A stretch of DNA of 64,000 bases from contig NZ_VAWF01000001.1 of assembly GCF_005869845.1 (NCBI RefSeq), positions 1 through 64,000 on the forward strand, written 5' to 3'. Every line of letters starts with the position of its first letter. Within the stretch, counting starts at the first letter, position 1. The position numbers and the translations under genes were made by a program. Positions 1 to 64,000 of the stretch are shown here, piece by piece. The notes beneath the pieces are model-generated. The model did not search any database. It saw only the letters and a list, made by a program, of their open reading frames with translations, and had not been told where the DNA came from. This stretch comes from Fodinibius saliphilus (lineage in GTDB: Bacteria > Bacteroidota > Rhodothermia > Balneolales > Balneolaceae).

Positions 1-72
1 CCCGAACACGGCCGTTAAGCCCTGCAGCGCCGATGGTACTGCCCTCCGGGCGGAAGCGTAGGTCCCCGACTG
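1..72 (+). rRNA. 5S ribosomal RNA, 3' part
   Basis: The first ~70 bases match the conserved 3' half of bacterial 5S rRNA: the CCGAACACGG loop region, the GTTAAGCCC segment, the CAGCGCCGATGGTACTGC arm, and a closing GTAGGTC segment. The 5' half lies outside the window, so an rRNA operon probably ends here. The exact 3' end is estimated. A rho-independent terminator follows at 93-124. Confidence 0.88.
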
Positions 73-92
73 CTCTCTTTTTTTTGACTACG

Positions 93-124
93 GCCCTTCA
101 TGCCCCGCATGAAGGGCTTTCTTG
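93..124 (+). terminator. Rho-independent terminator of the rRNA operon
   Basis: A perfect 10-bp stem, GCCCTTCATG (93-102) with CATGAAGGGC (108-117), has a 5-nt loop and is followed by a T-rich tail. It lies just after the 5S rRNA and ahead of an unrelated protein gene, so it most likely ends rRNA transcription. Confidence 0.9.
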
Positions 125-263
125 TTTTAGGATGTTAAAAGAATTTCAGGTATTGAATACGTTTTTAGCAAGGAATTTTATTCGGTATATTACCGTTTAA
201 TCAGGTAATATTTGTAATAAGGACAACAAGTTTCAGGTAGGCTTAACTTTTTGAATCTGACTA

Positions 264-1778
264 ATGGATATGGACTTTTCTGAATTTATCGACCATTATA
301 AGAAACGACTCCACAAGCTGTTCAATGTTGAGAAGAATATTGATAAGCTGAGTCTTAACCGTGGTTTGCCCCAAGACATATTTGACAAGGTAATGGACTG
401 CAAACCTTTAAGTGTTTTCATTCCCGAAGAGTATGGTGGGCGCGGTGCCGAAACACATGAAGCACTTTCAATGTTACAGGCAAGCTCATACGAATCGCTT
501 CCCTTATCTTTAATGATGGGAATTAATGGGGCTCTTTTTTTACAACCTGTTGTTAATTATGGCTCTAATGAAGTTAAACAACCTATTTTTGACCGTTTTT
601 TAAAGGAAAATAATATGGGCGGTTTAATGATTACAGAACCTGATTTTGGCTCTGATGCTTTGCATATGGAAACCTCTTTCAGGAAGGTTAAAAATGATAC
701 TGACACTTGTTTTCAGGTATCAGGCACTAAACATTGGGCCGGTCTAACTGGAGCAGCTGATTTTTGGTTAATAACAGCTCGAAAAGAAAATGGAAGTGGT
801 TTAGGTCGTGATATTGGTTTTTTCATTCATGACAGCCGACGCGGGGGTATAGAAGTAGAGGAGTATTACAAAAACTTAGGGCTCTACATGTTACCCTATG
901 GACGTAATAAAATAAATATTACCGTTCCTGAAGAATACAAGTTACAGCCTACCTCAATCGGAATTAAGATGATGTTAGATGTTCTCCACCGAAGCCGTTT
1001 GCAGTTCCCAGGTATGGGACTTGGTTTCCTCAAGCGTATGTTAGATGAGGCGGTGAATCATTGCAAAGAACGCTATGTGGGAGGGCAGAGCCTATTTAAT
1101 TATGAACAGGTTAAAAAGCGTCTTAACAGGCTACAATCCTCTTTTACAGTATGTTCTGCGATGTGTGCTTTTACGAGTGAGAATGTTCCTATTACCAAGA
1201 ATGTGTCTAATATGGATTTAACGGCTAATGCTATCAAGACATATACGACAGATTTAATGCAACAAGCGTCTCAATCCTTACTTCAGCTTATGGGAGCAAA
1301 AGGGTATAGGCTTGATCATATAGCCGGGCGGTCTCTGGTTGATAGTCGACCATTCCAGATTTTTGAAGGGTCCAATGATATTTTATACCAACAGATATCA
1401 GAGTCAGTAATTAAACAAATGAGAAAATTAAAATCTAAAAATCTGTATAAGTTTTTAAGTGAATTCAAACTAACACAACGTTCTGCTGATTATTTTACTG
1501 ATATATTGGACTTCAAGATTGATTATCAGTTGGGACAAGATAGACTTGTTGAACTCGGACGTATATTAAGCCGTGTGATCTCTTTAGAATTCACTCTTAG
1601 ATTAGATGAAAAAGGTTTTAATAAAGGATTAATTAATAACGCTATTAGAATATTGAGAGATGATGTAGAACGGATGGTTTCTACATTTACCCATTACAAT
1701 AATCCTGATGTAGTAGAAAACTATGAAGAATCTAGTTCCTGGTTAGAAGCAATAACACCAGAATACGCGCATCGTTAA
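264..1778 (+). CDS. Acyl-CoA dehydrogenase family protein
   Basis: This is a 504-residue FAD enzyme of the acyl-CoA dehydrogenase family, expected to introduce a double bond next to the thioester carbonyl of an acyl-CoA. The N-terminal helical domain is followed by the middle beta-domain with the family motif around MITEPDFGSDA and GTKHWAG. The C-terminal helical domain contains QIFEGSNDILYQQ; Glu368 sits where acyl-CoA dehydrogenases place the catalytic base. It is longer than typical ~380-residue members, with ~100 extra C-terminal residues resembling large ACADs. The start is an ATG without a strong Shine-Dalgarno. The next gene begins 20 bp downstream on the same strand. The substrate cannot be read from sequence. 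Confidence 0.88.
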   Translation: MDMDFSEFIDHYKKRLHKLFNVEKNIDKLSLNRGLPQDIFDKVMDCKPLSVFIPEEYGGRGAETHEALSMLQASSYESLPLSLMMGINGALFLQPVVNYGSNEVKQPIFDRFLKENNMGGLMITEPDFGSDALHMETSFRKVKNDTDTCFQVSGTKHWAGLTGAADFWLITARKENGSGLGRDIGFFIHDSRRGGIEVEEYYKNLGLYMLPYGRNKINITVPEEYKLQPTSIGIKMMLDVLHRSRLQFPGMGLGFLKRMLDEAVNHCKERYVGGQSLFNYEQVKKRLNRLQSSFTVCSAMCAFTSENVPITKNVSNMDLTANAIKTYTTDLMQQASQSLLQLMGAKGYRLDHIAGRSLVDSRPFQIFEGSNDILYQQISESVIKQMRKLKSKNLYKFLSEFKLTQRSADYFTDILDFKIDYQLGQDRLVELGRILSRVISLEFTLRLDEKGFNKGLINNAIRILRDDVERMVSTFTHYNNPDVVENYEESSSWLEAITPEYAHR

Positions 1779-1798
1779 CTTGCCATTCAGTTTAGGAT

Positions 1799-2482
1799 AT
1801 GGAAGAGATTGTGGTACTAACCGGTGCTGGTATGAGCGCCGACAGCGGACTAAAAACATTCCGCGGTTCTGATGGCTTATGGGAAGGTCATGATATTCGT
1901 GACGTTGCTACTCCCCAAGCATGGCATAATGATAAAGAATTAGTACTCGATTTCTATAATGAACGCAGAAAACAAGCTCATTCTGTTGATCCTAATGAAG
2001 GTCATCATGCCATTGCTAAATTGGAAGATCAGTATGATGTTACTGTTATAACTCAGAATGTTGATAGTTTGCATGAGCGAGCCGGTTCATCAGATGTTTT
2101 ACATTTGCATGGGGAACTCTCCAAAGTACGCAGTGAGGAGGATCGATCTTTAGTATATGACATTGGTGGAGATTCCATTGAGCTAGGTGATACTGCTGAA
2201 GATGGTGCTCAGCTGCGTCCTCATGTTGTTTGGTTTGGAGAACCGGTTCCTAATATGAGAAAAGCATCAACTATTGTACCCAATGCCGATATACTAATTG
2301 TTATTGGAACATCACTGGTAGTATATCCGGCGGCGGGGTTAATTGATTTAGCTCCACCCGGAATACCAAAATACGTTGTTGATCCCGAAACACCGGAATT
2401 AGTAAATAATAGTAAGTGGACGCATATCAAAAAAACTGCAGAAGAGGGCGCACCGAAGTTGGCCTCTGAATTGCTTAATTAA
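1799..2482 (+). CDS. cobB: NAD-dependent protein deacylase, sirtuin class III
   Basis: A 227-residue Sir2 family enzyme that removes acyl groups from lysines using NAD. The NAD-binding GAGMSADSGLKTFRG motif is at residues 9-23, TQNVDSLHERAG at 85-96, and the catalytic histidine is His104 in HLHGEL. Tyr53 and Arg56 in FYNERR match the class III pair that binds succinyl or malonyl groups, so desuccinylase/demalonylase activity is likely. The four zinc-binding cysteines of E. coli CobB are absent, and the whole protein contains no cysteine; the zinc module is replaced by an acidic segment at about 110-138. It lies 20 bp after the acyl-CoA dehydrogenase and 29 bp before the SGNH hydrolase on the same strand. 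Confidence 0.9.
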   Translation: MEEIVVLTGAGMSADSGLKTFRGSDGLWEGHDIRDVATPQAWHNDKELVLDFYNERRKQAHSVDPNEGHHAIAKLEDQYDVTVITQNVDSLHERAGSSDVLHLHGELSKVRSEEDRSLVYDIGGDSIELGDTAEDGAQLRPHVVWFGEPVPNMRKASTIVPNADILIVIGTSLVVYPAAGLIDLAPPGIPKYVVDPETPELVNNSKWTHIKKTAEEGAPKLASELLN

Positions 2483-2511
2483 TTAGAAATATTTTGAAAC
2501 TATAGAATCTT

Positions 2512-3477
2512 ATGGCTGATCATATAGCTACTGAAGAAGAAAAAGAAGTACTTGAAAAGTATTTATTACAATTTTTAAACCTTGAAAAGCGATTTCCCTT
2601 ACTTCCTGGTATTGAAAATGAGGAAGCTATTGCGGGGTTAATGGGATTAGAAACGGAGGAACTACGAAAATTGCGTGACCGTTTTGCTGCAAATGCCAAA
2701 CAGGCTGCTGTGGAGCTCCTTGAAGATCCCGAAGTCGCTGACTGGATTGAAGAGTTACCGTTTGAAGAGGGTGATACGATCGTAGCTCTGGGTGATTCAA
2801 TCACAGATGATCTGCAGGGTTGGTTTAATATTTTTGAGCACGTGTTGAAAATTGGGTTAGAAGGTCCTGATTTCACTTTTATAAATAGTGGGGTTTCCTA
2901 CAATACTTCCAGCGATGCGCTAAAGCGTTTGAATCGTGATGTTCTGGACCATGAACCGGACTGGGTGATTGTAGCTCTTGGGACATTTGATGCTCAGCGT
3001 TTGCATGTAGCACCAGATCGACCGCTTGTTTCTCTTGCTGATTATTGGGAGAACTTAAATACGATTGAATCTACTGTTTCAGAAATCACTGATAATCCCC
3101 TAATATGGGTTACGCCCCCTCCGGTAATTACAGAGATGTTGCAGCAGATCAGATTGTTCCACTTCGATCTTTTTGAAGACGATTTGAACAGTATCCGCGA
3201 AATTTTAACGGGTAAAAAGGGATACATTGTTGATCCGCTTGGAGAGAGAATGCATGATGAAGATGAACAACAGCAAGAGGAGGAAGACCAAGACGAAGAA
3301 AGTGGTCCGGCTCCGTGGAATTACTTGAGTGATGGTTTGCATCCTTCTCTCTCCGGCCATACGAATACGGTTAAAGAGCTTATCCGTTTTCTGGCATTAT
3401 CTAAAGATCCAGAAGAAGGGTCAAGTCTAGAAACACCCGATGATTATGAAGGACAGAATGCAGATTTAGAGGAATAA
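2512..3477 (+). CDS. SGNH/GDSL-type hydrolase
   Basis: A 321-residue hydrolase of the SGNH superfamily, probably an esterase or acylhydrolase. Block I is GDSITDD with nucleophile Ser96. The candidate catalytic Asp274 and His277 are in DGLHPS. NSG near residue 123 and GT near 162 fit blocks II and III. There is no signal peptide, so it is predicted cytoplasmic. Residues ~245-263 form a very acidic Glu/Gln/Asp-rich insertion, and the first 90 residues form a helical N-terminal extension not typical of minimal SGNH proteins. It ends 1 bp before the convergent gene at 3479. Confidence 0.8.
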   Translation: MADHIATEEEKEVLEKYLLQFLNLEKRFPLLPGIENEEAIAGLMGLETEELRKLRDRFAANAKQAAVELLEDPEVADWIEELPFEEGDTIVALGDSITDDLQGWFNIFEHVLKIGLEGPDFTFINSGVSYNTSSDALKRLNRDVLDHEPDWVIVALGTFDAQRLHVAPDRPLVSLADYWENLNTIESTVSEITDNPLIWVTPPPVITEMLQQIRLFHFDLFEDDLNSIREILTGKKGYIVDPLGERMHDEDEQQQEEEDQDEESGPAPWNYLSDGLHPSLSGHTNTVKELIRFLALSKDPEEGSSLETPDDYEGQNADLEE

Positions 3478-3478
3478 G

Positions 3479-4150
3479 TTAAAATCCTATTTTAAGCTGG
3501 ATCAAATCTACAGCGGTGCGGTAATCGAGCTGCACCGCTTTTTTTGTGATTTTCTTTTGTTTAATCAATGTTGGATTGAACATGCCAATGTTAACCGACT
3601 TTGAAGCATTACTATAGGTAAGTAATCCGTCCACTTTAGTTTGTGATTGATTGGCCTGCTGAGAATAGTTGGGTCCTTCCGACAATACAAAAGCATCAAA
3701 AACACCAAATCCGAAACCTGCCCATGCACCAATGCCAGAACCGTATTGCAAAGCATCAACGATGGGTTCTTGAATAATCAAAGAAACAGAAGAGGATATA
3801 ATAGCACCGGCTGCGGCCCCATAAAAGGTATCAAGTAACACGATAATAGAAGAGTTTACCCCATCATTGAAAGTGCCCGAAATATAGAATTGCTGTCCGG
3901 CATTGATTTGAGATATATCATATATTCCTACTCCGATACCATAAAGGGTACCTGCGCCTAGTCCTATTTTGACAGGTTTGAAGTCGTCACTATTTTTTAG
4001 AGCCATGGTAGCACCACCGAGTACGACACCATTCATAGCTCCATTAAGGGTGTTTCCTCCCAGCAACTCAAGCCTTTGTGCTTCTACATTTGAAATTGTT
4101 GCAAGAGAAAATACAATAACAATAAAAGTAAGGGCTAAATATCTTTTCAC
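3479..4150 (-). CDS. Exported Gly/Ala-rich protein of unknown function
   Basis: A 223-residue protein with a clear Sec signal peptide (hydrophobic run at residues 4-18, cleavage likely after VEA near 24). The mature part has repeated Gly/Ala-rich hydrophobic segments (LNGAMNGVVLGGATMA, GLGAGTLYGIGVGIYD, GIGAWAGFGFGVFDAF) that resemble glycine-zipper or small outer-membrane proteins. No enzymatic motif is visible. It is convergent with the SGNH hydrolase. I do not recognise a named family. Confidence 0.7.
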   Translation of the reverse strand: MKRYLALTFIVIVFSLATISNVEAQRLELLGGNTLNGAMNGVVLGGATMALKNSDDFKPVKIGLGAGTLYGIGVGIYDISQINAGQQFYISGTFNDGVNSSIIVLLDTFYGAAAGAIISSSVSLIIQEPIVDALQYGSGIGAWAGFGFGVFDAFVLSEGPNYSQQANQSQTKVDGLLTYSNASKSVNIGMFNPTLIKQKKITKKAVQLDYRTAVDLIQLKIGF

Positions 4151-4221
4151 GGCTCTCGTATGATCTGTTAAAAATTACGCAGTAATGTAGAAAATATAGG
4201 ATAAGATTCCCACTGAGATAT

Positions 4222-4917
4222 TTACTCGGGATCTGTCAAGGAAACTGGTAGTATTTTACCATTGTAAAACGAATGACCAGTAAGTGCAAACTCTGAAATA
4301 TAGGTTCCCATTTCTGAGGCTGATACCGGTGCCTCGAATCCCGGAAAAGCTTCTTCCAACATACCTGTTTGCACGGCTCCCAGACACAGCGCATTTACAC
4401 TAATCGAGTGGTTAGAGAGTTCTGTCGCAAGGCACTCACTGAGAATACTCAACGCTCCTTTAGATGCACTATAGGCAGCAAGACCCGGAAATTTAGCACT
4501 ACCCTGATATCCTCCCATACTACTTATATTCACAACATGTGAGTTCTTGTTGAATGAGTTAAGAAGACGCTGAGTAATATGTACTGCAGTAATAAGATTA
4601 CTTTCAATTTGGGAACGCCAATCATCCAGGGTAAGGTCCTCAAAAGGTTTGTTAATAAGTGCTCCAGCATTGTTGATAAGGATATCTATCCCATCATAAT
4701 TTTGTTCTAGCAGCAAGACGAGATCATTAACTGATTCTTCATCAGTCAGATCTGTTGGTACAGCAGTAATTAAATCGGGATTTATTTGTTCAAGATTTCG
4801 TAATGGCTTTTTGGAGCGCGCAATTGCTATTATCTGAACTTCTTTTTCCGCCAGAGTTTTAGCTGTTTGCATTCCTATACCACGACTCGCTCCTGTTATT
4901 ATAGCAGTTTTCTTCAT
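4222..4917 (-). CDS. SDR family NAD(P)-dependent oxidoreductase
   Basis: A 231-residue classical short-chain dehydrogenase/reductase. The cofactor-binding GASRGIG is at residues 9-15, NNAG at 82-85, an active-site serine in ISSMGG near 132, and the catalytic YSASK gives Tyr149 and Lys153. An Ala-Arg-Ser after the second strand (about residue 33) suggests NADP(H), by inference. It is divergent from hisC with a 186-bp intergenic region that should hold both promoters. The substrate is unknown. Confidence 0.88.
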   Translation of the reverse strand: MKKTAIITGASRGIGMQTAKTLAEKEVQIIAIARSKKPLRNLEQINPDLITAVPTDLTDEESVNDLVLLLEQNYDGIDILINNAGALINKPFEDLTLDDWRSQIESNLITAVHITQRLLNSFNKNSHVVNISSMGGYQGSAKFPGLAAYSASKGALSILSECLATELSNHSISVNALCLGAVQTGMLEEAFPGFEAPVSASEMGTYISEFALTGHSFYNGKILPVSLTDPE

Positions 4918-5103
4918 AGAAATATCATTTTTTGTTTGAAGGTAACAAGTGGTTCGGCGTCAAACAATAATGAATCAAGCAAAAAGTTTTAACGCAAATC
5001 CATTGTAAAAATGGGTTAATTTAGGCATATTAGAATCCTTGTTTTTAAAATCTTTTGTAGAAATAAGCTTTTTAATTGTTAGTATCCCAAGCGACCAATT
5101 TCT

Positions 5104-6228
5104 ATGGCAAATATGGATGACCGCAGTCTGGTACCTCATAATATTCGGGATCTTTCTCCCTATGTAGCTGGAAAAACAATAGCAGAAGTTGAGGCCGAAT
5201 ATGATCCGCCTCAGATCTCAAAATTGGCGTCGAATGAAAATAGGTTAGGTTGCAGTTCCCATGTTCAAGCGCAGGTTATTAAAGCGATGCAAGAAATTCA
5301 GGATTATCCAGATCCTGTTTCCCGTCAACTGCGAGAAGTATTAGCTGAACAAAATAATGTGTCTCCAGAAAATATAATTGTAGGGGCAGGTTCAGAAAGC
5401 CTTATTGCTAACTTATGTCGTACATTTTTTTTGAACAATGAAGAAGCAATAACGGCCAACGCAACATTCGTTGGTTTTTTTGTACAAGCGAATATACGCG
5501 GTATCTCTTTAAAGAAAGTACCGGTTACCAATGATTATCGTTATGATTTAGATGCTATTGCAGAAGCGATATCAGAGCGAACAAAAATGGTATACATTGC
5601 CAATCCCAATAATCCTACGGGCACCTATGTTACCAAGTCTGAGTTTGAGCGTTTTATGCGGAAAGTGCCCAAAGATGCAATTGTTGTTATGGATGAAGCT
5701 TATTTTGAGTTTGCTCGCGACGTATCCGATTATCCTCATAGCCTGGATTATGAATTTGATAACGTGATTACATTGCGCACTTTTTCAAAAGCGTATGGAT
5801 TGGCAGGATTTCGTATTGGGTATGGCATTGGTCCTGAACATTTAGTTAGTGAAATGAGCAAGACTAAACTCACCTTTGAACCCACAACACCCGCCCAGGC
5901 AGCAGCACTGGCGGCTTTAGGTGATACAGCGTTTTTAAAAAAGAGTAGGGATGTAGTTATAGAAGGAAAGAAGCGATTATACAAATTTTTTGAAAAACAT
6001 AATGTTGATTATGTGCCTTCAATTTCAAACTCAGTAATGATGGTTTTAGCTGATGAAGAACAAGCCGTTGCTTTTACCCAGGCAATGTTAGAGGAAGGGG
6101 TGATTTTACGTCGTATCAATGCTTTTGGATTACCCAGCTGTGTGCGAATTACCATAGGACGAGAGCATGAGATGAAACATTTCGAGAGAAGTTTCGAAAA
6201 AGTTGCAGACACAAGAATTTTAAGATAA
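5104..6228 (+). CDS. hisC: Histidinol-phosphate/aromatic aminotransferase family protein
   Basis: A 374-residue PLP-dependent class I/II aminotransferase of the HisC branch. Visible features are the substrate-loop segment LASNENRLG (41-49), NPNNPTG (167-173), DEAY (197-200) and the PLP lysine Lys229 in TFSKAYGLAG. The family catalyses histidinol-phosphate formation, but HisC-like enzymes also act on aromatic amino acids. No his biosynthesis gene is nearby; instead an E1 decarboxylase gene follows after only 19 bp to its ATG. A role in amino-acid catabolism (transamination feeding oxo-acid decarboxylation) is therefore possible. The fold is certain, the substrate is not. Confidence 0.85.
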   Translation: MANMDDRSLVPHNIRDLSPYVAGKTIAEVEAEYDPPQISKLASNENRLGCSSHVQAQVIKAMQEIQDYPDPVSRQLREVLAEQNNVSPENIIVGAGSESLIANLCRTFFLNNEEAITANATFVGFFVQANIRGISLKKVPVTNDYRYDLDAIAEAISERTKMVYIANPNNPTGTYVTKSEFERFMRKVPKDAIVVMDEAYFEFARDVSDYPHSLDYEFDNVITLRTFSKAYGLAGFRIGYGIGPEHLVSEMSKTKLTFEPTTPAQAAALAALGDTAFLKKSRDVVIEGKKRLYKFFEKHNVDYVPSISNSVMMVLADEEQAVAFTQAMLEEGVILRRINAFGLPSCVRITIGREHEMKHFERSFEKVADTRILR

Positions 6229-6247
6229 GTATTTGAATATAAGGTTT

Positions 6248-8350
6248 ATGCCAACGAATAAAGAAGCAGAAAAAGAACTACCGGCCGTTGTTGATTCAGT
6301 TGATTGGAAACGTGTAGCTGAGCTTATGCTCACCTCTCGTGCAATGGACGATAAAGAAGAAAATGAGCTTGTTCCTAATAAGGATGTCCTTTATCAGTTT
6401 TCTGCACGGGGACATGAATTGGGACAGATATTGCTGGGGTCACAACTTAGTCATAAACATGATGCTGCCAGTGCTTACTATCGTTCTCGTCCATTGATGT
6501 TATCACTAGGGCTGGGGCTGGAAAATGCGATGGCTGCTCCGATGGCAAAATCTGGTGGATACAGCGATGGCCGTGATATAGGTGTAGTCTGTAATAAACC
6601 GGGACTTGACGGACCTACGGTATTGCCAATGGCAGGAGATGTAGGCTCACAATATACACCTGCTATCGGCTGGGCCCAAGGTATTCAATATCATAGACAG
6701 ACGCTAGAACAGGAGGAGTATGATCGTGCTATTTCAGTAGTGTTGGGTGGCGAAGGATCGGTGGCTACCAACGGCTTTTGGTCGGCATTAACAATTGCTA
6801 CTACCCAAGATTTACCCATCCTTTTTTATATTGAAGATAATGGATACGGAATATCTGTACCCGGTGAGTTTCAAACACCCGGAGGGAACATTGCGAAGAA
6901 CCTGTATTCATTTAAAAATATCCGCATCTTTGACGGTGATGGTACAGATCCGGTTGAGGCTGCCGATTTGCTTAATCAGTCAGTAAATTATGTGAGAGAC
7001 CGCAAAGGACCGGCCCTGATTCACTTAACAATGCCCCGACTCAACGGTCATTCTTATCAAGACAATCAAGCCTATAAATCAGAAGAACTTATAGAGAAAG
7101 AACGTGAGGCTGATCCACTTGATAATGTGAAATCATTCTTGGTTCCTGAGTACTTTACAGAAGAGGATTGGAGTACTGTAGAAGTAAAGGCCAAACAAAA
7201 TATTGAAGAAGCTGCCGACGCTGCATTGTCGCGTTCAGAGCCCGATCCTGAAGAGACAACACGTTACGCATTTGAAGAAGAAAATGAAGATGGAACTGCA
7301 GACCTCCAGCTTATAGGTGGTTTGGCTACTTCTGGGCATACTTTCCCCGAGAGCTCCCAAACTCCGAACCCGGGTAAACAGCGTATCAACATTGTTGAAG
7401 CTATTCGTAAGACTTTGGATTATGAGCTGGAAACCAATCCCAAAGTTATGGTTTTTGGTGAGGATGTAGGGGCAAAAGGAGGTGTCCATGCTGCAACGAT
7501 GGGACTTCAGACGGCTCATGGAGAATCTCGTGTTTTTGATACAAGCCTTTCAGAAGAAGGTATTATAGGCCGTTCGGTAGGCTTGGCTTACTCTGGCCTT
7601 ATGCCAGTAGCAGAAATACAATTTCGCAAGTATGCTGATCCAGCTACAGAACAGTTAAACAATTGCGGTACTATTCGATGGCGTACAGCTAACAAATTTG
7701 CAGCGCCTATTGTGGTACGCATGCCTGGCGGTTTTGCAAAGTGCGGAGATCCCTGGCACAGTCTCTGTAATGAGGTGTTTTTTGCCCATGCTGTTGGGTG
7801 GCAGTTGGTGATGCCCAGTAACGCCCAAGATGCTGTTGGGTTACTCCGTTCAGCGATGCGTAGTAATAATCCTACTATATTTTTTGAACATCGAAATCTA
7901 TTAGACGCTAAATATGCACGACGGCCATATCCCGGTGATAAATATATTGTTCCTCTTGGTAAAGCAAATAAGTTGCGTGACGGTAAAGAAGTTACCATTG
8001 TTACATGGGGAGCCATGTGTGAACAATGTGAAAAAGCTGCAGAGCAAACAGATATAGACGCTGAAATATTAGATCTTCGTTCAATTATGCCTTGGGATAA
8101 GAAAGCCGTAATTGAGTCGGTTCAAAAGACTAATCGCTGTCTTATTGTCCATGAAGATACAAAAACAGCTGGTTTTGGTGCTGAGATAAGTGCAGTTCTT
8201 TCAAAAGAAGCATTTAAATATTTAGATGCTCCTATTGAACGGCTAACGATGCCTGATATTCCTGTACCTCATAATGTGAACCTTATGGATGCTGTCTTGC
8301 CAAATGTGGAAAAAATAACTACGAAGTTGAATACATTGGTAAGCTTCTAA
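6248..8350 (+). CDS. Fused 2-oxoacid dehydrogenase E1 alpha/beta subunit
   Basis: Thiamine-diphosphate E1 component with alpha and beta subunits fused in one chain of 700 residues. The alpha part holds the ThDP motif running from GGEGSVATNGF to EDNGYG. The beta part starts near residue 380 (NIVEAIRKTL, VFGEDVGAKGG) and includes the transketolase-like C-terminal domain with LIVHEDTKTAGFGAE. Fused E1 enzymes of this type usually act on branched-chain 2-oxoacids. The start is taken at the ATG at 6248; the open frame extends to a TTG at 6233 but an AAGG lies just before 6248. Probably co-transcribed with hisC. E2 and E3 genes are not in the window. Confidence 0.88.
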   Translation: MPTNKEAEKELPAVVDSVDWKRVAELMLTSRAMDDKEENELVPNKDVLYQFSARGHELGQILLGSQLSHKHDAASAYYRSRPLMLSLGLGLENAMAAPMAKSGGYSDGRDIGVVCNKPGLDGPTVLPMAGDVGSQYTPAIGWAQGIQYHRQTLEQEEYDRAISVVLGGEGSVATNGFWSALTIATTQDLPILFYIEDNGYGISVPGEFQTPGGNIAKNLYSFKNIRIFDGDGTDPVEAADLLNQSVNYVRDRKGPALIHLTMPRLNGHSYQDNQAYKSEELIEKEREADPLDNVKSFLVPEYFTEEDWSTVEVKAKQNIEEAADAALSRSEPDPEETTRYAFEEENEDGTADLQLIGGLATSGHTFPESSQTPNPGKQRINIVEAIRKTLDYELETNPKVMVFGEDVGAKGGVHAATMGLQTAHGESRVFDTSLSEEGIIGRSVGLAYSGLMPVAEIQFRKYADPATEQLNNCGTIRWRTANKFAAPIVVRMPGGFAKCGDPWHSLCNEVFFAHAVGWQLVMPSNAQDAVGLLRSAMRSNNPTIFFEHRNLLDAKYARRPYPGDKYIVPLGKANKLRDGKEVTIVTWGAMCEQCEKAAEQTDIDAEILDLRSIMPWDKKAVIESVQKTNRCLIVHEDTKTAGFGAEISAVLSKEAFKYLDAPIERLTMPDIPVPHNVNLMDAVLPNVEKITTKLNTLVSF

Positions 8351-8563
8351 TCGTCTGTTAATAAAATTCGTTTATTTTTACTATCTACTTGGTATTACCA
8401 TGGGATTAAGAAAGCATGGGTACTCCTATTTGGCATTTCGATTTGGCAATAAACTTTAATTTTATAAAAAAAGGGACATTTAAAGACCAATTAATTATGG
8501 GCAAAATTACTTCCCAATGTTGGTCTTGGTGTGCGATGTTAGAGTATAAACTGTTTGTATAGA

Positions 8564-10405
8564 ATGAAATTAAGCACAAAATTATTTATAAGTTTCTCTG
8601 TTGTAATCGTTCTCGTCGGAGGTATAGGTATAACTTCGTCATACATTAGTGAGGCTGTAAAAGATCAGGTTACCGCTGAGAGCGAACAAGCCATTGACGA
8701 GATTGAACTCGCCGGTGAGTTGGGTTTACAACTGTATCAAAGCTTGACGAGAACCCAATATTTACTAGAAGACCAGTATCGCAAAAGTTTGTCGATGAGT
8801 TTTAGCAGGGGTAATAAAACCCGAGAAGCATTGGTTGAGAATATTAATGAATCACTTAACCAATTTCGTCAAACCATCAAGAAAACAAGAGAACGTATTA
8901 AAAAAGAGCCAGCCAATATTTTTGAAAATAGAGAACCACCCAAAGATGGAGTGGAGGTGCTTAATAAGCTGGAAAAAAAATTTAGTATCTATAGTTCACT
9001 GATCGAACAGCTACAGAATATCAGTCCAGATAATTATAAAGATCAGAAAGAGTTTTTCACGGTTACAATTGAGCCGTATTTTCGAACTAATTTACTACCT
9101 CTTATTGAAAAAGGACGCGAGAAGATTCAAAATAATCATCAGCGCGAGATTGCATCTTTAAATAGCCAGTTAGACCGTATTGGCTATATGCTGCTGATAG
9201 CAACAATCGTCTCGATTGTTATTGCGGTTATATTAACATTCTTTCTGTACCGTTCTATTGCCAATCCAATTAAAAAGATTGCTGCTGCAGCAAAAAGTAT
9301 TGGAGAGGGTAACCTTGATAAACGTATCGATTATAATTCAAAAGATGAGTTAGGGGAACTCAGTGAAACGTTTGATCATATGGCCGAAAGCCTGAGTAAA
9401 ACTACCGTTTCCAGAGATTATGTAGATAGTATTATAGAGGCTATGGCTGATCTACTTGTCGTAACAGATGCCGACTTTAATATAACTCGTGTTAACTCTG
9501 CGGGTATAGATATGTTAGAATCTAAGGAAAAGCAACTGCTACAAAAGCCCGTTCATACAATATTTGAAGGCCCAATGGAAGAATTTTTGGCAGAGAATGG
9601 TGAAAGTAGTAGTAAGGGACATGATGCTATGTTAATAGGTAATGAAGAGTGTGATGTTTCTATTCCTGTTAGTGTTTCTAAAGGTGTTATCAGAAGTGGT
9701 AATAATGCAATAAAGGGATATGTTATTGTTGCAAGTGATATAAGTGCTGAAAAAGAAGCCCAACAAAAGATCAGTCGTTCTTTAAGGGAAAAAGAAGTAC
9801 TGTTAGCTGAAATTCATCATCGCGTAAAAAATAATTTGGCTGTTATTTCGGGATTGTTACAGATGCAGATGTGGGATACAGAAAATGAGTTTGCTATTTC
9901 TGCTTTACAACAGAGCCAGCTTCGGGTACGAAGTATAGCCCTTGTCCATGAAAATTTATATCAGTCAGAAAGCCTATCACATATAGAGTTTGATACCTTC
10001 ACTGAAGATCTTGTTGCTTCTATTAAAGATTCATATTTAGAAGATGGTGTCATAATCAATACTGATATCGCGGATATTGTTCTAACAGTAAGTCAGGCTA
10101 TTCCTTGTTCATTAATTATTAATGAATTGATTTTTAATGCTTTTAAGGATGGTAAAGAAGCTGCTATTACTTTAGAAATGAAAAGAGAGGAAGAAGAAAT
10201 CCACTTTACAATAACAGACAATGGCACTGGAATTAAAGAAGAGAGTTTTGATTCTGGCTCACTGCGTATTTCGTTACTTGAGGTATTGGCAAATCAATTG
10301 AATGCTCGCTTAAATATTGAAAAAGAAAATGGAATTAAGATTACAATCTGTTTCTCTCCTGAAGAAACTGATCCCCAGGCCGATGGCAACCTGAGTTTCG
10401 GATAA
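8564..10405 (+). CDS. Membrane sensor histidine kinase (HAMP-PAS-HisKA_2)
   Basis: A 613-residue sensor kinase. A membrane helix (about 5-28) is followed by a ~170-residue periplasmic helical domain resembling four-helix-bundle sensors, then a second membrane helix (about 208-230), a HAMP domain, a PAS domain (about 290-400), a HisKA_2 box with the phospho-acceptor in EIHHRVKNN, and an ATPase domain with NELIFNAF and DNGTGI. The ATP lid is atypical: the usual GLGL box reads GSLRISLLEVL, and the N-box lacks the usual EHAF. Start set at ATG 8564; a TTG at 8555 is the only other choice. No response regulator gene is adjacent. Confidence 0.87.
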   Translation: MKLSTKLFISFSVVIVLVGGIGITSSYISEAVKDQVTAESEQAIDEIELAGELGLQLYQSLTRTQYLLEDQYRKSLSMSFSRGNKTREALVENINESLNQFRQTIKKTRERIKKEPANIFENREPPKDGVEVLNKLEKKFSIYSSLIEQLQNISPDNYKDQKEFFTVTIEPYFRTNLLPLIEKGREKIQNNHQREIASLNSQLDRIGYMLLIATIVSIVIAVILTFFLYRSIANPIKKIAAAAKSIGEGNLDKRIDYNSKDELGELSETFDHMAESLSKTTVSRDYVDSIIEAMADLLVVTDADFNITRVNSAGIDMLESKEKQLLQKPVHTIFEGPMEEFLAENGESSSKGHDAMLIGNEECDVSIPVSVSKGVIRSGNNAIKGYVIVASDISAEKEAQQKISRSLREKEVLLAEIHHRVKNNLAVISGLLQMQMWDTENEFAISALQQSQLRVRSIALVHENLYQSESLSHIEFDTFTEDLVASIKDSYLEDGVIINTDIADIVLTVSQAIPCSLIINELIFNAFKDGKEAAITLEMKREEEEIHFTITDNGTGIKEESFDSGSLRISLLEVLANQLNARLNIEKENGIKITICFSPEETDPQADGNLSFG

Positions 10406-10483
10406 TATTTAGACTAAATTGGTCTGTTTAGTATATTAAAAGCTGCGGGCAATGGTGCTTTTTATAATGAAATATAGAGATAG

Positions 10484-13400
10484 GTGGGAAAGACTTGCAG
10501 GGTATCTAGGGTTTTACGAAAGTATTTTCTAATAGGGTTAGTTATAGGGCTTTTCCCTTCTATTAGTTATAGTCAGCAATACAATCTTGAGAGTTTTTCT
10601 GTAAATAAAGGATTACCCCATAGCCAGGTTTCAGATATTACCCAAACAACGGATGGGTTTGTTTGGATTGGAACATATGGAGGTGGGATAACCAAGTTTG
10701 ACGGAAAAAACTTTCAAAATTACTCAACACAAGAGGGCCTAAAAACGAATGTTACTGAAGTAATATATGAAGACAGTAAGAAAAATTTATGGATTGGCAC
10801 ACATGGCCATGGTCCAATGAAGTTGGAAGCAGATTCTATAGTTTCCGTTTTTGATGGTTTAGCAATTGATACTACTACTGTTTTAAAAATTAGTGAACCC
10901 CAAGAGAATGGAGAGGTATGGTTCGGTACAATAGATGCCGGAGTTTTTATATATGACGGTAATAATCTTAAAAAGTTAACAACGGATAATGGCTTAATAG
11001 ATAATACTGTTTGGGATTTTTGGGAATCATCAGATGGAATTATCTGGCTGGCTACGCAACGTGGGATTTCAAGATTTGACGGGAAAACGTTTGATAATGT
11101 TACAACAGAAGATGGCCTTAGCGGTACTAGGACCTTCGAATTTATGCAAGCAGAAGATGGAAGATTGTGGATCGCTACTGATAGTGGGATTAGTATTTGG
11201 GATGGACAAGGTTTTTCAACAATCGAAAAGATTAACGGAACCAGGTTAGGCTTTGTTTTTGATCTGTTAGCCAGTTCTGATGGTAGCATCTGGATTGCTA
11301 CTGATAAAGACGGGATATTTAAATATAAAGATGGTACGTTTTCTCAAATTTCTACCAGAAATGGGTTAAGTGAGAATTCCATTTATGAGCTTTATGAAGA
11401 TAGGTACAATAATATCTGGATAGGTACTTATAACAACGGAATAGATATTTACCAGGGCCATTTTGCCAAATTTTATGGTAGAGAAATGGGATTAAGCTCT
11501 CAAAAAGTTACGAGCATCTATTTTGATAAAAACAACAGGAAGTGGGTTGGTACTTTTGAGGGGCTTTCTATGCAAGATGGTGATATATTTAAATCACTAT
11601 CACTACCACAAAATATTGAAAATCGTGGAGAGGTATGGGAGATCGCAGAGCTGGAAAATGGGAATTTACTCTTTTCTATGCCGAATTATATGATTTATGA
11701 ATATGATGGTAATACATACCAAAATTACAGCGAACGACACAATCTGCCCAGTCTAATTCCTTATGAATTATATGTAGATAAGAATAATACCGTGTGGATT
11801 GGGTCTAATAAGGGGGTTTTCCATATCACTGGAAAAGGTGTAGAACAGTATACTACTGATACGGGGTTACCAAGTAATGTTGTTTATCAAGTATTTGAAC
11901 ACAACAGATATAAATGGATAGCTACACAAGGGGGGATAAGTCGTTTTGATGGAGAAAATTTTAAAAACTATACCAACAAAGACGGTCTTCACCACCAAGA
12001 AGTGCGTTTTATTACCTCTGATGATGACGAAAACTTATGGGTTGGAACCAGCGGTGGTGTTAGTTTCTTAACAGTGGGTGAGAACGGTACTATTAGTTCC
12101 ATAGAGAATATAAAAAAATCAGATGGTCTAAAGCTAACAAAGACACAGCTGTTATGGTTTGATGAGGAGGGGCACTTATGGCAGGGCACTAATGGTGGAT
12201 TACATAAAATAAATGTTGCTGAATTTCAGAGATCCGGAAATGTAGAAATAGAACACTATCGTCTCTCAGATGTCGGGATCGGCGTTGAGACTAACCACAA
12301 GGCGATTCAAAAGATCAGTCCACATAAAGTATGGGTCGGGACGATGAATGGCATTTTAGAACTGGATACACAAAAGATGCATAGCAAGAAGGGGGAGATT
12401 CCAGTTTATATAACAGATATTGAACGTAATGCGACATCAATTAAGGGTAGTGATTTTGCTGATATCTTAGAATATCAATTTGGGAGGCCGGTTTTTCAGA
12501 ACTTGGAGTTTCCATATGGACAACATACCTATACGTTCAACTATCTGAGCCCAAGTTTTGGTTCTGACACAGATATAACATACAGACATAAATTAAAGGG
12601 TTTTGAGAACAAATGGTCTCAACCGTCTGAAATGACTCAGGCGACGTTTACAAGCCTGGCACCCGGTGATTACACTTTTCAAGTACAAGCAATTATTGGA
12701 AACAGCAGTCAGGTAGTTAATGAAGCATCAGTTCGGTTTGTAGTTGAAAATCCTTTTTGGCAAACCTATTGGTTTTATGCTGTAGTTTTTTTGGCTTTTG
12801 TAGGATTAGTATATACGTATATTCAGTTTAGAGTACATAAGATTGAGAAAGATCGACTTAAAGAACTTGTTGATGAGCAAACAAAAGATCTAACAGAAGC
12901 CTTAGAAGAAAAGGAAGTTCTGATCAAAGAAATTCATCACCGTGTTAAAAATAATCTTGCGGTAATATCTGGTCTGCTGGAACTTCAAGTGGGGCATACC
13001 GAGGATGAATTTAGTAGTCGTATATTATCTGAAAGCCAACGACGTGTACAGTCTATCTCAATGATTCATGAGAAATTATATCAAAGTGAACGGTTGGCAG
13101 AAATTAAGGTTGAAAAATATGTAAAAGAGCTTATCAGCTATATATCATACTCTTTTAATAATCCTGAGAAGAGTATTGAGGTTAAAACTGAAATCGATGA
13201 GTTCAAACTGGGAGTTGACCAAGGGATACCTTGTGGTTTAATATTGAATGAACTTGTTAGTAATGCTTATGAACATGCGTTCAAAAACAGCGACCAAGGT
13301 ATAATTCAAATAAAAATACAAGAAGACAGCAATCGGAACATTACATTCTCTGTAAGTGATAATGGTTGTGGTGTTGACGAGAATTATAAAGAGGGACATA

Positions 13401-13543
13401 ATCAATCATTAGGCCTAACGCTAGTAGAAACATTGTGTGAACAACTCAATGGAAATTGGAAATTAGAAAATACGGGAGATGGCACACGGTTTGTTCTTCA
13501 TTTTAAGAAAGAAGAAGCTTCTTTACGTGTACCTGTGTCGTAA
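10484..13543 (+). CDS. Two-component regulator propeller histidine kinase, copy 1
   Basis: A 1019-residue sensor kinase. After a signal peptide (cleavage near SYSQQ) come repeated Reg_prop blades, each with a GLP/GL...I.ED..G.LWIGT pattern (about residues 35-600). A Y_Y_Y domain follows (about 675-755), ending before a membrane helix at about 765-785. The cytoplasmic part has a coiled linker, a HisKA_2 box (EIHHRVKNNLAVISGLLELQ) and an ATPase domain with NELVSNAYEHAF, DNGCGV and LGLTLVETL. Such proteins sense periplasmic ligands, often glycans. It has a GTG start, as no ATG lies before the signal peptide. It is paralogous to the next gene and has the same length. Confidence 0.9.
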   Translation: MGKTCRVSRVLRKYFLIGLVIGLFPSISYSQQYNLESFSVNKGLPHSQVSDITQTTDGFVWIGTYGGGITKFDGKNFQNYSTQEGLKTNVTEVIYEDSKKNLWIGTHGHGPMKLEADSIVSVFDGLAIDTTTVLKISEPQENGEVWFGTIDAGVFIYDGNNLKKLTTDNGLIDNTVWDFWESSDGIIWLATQRGISRFDGKTFDNVTTEDGLSGTRTFEFMQAEDGRLWIATDSGISIWDGQGFSTIEKINGTRLGFVFDLLASSDGSIWIATDKDGIFKYKDGTFSQISTRNGLSENSIYELYEDRYNNIWIGTYNNGIDIYQGHFAKFYGREMGLSSQKVTSIYFDKNNRKWVGTFEGLSMQDGDIFKSLSLPQNIENRGEVWEIAELENGNLLFSMPNYMIYEYDGNTYQNYSERHNLPSLIPYELYVDKNNTVWIGSNKGVFHITGKGVEQYTTDTGLPSNVVYQVFEHNRYKWIATQGGISRFDGENFKNYTNKDGLHHQEVRFITSDDDENLWVGTSGGVSFLTVGENGTISSIENIKKSDGLKLTKTQLLWFDEEGHLWQGTNGGLHKINVAEFQRSGNVEIEHYRLSDVGIGVETNHKAIQKISPHKVWVGTMNGILELDTQKMHSKKGEIPVYITDIERNATSIKGSDFADILEYQFGRPVFQNLEFPYGQHTYTFNYLSPSFGSDTDITYRHKLKGFENKWSQPSEMTQATFTSLAPGDYTFQVQAIIGNSSQVVNEASVRFVVENPFWQTYWFYAVVFLAFVGLVYTYIQFRVHKIEKDRLKELVDEQTKDLTEALEEKEVLIKEIHHRVKNNLAVISGLLELQVGHTEDEFSSRILSESQRRVQSISMIHEKLYQSERLAEIKVEKYVKELISYISYSFNNPEKSIEVKTEIDEFKLGVDQGIPCGLILNELVSNAYEHAFKNSDQGIIQIKIQEDSNRNITFSVSDNGCGVDENYKEGHNQSLGLTLVETLCEQLNGNWKLENTGDGTRFVLHFKKEEASLRVPVS

Positions 13544-13784
13544 CAGCTAACAGATGGTTATTAACAGCCTTTTAATTAAAGATTGTAATTTTTTCTGAGT
13601 ATAGATTCTTTTATCTTCATCGCTGATGGATAGGAAACTATACCTAAAGTATTGATTTCTTTTAAGATCAGAATAGTAGTTACGGTTAGGGTATAAAGTG
13701 AATTGCTGTTACCTTCTTAAAAGAATAAAATTGGAGTGGCGCAATATTAGTGGGGATGGTTAAATTAAGTTTTAAGGCATACTA

Positions 13785-16700
13785 ATGAGACACATATGTT
13801 CAAACATGTATAAGACATTTTATATTTTCTTATTATTGTTTGGGATACCTGCTGTTGGGTTGACCCAACACTTCGATTTTAAAATCTATTCTGTGAATAA
13901 TGGCCTCCCTCAGGCACAAGTTCATGATATGGTTCAAACCAGTGATGGTTTTATCTGGATGGCTACAAATGGAGGTGGGTTAAGTCGATTCGACGGGAAT
14001 ACGTTCAAAACTTATACTACCGAAGACGGGTTACGTAACAACGCTGTACAAAATATATATGAAGATTCTAAGGGAAGACTTTGGGTAGCTAATTATCCGG
14101 GTGGGGTAGTAACATTTGAAAAAGATAGTCTAGTAAATCCTTTTCCTCAAGACTCCCTGACCCAGTACGAAGTATGGCAAATTAATGAATTTAATAATGA
14201 AGTTTGGTTCGGAACTTATGCCGGTGGAATTTTCATATTGAAAGAGGAAGGTGGAGAGTTCCAACGGATTCAGAAGAAAGATGGCTTAGTAAGCAATTCG
14301 ATATGGGACTTCAAACAATTTAACGACAGTACTATTTGGGTTGCTACTCAGCATGGGGTTTCAGTATTGAGGGAAGGTGAGATCACAAATTATACTGTTG
14401 AAGATGGGTTGAGTGGTAGCAAAGTATATCAAATTACTGAAGATCAGGAAGGTAATAAGTGGTTCGCAACAAGCGATGGTATCTCTATATGGGATGGGGA
14501 AGAGTTTCGGTCGGTTAAAAAAATTAACGGTGTAGATTTAGGATATGTCTTTGATGTTAAAACAGCTACCGATGGAGATGTCTGGATAGGTACAGAAAGT
14601 AAAGGGGTCTTTGTTTTTGATGGCTCTACTTACAGGCATTTTACGCGAGAAAATGGTCTCAGCAGTAATTATATATACACATTTTTTGAAGATGCTGAGA
14701 ATAACATGTGGATTGCAACGGACGAGAATGGGGTAAATCTTTATCGTGGTGATGCATTCAAATTCTATGGTGAAAATTTTGGAGTTTCCTCTGATGGTAT
14801 TCTCAGTGTTACTGTCGACAGTAAAGATGTAATATGGTTAGGTACCGAAAAAGGAATAGATTCATTTGACGGAGAGAAGATAACCCACCATCCACTACCA
14901 GAAAAGTATGCCGAGAGTTATGTTTGGGAGATTGAGGAGTTACCTAATGGTAATTTGTTATTGTTGATGCCTGATAATACGCTGCTGGAGTATGATGGAA
15001 ATAGATATCAAAATTTTACTAAAGAGCATGGTTTAAAACAATGGTTCATTTATGATGTTTTTATTGATTCTCAAGACATATTTTGGTTAGCGACAGACTA
15101 TGGTATTATTCGCTTAAACGATGGTAACATTGAACACTTTACCATTGAAGATGGTTTGGTGGGTAATATTGTGCATCATATCTACGAAAATCATCAAGGA
15201 AAACTGTATATTGCGACTACGGCCGGTTTAGGTATTTATGATGGAGAAAATTGGCAAAAAGTGACCATCAAAGATGGTTTGGGGCATAACAGGATCAACT
15301 ATATTACAGAAGATGAAAAGGGTAATATCTGGCTGGGAACTGCGTCTGGGGTCTCTGTATTGGAGCCTCGCCAATCAGGCGAAAAATATGATATTACCAA
15401 TTTTGGGAAAGATGAAGGTATGCATTTGCTAGACACGCACTTTGTCTGGTTTGATAAGGAGGGGCACTTATGGCAGGGTACAAATGGGGGGCTAAATCGT
15501 CTCAATGTACCTAGATTTTGGGAGACCCGAGAAATGAGGTTGGTGCACCACAAGTTATTTGAAGAAGGCTTAGGAGCCGAATTTAATTTCAAAGCAGTGG
15601 CCGAAGAATCAGCTGGCAGTGCTTGGTTCGGGAGCATGGAAGGTGTTATGAAGTTAGATATTTCAAAACTTAATAACAGCAGTAAATCTACTCCTTTAAA
15701 CGTTTATATTACCGGTATCAGGAGAAATGCTAAAACAGTTAAATGGGAGAATTACGATACTGATGTTAACTACGAAACTGGAAGGTTGCTCTTTCCATCT
15801 GTTACCTTTCCTCATGGTGAACATACCTATACTTTTTCTTTTTCGGGATTGAATTATCGTAAGCCTGAGAATATGGAGTACCGGTACAAAATGAAGGGGT
15901 TTGAAGATGGATGGTCTCCACTTTCCTCAAGTAGCACTGCTACTTATACAAACTTAGAACCTGGTGATTATACTTTGATGATTCAGGCGGTGGGCGGTTC
16001 CCCGAAAAGGGAGTCCAAGATTACAACATACCAGTTTTCAGTTGCATACCCCTTCTGGCAAACCTATTGGTTCTATGCTCTGGTTTCTGTGAGTTTAATT
16101 GGGCTTATATATGGATATATTCGAGTTCGTTTGGGAATGCTTGAAAAAAACAGGTTACAAGAACTTGTAGATGAACGGACAAAAGATCTGCAAGAAGCAC
16201 TAGGTGAAAAGGAAGTATTAATTAAAGAGATTCACCATCGTGTTAAAAATAACCTTGCCGTAATATCAGGGCTTTTGGAGCTACAACAGGGATATTCAGA
16301 GGATGGGTTTTCAAGAAGGGTTCTTTCTGAAAGCCAGCGGCGGGTACAGTCGATTTCTATGATCCATGAAAAGTTGTACCAAAGTGAACGGCTTGCCGAG
16401 ATTAATTTTAAAAAATACGTCAAGGAATTTATTGATATTGTAGCATACTCATTTAATTATACAGAAAAAGATATTACTGTAGATGTTGATGTAGGTGATT
16501 TTAAGCTGGGGGTAGATCAAGGAATACCTTGCGGGCTGATATTAAATGAGCTTGTGAGCAATGCTTACGAACATGCGTTTAAAAATCAGGATACGGGACG
16601 TATTCAAATAAAGATGGAGGAAGATGAAGAACACAATATTAAGCTTATCATAGCTGATAACGGGCAGGGATTACCCGAAGACTTTGATATTAGCAAAAGT

Positions 16701-16844
16701 GATAGCTTGGGACTGTCCCTCATAGATACCCTTTCCATGCAGCTGAAAGGTGATTTTGAATTCCGTAATACTGGAAACGGAGCAGAATTTGAGCTGGTGT
16801 TTGAAAAGAAGCAAGCTCCTTTAAAAGTACCGACAGAGAACTAA
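13785..16844 (+). CDS. Two-component regulator propeller histidine kinase, copy 2
   Basis: Tandem paralogue of the preceding gene with the same domain order: signal peptide (cleavage near VGLTQ), Reg_prop propeller repeats, Y_Y_Y domain, a single membrane helix after PFWQTYWFYA, coiled linker, HisKA_2 (EIHHRVKNNLAVISGLLELQ) and HATPase_c with NELVSNAYEHAF, DNGQGL and LGLSLIDTL. It is also 1019 codons long. Kinase halves are much more alike than the propeller blades, which suggests a shared output and diverged ligand specificity (inference). The ATG start is followed at once by a hydrophobic segment. It ends 1 bp before the convergent AlkD gene. Confidence 0.9.
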   Translation: MRHICSNMYKTFYIFLLLFGIPAVGLTQHFDFKIYSVNNGLPQAQVHDMVQTSDGFIWMATNGGGLSRFDGNTFKTYTTEDGLRNNAVQNIYEDSKGRLWVANYPGGVVTFEKDSLVNPFPQDSLTQYEVWQINEFNNEVWFGTYAGGIFILKEEGGEFQRIQKKDGLVSNSIWDFKQFNDSTIWVATQHGVSVLREGEITNYTVEDGLSGSKVYQITEDQEGNKWFATSDGISIWDGEEFRSVKKINGVDLGYVFDVKTATDGDVWIGTESKGVFVFDGSTYRHFTRENGLSSNYIYTFFEDAENNMWIATDENGVNLYRGDAFKFYGENFGVSSDGILSVTVDSKDVIWLGTEKGIDSFDGEKITHHPLPEKYAESYVWEIEELPNGNLLLLMPDNTLLEYDGNRYQNFTKEHGLKQWFIYDVFIDSQDIFWLATDYGIIRLNDGNIEHFTIEDGLVGNIVHHIYENHQGKLYIATTAGLGIYDGENWQKVTIKDGLGHNRINYITEDEKGNIWLGTASGVSVLEPRQSGEKYDITNFGKDEGMHLLDTHFVWFDKEGHLWQGTNGGLNRLNVPRFWETREMRLVHHKLFEEGLGAEFNFKAVAEESAGSAWFGSMEGVMKLDISKLNNSSKSTPLNVYITGIRRNAKTVKWENYDTDVNYETGRLLFPSVTFPHGEHTYTFSFSGLNYRKPENMEYRYKMKGFEDGWSPLSSSSTATYTNLEPGDYTLMIQAVGGSPKRESKITTYQFSVAYPFWQTYWFYALVSVSLIGLIYGYIRVRLGMLEKNRLQELVDERTKDLQEALGEKEVLIKEIHHRVKNNLAVISGLLELQQGYSEDGFSRRVLSESQRRVQSISMIHEKLYQSERLAEINFKKYVKEFIDIVAYSFNYTEKDITVDVDVGDFKLGVDQGIPCGLILNELVSNAYEHAFKNQDTGRIQIKMEEDEEHNIKLIIADNGQGLPEDFDISKSDSLGLSLIDTLSMQLKGDFEFRNTGNGAEFELVFEKKQAPLKVPTEN

Positions 16845-16845
16845 A

Positions 16846-17544
16846 CTATAACGCTAAATAATGTTGGCGTTTATCTTCAGGGAACTTTTCTATAGCATAT
16901 CGTAGCATCGTTCGAGGCATTTCAGTAGCATGTTGTTCTAAAAAATTCTCTTCACGTATACGATCACGATTTCCTACTTCTCGCAACATCCATCCAACGG
17001 CCTTGTGAATAAGATGATGGTTATCACGCAGTAGTATCTTCGCGAGGGCTAGTGTATCTTTATACTCTTCTTGACGGATAAAATATAAGGTACTTATAAT
17101 GGCAATGCGTCGTTCCCACAGGTTATTCGATTTAGCCCAGCTATACAGTATTGCCCGATTATGATCCACAAGATAGCGACCGGCAATATTGTGAGCAGAA
17201 CTGTCTACAAGATCCCAGTTGTTGACGTACTTGGTGTTCCGTTTATAGAGATTAAACAGCTCTTTACGGGATTGATCATCAGCTTTTTGGGTTTGTTGTA
17301 CCATTATAACTAAAGCACAAAGGCGTTCTTCATGCCATTTAGATTGCAGGAGTTTCTCAGTTTCTGGCAATGAGAGCTCGTCATAGTTTTTGGCAATAGC
17401 ACGGATCTGTGGCATGGGGATCCCCAAAAATCGATCCCCCTCGCCATACTCCCCGGGCCCTGTTTTGAAGAACTTTTGGGAACGTTCAGCACGTTCAGGA
17501 TTCTCATTTTCTCGAAGGGCCTGCTGCACCTCCATATGATTCAT
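16846..17544 (-). CDS. DNA alkylation repair protein, AlkD-like
   Basis: A 232-residue all-helical HEAT-like repeat protein of the AlkC/AlkD DNA glycosylase family, which removes N3- and N7-alkylated purines. The family signature NNWDLVDSSAHNIAGRYL is present: Trp110 and Asp114 fit the DNA-contacting Trp/Asp pair of AlkD. The C-terminal segment HKAVGWMLREVG (about 186-197) is also typical. An ATG at 17535 (MEVQQAL) is an alternative start. It is followed downstream by a convergent kinase gene, and lies 10 bp after the enoyl-CoA hydratase on the same strand, so it may be co-transcribed with it. Confidence 0.87.
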   Translation of the reverse strand: MNHMEVQQALRENENPERAERSQKFFKTGPGEYGEGDRFLGIPMPQIRAIAKNYDELSLPETEKLLQSKWHEERLCALVIMVQQTQKADDQSRKELFNLYKRNTKYVNNWDLVDSSAHNIAGRYLVDHNRAILYSWAKSNNLWERRIAIISTLYFIRQEEYKDTLALAKILLRDNHHLIHKAVGWMLREVGNRDRIREENFLEQHATEMPRTMLRYAIEKFPEDKRQHYLAL

Positions 17545-17554
17545 AACAACTCTG

Positions 17555-18316
17555 TTAGGAATTTTTAAACTCGTTGATAAAATTCTTGGTAAAGTCAGAT
17601 AGCACCAGGCGTCCGCTTATTTCAGCTCGTTTTTCCAGCAGCTCATCCCAGTTTTCTGTATCCTCCCAAAAAACGTTTTTAAGTTCAGCCATCGCATCGG
17701 GGCTGTAATCTGAAAGTTGTTCCGCAAGAGCAGCTACTTCTTGGTCAAGCTTTTTATGACTGCCGCAAACTTTGGAAAAAAGTCCCTGTTGACGAGCCCA
17801 TTCTGCATCATTCCAACTAGCTGCATCGATAGAAAGGGTACTGAATGCAGAAGTGCCAACTTTTCGTTTCACAGCAGGCCCTACTACAAAAGGACCGATG
17901 CCGAGTGCGAGTTCACTCAGCTTTATCGATGCAGATTTGTGTGCTATGGTGTAATCTCCAGCAGAGGCAATGCCTACGCCTCCACCCACGGTTTTGCCCT
18001 GTACGCGGACGATAGTAAGCTTTGGGCAGTGTCGCATGGCGTTAAGAACCAAGGCAAACCCCATGAAAAAGTGTTTTCCTTCCTCATAGTTTTCTATAGC
18101 TATAAGTTCATCAAACGAAGCACCTGCACAGAAAGCACCATCACCCCGACTCTTGAGTATCAGCACGTGTACATACTCCTTTTCACCCATCTCGGTGATG
18201 GTAGAGGCAAGTTCGCGAAGCATCTGTCCGGGGAGTGAATTGCCTTTAGGATGGTAAAATTCAATGGTACCGATGTTGTTGTCGATATGGGTTTTAATTT
18301 CTCCGTTTTCGGCCAT
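17555..18316 (-). CDS. Enoyl-CoA hydratase/isomerase family protein, possible PaaF
   Basis: A 253-residue crotonase-fold protein. The oxyanion-hole segments are GAFCAGASFDEL (about 60-71) and GKTVGGGVGIASAGDYTIA (about 106-124). The first catalytic Glu position of hydratases (GG-x-C-E-L) is Val-Gly here, while a Glu is kept in the second region (KLSELALGIG). The gene lies downstream of paaZ on the same strand with a 178-bp gap. With a clear PaaG elsewhere in the window, this one may serve as the PaaF-type hydratase of 2,3-dehydroadipyl-CoA; that is context-based inference. Confidence 0.8.
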   Translation of the reverse strand: MAENGEIKTHIDNNIGTIEFYHPKGNSLPGQMLRELASTITEMGEKEYVHVLILKSRGDGAFCAGASFDELIAIENYEEGKHFFMGFALVLNAMRHCPKLTIVRVQGKTVGGGVGIASAGDYTIAHKSASIKLSELALGIGPFVVGPAVKRKVGTSAFSTLSIDAASWNDAEWARQQGLFSKVCGSHKKLDQEVAALAEQLSDYSPDAMAELKNVFWEDTENWDELLEKRAEISGRLVLSDFTKNFINEFKNS

Positions 18317-18494
18317 AACAGTTTATTTAGAAGGTGAATTTCAGTTTAAAATTTTCAGTGAGCTATTTCATGTTGAATAATAATAATATATGGAGTATAG
18401 GCTTCAGAACTAAGAATTCAGAATTCTAGTTCCTAAATTCATATAAGTATAATCGATTTAAGTCTTACTGCCTACATAGTGAGAAGCATCAACT

Positions 18495-20546
18495 TTACTC
18501 TTTCTCCTCAAAAATATCCATATCCAGAACTTCCCGGCGTTTGATAAGTGTAAGGATGGTATATTCGGCAACGATCTCGTCATCTTGGTTTGTCACCTCT
18601 ACATCCCAGTAAACAATGCCAAACGGGAATTTATCTTTGGCTTTCTTTTGCCGTACGGTTTTTCGCTTGACGATTAATTTAGCTTGGATGGTATCACCGG
18701 GCGCCACAGGTTGAGTAAAACGCAGGTTTTCCAGGCCGTAGTTAAGCATTACAGGACCTTCATCCGGGTGTACAAACAAACCCGCTGCCCGCGAAAGAAC
18801 AAAATAACCATGGGCAACAATCTCACCGAATAAAGAACGCTCAGCAGCATCCGGGTCGGTGTGAGCATAGAATTCATCTCCGGAAAGATCGGCAAACCGT
18901 TCAATATCCTCTTCGGTTACTGTGTGGGTATCGGTAGTTCGTGCCTCTCCCACTTCTAAATCTTCGAAGAATTGTTGAAAGGGATGGGGCTCAGTTTCCT
19001 TGGTTTTAGCTCCTTTGATATATTGGTTTGTAATGGCTGTTAAGGTGGTGGGAGATCCTTGTAAAGCAACCCGTTGCATATTATGTATCACAGCTCGTGC
19101 CCCGCCTAGCTCTTCACCCCCGCCGGCATGTCCGGGACCGCCGTGCACCATATGGGGCATGGGTGAGCCGTGACCTGTTGACTCATCGGCACAATCTCGG
19201 TTGACAACCATGAAGCGTCCATGATACGGAGCGCAGCCAAGCGTAATTTCCCCGGCAATATCATCATCAGCCGTAAACAGTGAGCCTACCAGCGAGCCGT
19301 CGGCCTTATTGGCCAAGTCGATCGCTTCCTGATTGGATGTGTAGGGCATTACGGTAGTCATAGGTCCAAAGGCCTCAACCTTGTGAACTTCATCCACTTC
19401 AAAAGGTTGGCGGCAAAGCAGTACCTTTGGATCGGTAAAGGCGCCCTCCAAGCCTTGCCCATTGCTATAGACTGATTCAGTCATTTCCATCAGGTCCGAA
19501 ACTTGTTCTTCAAACCGGTCGGCCTGCAGAGAACTGGCCAGCGGACCCATGCGTGTTTCTTTTTTAGCAGGATCGCCAATAGTTGTTTTTTTGAGGCGTG
19601 TTTTCAAGGCTTCAACTACATCATCCACGCGTTCTTCGGGGACGATGGTTCGGCGAATAGCGGTACATTTTTGTCCTGTTTTTACCGTCATCTCATTAGC
19701 TACCTCTTTGATAAAGAGATCAAACTCTTCCATATCAGGGGTAACGTCGCTGCCGAGGATCGAGCAGTTCAGGGAATCGGCTTCCAGATTAAAACGTACA
19801 TTATTGGCTACAATATTGGGATGTGCCTTGAGCTTTTGTCCCGTACTGGCCGAGCCGGTAAAGGCAACGCTGTCTTGGCTGGTTAGGTGATCAAGCAGAT
19901 CGCCGGGCTTGTCAGCGGCTATAAATTGAATAGATCCTTCTGGTAATATTTCAGAGGCGATCATATCCTTAAAAACTTTATAGGCCAGATATGAGCCCGT
20001 CGGTGAGGGCTTTATGATTGCCGGCATTCCCGAGATAATGGCCGGCGCAAGCTTTTCCAGCATCCCCCAAACAGGAAAATTAAAGGCATTGATATGTACG
20101 GCCACACCATGACGGGGCACGCAGATATGTTGTCCTACAAATGTACCTTTGCGTGAGAGTCGTTCGTGGTCGCCTTCAACATGGTAGGGCAGATCGGAGA
20201 GTTCAATCCGAGATTTGCTTGATAAGGTAAACATGCTGCCAATACCGCCTTCAATATCGATCCATGAATCTTGTCGCGTAGCGCCGGTATGGGTAGAAAG
20301 TTTATAATAGTCTTCCTTGCGTTCCATCAAGTACTGGCCCAGAAACTTAATCTTAAAAGCACGTTCATGGATAGAGAGTTTTCGGAGAATCGGGCCCGCC
20401 TGTTGACGTGCATATTCACAAGTCCCTTTATAATCCAGGTCGGCTTCCAGCATGGTTGCAACGGTATTGCCCGTTACTGCGCTGATAAGTTCTTTTTCTT
20501 CACCTTGTTCAATCCACTCGCCTTTAATATAACTTCGTACGTTCAT
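18495..20546 (-). CDS. paaZ: PaaZ bifunctional oxepin-CoA hydrolase/semialdehyde dehydrogenase
   Basis: A 683-residue fusion of an aldehyde dehydrogenase domain (about 1-520) and a MaoC-like hydratase domain (about 535-683). It opens the oxepin-CoA ring (MaoC part) and oxidises the resulting semialdehyde to 3-oxo-5,6-dehydrosuberyl-CoA with NADP. Visible are the cofactor segment FTGSASTGQKLK, catalytic Glu255 (LEADSLNC) and Cys294 (TGQKCTAIRR). In the hydratase domain FADLSGDEFYAHTD carries the Asp/His pair. The open frame runs 17 codons further upstream to 20597, but MNVRSYIKGEW at 20546 matches the usual PaaZ N-terminus. The main paa operon lies ~24 kb away. Confidence 0.93.
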   Translation of the reverse strand: MNVRSYIKGEWIEQGEEKELISAVTGNTVATMLEADLDYKGTCEYARQQAGPILRKLSIHERAFKIKFLGQYLMERKEDYYKLSTHTGATRQDSWIDIEGGIGSMFTLSSKSRIELSDLPYHVEGDHERLSRKGTFVGQHICVPRHGVAVHINAFNFPVWGMLEKLAPAIISGMPAIIKPSPTGSYLAYKVFKDMIASEILPEGSIQFIAADKPGDLLDHLTSQDSVAFTGSASTGQKLKAHPNIVANNVRFNLEADSLNCSILGSDVTPDMEEFDLFIKEVANEMTVKTGQKCTAIRRTIVPEERVDDVVEALKTRLKKTTIGDPAKKETRMGPLASSLQADRFEEQVSDLMEMTESVYSNGQGLEGAFTDPKVLLCRQPFEVDEVHKVEAFGPMTTVMPYTSNQEAIDLANKADGSLVGSLFTADDDIAGEITLGCAPYHGRFMVVNRDCADESTGHGSPMPHMVHGGPGHAGGGEELGGARAVIHNMQRVALQGSPTTLTAITNQYIKGAKTKETEPHPFQQFFEDLEVGEARTTDTHTVTEEDIERFADLSGDEFYAHTDPDAAERSLFGEIVAHGYFVLSRAAGLFVHPDEGPVMLNYGLENLRFTQPVAPGDTIQAKLIVKRKTVRQKKAKDKFPFGIVYWDVEVTNQDDEIVAEYTILTLIKRREVLDMDIFEEKE

Positions 20547-20703
20547 AGAAATAGGATATTCTGTTAATTTATTTGCCTTATCGTAGGGTATATACAAACC
20601 CCGTATGCAAAAATAAAATATTCTCTTATCACTATATACAGTTACTGAACTGATTAAAAAAAGATTGATCGATTAAAGCAATAAATCTCTATAGAAAGGG
20701 AAC

Positions 20704-20724
20704 AAAAAGAGGGGATCCCCTTTT
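20704..20724. promoter_or_regulatory. Near-perfect GGGGATCCCC palindrome in the VWA gene leader
   Basis: GGGGATCCCC at 20711-20720 is a perfect palindrome flanked by A-rich and T-rich arms (AAAAGA before, TTTT after). It lies 6 bp before the ATG at 20731, in the divergent region between paaZ and the VWA lipoprotein gene. It has no loop, so a terminator is unlikely; it could be an operator or simply sequester the ribosome-binding site, since GAGGGG is the only Shine-Dalgarno-like sequence here. Confidence 0.35.
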
Positions 20725-20730
20725 AAAGCA

Positions 20731-21792
20731 ATGAATGTTAAAAAAAGCACTACATCCTATATGAAGGACTCAAAAAATACCCTCCTTGCTGTTGTTATCC
20801 TTTGCCTTTACGTAATGATTTTATTGACCGGTTGTGTAAAAAAAGCCAATAATAATGAGGAGATTGATGTAGAGCTTATCGAATCGAAAACGGAATTGCC
20901 CTCAAAAATACAATTGTTTTATAAAGTTGATCTGGGAAAAGATCATCAATTTACGACTCTGGAACCGTCGAATTTTGAGATCTATGAAAACGGTTCTCAA
21001 ATATCATCACTCGAAGCCCAGGCCCAGATTCAGCAAGAGCCCGGTGACTTTCTGTATTCTTCTGTGTTGATGTTGGACCTTAGTGGTAGTATTCTCAATA
21101 ATGCCGATCTGCCCAAGCTAAAAGAAGCGGCAACTTCCTTTATTAAAAAGACAATGCCCAAGAAGGGAGAGAGTCTGCATGGCACTCGAGAGATGGCCCT
21201 CTTTTGGTTTGATGGGGAGGAAAACATCCACCCGTTGATATCCTATACCTCTGACAGAGATACCTTGATCAGTGGAATTGAATCTATTGATGAAGAGATA
21301 AGTAATGATGTATCCACCAACCTAAATGGGGCGGTAATACAGGGACTCTCTTCAATGGATGCCCGGCTTCGTGACGTGAAAGGGGATGCTGATATTGCCA
21401 CGGCCGGTTCGATGGTACTTTTTACCGATGGTACGGATCAGGCGGGTTATATAAAAACGGATGTAGCCTTGGATTCGGTTAGCAGTGCTGCAGATGAGCA
21501 CGGACTTTTTACTATAGGATTGGGTGGAGAAATAGATAAAGAAATATTGAAGAAGTTTGGGAAGAACGGTTTCGAACTGGCTGAGGATTCTCTAGAGCTG
21601 AACGATAGCTTTCTAAAAATAGCAGATCGCCTTGAGGCCGAAACAAACTCATTTTACGTGCTGGAATATTGTTCTCCCAAGCGTTCGGGTACCCATAGCC
21701 TTGAACTACGTGCCGTTTACGAAGATAAGTTTGGCAGCTTCCAGACGCAGTTTTCTGCCGAAGGGTTTTCTGGGGGATGCTCAGTGGAGTAA
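20731..21792 (+). CDS. VWA domain-containing lipoprotein
   Basis: A 353-residue exported lipoprotein. The signal segment ends in a lipobox LLTGC (Cys35 from this start, or Cys25 if translation begins at the in-frame ATG at 20761, which would give a more usual signal length). The von Willebrand factor A domain spans about 110-330, with the metal-ion-dependent adhesion site DLSGS near residue 117, a threonine-bearing NLNGAV loop and LFTDGTD. Such domains bind proteins in a Mg-dependent way. Divergent from paaZ; no operon partner. The ligand is unknown. Confidence 0.83.
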   Translation: MNVKKSTTSYMKDSKNTLLAVVILCLYVMILLTGCVKKANNNEEIDVELIESKTELPSKIQLFYKVDLGKDHQFTTLEPSNFEIYENGSQISSLEAQAQIQQEPGDFLYSSVLMLDLSGSILNNADLPKLKEAATSFIKKTMPKKGESLHGTREMALFWFDGEENIHPLISYTSDRDTLISGIESIDEEISNDVSTNLNGAVIQGLSSMDARLRDVKGDADIATAGSMVLFTDGTDQAGYIKTDVALDSVSSAADEHGLFTIGLGGEIDKEILKKFGKNGFELAEDSLELNDSFLKIADRLEAETNSFYVLEYCSPKRSGTHSLELRAVYEDKFGSFQTQFSAEGFSGGCSVE

Positions 21793-21936
21793 TGGGATCA
21801 AAAAAACCGGTTTCAATTTAGTACATGGTTTTTTACTTCATCCCCCTTTTTTGTGGGTCTGAGGAATGTTATTAGTGGCAAAAGGTTTTAACTATATATA
21901 GGGTAGCTAAATCGCAATAAAAGAAGGGAGTATGGT

Positions 21937-22407
21937 ATGCCACTATCGAAATTAACTGAATATCTGGATTCTCACGATAAAAAGTACATGGTTATCAAGC
22001 ATTCCAATGCTTATACCGCCCAAGAAGTAGCTGCAAGTGCCCATATCCCCGGCAGAGAGATGGCAAAGACGGTGATGGCAAATATCGATGGTAAAATGAG
22101 TATGATTGTAACGCCATCTACGCATATCGTTGACTTTGATCGGGTTAAAGATGCGTTAGGGATTACTGAGGCCGACTTGGCTTCAGAAGAGGAGTTTAAA
22201 GATCTGTTTCCCGGTTGTGAGTTGGGGGCAATGCCGCCGTTTGGAAACCTCTTTAATATGGATACCTATGTAGCAGAGGCATTGGCAGAAGATGAGGAAA
22301 TCGCTTTTAACGCCGGTAATCACCGCGAGTTGGTGAAGATGCGATACGATGATTTTGAAGAGCTTGTAGAGCCTACGGTTATAGCCCTGGCTAAACGATA
22401 TGCGTAG
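21937..22407 (+). CDS. YbaK/EbsC family aminoacyl-tRNA deacylase
   Basis: A 156-residue single-domain protein of the YbaK/ProX family, which clears mischarged aminoacyl-tRNAs in trans. It carries the VIKHSNAYTAQEVA opening, a lysine in MAKTV near residue 50, and the GCELGAMPPFGNLF motif (about 91-104) characteristic of the family. Length fits stand-alone editing proteins. GAAGGGAG, 8 bp upstream of the ATG, is a good ribosome-binding site; a second ATG at 21932 is out of frame. A terminator follows at 22457. The amino-acid specificity cannot be assigned. Confidence 0.88.
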   Translation: MPLSKLTEYLDSHDKKYMVIKHSNAYTAQEVAASAHIPGREMAKTVMANIDGKMSMIVTPSTHIVDFDRVKDALGITEADLASEEEFKDLFPGCELGAMPPFGNLFNMDTYVAEALAEDEEIAFNAGNHRELVKMRYDDFEELVEPTVIALAKRYA

Positions 22408-22456
22408 CTGCTTCTAAGCTTTAATACAGGACCTAATATCATTGTTAGCATGAATT

Positions 22457-22491
22457 AAAGAGGAAACCACATCTGTTGTCTCCTCTTTTTT
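22457..22491 (+). terminator. Rho-independent terminator after the YbaK gene
   Basis: AAAGAGGA (22457-22464) pairs with TCCTCTTT (22481-22488), with extra AAC/GTT pairing inside the loop, followed by T residues. It is A-rich on its other side and may work in both directions. Confidence 0.75.
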
Positions 22492-22537
22492 AGGATCAGG
22501 TTATGATTGGGTTACTATTCCAACTGTGATACTAGCT

Positions 22538-23040
22538 TTATAGAAAATACACAGTAATGCGAAAGGATTTCCCCCAACTTATTAGCAGGCAAGCGAGGGA
22601 AACAGGCCCGCCGAACGATATTATTTCCAATTTCTTGATCCCAAACGGTGAAGAACGTAATACGGGTATTTTTGTGCCAGGTTCAATATCGGTATCAAGA
22701 AATGTTTTCCAGGTATACTCTTCTGTCGGATTCAACTCTATCTTTTTGCTCCATGATACCTTATTCGCCTTGTCCTTAAATACTTCCAAAGAATCTGATT
22801 TATGGGCTGATCTTTTAATTCGGTAACGGATTCATTATTCAGAAAATGCTGTGAATGGATCATATTTTTCCCGTTGTATTCATCCAAGATAAAATCTATG
22901 TAGTAAGATTCATTTAGAGCCCCGATAGGTAAATTGGCTACCGCAGTTCCCAATATATCCCATACCTGTTTGGTATATTAAGCTGTGAGTTCAGGGTTCA
23001 TTTCAGCAATTTGAGCAGCTCCTTCTGACAATGGATACAT
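22538..23040 (-). pseudogene. Decayed gene of unknown function in fragments
   Basis: Three minus-strand coding remnants lie in different frames. The first (23040-22978) reads MYPLSEGAAQIAEMN and stops. After a stop, the second (up to 22794) carries NLPIGALNESYYIDF. The third continues in another frame after about 22800 with SLEVFKDKANKVSW and a Trp/Lys/Glu-rich segment to about 22610. The second and third overlap and read as one protein if a frameshift is placed near 22795. I recognise no family. The sequence is best explained as the remains of one or two genes. Confidence 0.4.
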
Positions 23041-23262
23041 AGGATAACTACTAGTAGAAAGTCAGTTTCTGGTCTTTGTTCATAATCCCCAAGAGTATAT
23101 TATTGATTATTAAGTAACTAGTACTATAGATATAAAAATAAAAAAGAGAGTATTGAACATAAGTGTCGTAGATTTTTTTGAGAAGGGGGGTAATCAATTT
23201 ATACCTTTTTTAGGTCTGAGTAAGACTATATACTCTTAGTAGTTCATATGGTGCGGAAGTTG

Positions 23263-23292
23263 AAAAAGGACTCCCGCCCATGGGCGGAAGCC
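23263..23292 (-). terminator. Terminator of the minus-strand lipoprotein gene
   Basis: CCGCCCATGGGCGG (23274-23287) is a GC-rich self-complementary stem. Read on the minus strand it is followed by CCTTTTTC. It lies 19-48 bp beyond the stop of the gene at 23311. Confidence 0.65.
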
Positions 23293-23310
23293 CTCATGTT
23301 ATTGGATAAG

Positions 23311-23859
23311 TTAGTGAACGTTTACATTTCCGTTTTCAACAGTATTCAAACCAACTGCAGGCATATTATTACAAAATGCTTCAGCATCGATTCCAATGAA
23401 GACAAGAGAAATTTGGTCTGGTGTGCCAGATCCGCCATTTCCGTTGTCAACAACTCTGAAACCTGTTTCTAATCCTTCGAAAATACCATTCGAGGATGAG
23501 GTTATCATACCACCGACCCAGGCTGTGTTACCTACTACGCTTAGACATTTTACAACTCCATGGGTTGTTACATCCAAAAAGCGATTTGTAAGTTGCCATT
23601 GTCCTTTCGCACCACCATCATATGCTTTAGCAGTAAAGGCAAAATTGCGTAGTTCATCTGCTATATCAAAATGACCACTACCAGTTGCTTTTGCAATTGG
23701 ACCTCCTTTCGCGGTCATTACCATATCCGGGGTTGTGACAGTGTCATTAATATCCGGACTACTTACTTCAGATTCACATCCTATAGCGATAAGAGCTACC
23801 ATAAGAATTAATGCTGAAAAGATGCTAAATGTTGAACGCTTTCTTTTATGTGTTTTCAT
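23311..23859 (-). CDS. Lipoprotein of unknown function
   Basis: A 182-residue exported lipoprotein: positively charged start, hydrophobic segment and lipobox IAIGC (Cys28). The mature part is Ser/Thr/Asp-rich at first, then a compact domain with GSGHFDIADELRNFAFTAK, and VKCLSVVGNTAWVGG. A GGAGGAATAAACC stretch before the ATG is a strong ribosome-binding site. No named family is recognised. It has its own terminator and is monocistronic. Confidence 0.7.
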   Translation of the reverse strand: MKTHKRKRSTFSIFSALILMVALIAIGCESEVSSPDINDTVTTPDMVMTAKGGPIAKATGSGHFDIADELRNFAFTAKAYDGGAKGQWQLTNRFLDVTTHGVVKCLSVVGNTAWVGGMITSSSNGIFEGLETGFRVVDNGNGGSGTPDQISLVFIGIDAEAFCNNMPAVGLNTVENGNVNVH

Positions 23860-24152
23860 GGTTTATTCCTCCATTTGATGTTTGCATTTATACAAATGGG
23901 GAAAAGAGTCACGTGATGTATTATTAGGTTCCTCTTGAGTGTTTTGTAAATACGATAATTGGTTTATCCCTCCATTTATTTGCGGTATCTCTAATTCGTT
24001 ATTTATTCAAAAGCTTGTTCTATATTTCTATTTGCCAAGAGTAGTAGATTAATATACAGTTTAAGTCACCTGGCAGACCGTATTTCTTTTTCATAGCGCA
24101 CATTCCATTATTTTCTTAAATGGGAAATACTGAGAAAGGAATAAAAACCTAT

Positions 24153-24322
24153 TTAAAAACACATACTCCTAAATGAGTTCCTTTTGGATTTTATTATGCA
24201 TCTTGACTTGATTGAATTGCCTTCTCTTGGGTTCTGAGTTTGTGTTTTACATCCAAAAGTGATAAGCATATCAAGCGTTAGAAATGTGCCTACTGTTGCC
24301 CCTTTTTTATTACAATCCTTCA
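24153..24322 (-). CDS. Possible truncated small lipoprotein
   Basis: An ATG at 24322 is preceded by GGAGGGCCAAAA and by the same CAAATGGAGG context as the lipoprotein gene at 23859. The product has a weak hydrophobic segment ending in a lipobox-like ITFGC, then a short basic Ser/Arg-rich tail of about 30 residues. This may be a truncated relative of a lipoprotein gene or chance; evidence is the leader similarity only. Confidence 0.3.
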
Positions 24323-24339
24323 TTTTTTGGCCCTCCATT

Positions 24340-24750
24340 TGTTATTCATATATGTCCAAATGAAGTAATGCCTGAGATGTGATCCCTGTATATGTACCCA
24401 ATAGTTATTTTAATAAGAAGTGATACCAGAGTCAATAAAATAATTACTTAAAATTTGTGGATCGTTCAGAGAATTTCCAGACAGGTTATAAAATTATATT
24501 TACAGACATATTATTACATCAGACAGAAAAATGATGCTTAGTGTGTTTTAAAATGGAACTGTTGACATTTCTTAGCGTTTAAAAGACCAAATAGATGATT
24601 CGTTTGAATGGGTTTCGGATTATTCCTAACTCAGTAATTGATAATTAGGAAATATAACGCTTAAAGTGATCCAAAAATGTGAGTATCTGAATATTTGGCC
24701 AACAGGCTATCTAACAGTTGAAGGATATTTGAACATCTGGTTTAGACCGC
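24340..24750. other. Intergenic stretch, nothing recognised
   Basis: About 410 bp between the small possible lipoprotein and the SRPBCC gene. It is AT-rich, with stops in all frames at short distance and no hairpin or RNA gene that I can support. Confidence 0.5.
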
Positions 24751-24754
24751 TATG

Positions 24755-25267
24755 CTATTTGTTAAGGTAATTTATGCGGCGTTCTAAATCATTAAAATAT
24801 TGTTTGATCGTAGTATCGTAGCCAACAAAAACAGATGAAATAAATCGATATATAGGACTATAAACTTCTCCGTTTTCAGTTATGGACAGTTGGGTGCCTG
24901 CCGCAGTGCTATCAATAGCATAGGTCCATGTTCCACCGAATGGAAGGTCCGCATCTGCAATTTTAGTTATAAATTTACTGCTGTCATTAGAAGAGACAAC
25001 CTCAAAAGGCAATGAGTCGGCCTCACGATAATATTCTCGCCAGCGCAGCGCTTCGGTTGAATCAGAAAGTACTTTTACCGAGTCAACATAGGGGCGCCAG
25101 TCGGGATACGATTTAATATCGCTAATAAGTTGCCAAAGCTCTTGTTGGGGTACATCAAAGGTTTGTTGTTGACTTACCGTATGCGACTGGGGCATAAAAG
25201 AGCCAATGCCGTAGACGATAAGTGGAATGCTTGCCAGAATGCCTAATATGGTTAGAAAATATTTCAT
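24755..25267 (-). CDS. SRPBCC family protein, membrane anchored
   Basis: A 170-residue protein with an N-terminal membrane helix (FLTILGILASIPLIVYGIG) and a polyketide-cyclase/START-like SRPBCC domain (about 30-165). The domain starts with QTFDVPQQELWQLISDIKSYPDWRPY-type sequence, the usual first strand and helix of this fold, followed by FGGTWTYAID and a C-terminal amphipathic helix. It should bind a hydrophobic ligand. The frame is open to 25309, but the ATG at 25267 places the membrane helix at the very N-terminus. Monocistronic. Confidence 0.78.
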   Translation of the reverse strand: MKYFLTILGILASIPLIVYGIGSFMPQSHTVSQQQTFDVPQQELWQLISDIKSYPDWRPYVDSVKVLSDSTEALRWREYYREADSLPFEVVSSNDSSKFITKIADADLPFGGTWTYAIDSTAAGTQLSITENGEVYSPIYRFISSVFVGYDTTIKQYFNDLERRINYLNK

Positions 25268-25713
25268 GATTCGTGCTGGAATAAAATTTCTGATTATTGC
25301 AAAATACAATATTTCATTAATTGAAACAGGAGTGAATAATACTGTAATTAAAAAAATTCCAGGTGATAGGATTTGAGTTCATTTAAAAACTTCTAACAGT
25401 AGCTTTTGTAACAAGGTTGCATGCATTTGCTCTTGTGAATAGAGAACGTTTTAAAAAATACACAAGAGTGAGGGAATCACATATGTCAAAAAAAGCAACA
25501 GAATATATGTGAAAAAATTGGTATTAGAGGATATAGAGCACTATTTAACTGGTGTATGATACACATGATTGACCAATAAAGTTAGGAATGCTAGTACTTA
25601 TAGTTTGCCTACTATTTTACGCAGCTTGTGCGTATTGATATACCTCTGTGATATAGCCATTATTCAAATTGAATTAAATGGTTAACAAACAATAATCAAT
25701 TTTAGGAGGCACT

Positions 25714-25982
25714 ATGTCCAAAATAGTATTGAGTTTTATCTTCTTTTAACTCTAGTCACATTTACTGAATCAAATACTGCTGAAAGTGCAAATTTAGAAT
25801 ACTTGGGGGCTTATTTTAAAGTAACATCAGATATTAATTCTATTCAGTTTCAACCATGTTCGAGTTCAATTGGTCCAGAGTTTCAAGCTATCGTTTTTCC
25901 TGATTTGGGTGCTTATTGTGATGGTGCGTGTGTACAAGGATATTGTTGTTTGATTTCTCCCAAAGATCCAAGGATAGAATAA
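25714..25982 (+). pseudogene. Exported Cys-rich peptide 1, frame broken in the signal region
   Basis: An excellent AGGAGG lies 5 bp before the ATG at 25714. The first codons (MSKIVLSFIF) start a signal peptide but hit TAA at 25747. A one-base shift near 25743 restores an open frame: a leader ending LLTLVTFTES, then a mature peptide with SANLEYLGAYF. The C-terminus is C-x3-C-V-Q-GYCC-x-I-x-P-x2-PR. The same C-terminal pattern and five cysteines are found in the peptide at 27086. Size, leader and Cys-rich end resemble NVEALA-type peptides of Bacteroidota, which sit beside six-bladed propeller genes; that family link is inference. Either a pseudogene or a frameshift-dependent gene. Confidence 0.55.
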
Positions 25983-26017
25983 TAACAAATTGTAAGCTTT
26001 TTATTTATAACACGAGT

Positions 26018-27049
26018 ATGAAATCACAAGTTATGATCGAAGATAAACACCGTTTTTTAAAATATCTCCTATCAGAGAAGGCAATATTCATTTTATTACT
26101 ATCTGTATTTTTCAATTCTAAAGTAATCTATGCTCAAGAAGGGTTTGATGAGTTCATAACTTTAGAAAACATATCGCTTGAAAATATATACAGTCAGAGA
26201 GTTTCTGTTAGTTTGGATGAGTCTGAAAATTTTATAGTTACGAATGCTAAATCGAAAAAAGTGTGTGTTTTTAACTCAGGAGGCCAAATGCTTTTCGAAT
26301 ATGGGAGTATAGGCAAAGGCCCTGGTGATTTTCTCCAACCGATCACGACTATCAGGCTATCTTCGGGTCGGCTCTTAACAGCTGAACTTGCAGGGAAACT
26401 TTCACTTTTTAATTCCAGAGGTGATTCCCTCATGAAGATTTTTAATATAAAAGTTTTACCATTTTCAGAGGTGCACCAAATTTCTGAAGACAAAATTTTA
26501 ATAGTAGGACGAAAAATGTTTGAAGACCAGGTTAAGTTACTACATCTCTTTGATCTTAAAGGAGGTGTTATAATGAAAAGTTTTCTGGATCTTCCTTTTT
26601 CTATTGGAGACTACGGGGGAGATTTTTAGCTCTTTTGCTAGCTTGCCAACTGCAGCTGTTAAAGATGATAAAATTGCAGTAGCTATTGCTCCTTTTAAAA
26701 AGTTATACAGCTTTGATTTTGATGGAAGGTTATTGCAATCTATCGATCTCCCCATTAAGAATTTTAAAAATATAAAGAAAGAAAATAGGCAGCTTTCACC
26801 GAGGGAATTAAATAAATACGCAATAACCTTTTCTATGATTGAAGATATTTTTGGTTTACAGATTTTGAATACCCAAATATAATGGAGAAAAAAATAATTT
26901 AGCCATTATCAACTTAACGGAGAATGAAATTTTTGAAGATTTTTGATACTCCAAAGTTAAAGGCATTTGATTCACCGTATCTATTTTTTGAAAGTGAAAT
27001 AGGGACAGAAAATTATAGTTTGAATAAAGTTAGTATCACGTTGTACTAA
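26018..27049 (+). pseudogene. Six-bladed beta-propeller exported protein, frameshifted
   Basis: From the ATG at 26018 (or 26033) a signal peptide (FILLLSVFFNSKVIYAQ) is followed by propeller sequence: an NAKSKKVCVFNSGGQML blade, then GSIGKGPGDFLQP, typical of six-bladed (BF3164/6-bladed) proteins. The frame ends at 26629 after a run of five G (26615-26619). With one G fewer it reads on (FSSFASLPTAAVKDD, a YSFDFDGRLLQSIDLP blade) to 26882. At least two more shifts near 26880 and 26942 are needed to reach the end at 27049 (SLNKVSITLY). Three or more lesions make this a decayed gene. It lies between two related Cys-rich peptide genes. Confidence 0.7.
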
Positions 27050-27085
27050 CCATATATAAACTCTCTAACACAAAATACCTCTACT

Positions 27086-27365
27086 ATGTTAAAAGTATTT
27101 TTAAGTTCCATATTTCTAATATGGTCTGTTATATTTACGAGTCCACACCAATTCTGGGTAGAAAAGGGGGATAAGTACTAATATTTCATCAGTTTCAGAA
27201 ATCACTAGGTCAGATAATTTGTCAGATTATAATAAATGCGTTGGGTATTTAGATAATCGATTACAAGCTTTGGTAGTGTCAGATTACCCCGGGTTTTTCT
27301 GCCAAAATGAATGTTCAGAAGGGTATTGTTGTGAAATTCTTCCTCATGAACCGAGACTCAAGTAG
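27086..27365 (+). pseudogene. Exported Cys-rich peptide 2, frame broken at a G5 run
   Basis: Starts with MLKVFLSSIFLIWSV, a signal-type segment, and stops at about 27180. Removing one G from the five-G run (27166-27170) opens a 92-codon frame ending at 27365. The mature part contains CVGYLDNRLQALVV and ends C-Q-N-E-C-S-E-GYCC-E-I-L-P-H-E-PR-LK. This matches peptide 1 at all five cysteines and at the GYCC-x-I-x-P-x2-PR tail, so the two are paralogues. Function unknown. A pseudogene, or switched by slippage. Confidence 0.55.
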
Positions 27366-27591
27366 TATTCCATTTTAGTCGTGGTACATTTTTTGAAATT
27401 GTTATAAAAATGTGCTGTGCATCGTTAATTGCTGCTTATTAGCCAAGATGGTTAACGCTGTTTTGTAACTTGATAGCTGTTGGACATCAGTCGGGCAATT
27501 TCTATCGTTAGTCAAAAAGGGGAACAAAAAAGGGACTACCTTCTTTAAAGTTGTGAAGGCAATTATAAGAGCAGAAAAAGAGGAGAAGGTT

Positions 27592-27753
27592 ATGTTACGC
27601 TGGAGTATTACCTTTTTGATTATTGCAATAAGAGCAGCAATCCTGGGATTTGGAGGAATTGCAGGAACAGCGGCAGGCATTGCTGAAATATTATTTTATG
27701 TATTTCTGGTTCTTTTTGTGATTTCATTGATTTTTGGACCCAGAAAGGTCTAG
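27592..27753 (+). CDS. DUF1328 (YtjA-type) small membrane protein
   Basis: A 53-residue membrane protein matching the DUF1328/UPF0391 family. [13 protein letters not shown], then [13 protein letters not shown] (the family signature) and a second helix ending FGPRKV. Two membrane helices are predicted. GGAGAAGGTT lies just before the ATG at 27592; the open frame to 27553 is not needed. Family function is unknown, and members are often linked to stress. Confidence 0.85.
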
Positions 27754-27822
27754 TTTAATATGTTCTTGCATGATTATTAGCTCTGAGTACTGCAGAGAGT
27801 AAAGTTAACCTTTTGGCAACAG

Positions 27823-28479
27823 TTATTTAATACACGTTATAAGCGCAGTAGTGTCCCGCTTTTCAGGAAAGTCGATAATTTTTTGGTTTGTTAGCAAATA
27901 TTGCCTCTTTTGGATAGAATCTTTAGAGATGAAGCGTTTACCTTTGATAATTCTAGTATTGCCTTGCTGATTATAATCGCCGACAAAATAGGGGGAGGAG
28001 GCGTGAGGCCCGGTTTTTTTGCCAATGGTGGCGATCGATTTTTCACTATTTAATCGTAGGGTGTAGGTTTCGCCTCCGCTTTCAATACAATAGGTGGTTT
28101 TATGGCGATCGAGGTGATACCATTGAAAGGCAGAGAGTGAACCATAGGCAAAGAGAGGAGCTAAAAAAATGATGGTAATGGATAAGGCCAAGAGACTTTT
28201 TTTCATTCTTTTGTAGTATACCATAATCCACACAACAATAGTATTGAGCAAGCTGCCAACTGTTATTGCAACTAAAAAGAGAAGGCGGTCGTAGCCCTTT
28301 CCCATTATCGGTTTCCAGAGTTCTTCTACGAAGACTACTAACAATGTGAACAGGAACAAAACGATATATCCGGAGAAGAATTCCAGATAGCTATTATGGA
28401 AATGCTTTTTTTGTAGGAAAAAGGCCATTCCAACCAATAGGAGAAATGAGAGTAGGCCTAAAAGGATGCTAGTTGTCAT
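27823..28479 (-). CDS. Membrane protein of unknown function
   Basis: A 218-residue protein with four predicted membrane helices (about 3-21, 32-52, 66-92, 94-113), then a C-terminal domain of ~100 residues with YCIESGGETYTLRLNSEKSIA that should be outside the cytoplasm. No catalytic motif is visible. The ATG start opens directly into the first helix. Monocistronic, and opposite in direction to the DUF1328 gene. Confidence 0.65.
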   Translation of the reverse strand: MTTSILLGLLSFLLLVGMAFFLQKKHFHNSYLEFFSGYIVLFLFTLLVVFVEELWKPIMGKGYDRLLFLVAITVGSLLNTIVVWIMVYYKRMKKSLLALSITIIFLAPLFAYGSLSAFQWYHLDRHKTTYCIESGGETYTLRLNSEKSIATIGKKTGPHASSPYFVGDYNQQGNTRIIKGKRFISKDSIQKRQYLLTNQKIIDFPEKRDTTALITCIK

Positions 28480-29143
28480 AGGTTACAGTTTTGAATCATT
28501 AATTCTATTGGCTGTTGTAGAATGATGCAAAGAAATAATAAAGTTGGCTGAATGTGGGATAATACTGCCTAAAAGGAGGATTTATGTAATATTAGTTGTT
28601 TGTTTTACTGTTATAAAGATGTTTAAGATTACCATTTTCATCGGATGCTTTATAATTAAGAGCGTTGATAAAGTAATATTGTCCTTTTTCAAAGCGTTGA
28701 CTCATCTAAGGAGTGATATCATGCCGGTTTGACGATCCTTGAACTGGTATTTATAGATGATTTTTCCGTTGAAAATATCATTTTTCCCAGCTGCTGTATT
28801 TATTGTTTGATTTGGAGCTGCTACATGAGATCAGAAACGAATAAAAGAATAATAGTTTTTACAAGTAAATGATGCGCTTAAAAATATATACACAGCTCTA
28901 CTAGTAAATTACCGATGTACTATTTTAGCATGAAATAAAAGTGTAACTATAAAAAGAGTGGTAGGCAAAAGATCCTATTACAAAACATAGCTCATACCAG
29001 GATTCTTCCGCTATTGGTTAATAGATTCGATTATAGCATCTCTGTAACTCTATCGCTCCAATAACAAATCTTGTATCAATAAATGGAGTGTAAGGGAAAT
29101 AAGGGGAGTATTTTTTAATCTATCATATCATGATTTTTGGAAG
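28480..29143. other. Long intergenic stretch, nothing recognised
   Basis: About 660 bp of AT-rich sequence. A 62-codon frame at 28544-28732 starts inside a low-complexity region without a ribosome-binding site or protein-like composition, so it is not called. No RNA gene or repeat could be supported. Confidence 0.5.
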
Positions 29144-29758
29144 TTAGTTTTGCTGTATTTTGGGCCCGTTAGAAGAGTTTGGGTCTGTGTTTGTTATTTT
29201 TCCTGTGGTATATCGGAAGAGCAAAGCTGATACAAGAAATAGAGATATGAAAAGACCATTGATCCCCAATATTTCGAATACAGAACTGTCAGGATTGTTT
29301 TGCATTCCAGATGTCAACGCATTTATGGTGATACCAACCAAGCATATTGCTGTTGCAAACATGAGGTGAGACATTTCTTTAGGTTTAAATCGGGTAATAA
29401 GACTGCCAATGATTCCGATTGCAATTACTCCGAAATAGATCAGATTGAAGGGATTATTTTCCGCTCCAATGATGCCAACGGCAAGATTGGCCCAGATGAG
29501 AAAGAGGCCCGAAAAAAGTGTAAAACCGACGGCGATTTTATAGATGCTTTTATTACCGATCTTAGGTGCCAGTTTCTGGGTAACCAGTAGGTAGGTAACG
29601 CCCGTGCTGAATATAAGAATACCGCCGACAATGAAATCGCTTAGAGTCCACATAACTTCGTTGGTATACTGCATCGCCAATAAGGGTAGAAGCAATAGGA
29701 TTACAGTGGCAAGTGCCAACTTGCCAATAGATTTAAAAAGTTTTGAATATGTTTCCAT
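29144..29758 (-). CDS. Six-helix membrane protein of unknown function
   Basis: A 204-residue integral membrane protein with about six hydrophobic helices (ALATVILLLLPLLAMQY, FIVGGILIFSTGVTYLL, IAVGFTLFSGLFLIWANLAVG, NLIYFGVIAIGIIGSL, LMFATAICLVGITINAL, GLFISLFLVSALLF). The Ser/Asn-rich tail is soluble. The ATG at 29758 is preceded by AAGGTGATACC; an upstream GTG at 29767 is less likely. Family not recognised. Monocistronic. Confidence 0.68.
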   Translation of the reverse strand: METYSKLFKSIGKLALATVILLLLPLLAMQYTNEVMWTLSDFIVGGILIFSTGVTYLLVTQKLAPKIGNKSIYKIAVGFTLFSGLFLIWANLAVGIIGAENNPFNLIYFGVIAIGIIGSLITRFKPKEMSHLMFATAICLVGITINALTSGMQNNPDSSVFEILGINGLFISLFLVSALLFRYTTGKITNTDPNSSNGPKIQQN

Positions 29759-29914
29759 AGGTATCACCTTTATATATTGAAAGTACTTTGTAAAACAAAG
29801 TTTGCGGGTAAAAAATTAGGGCTTCATCTTCTTGCTGTTATGAGCTTTTGCAGTAGGTAAAAGGCTGAGGTTTATATCTCTTCATATCATAAAACAGGAC
29901 CTTCAAAGTCTGCG

Positions 29915-29941
29915 TGTCATCCTGAATTTAGTTCAGGATCT
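29915..29941. repeat. REP-like palindromic intergenic repeat
   Basis: GTCATCCTGAATTTAGTTCAGGATCT contains an inverted repeat, ATCCTGAA (29919-29926) with TTCAGGAT (29932-29939). Sequence of this form (TCATCCTGAA...TTCAGGAT) is a common dispersed intergenic element in Bacteroidota-like genomes. It lies between two genes in a 400-bp gap (29759-30171) that otherwise shows nothing. Confidence 0.55.
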
Positions 29942-30171
29942 CGATTTTTAACGTGATTATCTTATTTCAGTTTATAAGCAGTCGGCTGATGGTAATTCCA
30001 GTAATGATATATGACATTTATTCTCTTGGTCGTATACATGCAGTGAAAGTTGTTGGGGTGGTTTCGGCAATCTTTTATTATTTAGTTGAATATTTTTTGG
30101 ATAGAGATAAAGAGTACAGTACAAATATTCATCGTTAAACTATTGGATATACTGCTCCTTTAAGACTATGA

Positions 30172-31500
30172 CTACAGTATAATGTCAGTGCGCAATCCCA
30201 GGATCCAGACATTTTCACGGTTGGGGGCTGTACCCGGGCTAATGATATATTGTAAATCCGGCTGAACGTTGAGCCAGGGTACTACTTTTGATAAGTATGT
30301 CCATTCTATTGCGGTTTCAAAATCGTCGATTCCCGGGTTGATACGTTGAAAAAGTTTGCTGTCTTGTACCGAAGCAATGGAAAGTCCCATTAGTCCGTTG
30401 GGGTCACCGGGGAGGATACCTTTAAAGGTGATACCCCCGCCTCCATACGATTTAAAACGGCTGACTTCATTTTCCGCAAAGCCAATACGGCCAAAAATGG
30501 AGAGCTGCTGATAGGGTTTTTGTGGATTGGGATTCCATTTCCAATCGGCCAGGATATAGATTCCTTGGTCGTTCTGGTTATCAGTAATACCGGGGCGAGA
30601 AAGCCCATACCGTTCCGAAACATAGTTCCGGCTGTAGTTCCACGCACCGAAGGCAATTTTGCTTTGGTAGTCGCTGGAGACCTCTCTGCCGACATGACTT
30701 CGTTGCTGACGGGTAGTGAGTCCCTGTTGTGGTTTAAAGGTGTTATCCCCGAAAGAGAGCAGTCCAAGTTCGGCCATGACCAACGATCCTCCCCTTTTAT
30801 TCCAGCTAAAATCGGCATGGTCAATTTCGCCCGGGGCCCCGGGCACACCGTCGAAGATGCCCGCCTGCAGGTAAATTTTACGGTTGGGCACATATTTTAT
30901 GCGTCCTCCCAGTCCGGCTATAGGAAAGGTGGGTGGCCCGATCAGCCCGCTGCCGGCAAAGTCACCGCCCAGACCCTGAGAGCTCTGAATAAAGAGGGAG
31001 GCCGACTCCATAAAGTCGAATTCAGAATTGATATCGTAGAGACCGCCCAAAATGGACAGTTTGTTTTTAAACAGGTTTTGCTGGATCCATGCCTCAAAGA
31101 GCCGGATCGTTTTTACGGCTTCAATATTACTGATACCCTGTACATCACCGGCATGGGCACTGATGCTCTGTCCATTATTTTGTAGAGTGGAGAGTAGTAT
31201 GTTAGATCCGCTCCAGCCGATCAGCTTTTCTGTATCCATGAGTACCTTGAAGTCGAGGTTTTCTATGAATACAGCCTCTTGTTTAATGCCGCCGGCAATG
31301 TTTCCCATTACCTCGGTTATGAGGTTCACATCAACACCGAGACCGTGATCCTCCAACTTCAGGCGCAGACCGTTCCAGCTGCCGGTAGCATTTTCTCGTG
31401 TCCAGATTGAAGGAGCCTCGTCACCGGACTGGGCAAGGGCAGGAGTACTGCAACAGGCCAAAGCGTACAGAAATAAAGGCAGAAAAATATATTTGTGCAT
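30172..31500 (-). CDS. OprB-like carbohydrate-selective porin
   Basis: A 442-residue outer-membrane protein of the carbohydrate porin (OprB) family. A signal peptide (cleavage near TPALAQ) is followed by WTRENATGSWNGLRLKLEDHG, the typical opening of OprB proteins. Alternating beta-strand sequence with aromatic girdles runs through to a C-terminal LGLRTDIIL strand. It should form a 16-strand barrel for sugar uptake. The ATG at 31500 is used; a TTG one codon earlier is possible. Monocistronic, with no sugar utilisation genes nearby. Confidence 0.86.
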   Translation of the reverse strand: MHKYIFLPLFLYALACCSTPALAQSGDEAPSIWTRENATGSWNGLRLKLEDHGLGVDVNLITEVMGNIAGGIKQEAVFIENLDFKVLMDTEKLIGWSGSNILLSTLQNNGQSISAHAGDVQGISNIEAVKTIRLFEAWIQQNLFKNKLSILGGLYDINSEFDFMESASLFIQSSQGLGGDFAGSGLIGPPTFPIAGLGGRIKYVPNRKIYLQAGIFDGVPGAPGEIDHADFSWNKRGGSLVMAELGLLSFGDNTFKPQQGLTTRQQRSHVGREVSSDYQSKIAFGAWNYSRNYVSERYGLSRPGITDNQNDQGIYILADWKWNPNPQKPYQQLSIFGRIGFAENEVSRFKSYGGGGITFKGILPGDPNGLMGLSIASVQDSKLFQRINPGIDDFETAIEWTYLSKVVPWLNVQPDLQYIISPGTAPNRENVWILGLRTDIIL

Positions 31501-31619
31501 CAACCAAAAATACCTTCTGTTAAAAAAAGTCTTTAGAGAATATTAAATGCAAAATTTGATCAAATCGTTGGGGGCAATGCGTTTTGCCGGACACATTGGT
31601 GCAGGTCTTTCGGATGAAA

Positions 31620-31964
31620 TCAAAACAGGCAGTCGATTCCGTCTAGCGCCATGTGGATTAGAAGCCCCAGTCCAATTAGATGCAGTATGCGGGCCGTAGG
31701 GGGAAAGAGATTACTGTCGGAATGTCGAAGCGCTATAAGTGGAACAACAAACAGTATGGCATAGATTATGATAGCCGGTATGGTGTGTAGTGGATGATAA
31801 CCAATAGAACAGCGGGCGGGGTCATAGATAGGATCAGCTAACAGATGATCGGCATCCACGAGCATGGTGATAATCATAATGAGAGCTGCACTGTACCATC
31901 GCTCGGCATAAAATATGAAAGCGACCAGCAGGGGTACAATAAAGTGTAGAGCGATATGAATCAT
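31620..31964 (-). CDS. DUF6122-like small membrane protein
   Basis: A 114-residue membrane protein with four predicted helices. HFIVPLLVAFIFYAERW, then MLVDADHLLADPIYDPARCS and IGYHPLHT are characteristic of a small Bacteroidota family (DUF6122 as I recall). Conserved Asp/His residues in VDADHLL and YHPLH look like a membrane hydrolase site, but activity is unknown. The open frame extends 54 codons upstream with poor composition, so the ATG at 31964 is chosen. Confidence 0.72.
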   Translation of the reverse strand: MIHIALHFIVPLLVAFIFYAERWYSAALIMIITMLVDADHLLADPIYDPARCSIGYHPLHTIPAIIIYAILFVVPLIALRHSDSNLFPPTARILHLIGLGLLIHMALDGIDCLF

Positions 31965-32266
31965 ACCAGTAAGTTGTGATGGTGGATAAGAGTCGGTCGC
32001 AATAATATGTATTCGGTAGCTGTCTGATTGTTGTAGTAGTGTACCTTTGATAGGGTACCTAGAAAAACAAAGGGGACAAAGTTGGCAGGCAATTCGACCG
32101 TGATCAGCGACACCGGTTGCTAACAATAGTTTGTAAGAAGTAGGATTTATGGATTGAAGAAAAAAGAAGAACCTTAGGTGATTACCCAGCCGACAGGTTC
32201 ACATTTCCTTTGTAAGGGAAGGGTGGCCGGATATTTATTGTTGAAATCTTGGCAGTGATATACTGA

Positions 32267-32947
32267 TTAATCACACATCATAGCTGATGCCGCAGCATGC
32301 ATTCCTTCTGCATCAAAGCGATAAATTCGCTTTAAGTGATAAGAACTATCCGGACTGAAATCTTTTCTGATCTCAAATATAACATCTACCCTTTCGTTGC
32401 TAAAAGAATAGGTGGAATCGCAGATCATGCGATTTCTTACATTAAAAATGGATCGATATTCGCGTGGTTTCCATATAGAAGCATAAACGCTATCATCTGT
32501 AAAAGGGGTTTTTATTTGAAAGCCCCCATTGTCCACTAACATCTGCCCAAATGTATCAAGGTTAAGAGTACTGTCGATATATTGAACAATAAATTCATTA
32601 TTTTGTCCATCAGATTGGATTTCTAACCAAGTTGAATCAGGTTCTGAGAACTTTATAATATCCCAACCTGCAGAATCAGTAGTATCTGTATGAAGAGATC
32701 TCATCTTCATTATCTTACTATTTTTGGAATTTATACCACTCCAATAGTAATTAGAATAACTTTCCGGAGTCCAATTGCCATAGCCTTTTAACTCTTGCTC
32801 TGATTGTTGCTTTTCTTCGTGATTTGGAGAGGTATTATTTTGACAGCCTGTAAAGCCAACAATGAGGACTGTAAAAAAAATTGCGAATAACGTATTGCTT
32901 TTAAAATGTTTCGGTATATGGCTTATGGACTTTTTGATTTTTCTCAT
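32267..32947 (-). CDS. Lipoprotein of unknown function next to the cassette array
   Basis: A 226-residue lipoprotein: basic N-terminus, hydrophobic segment and lipobox GFTGC (Cys35), then a Glu/Gln-rich spacer and a domain with YYWSGINSKNSKIMKMRSL. The frame extends upstream to 33046, across most of the attC site at 32996, so the ATG at 32947 is preferred. On the minus strand the gene starts 49 bp after an attC R' end, like the cassette genes, but no attC follows its stop. It may be the last cassette with its own attC lost, or chromosomal sequence. Confidence 0.65.
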   Translation of the reverse strand: MRKIKKSISHIPKHFKSNTLFAIFFTVLIVGFTGCQNNTSPNHEEKQQSEQELKGYGNWTPESYSNYYWSGINSKNSKIMKMRSLHTDTTDSAGWDIIKFSEPDSTWLEIQSDGQNNEFIVQYIDSTLNLDTFGQMLVDNGGFQIKTPFTDDSVYASIWKPREYRSIFNVRNRMICDSTYSFSNERVDVIFEIRKDFSPDSSYHLKRIYRFDAEGMHAAASAMMCD

Positions 32948-32995
32948 TGAACTTATTTTGATTAATAGAGTTAGGAAATAAATAGAAAAATGGAC

Positions 32996-33117
32996 ACTTA
33001 ACGACCCGGCGCATAAGCGGCGCACGGATTTTTGTTGAATAAGCAACTAACGAAAGAAAAAACTTAAAACCAAGAGAGGCAAAGAATTGGCGAGGCACGT
33101 CCCGCTTAATGCGCGGG
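32996..33117 (-). repeat. attC site a (interrupted at its R'' end)
   Basis: Read on the minus strand: L''-type arm CCCGCGCATTAAGCGGGAC, a ~70-nt variable middle, a second arm GCCGCTTATGCGCC and R' box GTTAAGT (32996-33002). The arms pair with extrahelical bases, as in integron attC sites. The R'' box is separated by a short insertion at 33118-33152; a GTTA at 33153 may be its remnant. The middle part is nearly the same as that of site d (39597). Confidence 0.78.
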
Positions 33118-33152
33118 ATAGCGGTACTTGATATTTTCCTTTTTAGAGCGGC
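33118..33152. mobile_element. Relic of the IS right end in attC site a
   Basis: About 35 bp with ACTTGATATTTTCCTTTTTA closely resembles the right terminus of the IS110/IS1111-type element at 35216-35910 (CTTGACATTTTCCTTTTTAA). It sits after GCGCGGG of the attC site, the same spot where the other two copies sit. Interpreted as the last remains of a third insertion. Confidence 0.5.
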
Positions 33153-33313
33153 GTTACAAAACCGCTTTAAAAAGAATACCAGAATAGTGAAACATTATAA
33201 CGCTCAGTCAGTTAGATAACAGTGCATATATCCTATTAAAAAGACGATGACCATTTCTCAATTTAATCGTTACACATTTATAAAAAAGTATATCATAAAT
33301 TAACTCTACAGTC

Positions 33314-34141
33314 ATGAAACTAACAAAGCTACTATCTTTCGCTACGCTGATTGCGTTGCTGATTGGTTTTCTTACCAGTTGTGATACAACCAATACCAAC
33401 ACTGAACTGGGAGACGGAAATGTTGAACTTCAATTTAAAACAGTTTCTAGTAATACTTCTTCAAAAACTGTTTTTCCCCCCAACAACACTTCATCCTCCC
33501 ATGATTCATTGCTTATCGAGGGCTCGAACGGCACGCTGCAAATCGATGATATCCGATTTATCGTAGCAGAGTTTGAGATGGATCCTTCCGAGGCTGATGA
33601 TGACTCCACTGAGCTTGAAGAATTTGAATCCGATCCGTTCTTCGTTGATCTGCCACTCGGGGAAGAGACGTTGAGCTTGGCAAATAATCAGATTACGGCC
33701 GGCCTGTATGAAGAACTGGAGTTCGAAGTTGAAGATTTAGACTTTGATGAGGAAGAGGGAGAAGAGGAACAGCATCAGGCTTTGATCGATTCCATCCGCT
33801 CTGATTTTGCGGATTGGCCAAATGAAGCAAGCATGATGGTAGTAGGTACTTTTACGCCTACTGATGGTGATTCACAATCTTTTACAGTTTTTGCTGAAGC
33901 TGAAATTGAAATCGAGCGGGAGTTCAATCCACCACTTGAGGTTACCGAGGATAATATTCAACAAGTGGTTTCCGTCCGTATTAATCCGGTAAGATGGTTT
34001 GAACAATCAGACGGATCCGTCCTTGATCTTAGCCAGTACGACTGGGATCAGCACCAGCAATTGCTTGAGTTTGAAGCAGAATTCGAAAACGGTGTAGAGG
34101 AGATCGAAGTCCAGGATGAAGATGATGACAGTGACGAGTAA
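33314..34141 (+). CDS. Acidic lipoprotein, DUF4382-like
   Basis: A 275-residue lipoprotein with lipobox FLTSC (Cys23), followed by a Thr/Asn/Ser-rich stretch and a beta-rich domain (IDDIRFIVAEFEMD, LPLGEETLSLANNQITAG). This resembles DUF4382-type secreted domains, where an ITAGxY step is typical. Very acidic, with Glu/Asp runs in the middle and at the C-terminus. The strand is opposite to the other genes of the cassette array, but it has its own strong terminator. Lies between attC sites a and b. Function unknown. Confidence 0.7.
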   Translation: MKLTKLLSFATLIALLIGFLTSCDTTNTNTELGDGNVELQFKTVSSNTSSKTVFPPNNTSSSHDSLLIEGSNGTLQIDDIRFIVAEFEMDPSEADDDSTELEEFESDPFFVDLPLGEETLSLANNQITAGLYEELEFEVEDLDFDEEEGEEEQHQALIDSIRSDFADWPNEASMMVVGTFTPTDGDSQSFTVFAEAEIEIEREFNPPLEVTEDNIQQVVSVRINPVRWFEQSDGSVLDLSQYDWDQHQQLLEFEAEFENGVEEIEVQDEDDDSDE

Positions 34142-34169
34142 TCACGCATCATGAGACGACAGGAGAATT

Positions 34170-34206
34170 AAGAAAAGCCCGGGGCTTTGCTCCGGGCTTT
34201 TCTTAC
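34170..34206 (+). terminator. Strong rho-independent terminator
   Basis: AAGAAAAGCCCGG (34170-34182) pairs perfectly with CCGGGCTTTTCTT (34192-34204) around a 9-nt loop. It lies 29 bp after the stop of the acidic lipoprotein gene and would block transcription in both directions, including read-through of the minus-strand array. Confidence 0.88.
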
Positions 34207-34254
34207 TTTTGTATGTATTAATTCTACTTACGGTTATTAGGATACTTCAAGTAC

Positions 34255-34376
34255 AGCTAACGACCTTGCGTATAAGGGGCACGCGAATGAATGTTGAGTT
34301 GTTAAATAATCAGCGAAAAGCTAAAAAGCCAGAGGGTGGCAAGCTCTGGCGAGGCACGTCCCCTTAATGCGCGGGG
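34255..34376 (-). repeat. attC site b (interrupted at its R'' end)
   Basis: On the minus strand the site reads CCCCGCGCATTAAGGGGAC, a variable middle (shared with sites c, e and g), a second arm GTGCCCCTTATACGC, and R' GTTAGCT (34255-34261). The R'' box GTTAGCTG (plus strand, from 34688) is split off by 311 bp of IS-derived sequence. The gene at 34705-35076 ends 14 bp from that box, so b is the attC of that cassette. Confidence 0.82.
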
Positions 34377-34687
34377 TAGCCTCGCAAACCTGCTGGCCCC
34401 AACCGATAAGCCCGAACGCCTAAGAGGGACTCAAAGCCCGTGCGCGGGATTGGGACATCGGTTGGCTGGCCGGTTAAAGATCTGGGATAGTAGCTCCCAC
34501 AGAGCTGCAGCTTCTGCCCATTGGCGGAGGATAAGCCCGAAAAGGGGGTTGGATGCCGGCAGGTAATCCGAACGTGATCAAACGAAACCGGTTGCCAGTT
34601 ACAGGTTATGGTTATAGGATTTATTGAGTAAAATTAAACGAATACCTAGGTGAGGACTGTCTGCTTGACATTTTCCTTCTTAAAGGG
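34377..34687 (+). mobile_element. IS110/IS1111-type right-end remnant in attC site b
   Basis: From 34380 to 34687 it aligns without a single gap to the right end of the element at 35603-35910, at about 94% identity (19 differences in 308 positions by eye). It has no transposase sequence and no left end. It sits between GCGCGGGG of attC and the GTTAGCTG core, the same relative place as the copy in site c. Either a deletion product or a right-end-only derivative. Confidence 0.8.
34380..34560 (+). ncRNA. Candidate IS guide (bridge/seeker) RNA, copy 1
   Basis: The noncoding right end of the IS remnant. A stem pairs CCAACCGAT (34399-34407) with ATCGGTTGG (34457-34465), closed outside by GGCC/GGCC. 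The homologous stem at 35622 keeps pairing with two compensatory base-pair changes. A further CCCGTGCGCGGG hairpin lies in the loop. In IS1111-group elements the guide RNA is encoded downstream of the transposase, as here. Ends are approximate. Confidence 0.55.
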
Positions 34688-34704
34688 GTTAGCTGTACTA
34701 TTCT

Positions 34705-35076
34705 TTAGTTTACGGTAATATTAAGCTTGATCAGCGTAATATTTTCATTTGGACTTGCTCCATCTGATCCTGTTCCTATCTTGATCTCAGCATAATCGCT
34801 ACCTTGAAACCCACTTTCAGATTGGTATTGATAGACTGCTTCCCAATTTGTAGTTGAATCTCGAACTATTGTACTTACTTCATAATTTTTGGGTTGTTCT
34901 TCAATTGTGACTACTTCTTCGTCTCCTGAAACACCAGTTTTGAATTCAAAAACTTCAGAACTACTGACCGATACATTTTTTATTTCTTCTTCAATATTTG
35001 GATCGGTGGAGTTTTGGCAACCGAATGAAGAAGCAAGCAGGAAAATTGCAATGAGAACAAAGTTTACTTTTTTCAT
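34705..35076 (-). CDS. Cassette-borne small lipoprotein
   Basis: A 123-residue lipoprotein with lipobox SSFGC (Cys20), then an Asp/Glu-rich spacer and a small beta-rich domain ending LIKLNITVN. Its ATG lies 26 bp after R' of attC site c and its stop lies 14 bp before the R'' of site b, the expected layout of one integron cassette. AGAGG lies before the ATG. The plan (lipobox, NSTDPNIEE, beta domain) resembles the lipoprotein at 32267, but a common origin is not shown. Unknown function. Confidence 0.68.
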   Translation of the reverse strand: MKKVNFVLIAIFLLASSFGCQNSTDPNIEEEIKNVSVSSSEVFEFKTGVSGDEEVVTIEEQPKNYEVSTIVRDSTTNWEAVYQYQSESGFQGSDYAEIKIGTGSDGASPNENITLIKLNITVN

Positions 35077-35101
35077 AAAAACCTCTCGTTTGTTTTAGTA
35101 C

Positions 35102-35215
35102 AGCTAACGGCATTGCGCATAAGGGGCGCACGAAATAATGTTTAGTTGATAAATAATGAACGAAAAGCTAAAAAGCCAGCAGGGTAGGGCGAGGCACGTC
35201 CGCTTAATGCGCGGG
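35102..35215 (-). repeat. attC site c (split by an IS element)
   Basis: Minus strand: CCCGCGCATTAAGCGGAC arm, variable middle shared with b, e and g, second arm GCGCCCCTTATGCGC, R' GTTAGCT (35102-35108). The R'' half (GTTAGGTGG on the plus strand from 35911) lies on the far side of the 695-bp IS element. Rejoining gives GCGCGGGTTAGG, exactly as in the intact sites d and g. Confidence 0.85.
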
Positions 35216-35283
35216 ATCTTTCCAAAAAGGAAGTCCTCACTTAGATTAGAAGTATCAACTGTAACTAATCCAAGGAGGACCCC

Positions 35284-35646
35284 ATGACCTATGTAGGAAT
35301 AGATCTTCACTCTAATAATATGGTAAATGTAGCGATTAACGGCAACGGGGAAGTGGTCCGGGAGGCCACCTCCCGGCGATCACTGGAGGATTTCTTTGGC
35401 ACCTTTGACGGGCCTGTGAAAGCCGCCGTCTCGGCCTATACCCATTACAAGGTTGTGAAGAAATTCTATCGCAAGATTAAACGCCGCAGCGGTCGCCCGG
35501 TAGCGCGAGCCGTGGTCGGGAAGGAGCTGGCCAAAGGCGTGTGGTATATGTTAACAAGAAACGAAGAGTATAACGGATGTAAGGGGCAGCCTGTACGGGC
35601 GGCCTCACAAACCTGCTGGCCCCAGCCTATAAACCCGAACGCCTAA
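35284..35646 (+). pseudogene. IS110-family transposase with internal deletion
   Basis: The first ~58 residues (MTYVGIDLHSNNMVNVAING) match the DEDD RuvC-like start of IS110 transposases, with Asp7 as first catalytic residue. Then the sequence jumps at YTHYK to the extreme C-terminal helix of the Transposase_20 domain (FYRKIKRRSGRPVARAVVGK, LAKGVWYMLTRNEEY). About 200-250 residues that should hold the other acidic residues and the catalytic Ser are missing, yet the reading frame is kept. The ribosome-binding site CAAGGAGGACCCC is strong. Inactive by itself. Confidence 0.85.
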
Positions 35647-35783
35647 GAGGGACACCGAGCCCGTGCGCGGGATTGGGGAATAGGCTGGCTGGCCGGCCGG
35701 AGATCTGGGATAGTAGCTCCCACAGAGCTGCAGCTTCTGCCCATTGGCGGAAGATAAGCCCGAAAAGGGGTTTGGATGCCGGC
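35603..35783 (+). ncRNA. Candidate IS guide (bridge/seeker) RNA, copy 2
   Basis: Downstream of the transposase remnant. Stem CCAGCCTAT (35622-35630) pairs with ATAGGCTGG (35680-35688) around a 49-nt loop, the same geometry as copy 1. Relative to copy 1, one A-T pair became G-C and one G-C pair became T-A, so pairing is kept in both. Of ~19 differences between copies, ~15 lie in the first 100 nt (this stem, its loop and the following bulge). This is expected if structure is kept and guide loops vary. Confidence 0.58.
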
Positions 35784-35970
35784 AGGTAATCCGAACGTGA
35801 TCAAACGAAACCGGTTGCCAGTTACAGGTTATGGTTATAGGATTTATTGAGTAAAATTAAACGAACACCTAGGTGAGGACTGTCTGCTTGACATTTTCCT
35901 TTTTAAAGGGGTTAGGTGGCTGTAGGATTTATATCAAGATATTAGACTGTGTATTATGTATGCTTCTCAA

Positions 35971-37125
35971 TTAGAAAACCGGAACAGGCATTCCCTCATA
36001 ATACTGATCAGGTGTTGAGTTCAGTATCTTTTCAATCGTTTGGGAGGAACGATCAATCCAGACTTCCAGAACCGGAGTTTTATTTATAGCCCGAAGCAAG
36101 ATGTCCAGATCTTTAGCCTGGCTCTCGGGACTAAAATGAGCCAGGGAGAAAATAATTTTGTAGCGGCTTTGGTCTTTATTACTGGGCCATTCATGGGTAG
36201 GCACTTGACCCTCCGGTATATACATTGGCACTTCAGACACAAATAGTGAAGCCGGCATCACATAATTAATAAACCGTTGATCCGGATCTTGAAATTCAAC
36301 CAAAGAGGCCGCCACAGAAGAATCGGATTTTACTATATGGACCATTTCTGAGATCTCATCAGCATCAATTTGGCCTAATGAAAGATATACTTCTTTCTCT
36401 GTTGTATAGGTATAGAGATTGTTTACTGAATAAAGATGAATAGCCCTTGCTGCGGAAAAAGCCATCATTAAAACACATAGATAAAGTCCAAGTGATGCTA
36501 TGATACGGCTCCATCTTTTATGAGGCCATGGCAACTTATAAAAAAGCTGTTCAATGACAGGTAAAAAAAACATCCCGGTTTGGGAGCAATAATCGCCATA
36601 GCCGTCAAACCTTTGCTTGCATGAGCCTTCTTCTATTCGGGCGAGGAAGAAGTATGCAAAGCATACCGTTACAAATCCAAGCAACACAAGATAACGGGGC
36701 CAGACCAGCACCATTCCAAAGCTGGATATCATAAGTGCAAGGTATTGCGGGTGCCGGATGTGGTTATAGATGCCACCGAAAACGGCACCACTATTTTTCA
36801 GTTTACTCCAGTAGATTTGAGCAGCGCCTATTAGGAAAGCCGCAAATCCTCCCAGAAACAACGTCATGCCAATCATTTCATGCCAAGTTATGAATACCGA
36901 TTGCGTTTCACGAGCAATGTGGGGCATAAAAAAGCTGATAAGCCAGCTGGTAGAACCTGTAAGATTCAGCGTGTCAAGGCCCGGTCCATAGATGCTGTAA
37001 ATATACGCAGCAAAGGGACTGAACATATAAAAGAATTCAAATGCGATCAGTCCATAAAATATGATACTGGCCCAAAAGGCACCACGTGTGACGTTCTTCG
37101 TTGAATTGTTTTTCTCTTGTTCCAT
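35971..37125 (-). CDS. Isoprenylcysteine-methyltransferase-like membrane protein
   Basis: A 384-residue membrane protein. The N-terminal half has five to six helices and the signature of the ICMT/NnrU/phospholipid methyltransferase group: YNHIRHPQYLALM (about 121-133) followed by RIEEGSCKQRFDGYGDYCSQ (about 168-187). This suggests SAM-dependent methylation at the membrane. After two more helices, a ~140-residue domain of unknown type follows (VYLSLGQIDADEISEMVHIV). It lies 4 bp after the SDR gene. Its stop is 60 bp from the R'' half of attC site c, so it is the last gene of this large cassette. Confidence 0.75.
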   Translation of the reverse strand: MEQEKNNSTKNVTRGAFWASIIFYGLIAFEFFYMFSPFAAYIYSIYGPGLDTLNLTGSTSWLISFFMPHIARETQSVFITWHEMIGMTLFLGGFAAFLIGAAQIYWSKLKNSGAVFGGIYNHIRHPQYLALMISSFGMVLVWPRYLVLLGFVTVCFAYFFLARIEEGSCKQRFDGYGDYCSQTGMFFLPVIEQLFYKLPWPHKRWSRIIASLGLYLCVLMMAFSAARAIHLYSVNNLYTYTTEKEVYLSLGQIDADEISEMVHIVKSDSSVAASLVEFQDPDQRFINYVMPASLFVSEVPMYIPEGQVPTHEWPSNKDQSRYKIIFSLAHFSPESQAKDLDILLRAINKTPVLEVWIDRSSQTIEKILNSTPDQYYEGMPVPVF

Positions 37126-37129
37126 CGGT

Positions 37130-37867
37130 TTATAAGCTATTTAGTTTACGGAAGGCAAGCTTTGGAGCAAGACGTGATAACAGATATAGCATCTTCACTT
37201 TTCCTACTTGTATTTCCTTATCTCCCTTCTCTAATCCTTTAATCATTTTTTCAACGGCTTCTTCAACAGTAATTGCTATATCTGGCGGATTACCTTGATG
37301 CCAGGGCGTATCCACTGCCGGAAATTGGACTTCAATGATATTAATTAAGGAATCAGAGGATTGTGACCTCAGCACCTGCACAAATGAATGCAAGGCTGAT
37401 TTGGTAGCATTATAGAATGGATAAATAGTACGCGGTACATAAACCAGTCCGGTAGTAATGGTTATAATCGACGGATTTTTATTATTCCTAAGGATAGGGG
37501 CGAATAGTTTGGAGAGCCGAATGGGAGCCATCAGATTGGTCTGAATTTCGGCATCGGCTTTATCAAGAATATCGTCATCTCGAAAAAAATTTTCGATGTG
37601 GACGATAGCGGCATTATTGATCAATATATTGCAATCGGGATGTTTCTCCAACACCCAGTTGCGCAGTCGTTCACAATCCGACGGCTTTGAAATATCACAT
37701 TGCAGGTATTTGATTTGCGGCAATTTCTTCTTAGCCAGTTTCAGCTTATCTGCCGTTCGTCCGCAAATTAGCACCTTATTATTACGTTCGATGAGTCTTT
37801 GGGCCAACTCCAGGCCGATGCCGGAACTTCCGCCGGTTATAAGGATAGTATTGTTTTCAAGTACCAT
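37130..37867 (-). CDS. SDR family oxidoreductase, DltE-like
   Basis: A 245-residue short-chain dehydrogenase. TGGSSGIG near residue 9, an NNAA motif near 82, and the catalytic YNATK (about 146-150). The pattern resembles DltE/YbbO-like SDRs. The ATG at 37867 (MVLENNTILIT) is chosen over the open extension to 37912, which has no protein-like sequence. It is followed after 4 bp by the methyltransferase-like gene, so they are co-transcribed. Function in this group is unknown. Confidence 0.85.
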   Translation of the reverse strand: MVLENNTILITGGSSGIGLELAQRLIERNNKVLICGRTADKLKLAKKKLPQIKYLQCDISKPSDCERLRNWVLEKHPDCNILINNAAIVHIENFFRDDDILDKADAEIQTNLMAPIRLSKLFAPILRNNKNPSIITITTGLVYVPRTIYPFYNATKSALHSFVQVLRSQSSDSLINIIEVQFPAVDTPWHQGNPPDIAITVEEAVEKMIKGLEKGDKEIQVGKVKMLYLLSRLAPKLAFRKLNSL

Positions 37868-37934
37868 GATCGTTGTATTCGTTTTGATTATGGTACAATC
37901 TACAGACCCCAAGGCGGGCAGACATTGATCTATG

Positions 37935-38516
37935 TTAAGAGGTCTGTTTTTTTCTTATCCGGCTGAGCGATTCGGGTGCAATGCCTATATAAGAAGCGAT
38001 AATATGCTGTTTGATCCTTTTTTCGAGATCAGGATATCGTCTCAGAAATGTGAGGTACCGCTGCTCGGCATCCATCAATAGAAACTCCCGCTCTCTGCGT
38101 ACTTTGGCCACGTATCCTTTCTGGAGAAGTGCCACCAAGAATTCATTCCAGCAGGGATCTTCAGAAAACAGCTGTCTAAATTTATCGTAATCTACCATTT
38201 CGATTACTGCATCCTCCAGTGCCTCAATGGAATAGTGAGCCGGACTATTTTCAAGGAGAGCATCATAAGCACTTAGTACCGAACGACTGTCAAAAAAACC
38301 TTTGGTGAATTCTACGCCTTCTTCAGTCGTGTAGAAATACCTAAATAGGCCTTGGTTTACAAAGGCAATATTTCGGGAAATCCGGCCAGCCTTCACAAAG
38401 AATTCTCCACTGTTTATATGTTTTATAGAAAGAAGAGCAATGAATTTTTCTTCCTGTTCGGGTGGTAAATCCGTAATCGTTTTAATTAGCGCTATAAATC
38501 CGCTTTGCTTATTCAT
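37935..38516 (-). CDS. Crp/Fnr family transcriptional regulator
   Basis: A 193-residue regulator. The cyclic-nucleotide-binding-like beta roll covers about 20-115 (FVKAGRISRNIAFVNQGLFR, YFYTTEEGVEFTKGFF). A helix then leads to a short winged-helix with HIIASYIGIAPESLSRIRKK as recognition region. Bacteroidota have many such Crp-like proteins without a clear cAMP site. It lies 67 bp upstream of the SDR gene on the same strand and probably controls the neighbours, an inference from position. Confidence 0.86.
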   Translation of the reverse strand: MNKQSGFIALIKTITDLPPEQEEKFIALLSIKHINSGEFFVKAGRISRNIAFVNQGLFRYFYTTEEGVEFTKGFFDSRSVLSAYDALLENSPAHYSIEALEDAVIEMVDYDKFRQLFSEDPCWNEFLVALLQKGYVAKVRREREFLLMDAEQRYLTFLRRYPDLEKRIKQHIIASYIGIAPESLSRIRKKQTS

Positions 38517-38551
38517 TAGATAGTCTATTATGACTTAATTCTTATTACAGT

Positions 38552-39028
38552 TTAGTCTGAAATAGATTCATTTCTATTCGACATTTGAATAGAATATTTC
38601 CATGATCCATCATCTTGTCGTTCAAGTATCCAGAGAAATTTCCCCTCGTAAGCCATGGTTTCTCCACTGGATTTTAAGGTTACTCTATCGGTAAAAGTCC
38701 CCCGTTGAATGGCCCAATCCCCAGAGACTATAATTTCTTCAGATCGTGTGTTATGCTCAAATTCTTCCATTTTCCCGAACATAGCAATAAGAGCTTCCCG
38801 GACATCTTCTTTTCCTTCGATAGCTGGCATATCCGGGAGCATTGCAACAAAATCATCGGTTCTGATTGCCATAAGTGAATCCACATTACCTGCTCGTGCA
38901 GCCTCTAATTCTGTTTCTCGCAGCTCATCTATTAAGACAATGTCTTCTTCGTATTGGCTCTTGTTGTAATCTTTCTGAGTACATGAACCAAAAAAAAATG
39001 TCAATGTGATCAGTATAAATACTTTCAT
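38552..39028 (-). CDS. NTF2-like/DUF4440 lipoprotein 1
   Basis: A 158-residue lipoprotein with lipobox FFGSC (Cys16) and an NTF2-like fold of the SnoaL/DUF4440 type: LIDELRETELEAARAGNVDSL, then DFVAMLPDMPAIEGKEDVREAL and a final strand LWILERQDDGSWKYSI. The ATG at 39028 has a GGAGGATTT ribosome-binding site; the longer frame to 39052 does not. It follows another protein of the same fold by 60 bp and likely arose with it. Substrate unknown. Confidence 0.8.
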   Translation of the reverse strand: MKVFILITLTFFFGSCTQKDYNKSQYEEDIVLIDELRETELEAARAGNVDSLMAIRTDDFVAMLPDMPAIEGKEDVREALIAMFGKMEEFEHNTRSEEIIVSGDWAIQRGTFTDRVTLKSSGETMAYEGKFLWILERQDDGSWKYSIQMSNRNESISD

Positions 39029-39088
39029 AAATCCTCCATAATAATTTTTCATTTTACTGAAAAGTAGTTGTCAGTCAGCGTTATTTAT

Positions 39089-39583
39089 TCACCAATCTAC
39101 CTGTTCCCATGCGTGCCATGCTATACGCCACTTTCCGTCTGGCTGTTTTTGTAATACATCAACGTACCGGCTTGTCGACAGTAAGGTATCTACTTGTCCT
39201 TTAATCTGGATTTTAGTTGTTCCAGTAAATCGACGTGCAGCCATATCTCCATCAATTAGGATTACTGGTTCCTCATATACAACATCGAGTATTTCGATAT
39301 TGCTGAAGGCATTTTTGTAAAATCCTAAGGCCGAATCACGACCTTGAATAACACTCCTGCCTGGAGGAATCAGTACCGGGTCATCAATAAATAGTTCTAG
39401 ATATTGGGTGAGTATGGAATCTGTTGAAACCCCTGCACTTACCAATTCTTCAATGGTATCCATCTGATCTGCTATCATGGCTTCATCGCTCTTGATTTTA
39501 TTTTCAGAAACTTGGTTGCAGGCAAGCAATGTGCAAGTTAGCATTAAAACTAAAATTCTATTATATCCCATAATGCTTTTCAT
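39089..39583 (-). CDS. NTF2-like/DUF4440 lipoprotein 2
   Basis: A 164-residue lipoprotein (lipobox LLAC) with an NTF2-like domain: DTIEELVSAGVSTDSILTQY, LIPPGRSVIQGRDSALGFY and the closing strand DGKWRIAWHAWEQVDW. The ATG at 39583 opens directly after R' of attC site d (39597-39603), so this is the first gene of a five-gene block (39583 down to 35971) that ends at attC site c. The open frame extends to a GTG at 39598 inside the R' box. Confidence 0.8.
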   Translation of the reverse strand: MKSIMGYNRILVLMLTCTLLACNQVSENKIKSDEAMIADQMDTIEELVSAGVSTDSILTQYLELFIDDPVLIPPGRSVIQGRDSALGFYKNAFSNIEILDVVYEEPVILIDGDMAARRFTGTTKIQIKGQVDTLLSTSRYVDVLQKQPDGKWRIAWHAWEQVDW

Positions 39584-39596
39584 ATTTGTTAATGCC

Positions 39597-39723
39597 ACAT
39601 AACGACATTGCGCATAAGCTGCACGCGAATAAATGTTGAATTAGCAACTAACGAAAGAAGAGACTTAAAACCAAGAGGGGTAAAGAATTGGCGAGGCGTG
39701 TCCGCTTAATGCGCGGGTTAGGC
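39597..39723 (-). repeat. attC site d
   Basis: An intact attC-like site of 127 bp. On the minus strand: R'' GCCTAAC (39723-39717), arm CCGCGCATTAAGCGGACACGC, variable middle, arm GCGTGCAGCTTATGCGC, R' GTTATGT (39603-39597). The arms pair with two extrahelical bases, the strand-choice mark of attC sites. It ends 1 bp from the stop of the upstream cassette gene (39724). Confidence 0.88.
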
Positions 39724-40254
39724 TTACGTTTGATCTTGACTTACAGTTTCTTCTTTAAGTTTGACTGCCGTACCGGTAGCAACTAAGAATAACATTGATC
39801 TTCCTGAACCTGAAAATTCACTATAATCTAAATCGATAGCGACTACTGCATCAGCTCCAAGTTTATAGGCTTGCTCTCGAATATCTTGAAAAGCAGTTGA
39901 CTTCAAATCTTTAAGAATCTTTTGAGTAGAAACACTTTGCCCACCAACTAAATCTCTGACATTCGTAAAAATATCACGAAACATATTCATACCCAGAGCT
40001 GATTCAGAACTAATTACTCCCAAGCGTTCTTCAATTGCTAAGTCTTTTGTATTTGTTTCTGTAGTTAAAATAATCTTTTCAAGATCATCTGGATCTATTG
40101 ATGGTTCAGGTTCAAAGTTGGGATCTTCGGCTAAAGATTTAGCTTTAAGCTCATCATAATGTTTTTCGTGACAATCAGAGCAAATAGACATATCACCAAT
40201 TGAATAGCTGGTACTCCAAACTGAAATTTTTTCTCCACAATTGTCACATTCCAT
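39724..40254 (-). CDS. Zinc-ribbon YbjQ-family (DUF74) protein
   Basis: A 176-residue protein. The N-terminal zinc ribbon has CDNC near residue 3 and CSDCHEKH near 24. After a Pro/Asp-rich linker comes a YbjQ_1 (heavy-metal-binding/DUF74) domain: IILTTETNTKDLAIEERLGVIS, DIREQAYKLGADAVVAIDLDY. YbjQ proteins form pentameric rings of unknown role. It occupies one cassette, starting 25 bp after attC e and ending at attC d. Confidence 0.82.
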   Translation of the reverse strand: MECDNCGEKISVWSTSYSIGDMSICSDCHEKHYDELKAKSLAEDPNFEPEPSIDPDDLEKIILTTETNTKDLAIEERLGVISSESALGMNMFRDIFTNVRDLVGGQSVSTQKILKDLKSTAFQDIREQAYKLGADAVVAIDLDYSEFSGSGRSMLFLVATGTAVKLKEETVSQDQT

Positions 40255-40279
40255 AAATAGCTGAATTTTGATTTAGTAA

Positions 40280-40406
40280 GCCTAACGACCTGGCGCTTAA
40301 GGTGCGCGCGGATTAACGTTGATCTGTTAAATAATGAACGGTAAGGTAAAAAGCCAAAAAGTGGCAAGATCTGGCGAGGCGCGTCCCCTTGAAGCGCTGG
40401 TTAGTG
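40280..40406 (-). repeat. attC site e
   Basis: An intact site of 127 bp. Minus strand: R'' CACTAAC (40406-40400), arm CCAGCGCTTCAAGGGGACGCGCC, variable middle, arm GCGCGCACCTTAAGCGCCAG, R' GTTAGGC (40286-40280), which fits GTTRRRY exactly. Arm sequence differs from d and g (GCGCTT in place of GCGCAT) on both sides, so pairing is kept by joint changes. Confidence 0.88.
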
Positions 40407-40413
40407 TGCTGTA

Positions 40414-41214
40414 TTATTTGCTTAAAGAGACTTCTTGTTTAAATAGTTTGGCAATTTTTGCAAATCTTTTTCTATAGTCCTTATCACCTTTGCCATGCAA
40501 TAAGTTATGGATGGATTTAAAATAATCGAATACAACACGTCTAAAGCCAAAGTTCGAATTGGTTAAACATTCAGGTATTAAAACACTTGTAATTAACACT
40601 GAATTATTGATAATGGTCTGGTCCTCAAATTTGTCATAAGGATTGGGTTCTAACTTTGTAAGAGTGTGAAATTCAGAATATCCATCAAAATAAGTTGGAT
40701 GAACTCGTCTTGATGCATAGTCGTACCCAAATTTATACAGGAATCCTAAGTCATTTTCTTTTAAGACTGTTTTAGGATCAGGTTTATTCCAACCCTCTGA
40801 ATTCTGTTTATATTTTCGGTACTTTTTTCTTTCCTCTTTTGAAATCTGGAACAACGGATCTTCTAATATTCCTTCAAGTGATTGGTCACTTCTTGCATTG
40901 TTAACATGTTCAAAGTTTGCAATAAGCGTTTCGAATTTAAATTCCTGAAATAAATCATTCTTACTTAAGTAGTAAACGTGAACTAATCTATCAAGTAATG
41001 AACGGTATAAGATTAAAGCGTTATCATAATACTCTTTTTGGTAAAGAGATAATATCGAATCAAGCAAAGAACTGGCTTTAGCAATACAATTTCGCAAATA
41101 AAAATCCTTTGATTTGTCTGCTTTCTCAGCTAAATCAAATATCAACATTGGAGCTAAGGCAACAATATTTTTAGAGCACTCAATTATTTCTTTTTCAGGA
41201 ATTTTTGATTGCAT
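40414..41214 (-). CDS. DUF5677-like protein
   Basis: A 266-residue helical soluble protein. Segments such as ASSLLDSILSLYQKEYYDNALILYRSLLDRLVHVYYL and YDYASRRVHPTYFDG fit the DUF5677 type, with a conserved RSLLD and a SRRVHP motif. Function unknown; members occur in mobile and accessory regions. It fills one cassette: ATG 24 bp after R' of attC f, stop 8 bp before R'' of attC e. Confidence 0.75.
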   Translation of the reverse strand: MQSKIPEKEIIECSKNIVALAPMLIFDLAEKADKSKDFYLRNCIAKASSLLDSILSLYQKEYYDNALILYRSLLDRLVHVYYLSKNDLFQEFKFETLIANFEHVNNARSDQSLEGILEDPLFQISKEERKKYRKYKQNSEGWNKPDPKTVLKENDLGFLYKFGYDYASRRVHPTYFDGYSEFHTLTKLEPNPYDKFEDQTIINNSVLITSVLIPECLTNSNFGFRRVVFDYFKSIHNLLHGKGDKDYRKRFAKIAKLFKQEVSLSK

Positions 41215-41237
41215 TTGAAATGGATTTTACAAAAGCA

Positions 41238-41365
41238 CACTAACGACATTGCGCATAAGCTGCAGGCGCCAGAGTGTCGAATTAATTACAAAATGAAAGG
41301 TTAACTAATAAATGGGAGGCGGGCAAGGATTGGCGAGGCCTGTCCGCTTAATGCGCTGGTTATAG
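41238..41365 (-). repeat. attC site f
   Basis: An intact site of 128 bp. Minus strand: R'' CTATAAC (41365-41359), arm CAGCGCATTAAGCGGACAGGC, middle, arm GCCTGCAGCTTATGCGC, R' GTTAGTG (41244-41238). The middle part (AATTAATTACAAAATGAAAG on the plus strand) is shared with site h only. Confidence 0.87.
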
Positions 41366-41372
41366 AGCAAGT

Positions 41373-42041
41373 CTAATAAAGTTCCTTAATTTCAGGATTT
41401 TCATTTTTCAACTTGCAGCACTCTTCTTTCGTTACATTTTCAAAACCGACAAGTTGAAAGTTGGATTTAAAAATTAAATAAGCAGTCATAAATAAAGACA
41501 CTACAAAAAAAGAACTAACTATATAGAACAAAGTTATTGCGTCTATATCGTAATAATGATAACCATATTCAGTTGCTCTAATTGAGAAAAAACAAAGTAT
41601 AATTGTGAGGGCAAAGAGTGAAATAACCCACATGGACAAACACTTTATACCTTTTTTATAATTTTTAGTCTCAATAAACTTTGGCAAAATATGCTTACAA
41701 TAACCATGGATTGTTTTGTTATTTGTCTTAGTTTCCTTGATTGCAATCCTTATTAAACCTTCTTCAACTCCATAAATATTATTTCGGTCAATTGAACCTC
41801 TCAGTCTTCTATAGTATTTATCACATAATTCGGGTATCTCTGGTAATTCAGGTAACTGAGGACTTTCGATTTTCCCGTTTTTAATCTCAGTTTGAGATTT
41901 AAATACTGCTTTTCCTTGGCCAATCAATAAGTCCTTTATTTTTTCCAATCTAAAAAAGGCATAAACACTAACCAATGCTATGAAAATGCCACTTGCCTGA
42001 ATATATTGGCCAAATAGATCAATTAAGGTTTGTTCAGACAT
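41373..42041 (-). CDS. Cassette-borne membrane protein of unknown function
   Basis: A 222-residue protein (230 from the upstream ATG at 42065). An N-terminal helix (YIQASGIFIALVSVYAFF), a cytoplasmic helical middle with PQLPELPEIPELCDKYYRRL, then two closely spaced helices near residues 138-185 (LSMWVISLFALTIILCFFS and ITLFYIVSSFFVVSLFMTAY). No known family seen. It fills the cassette between attC f and g; the stop lies 8 bp from R'' of f. Confidence 0.68.
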   Translation of the reverse strand: MSEQTLIDLFGQYIQASGIFIALVSVYAFFRLEKIKDLLIGQGKAVFKSQTEIKNGKIESPQLPELPEIPELCDKYYRRLRGSIDRNNIYGVEEGLIRIAIKETKTNNKTIHGYCKHILPKFIETKNYKKGIKCLSMWVISLFALTIILCFFSIRATEYGYHYYDIDAITLFYIVSSFFVVSLFMTAYLIFKSNFQLVGFENVTKEECCKLKNENPEIKELY

Positions 42042-42077
42042 AACTTGATTTGTAGTTAGTTGCAATTAAGATTTGCT

Positions 42078-42204
42078 CTATAACGACATTGCGCATAAGC
42101 TGCACGCGAATGAATGTTGATTTATTAAATAACGAACGGAGAGCTAAAAAGCCAGAAAATGGCAAGCCCAGGCGAGGCGTGTCCGCTTAATGCGCGGGTT
42201 AGGC
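42078..42204 (-). repeat. attC site g
   Basis: An intact site of 127 bp. Minus strand: R'' GCCTAAC (42204-42198), arm CCGCGCATTAAGCGGACACGC, middle shared with b, c and e, arm GCGTGCAGCTTATGCGC, R' GTTATAG (42084-42078). It is close to site d in both arms but differs in the middle. Confidence 0.88.
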
Positions 42205-42213
42205 TGCTGCGAA

Positions 42214-43083
42214 TTATTCTTCACTAAAGATTGTGACTCTATTTAAATCTGTTGGTGGTTCTTCTAATTCATTATTTAATAGTCCAATTACATAACTAGG
42301 TGGATTTCTAGTAGGCTCAATATTATTGTAGGCTTCGATTAGCTCAGAAGATATTCCGTCTCCTTCCGATTCTTTGTCAATTTGATTTGAAAATACTTCA
42401 TCTTTGTCTCTCTCAAGGATCACATTTCTCCAGTAGTTATAAATTTTGGTAACTAACCCATCATTGTTGTAGCTGTATCCTTGACAACAGACTAAACAAT
42501 GCCAAGGAGAAAGATCATTAATTATTTCCGATAATTTATTTGTTTCATTTTGGTTTCTAAAATTGATGACTTTGAATGCTGATAAAATGGAACAGCCAAA
42601 ACTTTCAGGCGTAGGACCAAAGGTTCCACATCTCCAATTTATACGTACTGAATTATTTGGCCATTGGGCATATAAACAGTAAAGCGGGATTCTTTTAGGA
42701 CTATTATTCAAAGCTCTTTCTACAAGTTTATCGGATTGATAAACTCGAAAAGAGTTACCATTTGCACCTTTTTTCTTGGTGTAATAATGTAAATGTGCAA
42801 ACTTTGAGGATTCTAATTCAATAATTTTAGCTTGTACTCGAAACCCAAGCCACAAACCATTTTTATCTCTAAACCACCATTCCCAATCAGCCCCAGTTTT
42901 TCCTTCTTTGGCCTTAGTGAATGTCTTAGTAAATATCTTTCCAGAATGCCTTGTTTTTAATTCTAGAACGTTAAAATCTGTTATCGTTTCTTCTCCAATT
43001 TGATAATCTACACCACGTCCTTTCTGTAAGACATCCCAAGTTCGAAAAGCCAAACTCCTAAAGGTGTTACATAAATAATTCAT
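42214..43083 (-). CDS. DUF6615-like protein
   Basis: A 289-residue soluble protein. The N-terminal part has IGEETITDFNVLELKTRH and the compact motif KTGADWEWWFRDKNGLWLG followed by FRVQAKII, which I recall as DUF6615. A Cys-rich region (WHCLVCCQGYSY) follows. Conserved Glu/Asp and Gln-x-Lys (VQAK) resemble restriction-endonuclease-like cores, so a nuclease is possible, but that is inference. The gene fills one cassette between attC h and g. Confidence 0.72.
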   Translation of the reverse strand: MNYLCNTFRSLAFRTWDVLQKGRGVDYQIGEETITDFNVLELKTRHSGKIFTKTFTKAKEGKTGADWEWWFRDKNGLWLGFRVQAKIIELESSKFAHLHYYTKKKGANGNSFRVYQSDKLVERALNNSPKRIPLYCLYAQWPNNSVRINWRCGTFGPTPESFGCSILSAFKVINFRNQNETNKLSEIINDLSPWHCLVCCQGYSYNNDGLVTKIYNYWRNVILERDKDEVFSNQIDKESEGDGISSELIEAYNNIEPTRNPPSYVIGLLNNELEEPPTDLNRVTIFSEE

Positions 43084-43112
43084 GCAAATTTTTTAAGGTT
43101 GAGTTTAAAGCA

Positions 43113-43242
43113 GCCTAACGATATGGCGCATAACCGGCAGGCGCCAGGATGTTGAATTTATTACAAAACGAAAGATTAACTAATAAATGAAAGGGAGGCA
43201 AGTAGATGGCGAGGCCTGTCCGCGTTAATGCGCGGGTTAGCT
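43113..43242 (-). repeat. attC site h
   Basis: An intact site of 130 bp. Minus strand: R'' AGCTAAC (43242-43236), arm CCGCGCATTAACGCGGACAGGC, middle shared with f, arm GCCTGCCGGTTATGCGCC, R' GTTAGGC (43119-43113). It is the site nearest the presumed entry end of the array. Confidence 0.87.
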
Positions 43243-43252
43243 GTATTTTATC

Positions 43253-43630
43253 TTACTGCGCTATGAAAAAATGATCTGTTTTCTGTTGATAAGGCACGTA
43301 AAGATTTACGATATAATATTCATCTGATTCGAAGGGGAAACTTCCTCGATAATAATTTTCAGAATCAACAGCAGTTTTTTTCCATTCATCTTCTAATTTA
43401 CCAACGTATTTATCTTCTGTTGCCATTAGGTTGATTTCACTTTGTATTGCCATATCCCACTGTTCTTTAACGTCACACCTGTAAGTTTCACCAACAAAGC
43501 TTCTTCCCTCAATAACAGTAGAAAGTTCACCGTTAAAATTATTACAGATGTATTCTGCAGGAGATTGACCGAATAAGTTTCCTGTAGAAATCGCTGTTAT
43601 AAAAATGAGCGTCCCAATCAAAGTCTTCAT
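43253..43630 (-). CDS. Cassette-borne small exported protein
   Basis: A 125-residue exported protein with a signal peptide (LIGTLIFITAISTGNLFGQ). The mature part holds two cysteines (YICNNF and YRCDVKEQW), which may form a disulphide, and a run of alternating charged and aromatic residues. Family unknown. It shares a cassette with the gene at 43679 and ends 11 bp from R'' of attC h. Confidence 0.65.
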   Translation of the reverse strand: MKTLIGTLIFITAISTGNLFGQSPAEYICNNFNGELSTVIEGRSFVGETYRCDVKEQWDMAIQSEINLMATEDKYVGKLEDEWKKTAVDSENYYRGSFPFESDEYYIVNLYVPYQQKTDHFFIAQ

Positions 43631-43678
43631 AATGGTTAGAATATTTAGTTAAGATTTTAGAAAAAGTTTTTCAATTTT

Positions 43679-44203
43679 TTATTGAAGGAAGGCAAATCGA
43701 ATACCGAAAGTAATTTCTCTGAGTGTATTGTAACCTATAAATCCGAAAGTGCTGTCTGAAAATTCGTAGCCTGCATTTACACCAATTCCACCTGTTAATT
43801 CAGATTCAGCCATGTGGTAACCACCTTCGCTAAATCTGTTATCTTCATAATTCGTGTATTCATTTTGACTACCCAATGAAAGTTCTCCTCCGACAATTAT
43901 TTTATTTTCGAAGTGATAATTGTATCCAAAATCTATAGACCAAAAGTAACTTCCATTTCCTATCACAGTTCGCCCATAATTTGGTTCACGTTCTTCAACT
44001 TTTTCACCTAAAGCGTCTGAAAATTGATAGCTTCCACCAAAATGAAATGAGCTGTTATCATTTAAATAAAAGAAATCACCGTAAAGCGAGGAAGACGTAC
44101 CAAAACCAGCACTCATACCAAAATTTTGGGCTAAAGCTTCATTGGCATTGAAAATTGAAATGATACAAAATATTGTAGATAGAAATATGATTTTCTTGAA
44201 CAT
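43679..44203 (-). CDS. Cassette-borne outer-membrane beta-barrel-like protein
   Basis: A 174-residue protein with a signal peptide (IIFLSTIFCIISIFNANEALAQ) and a beta-strand pattern rich in Gly, Tyr and Phe (GMSAGFGTSSSLYGDFFYL, SIDFGYNYHFENKIIVGGEL). The C-terminal strand ITFGIRFAFLQ ends with an aromatic residue followed by Leu-Gln. This suggests a small porin-like barrel. First gene of the cassette: its ATG is 38 bp after the GTTAGCT core at 44247-44241. Confidence 0.68.
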   Translation of the reverse strand: MFKKIIFLSTIFCIISIFNANEALAQNFGMSAGFGTSSSLYGDFFYLNDNSSFHFGGSYQFSDALGEKVEEREPNYGRTVIGNGSYFWSIDFGYNYHFENKIIVGGELSLGSQNEYTNYEDNRFSEGGYHMAESELTGGIGVNAGYEFSDSTFGFIGYNTLREITFGIRFAFLQ

Positions 44204-44240
44204 ATGATCGTAAATTGATTCCAGATGAATTCTTAAATAC

Positions 44241-44247
44241 AGCTAAC
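44241..44247 (-). other. Cassette boundary core (GTTAGCT) at the array entry
   Basis: The minus strand reads GTTAGCT here, the same core as in R' of sites b and c. No attC arm precedes it, so it is either the attI-type entry core or the remnant of a lost attC. Confidence 0.5.
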
Positions 44248-44546
44248 CTAGTCTTATCTGTACGAACTCTATACTACTTATCGTATACATAATATCCAAA
44301 AATGCCACTAGTTTGGCTTAAAGTTTGTTTTAATTCACATTATGTGTTTTAATTTCTTCATACGAGTACACATAATGTCTATGCATAATATCATATTATG
44401 TGTACAAAAAGAGAGGCACTAACAGTAGGTAAATCTTAAAAAGGAACACTGATACGTTCAGCTAGCCCAGGACTGGCAAAAAGCCACCGCACCATTAACG
44501 AATAACAAATAACCATTCACTAATAACCAATCCATCAGTAACAAAA
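44248..44546. promoter_or_regulatory. Palindrome-rich region at the array entry
   Basis: About 300 bp without a gene. It holds CACATTATGTG (44336-44346, palindrome), an inverted repeat GTACACATAAT (44366-44376) with ATTATGTGTAC (44395-44405), and further ATAATATC copies. It lies where an integron would have attI and the cassette promoter. The part from 44490 is a low-complexity AATAACCAAT stretch that ends before paaY. Confidence 0.4.
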
Positions 44547-45137
44547 TCACTTCCGCTTGCCCCAGGTTTCGTAGTTGACCGACTGGGAGGGACGATCTTC
44601 GGGTTCTTCACGCAGCGGTTCGCACTCGTTAAGGCTGTCGTGGAGTTGTCCGGGCAGCTGTTGGTAGAGCTTGGTGCCTTCGGTCTTCCATTTGATCATC
44701 TCATCGCTGACATCTTTGACGACCTTGGCAGGATTACCGACCAGCAGCTTTCGGTTGGGTACTTCCATCCCCTCTTTCACAAAAGAGAGGGCACCTACAA
44801 TACATTCGTCGCCGAGTTCTACGCGATCCATCACCACCGCATTCATCCCCACCAGGCAGTTGCGGCCGATATGTCCCCCGTGAATTATAGCCCCGTGACC
44901 GATATGCGCCCCCTCTTCGAGCACCACCGTCACGCCCGGGAACATATGGATGGTGCAGTTCTCCTGCACGTTGCAGCCGTCGTTAATCACAATTTTGCCC
45001 CAGTCCCCGCGAATGGCGGCTCCCGGCGCGATATAGACATCTTTGCCAATAACCACGTTGCCTGTTACCGCAGCTTGCGGGTGCACGTAGGCACTTTCAT
45101 CAACCACCGGTTTGTATCCGTCAAATTCGTATATCAC
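44547..45137 (-). CDS. paaY: PaaY thioesterase, left-handed beta-helix
   Basis: A 196-residue hexapeptide-repeat protein of the gamma carbonic anhydrase-like group. PaaY removes CoA from dead-end intermediates such as 2-hydroxycyclohepta-triene-1-formyl-CoA. Its repeats start at VHPQAAVTGNVVIGKDVYIA, with metal-binding histidines in GAHIGHGAIIHGG, and the MNAVVMD segment is typical of PaaY. The GTG start gives MIYEFDGYKPVV, which matches the family start. It is the last gene of the paa operon, 21 bp after the four-helix bundle gene. Confidence 0.9.
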   Translation of the reverse strand: MIYEFDGYKPVVDESAYVHPQAAVTGNVVIGKDVYIAPGAAIRGDWGKIVINDGCNVQENCTIHMFPGVTVVLEEGAHIGHGAIIHGGHIGRNCLVGMNAVVMDRVELGDECIVGALSFVKEGMEVPNRKLLVGNPAKVVKDVSDEMIKWKTEGTKLYQQLPGQLHDSLNECEPLREEPEDRPSQSVNYETWGKRK

Positions 45138-45158
45138 AGTTTGGTATTAGTTTAAGGG

Positions 45159-45599
45159 TTATTGGTTATTAGGCTCCGAACCATATTCAATTGAAGGCTC
45201 CTTGGTAATATGATTTTGCTTGGCTTTCTTTAAGTAAGCAATGTATCCATTTAATAATTTAATACAAGTTGTTATTTGGGTACTGATTTTTGCTGTTTTA
45301 TCAGGAGACAAATATTTTTCGTCAATAATACAACTTATATGATCCAAAAGTTCATATAGTGCCCCCCCCCTGGCTTGGCGACAGAATTGAATATTTTCCT
45401 GGTAATGGAATCTGCCATATCCCTCTACAATATTAGCCGTTACTGATCTTGATGCACGGAGTAGTTGATCTTTAAGTCGGTACTTTTCTTCATCCGGCAA
45501 CTTGTTCGCGAGGATAGAAGTTTCTTTTCTAACCTCATGACAATGTTGCCAAACTTTGAGATCTTTAAATGATTGTATCTCCTTTTGGGATGAACCCAT
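45159..45599 (-). CDS. Four-helix bundle protein (IVP/TIGR02436 type)
   Basis: A 146-residue protein of the four-helix bundle group found as intervening proteins in 23S rRNA genes and elsewhere. SFKDLKVWQHCHEVRKE, then LRRASRS-type sequence (LLRASRSVTANIVEGYGR), FCRQARGGALYELLDH and a C-terminal helix KLLNGYIAYLKKAK. A run of nine C (45362-45370) encodes Arg-Gly-Gly. An excellent GGAGGAAT site precedes the ATG. It sits oddly between paaJ and paaY and is flanked by AATAACCAAT repeats. Confidence 0.85.
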   Translation of the reverse strand: MGSSQKEIQSFKDLKVWQHCHEVRKETSILANKLPDEEKYRLKDQLLRASRSVTANIVEGYGRFHYQENIQFCRQARGGALYELLDHISCIIDEKYLSPDKTAKISTQITTCIKLLNGYIAYLKKAKQNHITKEPSIEYGSEPNNQ

Positions 45600-45651
45600 A
45601 TTCCTCCATTACCTAATAACAACGAACTTTTAACCAATAACCAATAACAAA

Positions 45652-46857
45652 TCACACTTTTTCTAAAATGACGGCCATACCTTGGCCAACGCCCACACAG
45701 AGCGTACAGAGTGCATAGCGCTCATCCTGTTCATGGAGTTCAATAGCTGCTGTTTGCAGCAGTCGGGCACCTGACATGCCTAGGGGATGTCCAAGTGCAA
45801 TAGCGCCGCCATGGGGATTTACACGCGGGTCATCATCAGCAATACCCAGCTCTCTAAGAACGGCAAGACTTTGGGCCGCAAACGCTTCATTCAATTCTAT
45901 GATACCCATATCGTCGAGCGACAGATCTGTGCGGCCGAGCACTTTGCGGGTAGCGTCTACCGGTCCCATCCCCATAATACGAGGCTCCACGCCCACCACG
46001 GCCGAAGCTACAATACGTGCCATCGGCTCAAGGTCAAAATCTTTGATCGCCGAATCGCCGGCTACCAGCATAGCACAGGCCCCGTCGTTAATACCGCTGG
46101 CATTGCCGGGGGTCACCGAGCCGCCATCACGGAACACCGCAGGCAGCTTGCTGAGGATCTCCACCGTAGTATCGGGTCGAATAAACTCATCCTTTTCAAA
46201 AATTTTGGGATCACTTTTTCTTTGGGGGATCTCCACCGGCATAATCTCTTTAGCCAGTCGCCCGCTCTCGGTAGATTGGGCCGCTTTCTGCTGCGACCAT
46301 GCGGCAAACTGGTCCTGGTTTTCACGGCTTACGCCAAACTTTTCTACGATATTTTCAGCCGTTTCACCCATCGCTTCGCTGCCGTACTCTTCATCCATCT
46401 TGGGATTTACAAAGCGCCAGCCAAAGGTAGTATCATGCATTTCATTAGTACCGGAATAGGGGGCCGAACCTTTACCCAGTACCATAGGTCCGCGGGTCAT
46501 ATGTTCCATGCCCCCGGTAATAAAGAGATCCCCTTCGCCCACCTGAATCGACTTGTAAGCCATTACGGCACTGCTCATGCCTGATGCACAGAGGCGATTT
46601 ACGGTTTCTCCCGGAACCGAGGTAGGAAGTCCCGCCAGCAGGGAAGCCATTCGGGCCACATTTCGGTTGTCTTCGCCCGCCTGGTTGGCACAACCCAAAA
46701 TAACATCTTCAATGCGTTCAGGATCGATATCAGCATTACGGTTCATCAGCTCCTTAATTGGCAGGGCGGCCAAATCATCGGCGCGGATGGGAGAGAGCGA
46801 TCCGCGGTATTTGCCGATAGGAGTTCGAATAGCGTCAATAATATAAGCTTCAGACAT
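45652..46857 (-). CDS. paaJ: 3-oxoadipyl-CoA/3-oxo-5,6-dehydrosuberyl-CoA thiolase PaaJ
   Basis: A 401-residue thiolase that performs both cleavages of the phenylacetate route, releasing acetyl-CoA. The nucleophilic Cys is in NRLCASGMSS (about residue 90), the His in NPHGGAIALGHPLGMSGAR and the second Cys in CTLCVGVGQG. Length is as expected. In the middle of the minus-strand paa operon, 44 bp after paaI. Confidence 0.92.
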   Translation of the reverse strand: MSEAYIIDAIRTPIGKYRGSLSPIRADDLAALPIKELMNRNADIDPERIEDVILGCANQAGEDNRNVARMASLLAGLPTSVPGETVNRLCASGMSSAVMAYKSIQVGEGDLFITGGMEHMTRGPMVLGKGSAPYSGTNEMHDTTFGWRFVNPKMDEEYGSEAMGETAENIVEKFGVSRENQDQFAAWSQQKAAQSTESGRLAKEIMPVEIPQRKSDPKIFEKDEFIRPDTTVEILSKLPAVFRDGGSVTPGNASGINDGACAMLVAGDSAIKDFDLEPMARIVASAVVGVEPRIMGMGPVDATRKVLGRTDLSLDDMGIIELNEAFAAQSLAVLRELGIADDDPRVNPHGGAIALGHPLGMSGARLLQTAAIELHEQDERYALCTLCVGVGQGMAVILEKV

Positions 46858-46901
46858 AATATAGAAGAAAGTTTAAAGTCGTAAGTGTTAAGTAATTTCG
46901 T

Positions 46902-47330
46902 TTAGCTATCGTCAAAATGTTGTTCCTTGGTACGAAAGACTGTGCCCCGAAACAGGGCCACTTTTTCATCGTCTTGGTTTCGGACTGTAATATTGTAGAC
47001 CGCGATGCGTCGCCCCAGGCTTAGCTCTTCCGTGATCGCTGTCAATTCATCACCGGCCATTACCTTTTTGGTAAACGAGATATTGTTTTCCAGGGCCAGC
47101 GCCACACGTCCGTAACTGTTGGAAGCAAAGGCCAGGGCGCTGTCGGCCAGGGAAAAAGCGATGCCGCCGTGCGAGACATTGAAGCCGTTAACCATCTCGG
47201 GACGGACCTTCATCTCAAGTTTTGCAAAGCCAGGCTTAATATCGACCACCTCAATGCCCAGCCACTGACTGAAGGCATCATCGGCCATCATTTTTTCAAC
47301 AACCTTGACCGCAAGTGTCTGTTTATTCAT
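46902..47330 (-). CDS. paaI: Hydroxyphenylacetyl-CoA thioesterase PaaI
   Basis: A 142-residue hotdog-fold thioesterase. The motif NVSHGGIAFSLADSALAFA carries the catalytic Asn/His-Gly-Gly region and a downstream acidic residue. PaaI hydrolyses ring-hydroxylated phenylacetyl-CoA to recover CoA. The ATG at 47330 is chosen (MNKQTLAVKVVEKM) over one 3 codons upstream. Part of the paa operon. Confidence 0.9.
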   Translation of the reverse strand: MNKQTLAVKVVEKMMADDAFSQWLGIEVVDIKPGFAKLEMKVRPEMVNGFNVSHGGIAFSLADSALAFASNSYGRVALALENNISFTKKVMAGDELTAITEELSLGRRIAVYNITVRNQDDEKVALFRGTVFRTKEQHFDDS

Positions 47331-47404
47331 GTTTTGCAAGTTATAAGATTCAGGGTGTATGATTCATGATGCTATATAACGCATCACATCTCACGAAATA
47401 CGCA

Positions 47405-48577
47405 TCAATAAAATGTTTCGTTGTTGCGAACTTTGCGTTTTAGCAGAGGATTGGGCCGGTAACGATCTTCGCCGTACTCGTCCTGCAACTTTTCCATGCG
47501 TGTAAGTACGGTGTCCAGTCCCAGTTCATCAGCCCATTTCAGTAATCCTTTGGGATAATTCACCCCTTTGGTCATCGCTAAATCAACATCTTCGACGGTG
47601 GCTACATTCATAAATACCGCATCGGCCGCCTCATTAATCAGCATGGCCACAATACGATCCACAATTCCTTGGGCCAGTGCTTCATCTTTGGTGGGGGCGG
47701 GATTGTCGGCTTCATCCCCATAGTCATAAAAGCCCTTACCCGATTTCTTGCCCAGCCACCCGGCTTCTACCAGTCGCTTCTGGGTAAAGGAGGGCTTGAA
47801 CCGGGGATCGTAGAAAAACTCTTTAAATACCGTTTCTGTTACCTTGTAATTTATGTCATGGCCAATGAAATCCATGAGTTCAAAGGGGCCCATGCGGAAG
47901 TCTCCGATCTCTTTCATCGCCCAGTCAATGGTGGGGACATCGGCTACGCCTTCTTCAAGCTGACGAATGGCCTCGCTATAAAAGGGTCGTGCTACGCGGT
48001 TCACAATAAAGCCGGGCGTATCTTTGGCCAGCACCGTGGTTTTGCCCCATCCGTCGATAAGAGCACGTGCAGCTTCAGTAGTATCTTCTGTTGTGGGGAT
48101 ACCGGGGACAATCTCCACCAGCGGCATAATGGGCGCCGGGTTAAAGAAGTGAATTCCCAGAAATCGCTTGGGCTTTTTTAATGCTGATGAGATAGATGCA
48201 ATAGAGAGGGAAGAGGTGTTCGTGGCCAGAATACAGTCGCGCGGAACAATACCTTCTAGCCGCTGAAAGACATCCTGCTTGATATCCAGGTCTTCAACAA
48301 CCGCTTCGATGACGCAGGAGCATTCTTTGAAATCGGTGAGATCTTCTACAAAGTGGATTCGATCCATGATATCGTTGACCTCCTCCTGGCTCATCCGCTC
48401 TTTCTCGACCTGTCGCTGCAGAATTTTGCGGAGGGCATGCTTGGCGTTACCCAGCTGATCAGGGTAGGCATCATAAAGGTATACCTTGTGTTTATTAGTT
48501 GATGCAATCTGGGCAATGCCTTGTCCCATAGTGCCGGCACCTACCACGCCGATAACGGTATCTTGATCCATGCTCAT
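47405..48577 (-). CDS. paaH: 3-hydroxyadipyl-CoA dehydrogenase PaaH
   Basis: A 390-residue 3-hydroxyacyl-CoA dehydrogenase that oxidises 3-hydroxyadipyl-CoA with NAD. The nucleotide-binding GAGTMGQGIAQ is near residue 14, the catalytic region has IHFFNPAPIMPLVEIV with its His, and NRVARPFYSEA follows. The C-terminal half is the helical dimerisation domain with a second copy near residue 290. Within the paa operon. The first ATG and the third codon ATG are both possible starts. Confidence 0.9.
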   Translation of the reverse strand: MSMDQDTVIGVVGAGTMGQGIAQIASTNKHKVYLYDAYPDQLGNAKHALRKILQRQVEKERMSQEEVNDIMDRIHFVEDLTDFKECSCVIEAVVEDLDIKQDVFQRLEGIVPRDCILATNTSSLSIASISSALKKPKRFLGIHFFNPAPIMPLVEIVPGIPTTEDTTEAARALIDGWGKTTVLAKDTPGFIVNRVARPFYSEAIRQLEEGVADVPTIDWAMKEIGDFRMGPFELMDFIGHDINYKVTETVFKEFFYDPRFKPSFTQKRLVEAGWLGKKSGKGFYDYGDEADNPAPTKDEALAQGIVDRIVAMLINEAADAVFMNVATVEDVDLAMTKGVNYPKGLLKWADELGLDTVLTRMEKLQDEYGEDRYRPNPLLKRKVRNNETFY

Positions 48578-48726
48578 TGATGTAAGATTCTTGGTTTAAA
48601 ATTATGCTTTTTGAAAATAACGATTTAAGAATTAAAACCAACTCTTTAGGTTTCCTTGCCCCGGTTTGCAACTCATCCCGAAAAGTGTTAGCAAAATGAT
48701 AGTCTTGAAATAAAAGGAAAGGTGTT

Positions 48727-48846
48727 ATGTCTAAAGATGGAATTATCAACGAAGAGGTGCTGGAGAAACTGAAGAAAAAGGTCGCAGCCATTAGCTATAA
48801 TGCTATTTTTACACCGCTGATAATTGATTGGTTAACGGTACGGTAG
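48727..48846 (+). CDS. Possible 39-codon small ORF or gene remnant
   Basis: An ATG preceded by AAAGGAAAGG encodes MSKDGIINEEVLEKLKKK and ends after about 39 codons at TAG. Charged helical start followed by an odd hydrophobic end. It lies in the 310-bp gap between paaH and paaG, in the opposite strand. It could be a remnant of a gene whose 3' part was lost, or a chance frame. Confidence 0.3.
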   Translation: MSKDGIINEEVLEKLKKKVAAISYNAIFTPLIIDWLTVR

Positions 48847-48888
48847 GTTCTCCTTTTGAAGAAAATATTGAGCTAGTTATTTACTAAC

Positions 48889-49671
48889 CTATTTCCCTTT
48901 GAAGTCTGGCTTCCGCTTTTCTAAAAATGATTGTACGCCTTCGTGGTAATCGTGAGTGTTGCCGGCTTCGGTCTGCAGGTCGGCCTCCAGCTCCAGGTGC
49001 TCATCCAGGTTGTTGCTGAGCGACTGGTTGATGGCCCGTTTGTAGAGCCCAAATCCCTTGGTAGGCATTTTTGCCAGCTTATCAGTAATGGCATTTGCTT
49101 CTGCCATCAGCATGCCATTTTCCACCGACTTGTATATCAGTCCGATCTCTTCTGCCTTTTGAGCGGAAATCTTTTCATCCAGCAGGTACATGGCGTTGGC
49201 TCGTTGCAGGCCGACCAGGCGGGGTAAGAAAAAAGTGCCCCCGCTGTCGGGAATTAAACCGATTTTACTGAAGGATTGTACAAATACAGCATCTTCATCG
49301 GCCAGTACGATATCACAGGCCAGAGCCAGGTTGGCACCGGCACCTGCCGCTGTTCCGTTAACTACACAAACCACCGGTTTTTCAAGATGACGTATGGCTT
49401 TGATGATGGGATTGTAACTTTTGCGAACGGTCTGACCCAGCTCGTAGTCGTCGCCTTTGTCCACGACTTCGGGTAAATCTTGCCCTGCGCAAAATGCCTT
49501 ACCGTTGGCCGTTAACAGTACACACCTGATGTCGTCATTTTCTTTGGCATCGGTCAGTGCATCTTGTAACTGCTTGGCCATTGGCTCTACAAAACTGTTA
49601 AGTTTATCGGGACGGTCAAGGGTTACCGTTAAAATTCCGTTCTCTAAATCGGTCGTTATATATGTATCCAT
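48889..49671 (-). CDS. paaG: Epoxyphenylacetyl-CoA isomerase PaaG
   Basis: A 260-residue crotonase-fold protein that rearranges ring-1,2-epoxyphenylacetyl-CoA to oxepin-CoA. Markers are AFCAGQDL, GTAAGAGANLALACDIVLA and KIGLIPDSGGTFFLPRLVG; the Asp of IPDSGGT is the PaaG-type catalytic Asp in place of the hydratase Glu. The ATG at 49671 (MDTYITTDL) is chosen over an open extension to 49704. In the paa operon, 68 bp after paaD. Confidence 0.92.
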   Translation of the reverse strand: MDTYITTDLENGILTVTLDRPDKLNSFVEPMAKQLQDALTDAKENDDIRCVLLTANGKAFCAGQDLPEVVDKGDDYELGQTVRKSYNPIIKAIRHLEKPVVCVVNGTAAGAGANLALACDIVLADEDAVFVQSFSKIGLIPDSGGTFFLPRLVGLQRANAMYLLDEKISAQKAEEIGLIYKSVENGMLMAEANAITDKLAKMPTKGFGLYKRAINQSLSNNLDEHLELEADLQTEAGNTHDYHEGVQSFLEKRKPDFKGK

Positions 49672-49739
49672 ATGAATAGCAATGTTATAATTTTGCCTGG
49701 GCAATTATTATCCCGTTATAATCTGTGTAAATCCATGGC

Positions 49740-50252
49740 CTATATGCACTTAAAATGCTCAAAAGGTTCATCGCAATCGTTACAGTAGTATTGTGCTTTA
49801 CAAGCTGTGGAGCCAAACTCGCTTTGAAGCTCAGTGTTACTGGAATCGCAATAGGGGCAGGGAATATGATCTCCCGAGCTATCAAGTGATTTTAGAAAAT
49901 CATCCACCTTTTCGGTTTTGCCCGGTGGAGCAATGCCATACTCTTTGAGGCGCTTCTTGGCATCTTCCGTCATCCAGTCGGTGGTCCAGGTTTCCGAGAA
50001 ATCTGTTTTGATCTCGAAGTTGTCGATGCCGTTGAGCCGAAGCTTCTTCTCAATCTCTTTTTCAATGGCCTGCATGGCGGGACAGCCCGAATAGGTAGGG
50101 GTGATACGAATAACGAAGGTACTATCTTCGTACTTAACATCCCGGGCGATCCCCAAATCTACAATCGTCAATACCGGGATCTCCGGGTCGGTAACCTCGG
50201 ATATCAGCTCCCAGATATCTTCTTTGTTATATGTAGATTTTGTAGCTGTCAT
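49740..50252 (-). CDS. paaD: Phenylacetyl-CoA epoxidase accessory protein PaaD
   Basis: A 170-residue protein with a MIP18/DUF59 domain (DIWELISEVTDPEIPVLTIVDLG, TYSGCPAM) and a C-terminal zinc ribbon (CPYC ... CNDC). PaaD is needed for maturation of the PaaABCE epoxygenase, probably for iron-sulphur cluster or metal loading. It lies 6 bp after paaC. Confidence 0.93.
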   Translation of the reverse strand: MTATKSTYNKEDIWELISEVTDPEIPVLTIVDLGIARDVKYEDSTFVIRITPTYSGCPAMQAIEKEIEKKLRLNGIDNFEIKTDFSETWTTDWMTEDAKKRLKEYGIAPPGKTEKVDDFLKSLDSSGDHIPCPYCDSSNTELQSEFGSTACKAQYYCNDCDEPFEHFKCI

Positions 50253-50258
50253 AATTTT

Positions 50259-51044
50259 TTATTGCCAGTTTCCATCGGGGTATGAGCGGCGCAAATGCTG
50301 CATTTCGGCCAGCAGGTGTCCCAAGTGCTCGGTATGCAGGCCATCACGACTACCTGTTACCATATATTGATCCCAGTCGGGGACCTCAAGAGTTGCTTCT
50401 TTGAGGCTACCCTCAACCAGTTCTTTCCATTCATCCTTGAAGGATGCGGTATCGGGGGCCAGCTTGTGTTCTTGTAAAAATTCATCCACTTCGTCTTGAT
50501 AGAAGAGTTCGCCTACATAAGTCCAAATGTCATCAAAGGAGTTCTGAATACGTTCATGACTCTCCTCGGTACCATCGCCCAGTCGTAATACCCACTCACG
50601 GCTGTGTCGCAGATGGTACTTAACCTCTTTAAGATGTTTCTTTATCATACCGGCAAATTGCTCGTCATCAACTTCAGAAAGCTCTTTATAGAGAAAGTAG
50701 CTAAAAGAAGCGAAAAGGAACTGTCGGGCAATGGTGAATCCAAAATCGCCTTTAGGTAGCTCAGTAAGTTTCAGATTTTTAAACTCTACATCATTACGGA
50801 AGTAGACCAGATCATCGCGATGACGATCTTCGCCTTCTATCTCTACCGCATATTCATAAAGTGATGCCGCATGACCAATATAGTCAAGCGATACATTGGC
50901 CAGCGCAATATCTTCTTCCAGGATAGGCCCGTGTCCACACCACTCCGAAAGGCGGTGCCCCAAAATAAGGCGATCGTCGGCCAGTCGAATCAGGTATTCA
51001 AACAGGGCTTCTTTTTTTGTCAATGTCTTTGTTTGGGTACTCAT
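50259..51044 (-). CDS. paaC: Phenylacetyl-CoA epoxidase structural subunit PaaC
   Basis: A 261-residue ferritin-like helical subunit of the epoxygenase, paired with PaaA. ALFEYLIRLADDRLILGHRLSEWCGHGP at the start and KEVKYHLRHSREWVLRLGDGT (about 133-153) are typical PaaC segments. The start overlaps the end of paaB by 4 bp (ATGA), which indicates translational coupling. Confidence 0.94.
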   Translation of the reverse strand: MSTQTKTLTKKEALFEYLIRLADDRLILGHRLSEWCGHGPILEEDIALANVSLDYIGHAASLYEYAVEIEGEDRHRDDLVYFRNDVEFKNLKLTELPKGDFGFTIARQFLFASFSYFLYKELSEVDDEQFAGMIKKHLKEVKYHLRHSREWVLRLGDGTEESHERIQNSFDDIWTYVGELFYQDEVDEFLQEHKLAPDTASFKDEWKELVEGSLKEATLEVPDWDQYMVTGSRDGLHTEHLGHLLAEMQHLRRSYPDGNWQ

Positions 51045-51355
51045 TTTCGTCTTTTTGTAGCTCGTGGTACACTGTAAAACTGTGGGTGGCGGTAGGGCTT
51101 ATCATCGGCCGGGTCGAAAAATGGTCCGGCGTCTTCCCCTTTGGAAGCCACAATTTGATCGCTGGGCACTACCCATATATTAACGGCTTCTTTACGTCGA
51201 GCGTATACATCCCGTGCATTTTCCAGGGCCATTTCGGCATCAGGGGCATGTACACTTCCTGCATGTTCATGAGGCTTGCCATCCCGTGGCTGGGTAAAGA
51301 CCTCCCAAAGCGGCCATTGTGTATCTTCGTTATTTGTGTTCTTGTCTTCGCTCAT
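51041..51355 (-). CDS. paaB: Phenylacetyl-CoA epoxidase subunit PaaB
   Basis: A 104-residue subunit with the characteristic WPLWEVFTQPRDGKPHEHAGSV opening and NIWVVPSDQI. PaaB bridges the PaaA/PaaC heterodimers. It overlaps paaC by 4 bp and lies 98 bp after paaA. Length fits the family. Confidence 0.94.
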   Translation of the reverse strand: MSEDKNTNNEDTQWPLWEVFTQPRDGKPHEHAGSVHAPDAEMALENARDVYARRKEAVNIWVVPSDQIVASKGEDAGPFFDPADDKPYRHPQFYSVPRATKRRK

Positions 51356-51453
51356 TGATATAAATTTTCAAAAAATATGAGTTCTTGTTAAAAGGATAGT
51401 AGTGGTTACTGGTTAATGGGGTACTTCCATAACAAATAACCATTAACTAAAGA

Positions 51454-52398
51454 CTAAGATGCTTTTTCTTTACTCAATTTCTTTTTGCGTGCATATTCTT
51501 CGGCGGCTTCTCGGACCCACTTCCCGTTTTCGTGGGCTTCTCGACGGGCTTTCATACGTTCCTTATTCATTGGTCCATTGCCTCTAACCACATTCCAGAA
51601 CTCATCCCAGTCAATTTCTCCGAATTCCCAGTGCCCGGTATCTTCATTATATTCCAGCTCAGGGTCGGGGATCTCAAGTCCCACGGTATGGGCTTCCTGG
51701 ACATGTCGATCCACAAAGCTTTGGCGTAGCTCATCGTTAGTTTTCGATTTTACGCCCCATTTAATGAGTTCAGCACTGTTTGGAGAATCCTCGTCATGCG
51801 GTCCAAACATCATCAAAGTAGGCCACCACCATCTGTCAACAGCATCCTGAATCATCTCCTGCTGTTCGGGAGTGCCATCGGCCATCTGGGCCACCATCTC
51901 ATACCCCTGCTTTTTGTGAAAGCTTTCTTCTTTGCAGATCCGAACCATAGCACGAGAGTAAGGGCCATATGAGCTACGGGCTAACATCGTTTGGTTGATG
52001 ATTGCTGCTCCATCAACCAACCATCCTATAACAGCAACATCCGCCCAAGAAAGTGTAGGGTAGTTGAAAATACTGGAATATTTGGCACGTCCGTTTAAAA
52101 GATCGTCAATTACTTCTTGTCGGCTGGCGCCTAGTGTTTCAGTAGCACTATAGAGATAAAGTCCATGTCCGGCTTCATCCTGAACTTTCGATAACAAGAT
52201 CATTTTGCGGCGCAAAGAGGGGGCCCGGGTAATCCAGTTTCCTTCGGGCAGCATGCCCACAACTTCAGAATGCGCGTGTTGCGACATCATTCGAATCAGT
52301 TGCTTTTGGTACCGTTCAGGCATCCAATCTTTGGGTTCAATGGTTTCCCCGTTGTCGATACGCTCCTGGAACTCTTGCGCTTTAGAAACTTTGCTCAT
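51454..52398 (-). CDS. paaA: Phenylacetyl-CoA epoxidase catalytic subunit PaaA
   Basis: A 314-residue ferritin-like catalytic subunit with a carboxylate-bridged di-iron site. [20 protein letters not shown] gives one Glu-x-x-His ligand pair, and [15 protein letters not shown] the second. It adds oxygen to the aromatic ring of phenylacetyl-CoA. First gene of the minus-strand operon and divergent from hppD. The electron donor PaaE is not in the window. Confidence 0.95.
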
Positions 52399-53749
<1,351 letters not shown>

Positions 53750-53851
53750 TAGGAGTAGCAAGCTATATTGGCAGGCCAAGATTCATAGATTGATATAGAC
53801 AGTAACATCGGCCTATCCTGTGGTCATTTTAATTAAAACGAGGAATTAATT

Positions 53852-55036
53852 ATGATTTATCATCAACTTGGAAAGATACCGCACAAGCGGCATACGCAAT
53901 TTCGTCGACCGGATGGCGAATTGTATCAGGAGCAGTTATTCGGAGCCGAAGGCTTTCACGGTAGTTCATCATTGCTATATCACCATAACCCGCCTACCCG
54001 AACCTTTAAGGTAGAGAAGGGGAATGAAATTAATATTGAGAAGTGGGATGAAGGGGTGCTTCGTCACCACCACTTGCGAACCGCCAATATTGAAGAGGGC
54101 GGTGACCCGGTAATGGGACGAAAAGTGCTACTCTTTAATAATGATGTACAAATAGGAGCAGTTCGTCCTACTGAAAAGATGGACTATTTTTATAAAAATG
54201 GAGAGCATGATGAGCTGCTTTTTATTCATGAGGGCGAAGGATATGTGCAGAGTATGTTCGGGAAACTCGATTTCGGATATGGCGACTATATCTTTATTCC
54301 ACGGGGAACCATCTACCAGATCGTTTTTGAAACGGAGAAGAACCGAATGCTAACGGTAGATTCTACCGGGCCCATCGATGTGCCCAACCGGTACCTTACC
54401 GAAAAAGGGCAGTTCGCCGAACACAGTCCGTTTTGTGAACGGGATATTCGTCGTCCCGAAGGTCCGGTATTCGTGAACCGCGAGGGAGAGTTTGAGGTCC
54501 GTATCAAAAAACAGGGTCGGTATACCTCCTATTGGTACGAGCACCATCCTTTTGATATCGTCGGTTGGGACGGATACCTGTATCCCTGGATCTTCAACAT
54601 CAAGGATTTTGAGCCTATTACCGGACGTGTGCATCAGCCGCCACCGGTACATCAGACGTTTGCAGCTCCCAATTACGTGGTTTGCTCGTTCTGTCCCCGT
54701 AAGTATGACTACCATCCGGAATCGATTCCGGCCCCTTATGCACACTCTAATGTAGATTCTGATGAGGTGCTCTATTACGTAGAGGGAGACTTTATGAGCC
54801 GGAAGGGCGTAGAAACAGCCAGTATTACCCAGCATCCGGGCGGTATACCACACGGACCCCATCCCGGAAAATACGAAGGAAGTATCGGTAAGGAAGGGAC
54901 TGATGAGTACGCGGTGATGATCGATACCTTTCATCCGCTGCATCTTACTATGGAAGCTAAAAAACTGGATGATGAAAGCTATCCGTATTCTTGGATCGAA
55001 GGTGAGACGAAAGGAAAAATTGAGGCAGAGGAGTAG
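53852..55036 (+). CDS. hmgA: Homogentisate 1,2-dioxygenase
   Basis: A 394-residue cupin-type enzyme that opens the homogentisate ring to maleylacetoacetate. Iron site region: HPLHLTMEA is at the C-terminus; FCPRKYDYHPESIPAPYAHS, then DEVLYYVEGDFMSRKG and ITQHPGGIPHGPHPG supply His and Glu ligands. An earlier cupin-like repeat has the GEGYVQSMFGKLDFGYGDY segment. GAGGAATTAATT precedes the ATG. A terminator follows at 55060. No maleylacetoacetate isomerase or fumarylacetoacetase gene is nearby. Confidence 0.95.
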   Translation: MIYHQLGKIPHKRHTQFRRPDGELYQEQLFGAEGFHGSSSLLYHHNPPTRTFKVEKGNEINIEKWDEGVLRHHHLRTANIEEGGDPVMGRKVLLFNNDVQIGAVRPTEKMDYFYKNGEHDELLFIHEGEGYVQSMFGKLDFGYGDYIFIPRGTIYQIVFETEKNRMLTVDSTGPIDVPNRYLTEKGQFAEHSPFCERDIRRPEGPVFVNREGEFEVRIKKQGRYTSYWYEHHPFDIVGWDGYLYPWIFNIKDFEPITGRVHQPPPVHQTFAAPNYVVCSFCPRKYDYHPESIPAPYAHSNVDSDEVLYYVEGDFMSRKGVETASITQHPGGIPHGPHPGKYEGSIGKEGTDEYAVMIDTFHPLHLTMEAKKLDDESYPYSWIEGETKGKIEAEE

Positions 55037-55059
55037 TTTCTGTTTTAAATAAAATTCAT

Positions 55060-55097
55060 AAAAGCCGAAATGGGGAGACTTGTTTCGGCTTTTTTAT
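55060..55097 (+). terminator. Rho-independent terminator after hmgA
   Basis: AAAAGCCGAAA (55060-55070) pairs with TTTCGGCTTTT (55083-55093) around a 12-nt loop, followed by T-rich sequence. It lies 24 bp after the stop of hmgA. Confidence 0.88.
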
Positions 55098-55125
55098 TTT
55101 AAGGTATAAAACGTAATCCAGAGTT

Positions 55126-55410
55126 ATGACACGGCTGTTGCTTTTTTTGATGTTGTTCGCAGTTGGAAGTGCAATATCGTTATCAGGTAGTGCTCCGGTA
55201 TAGGTCCCCAGTGCACAGTATAACAACTGGATGAATGTTAAGGGAATTTTATGCTGCTTCCTATGTAGCGTTAATAGGGGGGATATGCAGGTCGGTTATG
55301 CAGTGTCAGATCATACGGGCACTGTGGGAGTTTCTTCTTTTAGTTCTGTAGGATTTGGTAAAATTATCCAGATAATAGCTGGTCACTTTATGGGTTGTGG
55401 CAGAGTTTAA
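55126..55410 (+). pseudogene. Possible decayed exported-protein gene
   Basis: An ATG at 55126 starts a clean signal-peptide-like sequence (MTRLLLFLMLFAVGSAI) that ends at TAG after about 25 codons. Beyond it, open sequence continues in other frames, including VGYAVSDHTGTVGVSSFSS ending at TAA near 55410. This looks like a broken gene for a small exported protein. The rest of the 550-bp gap shows nothing. Confidence 0.3.
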
Positions 55411-55585
55411 TTGCACAAGGAAAAATAGTGAAAGCAGAAAAGGTAAAGAAGAAAGTTAATAAAAGGTTGTAGTTCGCTGATGTTACATTACAGTCAGCTT
55501 GCATCTTATAAAGACCTAATATTTTAATAAACTTTTTGTAGATTGGTTAAAGTAGGAGGGAGATTACAAAAAAAGAGGAGAGAAT

Positions 55586-56116
55586 ATGGCAGATCCAAAG
55601 AAGATCAAAGAAGCTTTTGAAAGAAATCAAAAAGCGATTGAGAAACGACCGTCGCTGGCAAAAAGTACGGCTACTACAAAAGTGCATTTGTTTGACGGAA
55701 CTACCTGTGAAGTGGAGCATAAGCACTGGAAATTTAAAGTGGATATTGGAGAGGCTGAAGGCGGTAATAATGCCGGGCCGGGTCCGGGTATCTTGGAACG
55801 AGGTGCCTTGGGCAGTTGTCTTGCAATTGGCTATTCACAGCGAGCGGCGGTGCTAGGTATTCCTATCGAAGGTATTGAAGTGGAGGTGGAGTCGGACTTT
55901 GATGCACGTCCCATGTTACATCTTGATGATGAACACCCACCCGGATTTGAGGCTCTGCGCTATAGAGTTCATATCAAGAGTCCGGCTTCAGAAGAGGAGA
56001 TTATGCGTGTGATTGAGGAAACAGACAAGCATAGCCCGGTGTTGGATGACTTTAAAAGGGGGATCCCCGTAGAAAGGGAAGTGAAAATAGAAAACACTAA
56101 GAGAGAAATGTCATGA
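55586..56116 (+). CDS. OsmC family protein with a single active-site cysteine
   Basis: A 176-residue OsmC/Ohr-fold protein. The first catalytic Cys lies in GALGSCLAIGYSQRA (near 78), preceded by GPGPGILERGALGS. The second Cys of peroxidase-type members is replaced: EETDKHSPVLDDFKRG has Ser where HCPV is usual. So a thiol peroxidase mechanism with a disulphide is unlikely without another thiol. GGAGAGAAT precedes the ATG. Its stop overlaps the next start by 4 bp (ATGA). Confidence 0.85.
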   Translation: MADPKKIKEAFERNQKAIEKRPSLAKSTATTKVHLFDGTTCEVEHKHWKFKVDIGEAEGGNNAGPGPGILERGALGSCLAIGYSQRAAVLGIPIEGIEVEVESDFDARPMLHLDDEHPPGFEALRYRVHIKSPASEEEIMRVIEETDKHSPVLDDFKRGIPVEREVKIENTKREMS

Positions 56117-56811
56117 ATATAAATTTATTAAAGCAAATACCTGTAATATTGCGGTCGCAACCTGATCCCAGATTTATCGCTCAACAGCTTAGAAAACCTT
56201 CAGGGGATTTTGCCAAGGAGGTTGGGCAAAAAATGGATATAGTGAATAAACCACTTTTTGACTTAACACTTGAGGTACTAAATCCGAATGAAAACGATCG
56301 TATCCTTGAAATAGGATTCGGGACGGGAAAGTTTTTGGAAAAGATGTTCTCGATCGAAGAGAATATAGATATCAGTGGTATCGATTATTCTGAGGAGATG
56401 GTTAAGCTGGCGAAACAAAATAATCCTGATCTTCTAAGCTCGGATAAGCTGGACCTTCGAAAAGCAGAAAGTGACTCACTTCCTTTTGATGATAGTTCGT
56501 TCGATAAAGTATTCTGTAATATGGTGATATATTTTTGGGACCACCCCAAAGAGCACCTTGCAGAGATTTATCGCATATTAAAGCCGGGGGGAGCGTTTTA
56601 TACTGGAATGAGAGAGTATGAAAGTATGCTTACGTTTCCTTTTGTAGAGCATGGTTTTAATCTGTTCAGGGTAGAGCAATGGGAAAATATCTTAGTTAAA
56701 AATGGTTTTTCGTTGTTAGAGTCACGAAGGCAGCAAGACGCTCCTTTAGAAATTGACGATATGAAAATTCAGCTTATTTCCTGTTGCATAGCAGCTGGGA
56801 AAGATAAGTAA
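56113..56811 (+). CDS. Class I SAM-dependent methyltransferase 1
   Basis: A 232-residue methyltransferase of the UbiE/Methyltransf_11 group. Motif I is ILEIGFGTGKFLEKM (near 72), followed by GIDYSEEMVKLAKQN and a PFDDSSFDKVFCNMVIYFWD motif. It is translated in direct overlap with the OsmC gene. The substrate is unknown; the pair suggests a role with a thiol or a small hydrophobic compound (inference). Confidence 0.86.
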   Translation: MNINLLKQIPVILRSQPDPRFIAQQLRKPSGDFAKEVGQKMDIVNKPLFDLTLEVLNPNENDRILEIGFGTGKFLEKMFSIEENIDISGIDYSEEMVKLAKQNNPDLLSSDKLDLRKAESDSLPFDDSSFDKVFCNMVIYFWDHPKEHLAEIYRILKPGGAFYTGMREYESMLTFPFVEHGFNLFRVEQWENILVKNGFSLLESRRQQDAPLEIDDMKIQLISCCIAAGKDK

Positions 56812-56856
56812 AGTGCTTGTTATAGATCTTTAATACGAATTCTTACATGTCCTATT

Positions 56857-57675
56857 ATGAAACCGGAACTTCAGCGAAGAGTACAGCGATATGGGTGGGA
56901 TTATTCATCCCCGTATTACGAAAAAGGATGGGATAAGCAGCTTTGGCCGGCTCAACGGCGATTGTTGAAACAAGCCGAGCTAACCCCGGGAGATAGTGTA
57001 TTGGATATTTCTTGTGGTACAGGACTCGTGACTTTCCCCATAGCCAAACAAGTAGGTGAGGAAGGCAGGGTCACCGGTATTGACCTTTCTGAGAAAATGA
57101 TCGAAAAAGCTGCTGAGAAAGCCGATGAGATGAACATTACGAATGTATCATTTGAACAAATGGACGCCGAAGAGTTAGCATTGGATGATGCTCGCTTTGA
57201 TGTAACTATTAATTCGTTGGGGATGATGTATTATCCCAACCCTGAAAAAGCTATAACAGAGATGTACAGGGTAACCGGGGTCGGAGGAAGAGCTGCTGCC
57301 TTGGTGTGGGGAAGACGGAGTAAATGCGGGTGGGCAGAGATTTTTCCTATTGTGGATAAACGTGTTAACACGGATGTATGTCCATTGTTCTTTAGTCTGG
57401 GAACTGGAGATACCCTGCAGGATCATTTTATAAAGGCAGGCTTCAATCAGGTTGAGCTACAACGATTCAGTATGACGTTGCCCTACTCGACAAATGAAGA
57501 GGCGATTATCAGTGCGTTTTTAGGAGGTGCTGTTGCCATGGCTTACCGAAAGTTTGAAGAAGATGAAAAAAAGAAAGCCCACCAAGAATATCTTGAATCC
57601 ATACAACCCTACTGGGATGGAAAGGTTTATGAGATACCGGGCGAATTTGTAATCGTATCCGGGAATAGGATATAA
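56857..57675 (+). CDS. Class I SAM-dependent methyltransferase 2
   Basis: A 272-residue methyltransferase. Motif I SVLDISCGTGLVTFPIAK (near 47), GRVTGIDLSEKMIEKA, then MDAEELALDDARFDVTINSLGMMYYPNPEKA. Some resemblance to UbiE-type enzymes. It lies 45 bp after the previous methyltransferase, so likely the same operon. Substrate unknown. Confidence 0.84.
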   Translation: MKPELQRRVQRYGWDYSSPYYEKGWDKQLWPAQRRLLKQAELTPGDSVLDISCGTGLVTFPIAKQVGEEGRVTGIDLSEKMIEKAAEKADEMNITNVSFEQMDAEELALDDARFDVTINSLGMMYYPNPEKAITEMYRVTGVGGRAAALVWGRRSKCGWAEIFPIVDKRVNTDVCPLFFSLGTGDTLQDHFIKAGFNQVELQRFSMTLPYSTNEEAIISAFLGGAVAMAYRKFEEDEKKKAHQEYLESIQPYWDGKVYEIPGEFVIVSGNRI

Positions 57676-57864
57676 TCATACCTTTATCCTTTCGTAATTT
57701 CCAAACTTGGAAAGATGAAATTTAGGGAACCATGTAAATCCTTAAGTTACGTCTGAGGGTGGTGCTTTCAGAGGCGTTTCATCTTAGTAGCGGGAGTAGT
57801 ATACCCTAGGAGATTATACTCGACAGCTGTTGTCTGCAAGGTTTACAAAAGATTTTTTAATAAA

Positions 57865-59538
57865 CTATTTCGTACTAAGTTTCTCTGCAGCCTGCAATGC
57901 CTTGTATATATTGATAAGGCCACCAGAGGCTGATAGTGTAGAAAACAGCTTTTGTTGTGCCTCTTCTGAAGGGTTTTCTTTGGGTACAATCACTTTTTGT
58001 TGTGGATACTTTACAACACTTCCCATTAGAATCTGTTTGATCTGTTGAGCCGTCAGTTCAGGATAATAGGCCATTATGAGTGCTGCAGCCCCTGCGACCA
58101 CAGGAGAGGCCATGCTAGTACCATCTTGCCTTTTGTACTTGTTATTGGGTATGGTCGAATAAATATCAACACCAGGTGCAAAAAGATCTACTTTTTGATT
58201 TCCAAAATTACTGAAATTGGCAATGAAATTTTCGTTGGGTTTCCAGGAAGTGGCCCCAACACTTAACCATTGAGTAGCAGCTGAGTCGCCAATAACGGAT
58301 GATCCATATACATCAGTAGGATATTTGGGCTTTTTATCAATGTTTTGGCTTTCATTTCCGGCTCCATGCACCATGAGAACGCCCTTTTTATCAGCATACT
58401 TTATCGCTTCGTCAACTACCGTTTTATAAGGCGAATAGCTTTTGCCAAAGCTCATGTTAATAATATCAGCCCCATTATTAACAGCATAACGAATGGCATT
58501 TGCTACATCTTTGTCACGTTCATCTCCATTAGGTACGGCACGAACAGCCATAATTCGGGTCTTGATAGCAATACCATCAATTCCTATACCATTATCTCGC
58601 ATTGCACCTATTATACCTGCTACATGGGTCCCATGGCTGGGATCGGGACCGGCCACGTCGTTATTTCCGTAATAACGCTCAGTTTTGTCATCATAGTCAT
58701 CACCTACAATATGCCGCGGATTGAAGTTTGGGTTATACCCATATTTGGCAAACTCATAGATCTGTTTCTTTTGATCTGCAATGAGCGTAGAATCGATATC
58801 GTTTTCTAGCACATAGCTCATTACATTTTTAGCAAAATTGAGCTGGCGGTTATTGGGTTGTAAATTTTGAACTTCTTCGTAGCTATAGTCCAGAGAACCA
58901 AAATGGGCAACCAGTATATCATTGGCGCGTTTTTTATTTTTTTCCAAAGAGGTAATATTGCTGTATTGCCGATAAAGCTTTTCTACCTCTGCTTTATAAT
59001 CCGATCGAATGTTACGATAGTAATTATACTGCTGCTTCTCTTTCTCTGAAAGGGTGGTTGTATCTGTATTGTGGAACTGTTTGTTAAGGCGTCTATAGAT
59101 TCGCGTCAGTTCAAAAGTGTCATGATTAATATTTTTACCATTAGGGCCACCTATAAAATTCCACCCATGAATATCATCAACATACCCATTATTGTCATCG
59201 TCTTTCTGATTATTGGGGATCTCATCATCATTAATCCAGAGATTCTTTTGTAAGTCTTCGTGCTTTGTGTCAACTCCCCCATCAATAACAGCAACAACTA
59301 CTTCCCTTTGGGGCGTTTTACTATTGAGGAAGCTATTAAAAGCCCGTTTACTGCTTATGCCACGGTATTGAGTTTGGGATTCGTCAAGGTGATGCCAGTC
59401 CTTTGGAGGCTTTTCAAGCGTAGAAAAATCAATGGCAGGTTCGCTCGGTTGCTGTTCAGAAATGGTAGTTTTTTGCGTTGTTGAACAACCATAAAACAGG
59501 GCGAAAATTACAAGGAGTACCGGGATCCGTTTTGTCAT
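57865..59538 (-). CDS. Subtilisin-like S8 lipoprotein protease
   Basis: A 557-residue serine protease with lipobox FYGC (Cys18), so anchored to a membrane outside the cytoplasm. Catalytic triad: Asp86 (AVIDGGVDTKHED), His305 (SHGTHVAGIIG), Ser475 (DGTSMASPVVAGAAALI). The oxyanion Asn is in HGAGNESQ. About 219 residues separate Asp and His, against a few dozen in subtilisin, giving a ~160-residue helical insertion (RIYRRLNKQFHNTDT through about 270). The gene lies after a hypothetical exported-protein gene on the same strand. Confidence 0.9.
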   Translation of the reverse strand: MTKRIPVLLVIFALFYGCSTTQKTTISEQQPSEPAIDFSTLEKPPKDWHHLDESQTQYRGISSKRAFNSFLNSKTPQREVVVAVIDGGVDTKHEDLQKNLWINDDEIPNNQKDDDNNGYVDDIHGWNFIGGPNGKNINHDTFELTRIYRRLNKQFHNTDTTTLSEKEKQQYNYYRNIRSDYKAEVEKLYRQYSNITSLEKNKKRANDILVAHFGSLDYSYEEVQNLQPNNRQLNFAKNVMSYVLENDIDSTLIADQKKQIYEFAKYGYNPNFNPRHIVGDDYDDKTERYYGNNDVAGPDPSHGTHVAGIIGAMRDNGIGIDGIAIKTRIMAVRAVPNGDERDKDVANAIRYAVNNGADIINMSFGKSYSPYKTVVDEAIKYADKKGVLMVHGAGNESQNIDKKPKYPTDVYGSSVIGDSAATQWLSVGATSWKPNENFIANFSNFGNQKVDLFAPGVDIYSTIPNNKYKRQDGTSMASPVVAGAAALIMAYYPELTAQQIKQILMGSVVKYPQQKVIVPKENPSEEAQQKLFSTLSASGGLINIYKALQAAEKLSTK

Positions 59539-59571
59539 AGGTATATCAGGTAAAGATCTTATAAATAGAAC

Positions 59572-60390
59572 TTATAAACTACGAACAGATTCTAAAAATC
59601 GATCAGCTGCTTTTTGGTATGCATAATAAATAGAGGCTGATTTTGTAGCGTTGAGCCAGCTACCCGATTCTGTATCATAAAAAGAGGCAAATGTGCGAAG
59701 GTTATGGTCATCGATTTCATAATAGGTAAGCAAAAGCTGGGTTTGGACTTCTTGCTCCATATTTGCTTTAATTTGGCTTTGATAATTGGTTACAATGCCT
59801 TCTAGTTGGGCATCGCTAAATGAACGTTGTTGGTTAAGCTCATTGAATGCTTTTACCAGAGCACGAAATAGAATTGTTTTTGACTCAAGCTGTATGTCTT
59901 TTACTTCCATCTTTTGTCCCAGCGATTTGATGAGGAAGGTACGATGTTGAGAAGGGGGATCTTTTTCGATCTCATATCGGTGTACAACACGTTTGCGAAT
60001 TCCTTGTAAGGTATAATAATTTTCTTCGGCACTAAGAACAATTTGAGTATGTTCCTGGTCTAACCATTGGAGGGTAGAGTCAGCATATTGAGAGTTGATA
60101 TTTTTATGGAACTTATCATGAGCATCAGAAAGGAGAAACTGCTTGGTAAATGCTTTTTTATATAGTTCGAGCATCTTCTTATTCTGTGCAGCAGACAGAC
60201 CAAAGGGGTTTTGAGAAATAAAACTTTGCATTTCTGTAGATGTTTCGAATAGCTGTCTGTCCAGATGGATAGATTCAAAAATTGTATCAACTTTTGCAGA
60301 GTTTTGCTCTGGGGTAGCGTTTTGAGCGAAGAGGGTATAAGGCAGTAGGATTAATCCCCAAAGTAGTAAGGCGCGATAGAACAATAGCAT
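59572..60390 (-). CDS. Exported protein of unknown function
   Basis: A 272-residue exported protein: signal peptide LLLWGLILLPYTLFAQ, then a largely helical mature chain rich in Gln, Lys and Glu (LQWLDQEHTQIVLSAEENYY; FLESVRSL at the end). A repeating helical hairpin pattern around DAQLEGIVTNYQSQI fits a DUF2059-like all-helical protein, but I am not sure. It lies between pcm and the S8 protease on the same strand; 33 bp separate it from the protease. Confidence 0.68.
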   Translation of the reverse strand: MLLFYRALLLWGLILLPYTLFAQNATPEQNSAKVDTIFESIHLDRQLFETSTEMQSFISQNPFGLSAAQNKKMLELYKKAFTKQFLLSDAHDKFHKNINSQYADSTLQWLDQEHTQIVLSAEENYYTLQGIRKRVVHRYEIEKDPPSQHRTFLIKSLGQKMEVKDIQLESKTILFRALVKAFNELNQQRSFSDAQLEGIVTNYQSQIKANMEQEVQTQLLLTYYEIDDHNLRTFASFYDTESGSWLNATKSASIYYAYQKAADRFLESVRSL

Positions 60391-60439
60391 GATGAAGTTT
60401 TATTAGTAGTAGCATTGTTTCCGGATGATACTAAAGTAA

Positions 60440-61243
60440 TTAATTTTTTTGGACTTTTCCCGTCATTGGCACAAAGCGAACAGGCAACTTTTTTTGTCGT
60501 TTGAGGGTGCCATCTTGTGATTTCGTTATCTTTGTGAGAAATTGTGTTTTTCCACTTTTCCCAACAGGAGCAATAAGCGTTCCTTCCTTTGCAAGCTGAT
60601 TGATTAATGGTTCTGGTATTTTTGTCGGAGCTGCGGTCAATATGATTTTGTTGAAAGGTGCATATTCGGGCCATCCCTTATAACCATCGCCGATTTTAGT
60701 CTTGATAGTGGTATAGCCCAATTTCTGAAAACGCGTGACAGCTTGTTTTGCCAGTGGTTCTACAATTTCGATTGTATATATGTGGGGTGTAATCTCTGAT
60801 AAAACAGCAGCTTGATAACCACTGCCGGTGCCTATTTCCAGTACTTTATCACCAGCACTAACATCTAAAAGTTGGGTCATATAGGCTACAATATAGGGCT
60901 GTGAAATAGTCTGATCGTGCCCTATAGGCAGGGGACGGTTTTGATAGGCATATTGTTGATATTGTTTTGGCACAAAAAGGTGTCGGGGAACATGACGCAT
61001 AGCAGCTAGTACTAGTGAGTCAGTTACCCCTTGTTTCTTTATGCCGTCTTTTATCAGATCATGACGCTCATTTTCTCGTTCACTAAAACGAGGTCGGTTC
61101 CAGTTAAGAGAGTCATGCGTAACGGTATCAGCAATAGAAGGAATGGGAAGAGTTTTTACCGGTAATGGTTTTGTGTCTGGACTCCAAAAATATAGTCCGC
61201 TTATAATAATGACTATAAAAAGGATGATGTTAATTTTTTTCAT
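60440..61243 (-). CDS. pcm: Protein-L-isoaspartate O-methyltransferase, membrane anchored
   Basis: A 267-residue methyltransferase for repair of isoaspartyl residues. Family motifs: PLPIGHDQTISQPYIVAYMTQ (near 108) and VLEIGTGSGYQAAVLSEI (motif I, near 135). A membrane helix or uncleaved signal (INIILFIVIIISGLYFW) at the N-terminus is added to the standard ~210-residue enzyme. It would act at the periplasmic face or on exported proteins. Next to a protease gene on the same strand, so a protein quality-control link is possible. Confidence 0.9.
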   Translation of the reverse strand: MKKINIILFIVIIISGLYFWSPDTKPLPVKTLPIPSIADTVTHDSLNWNRPRFSERENERHDLIKDGIKKQGVTDSLVLAAMRHVPRHLFVPKQYQQYAYQNRPLPIGHDQTISQPYIVAYMTQLLDVSAGDKVLEIGTGSGYQAAVLSEITPHIYTIEIVEPLAKQAVTRFQKLGYTTIKTKIGDGYKGWPEYAPFNKIILTAAPTKIPEPLINQLAKEGTLIAPVGKSGKTQFLTKITKSQDGTLKRQKKLPVRFVPMTGKVQKN

Positions 61244-61387
61244 AAAATGTACCTATTTAATTCACTTGTCTAGGCTATTTAAACAAATTTAATATAATTC
61301 TTAGTTCAAATAGGATCTGCATTTGCCTTTTCGCTATCCATAAACTAAAATTGGACACAAGTTAATGGGGAAAAATAATACTGCCTA

Positions 61388-63046
61388 ATGGATTTTAAAG
61401 AGCTTCAGCAAAAGATTGGTCATGCACGAACCCTCACAGATTCACCGCCACCGCTTCCGTATAAAGATATTGGTGAATTACTAAAGGAGCGCGCGGAGGA
61501 TGATCGAAGTTATATCACCTACATTGATGAGGATGACAATCGAACAGAAGTAAGTTATGCTGAGTTTTGTGAGCAAGTCTGGAATTGTGCCCGTTTTTTA
61601 CAGGGACAGGGACTTAGCCAGGGAGATCGTATTGCTACTATTTCTCATAATCACTGGCATACTACTGTTCATTATTTTGCTTCTTGGTTGTTGGGATTAG
61701 TGGTTGTGCCCATTAATTTGGGTGAGGATGATGAGCGCATCGCTTATATCCTTGAGAATGGCAATGTAGAGTTAGCCTTTATAAGAACAGAGTACCGAGA
61801 GCGTTTTCGCAAAATTCTTGATATCTATAAAGATAAACTTAAAAATATTGAGTGGATTGTTTGCGAAGGCCAGGTAGATAACTTTACAAAAGAAGATGGG
61901 GCCTTAAATTTGCCGGAAGACCCGCTGACAGATTCTGAAGCCCTGATTGTATTTACTTCAGGTACTACCGGAGCCCCCAAAGCAGTAATGCTGAGTCAAC
62001 GAAACTTGTTGGAGGATGCCCGTAGTATTGCCCAGTGGCATGATATTGAAAAAGATACGCGCATGATGTGTGTACTCCCTATTCATCATGTGAATGGTAC
62101 TGTAGTTACGCTTATTACCCCTTTTTATTCCGGTGGATCTACCGTATTGAATCAGCGGTTTAGAACATCCAAATTTTTCGAAACCATTGCTGAAGAAAAG
62201 GTGCATATTGTGAGTATGGTGCCAACACTTTTGCAGTACCTTAACAGCTACTATGAGGAGAAAGAACGCCCGGAAACTCCAACGCTCCGGCATGTTATCT
62301 GTGGGGCAGGGCCATTGACTATAAAGGTGGCTGAAAATTTTGAGGAACAGATCGGGATTCCTATTATTCACGGCTATGGCCTCTCCGAAACCACGTGCTA
62401 TTCCTGTTTTGTTCCCACTGATATCGACAGTGATGAGCACAAAAAGTGGATGAGAGAGTATGGATATCCCAGTATTGGAGTACCTGTTTCTGCAAATGAA
62501 ATGGCAATTCATGATGAGGATGGAAATGAGCTGAAGGAAAATGAAAGGGGAGAGATTGTGGTACGCGGGGTAAATGTAATGTTAAAATACTACAATAATA
62601 AAGAGGCCAATGAAAAGACGTTTAAAAATGGTTGGTTTCGCAGTGGTGATGAAGGTTTTTATGTCAATGATGATGACGGTCGCCCATACTTTTTTATAAC
62701 GGGTCGGCTTAAAGAGCTTATTATTCGGGGGGGAGTAAATTTGGCTCCATTGGAGATTGATGAGGTTATCAATAAGGCTCCAGGTGTTAAGGCGGGTATT
62801 GCTGTAGGTTTTGAAAATGATTGGTATGGCGAAGAAGTGGGGGCCTATATACAATTGGAAGAGGGTACTGAAGGAGATGAAGAAGCCATTTTGGAATTTT
62901 GTAGAAAGAAATTACCCTTTAATAAAGCTCCGAAAGTTGTGGTCTTCGGTGATGATATTCCGGTTACTTCTACAGGTAAATATCAACGGCGTAAAGTAAC
63001 CCATCATTTTGAAGAGTGGAAAGAAGTACAGTTCCGTAAGAAATAG
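61388..63046 (+). CDS. AMP-dependent acyl-CoA synthetase
   Basis: A 552-residue ANL-superfamily ligase forming an acyl-CoA through an acyl-adenylate. The P-loop is VFTSGTTGAPKAVM (near 190), then IHGYGLSETTCYS, FRSGDEGFY, and ITGRLKELIIRGGVNLAP; a C-terminal Lys in TSTGKYQRRKV would take part in catalysis. Too long and of another subfamily to be PaaK; it resembles long-chain or aryl acid ligases. Acid substrate unknown. Divergent from pcm and followed 120 bp later by a conserved unknown. Confidence 0.88.
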   Translation: MDFKELQQKIGHARTLTDSPPPLPYKDIGELLKERAEDDRSYITYIDEDDNRTEVSYAEFCEQVWNCARFLQGQGLSQGDRIATISHNHWHTTVHYFASWLLGLVVVPINLGEDDERIAYILENGNVELAFIRTEYRERFRKILDIYKDKLKNIEWIVCEGQVDNFTKEDGALNLPEDPLTDSEALIVFTSGTTGAPKAVMLSQRNLLEDARSIAQWHDIEKDTRMMCVLPIHHVNGTVVTLITPFYSGGSTVLNQRFRTSKFFETIAEEKVHIVSMVPTLLQYLNSYYEEKERPETPTLRHVICGAGPLTIKVAENFEEQIGIPIIHGYGLSETTCYSCFVPTDIDSDEHKKWMREYGYPSIGVPVSANEMAIHDEDGNELKENERGEIVVRGVNVMLKYYNNKEANEKTFKNGWFRSGDEGFYVNDDDGRPYFFITGRLKELIIRGGVNLAPLEIDEVINKAPGVKAGIAVGFENDWYGEEVGAYIQLEEGTEGDEEAILEFCRKKLPFNKAPKVVVFGDDIPVTSTGKYQRRKVTHHFEEWKEVQFRKK

Positions 63047-63178
63047 TGGATAATAGTAAGCTTTAGATTTCGTTTTTAGTACCGATAAGTATTATAGGGA
63101 TAAGTACATTCGTTATTTGGAAAATGTATTTCAAAGCGATTATCTACATTTCGGCTAACTAAATTTATGGAGGTTTCT

Positions 63179-63895
63179 ATGAGTAATTCATTGAATCTCG
63201 ACTTTTTTACACATGTCCAAACAGATTTTGAAACGGCCCAATATAAAGTTTTAGCTGGGCTAAAGGAGATATCTGAAGATTTCCAGAAAAATAAAATCTA
63301 TCCTCATTTAAGTCATTTGGTCGATCTTTATACCAAGCTAGATGATATTCTTAAGCGACTTCAGGATCTTCGTGATGAATTTCCCAAGCGGATTAAAAAG
63401 ATTGATTTTGTAAATCAAGAGATTGAACATGAAGTAGTTTTTGTACAGGGTTCAGACCTGGCCAAAGTAGAAGAGCTTATTGAATGGGCATTACCTTATA
63501 TTAAAGCTAAAATTGAAGAGGGGCGAACGATATATGAATTTGTTAACGATGAGATCGAGGTGGAAGAAGTGGGTATTGTACCTAATTATACGGATGAAGG
63601 ATACTTCTTTGTCCCCGATAATGAAGAATCGAAATTATTGCTTTTTGAGTATGAAGTAACGGTTTTTGAAAGTGCCCAAGATAAATACAGATCTCTGAAA
63701 ACAGCTTTTATGAAAGCAGTTCAACAGGGGAAGGCCCAATTATCCCCAAATGCTATTAAGCTAGAATTAATCAGTAATAATAAAAAGCTACCCAACCCGG
63801 CAACCTATGCTTTTAATACTGATTTGAATCTTCCTTTTAATGAGACCATTTTCCCGGTGACCAAGCGTAAACTGTTGCGTCGGTTATTTGAATGA
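63179..63895 (+). CDS. Conserved protein of unknown function
   Basis: A 238-residue soluble protein with a helical N-terminal half (LVDLYTKLDDILKRLQDLRDEF, a coiled-coil type segment) and a mixed C-terminal half (ELIEWALPYIKAKIEEGRTI, EDEGYFFVP-like stretch, then basic TKRKLLRRLFE end). No family recognised. GGAGGTTTCT right before the ATG at 63179 decides the start, against the ATG at 63167, which contains that same GGAGG. Confidence 0.68.
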   Translation: MSNSLNLDFFTHVQTDFETAQYKVLAGLKEISEDFQKNKIYPHLSHLVDLYTKLDDILKRLQDLRDEFPKRIKKIDFVNQEIEHEVVFVQGSDLAKVEELIEWALPYIKAKIEEGRTIYEFVNDEIEVEEVGIVPNYTDEGYFFVPDNEESKLLLFEYEVTVFESAQDKYRSLKTAFMKAVQQGKAQLSPNAIKLELISNNKKLPNPATYAFNTDLNLPFNETIFPVTKRKLLRRLFE

Positions 63896-64000
63896 ATCTA
63901 AACGGTGAATGTTGAAGATGTGGAGGCACAGTAGGTCTTATCATCCTATATCTCTTACTTTATCTTCTAACGACCGCTAAAGTACATCGCGAAGTACATA

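What the first reader, a model, noticed from the sequence alone, without database searches (positions are those of the whole stretch)
34380..35783. Compensatory base changes in the IS right end: a likely guide RNA
The two copies align without gaps over 308 bp with about 19 differences, 15 of them in the first 100 nt. In the stem 34399-34407/34457-34465 versus 35622-35630/35680-35688 an A-T pair has become G-C and a G-C pair has become T-A, so both copies keep all nine pairs. Paired changes with loop variation are the mark of a selected RNA. IS110/IS1111 elements carry a bridge (seeker) RNA whose loops choose target and donor, and the IS1111 type encodes it at this end. The loops may read attC.
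Basis: partly seen in the sequence, partly recalled or inferred. Interest (0 to 1): 0.88.

Follow-up and report, generated by a model that had tools for sequence, protein, structure and literature searches.

The report
Guide RNA steering a jumping gene
A bacterial jumping gene carries, at its right end, a structured guide RNA whose loop spells out the integron sites it jumps into, and part of that guide, including the stop codon, is also the tail of the transposase gene.

Summary
The element is an IS1111-type member of the IS110 family in an integron cassette array of Fodinibius (Balneolaceae). The stem is real RNA: across 27 relatives its arms pair with their own partners (228/243 pairs; permutation maximum 188), with 21 compensatory events on a transposase tree against 0.07 per non-partner combination. 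The loop carries GCCUAA (complement of attC TTAGGC) and UGCGCGGGAU (attC left flank), in the T-then-B order of IS1111 seekRNAs. Relatives in other sites carry correspondingly different guides. A third segment matches the element's own right terminus (donor guide). So the guide-RNA interpretation stands, for a known kind of system. What looks new is that the 5' arm and T guide lie inside the transposase reading frame. The two covarying pairs sit at synonymous codon positions, and the transposase stop codon is the second half of the T guide, at exactly the same place in 20 of 27 relatives. Outgroup elements have the RNA wholly after the stop. Both window copies are deletion derivatives that keep the guide.

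The parts
35216..35909 (+). Non-autonomous IS copy (694 bp): left end, internally deleted transposase ORF, guide RNA, right end; core GG at 35214-35215 and 35910-35911
   Evidence: Junctions against empty attC sites CTTAATGCGCGGGTTAGG; internal deletion by comparison with the full-length copy G000:C1:987743-989264
35224..35231 (+). Left subterminal inverted repeat AAAAAGGA
   Evidence: Sequence
35897..35904 (+). Right subterminal inverted repeat TCCTTTTT
   Evidence: Sequence
35284..35646 (+). 120-aa in-frame deletion remnant of the IS110-family transposase; its stop TAA (35644-35646) lies in the T guide
   Evidence: full-length relative scores 217 bits on NF033542
35616..35872 (+). Guide (bridge/seek) RNA region, target and donor domains
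   Evidence: Covariation, fold z = -2.74, excess of G.U over A.C cells 90:24
35622..35630 (+). 5' arm of the 9-bp stem (CCAGCCTAT), inside the transposase frame (codons Gln-Pro-Ile)
35680..35688 (+). 3' arm of the 9-bp stem (ATAGGCTGG)
35641..35646 (+). T guide GCCUAA, complement of attC TTAGGC; equals the last sense codon plus stop codon of the transposase
35664..35673 (+). B guide UGCGCGGGAU, identical to the attC left flank plus the first two bases of the IS
35713..35731 (+). Covarying hairpin (35713-35719/35725-35731)
   Evidence: 7 of 7 pairs with double changes
35734..35753 (+). Covarying hairpin (35734-35741/35746-35753)
   Evidence: 8 of 8 pairs with double changes
35764..35772 (+). 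Donor guide AAAGGGGUU, identical to the IS right terminus + core + TT
   Evidence: Own-terminus match reached in 20 of 40,320 permutations
34376..34686 (+). Right-end-only copy: left end and most of the transposase lost by a deletion joining attC ..GCGCGGG to the transposase 3' end; core GG 34687-34688
34399..34407 (+). 5' arm of the stem in the right-end-only copy (CCAACCGAT)
34457..34465 (+). 3' arm of the stem in the right-end-only copy (ATCGGTTGG)
34418..34423 (+). T guide GCCUAA in the right-end-only copy
34441..34450 (+). B guide UGCGCGGGAU in the right-end-only copy

Best explanation
The right end encodes the bridge/seek RNA of an IS1111-type IS110-family element that inserts into the crossover box of integron attC sites. 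Stem 35622-35630/35680-35688 closes a target loop. One strand of the loop (GCCUAA) pairs with the top strand right of the insertion point (TTAGGC); the other (UGCGCGGG, then AU) pairs with the bottom strand left of it. A downstream multiloop holds a donor guide (AAAGGGGUU) for the element's own right terminus. The transposase (intact copy at G000:C1:988016-989074) would use this RNA to choose and join target and donor. In this subfamily the 5' half of the target loop lies inside the transposase frame, so the stem covaries at synonymous codon positions and the T guide supplies the stop codon. Shown by sequence: structure, strand, guide matches, retargeting in relatives, overlap. Inferred from the characterised families: transcription, binding by the transposase and guided recombination.
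For: Covariation far above slid, shuffled and tree-aware controls. G.U cells outnumber A.C cells 90 to 24, so the + strand is the one kept. Guides match the element's own flanks: target guides 12/5040 permutations, donor guide 20/40,320. Relatives in other sites carry the matching guides: L051 AACCUGAU with left flank AACAACCTGAT and UCCUGA with right flank TCAG; L053/L054 CGCUUGAU with left flank AACGCTTGAT and GCAUAAC with GTTAT. Guide-defined TGCGCGGGTTAG occurs 11 times in 3.6 Mb, at array positions, and its reversed control 0 times. An integron integrase is in the genome (433.8 bits over a cut-off of 265). Transposase passes NF033542 'IS110 family RNA-guided transposase'. T-before-B order and downstream location are those reported for IS1111 seekRNAs (PMC11187229).
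Against: No transcript, RNA-protein complex or transposition was observed. The right half of the donor guide could not be identified convincingly. Among divergent elements T-guide matches are short (4-5 nt in L106, L040, L135), and several copies have damaged guides (L036, L050). Guide-flank variation is limited because most relatives also sit in attC-like sites. No Rfam family was hit, although bridge RNAs of this kind may simply not be in that library.
Confidence: 0.93

Rival explanations
1. The structure acts as DNA, for example a folded single strand of the right end recognised by the transposase, as with attC itself, and not as a guide RNA.
For: attC targets are themselves used as folded single strands (established knowledge), and covariation alone does not say RNA or DNA.
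Against: Cells with G.U outnumber A.C 90 to 24, a strand bias expected for RNA. The loop segments match target and donor DNA and change with it in relatives, which a purely structural DNA hairpin does not explain.
Confidence: 0.03
2. It is a regulatory structure of the transposase mRNA (attenuator, stability element or 3' end), and the guide matches are inherited remnants of insertion.
For: It overlaps the transposase stop codon, a natural place for a translational or 3'-end control element.
Against: Guide segments follow the flank in retargeted relatives and three separate segments match three separate junction parts. A dual role is possible and not excluded.
Confidence: 0.03
3. The paired changes are passenger differences spread by gene conversion between two haplotypes (A and B), without selection on pairing.
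For: Both forms circulate in the genus, and 34399-34465 carries form A while 35622-35688 carries form B.
Against: The same two pairs changed compensatorily 5 and 4 times on the tree, and other lineages have entirely different arms that still pair.
Confidence: 0.01

Closest known systems
IS1111-family seekRNA elements that target attC (ISKpn4, ISPst6, ISPa25; IS1111-attC group)
   Same: DEDD transposase, subterminal inverted repeats, RNA at the right end, T guide before B guide, insertion at one end of attC (PMC11187229)
   Different: Transposase is far from anything in the plasmid collection (all hits under 60% identity; best around 33-36% over most of the length); different hosts (Balneolaceae and other Bacteroidota); the target loop overlaps the transposase frame and stop codon, whereas the published seekRNAs are described as downstream of tnp
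IS621 / IS110-group bridge RNA
   Same: Two-part target loop and a separate donor-recognition segment, core dinucleotide shared (PMC11208160)
   Different: RNA in the right end, reversed guide order, donor part in a multiloop as that paper notes for IS1111 members; only the left donor guide was found here
Second IS110-type group in Balneolaceae integrons (L055, L057, L060, L061, L062)
   Same: Also flanked by attC-like sequence with guide-like segments downstream
   Different: Transposase 29-34% identical to ours; RNA begins only after the transposase stop codon

Membership tests
IS110 family, IS1111 type | DEDD RuvC domain plus Transposase_20 domain with S/T-G motif | tested here: met
   PF01548 67.3 and 62.3 bits, PF02371 90-92 bits in the two long copies; NF033542 217 bits; GID, VECT, KTDTVDA and RLVPGSKNSGG visible in the sequence
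IS110 family, IS1111 type | Subterminal inverted repeats with about 7 bp outside on the left and 3 bp on the right | tested here: met
   8-bp repeats AAAAAGGA/TCCTTTTT; 8 bp outside on the left, 3-5 on the right depending on how the G-run is divided
IS110 family, IS1111 type | Long non-coding region downstream of the transposase gene | tested here: met
   About 260 nt between stop and right terminus, with the variation that the RNA starts inside the gene
IS1111 seekRNA | Top-strand complement precedes bottom-strand match in the RNA | tested here: met
   GCCUAA at 35641, UGCGCGGGAU at 35664
IS1111 seekRNA | RNA co-purifies with transposase and is needed for transposition | not testable with these tools
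   Wet-lab only
IS1111-attC group | Inserts at one end of integron attC sites | tested here: met
   Junctions against empty attC CTTAATGCGCGGGTTAGG in the same genome; intI present
IS1111-attC group | Transposase belongs to the described gammaproteobacterial clade | tested here: inconclusive
   No hit above 60% identity in 72,556 plasmids; named reference sequences could not be retrieved for a tree
Bridge RNA | Donor-recognition segments for both sides of the donor | tested here: inconclusive
   Left donor guide found and tested; right donor guide not convincingly identified

The most novel reading that the evidence does not exclude
A subfamily of RNA-guided insertion sequences has folded its target guide into the transposase gene, so that the guide hexamer is also the stop codon. 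Target choice and translation termination are then written in the same bases, and each transcript must be either translated to the end or processed into a guide, which could couple transposase dose and RNA supply or enforce action in cis.
Probability: 0.35. Interest if true: 0.7.

Novelty: new variant of a known kind. Interest (0 to 1): 0.55.

Why it matters
It adds a lineage of naturally retargeted RNA-guided recombinases in Bacteroidota and Balneolaceae, with guides that can be read off sequence for target and donor. It also shows a compact arrangement in which the programmable loop overlaps a coding sequence and the stop codon. That makes a specific question testable: how far can the T guide be reprogrammed when it must also end the protein, and does the ribosome compete with guide-RNA folding?

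Tried and rejected
Rfam gave no match over the window. The truncated 120-aa ORF alone gives no significant Pfam match, so the full-length copy was used. The Tetu and Holmes IS1111-attC paper is not held. Plasmid searches with two transposases did not bring in ISKpn4/ISPst6/ISPa25 by name; four more distant elements were used as outgroups instead, of which three were informative and L126 was not clear. A scan of viral contigs found no relative. I considered that the stop codon always lies in a guide: rejected as a rule, since 7 of 27 elements (the L105 clade and L052) carry one extra base and read past it. A full donor loop with a right donor guide (GGAAGAU-like before AAGCCCG) was considered but is not supported across relatives.

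Full report
CHECK OF THE OBSERVATION. The stem is CCAACCGAT/ATCGGTTGG in the upstream copy and CCAGCCTAT/ATAGGCTGG in the downstream copy; two pairs differ and both remain paired.

WHAT THE ELEMENT IS. The host is a Fodinibius-like member of the Balneolaceae: named relatives with 74-97% identical transposase segments are Fodinibius/Aliifodinibius and Balneolaceae. The window copy is an IS110-family element. Its full-length relative in the same genome (G000:C1:987743-989264, minus strand) encodes a 353-aa transposase that passes the NCBIfam model for RNA-guided IS110 transposases (217 bits, cut-off 140) and has both Pfam domains. Empty attC sites in the same genome read CTTAATGCGCGGGTTAGG. Occupied sites read TTAATGCGCGG|GATCTTTCC on the left and TTTAAAGG|GGTTAGG on the right, so the element sits in the attC crossover box. 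A true integron integrase is encoded at C1:744105-745046 (433.8 bits against a cut-off of 265). The cassettes at 33-43 kb of the window form an array far from it.

STATE OF THE COPIES. The copy at 35216-35909 has both ends and the RNA, but its transposase is an in-frame 120-aa deletion remnant. The copy at 34376-34686 has only the RNA and the right end. A copy at C1:730.7-732.1 kb has a long transposase frame but lacks the stem and guides. The only copy seen with both parts intact is C1:988 kb.

STRUCTURE. Twenty right ends from Balneolaceae, two other Bacteroidota families and one Thiotrichaceae were aligned. A 40-pair structure taken from the fold of the window copy is 87.7% paired against 75.7% in shuffles. 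It has 27 pairs with double changes against 15.3, and a covariation score of 0.381 against 0.173 in shuffles and at most 0.111 when slid. Because relatedness can inflate such counts, compensatory double changes were also counted on a tree: 31, against 2.3 expected from unpaired column pairs with similar numbers of changes. Twenty-seven elements, including more from other Bacteroidota, then gave 228 of 243 pairs with own partners, against a permutation mean of 160 and maximum of 188. A transposase-based tree gave 21 events on true partners and a mean of 0.07 elsewhere. Some transposases in that tree are frameshifted, so a few long branches are unreliable; this does not favour true partners over others. 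G.U cells outnumber A.C cells 90 to 24, which points to the + strand as the molecule kept. Two further hairpins (35713-35731, 35734-35753) covary at every pair. RNAalifold adds a long-range CUGGC/GCCAG helix and a UGGG/CCCG helix enclosing the two hairpins, so the donor part looks like a multiloop.

GUIDES. Inside the stem loop, GCCUAA (35641-35646) is the complement of attC TTAGGC and UGCGCGGGAU (35664-35673) equals the left flank plus the first two IS bases. The order, top-strand complement first, is that of IS1111 seekRNAs (PMC11187229). Relatives elsewhere changed guides with targets: L051 carries AACCUGAU and UCCUGA, its flanks being AACAACCTGAT and TGTCAG; L053 and L054 carry CGCUUGAU and GCAUAAC, with flanks AACGCTTGAT and GTTAT. 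Own-flank matching is reached or beaten in 12 of 5040 permutations. A third segment, AAAGGGGUU (35764-35772), equals the IS right terminus plus core plus TT, and its counterparts follow the terminus in relatives (TAAGGUGUC, AAUGGUGUU, UAAAGAUGUU, UAAAGUGUU, AAAGGUGUU); own matching is reached in 20 of 40,320 permutations. The 12-mer predicted from the guides, TGCGCGGGTTAG, occurs 11 times in the 3.6-Mb genome, three in the window array, six in the 732-742 kb stretch leading to intI and two at C4:241-242 kb, where attC-like repeats lie; the reversed control occurs 0 times.

OVERLAP WITH THE GENE. The 5' arm is read as ..Trp-Pro-Gln-Pro-Ile.. of the transposase, and the two covarying bases are the third positions of the Gln (CAA/CAG) and Pro (CCG/CCT/CCC) codons. 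The T guide GCC UAA is the last sense codon plus the stop codon. In 20 of 27 elements the stop ends exactly 30 nt after the first base of the Trp codon, always in the T guide (GCC, GCA, GTC or ACC before UAA; UCC UGA in L051, whose target is TCAG). Seven elements (the L105 clade and L052) have one extra base and stop later. The Trp-Pro codons stay fixed even where their RNA partners are lost (helix 1), which suggests protein-level constraint too. Elements outside the subfamily (L055, L057, L058, L060-L062; L123-L125) have the stem and guides after the stop codon. The overlap therefore looks derived in this subfamily.

RELATION TO WHAT IS KNOWN. IS110/IS1111 guide RNAs, their location in the right end of IS1111 members, and attC-targeting members were all described in 2024 (PMC11187229, PMC11208160), so this is a member of a known kind. 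The full texts of both papers contain no occurrence of 'stop codon', and paper searches found no report of a guide that overlaps the transposase stop codon; the held library is incomplete, so novelty of the overlap is likely, not certain.

WHAT IS SHOWN AND WHAT IS INFERRED. Shown by sequence analysis: structure, strand, guide matches, retargeting, overlap. Inferred from the characterised families: transcription, complex formation and guided recombination. The effect of the overlap on translation or RNA supply is open.

Noticed in passing
G000:C1:730600-732100 versus window 34376-34686 and 35216-35909: Complementary halves in one genome: one copy keeps a long transposase frame but has lost the RNA stem and guides, while the window copies keep the RNA but have lost the transposase. 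Movement in trans would be possible.
   Followed up: partly
L055, L057, L058, L060, L061, L062 (Balneolaceae genomes): A second, only about 30% identical IS110-type group also sits in attC-like sites, with guide-like segments (CGCUUGAUUGG) downstream of the transposase stop.
   Followed up: partly
L100 1490-1530; L029 2220-2240 (copy at C1:729.7 kb); window 34370-34380: Several right-end-only remnants begin at a short repeat shared by the attC and the IS (the guide copy CGCGGGAT in L100, TAAGGGGC at C1:729.7 kb, CGGG in the window), so guide-target identity may promote deletions.
   Followed up: no
L036 2597-2615, L046 2521-2538, L050 2682-2703, window 33106-33152: Small palindromes (such as CCCGAGTATTCGGG) are inserted in loops or arms of several RNAs; the attC at 33106 in the window holds a further short remnant of the IS right end.
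   Followed up: no
window 35887-35909 joined to 35216-35223: A conserved TTGACA near the right terminus would lie 17 nt from GATCTT/GATATT of the left end in a circular form, a possible junction promoter like that reported for ISEc11.
   Followed up: no
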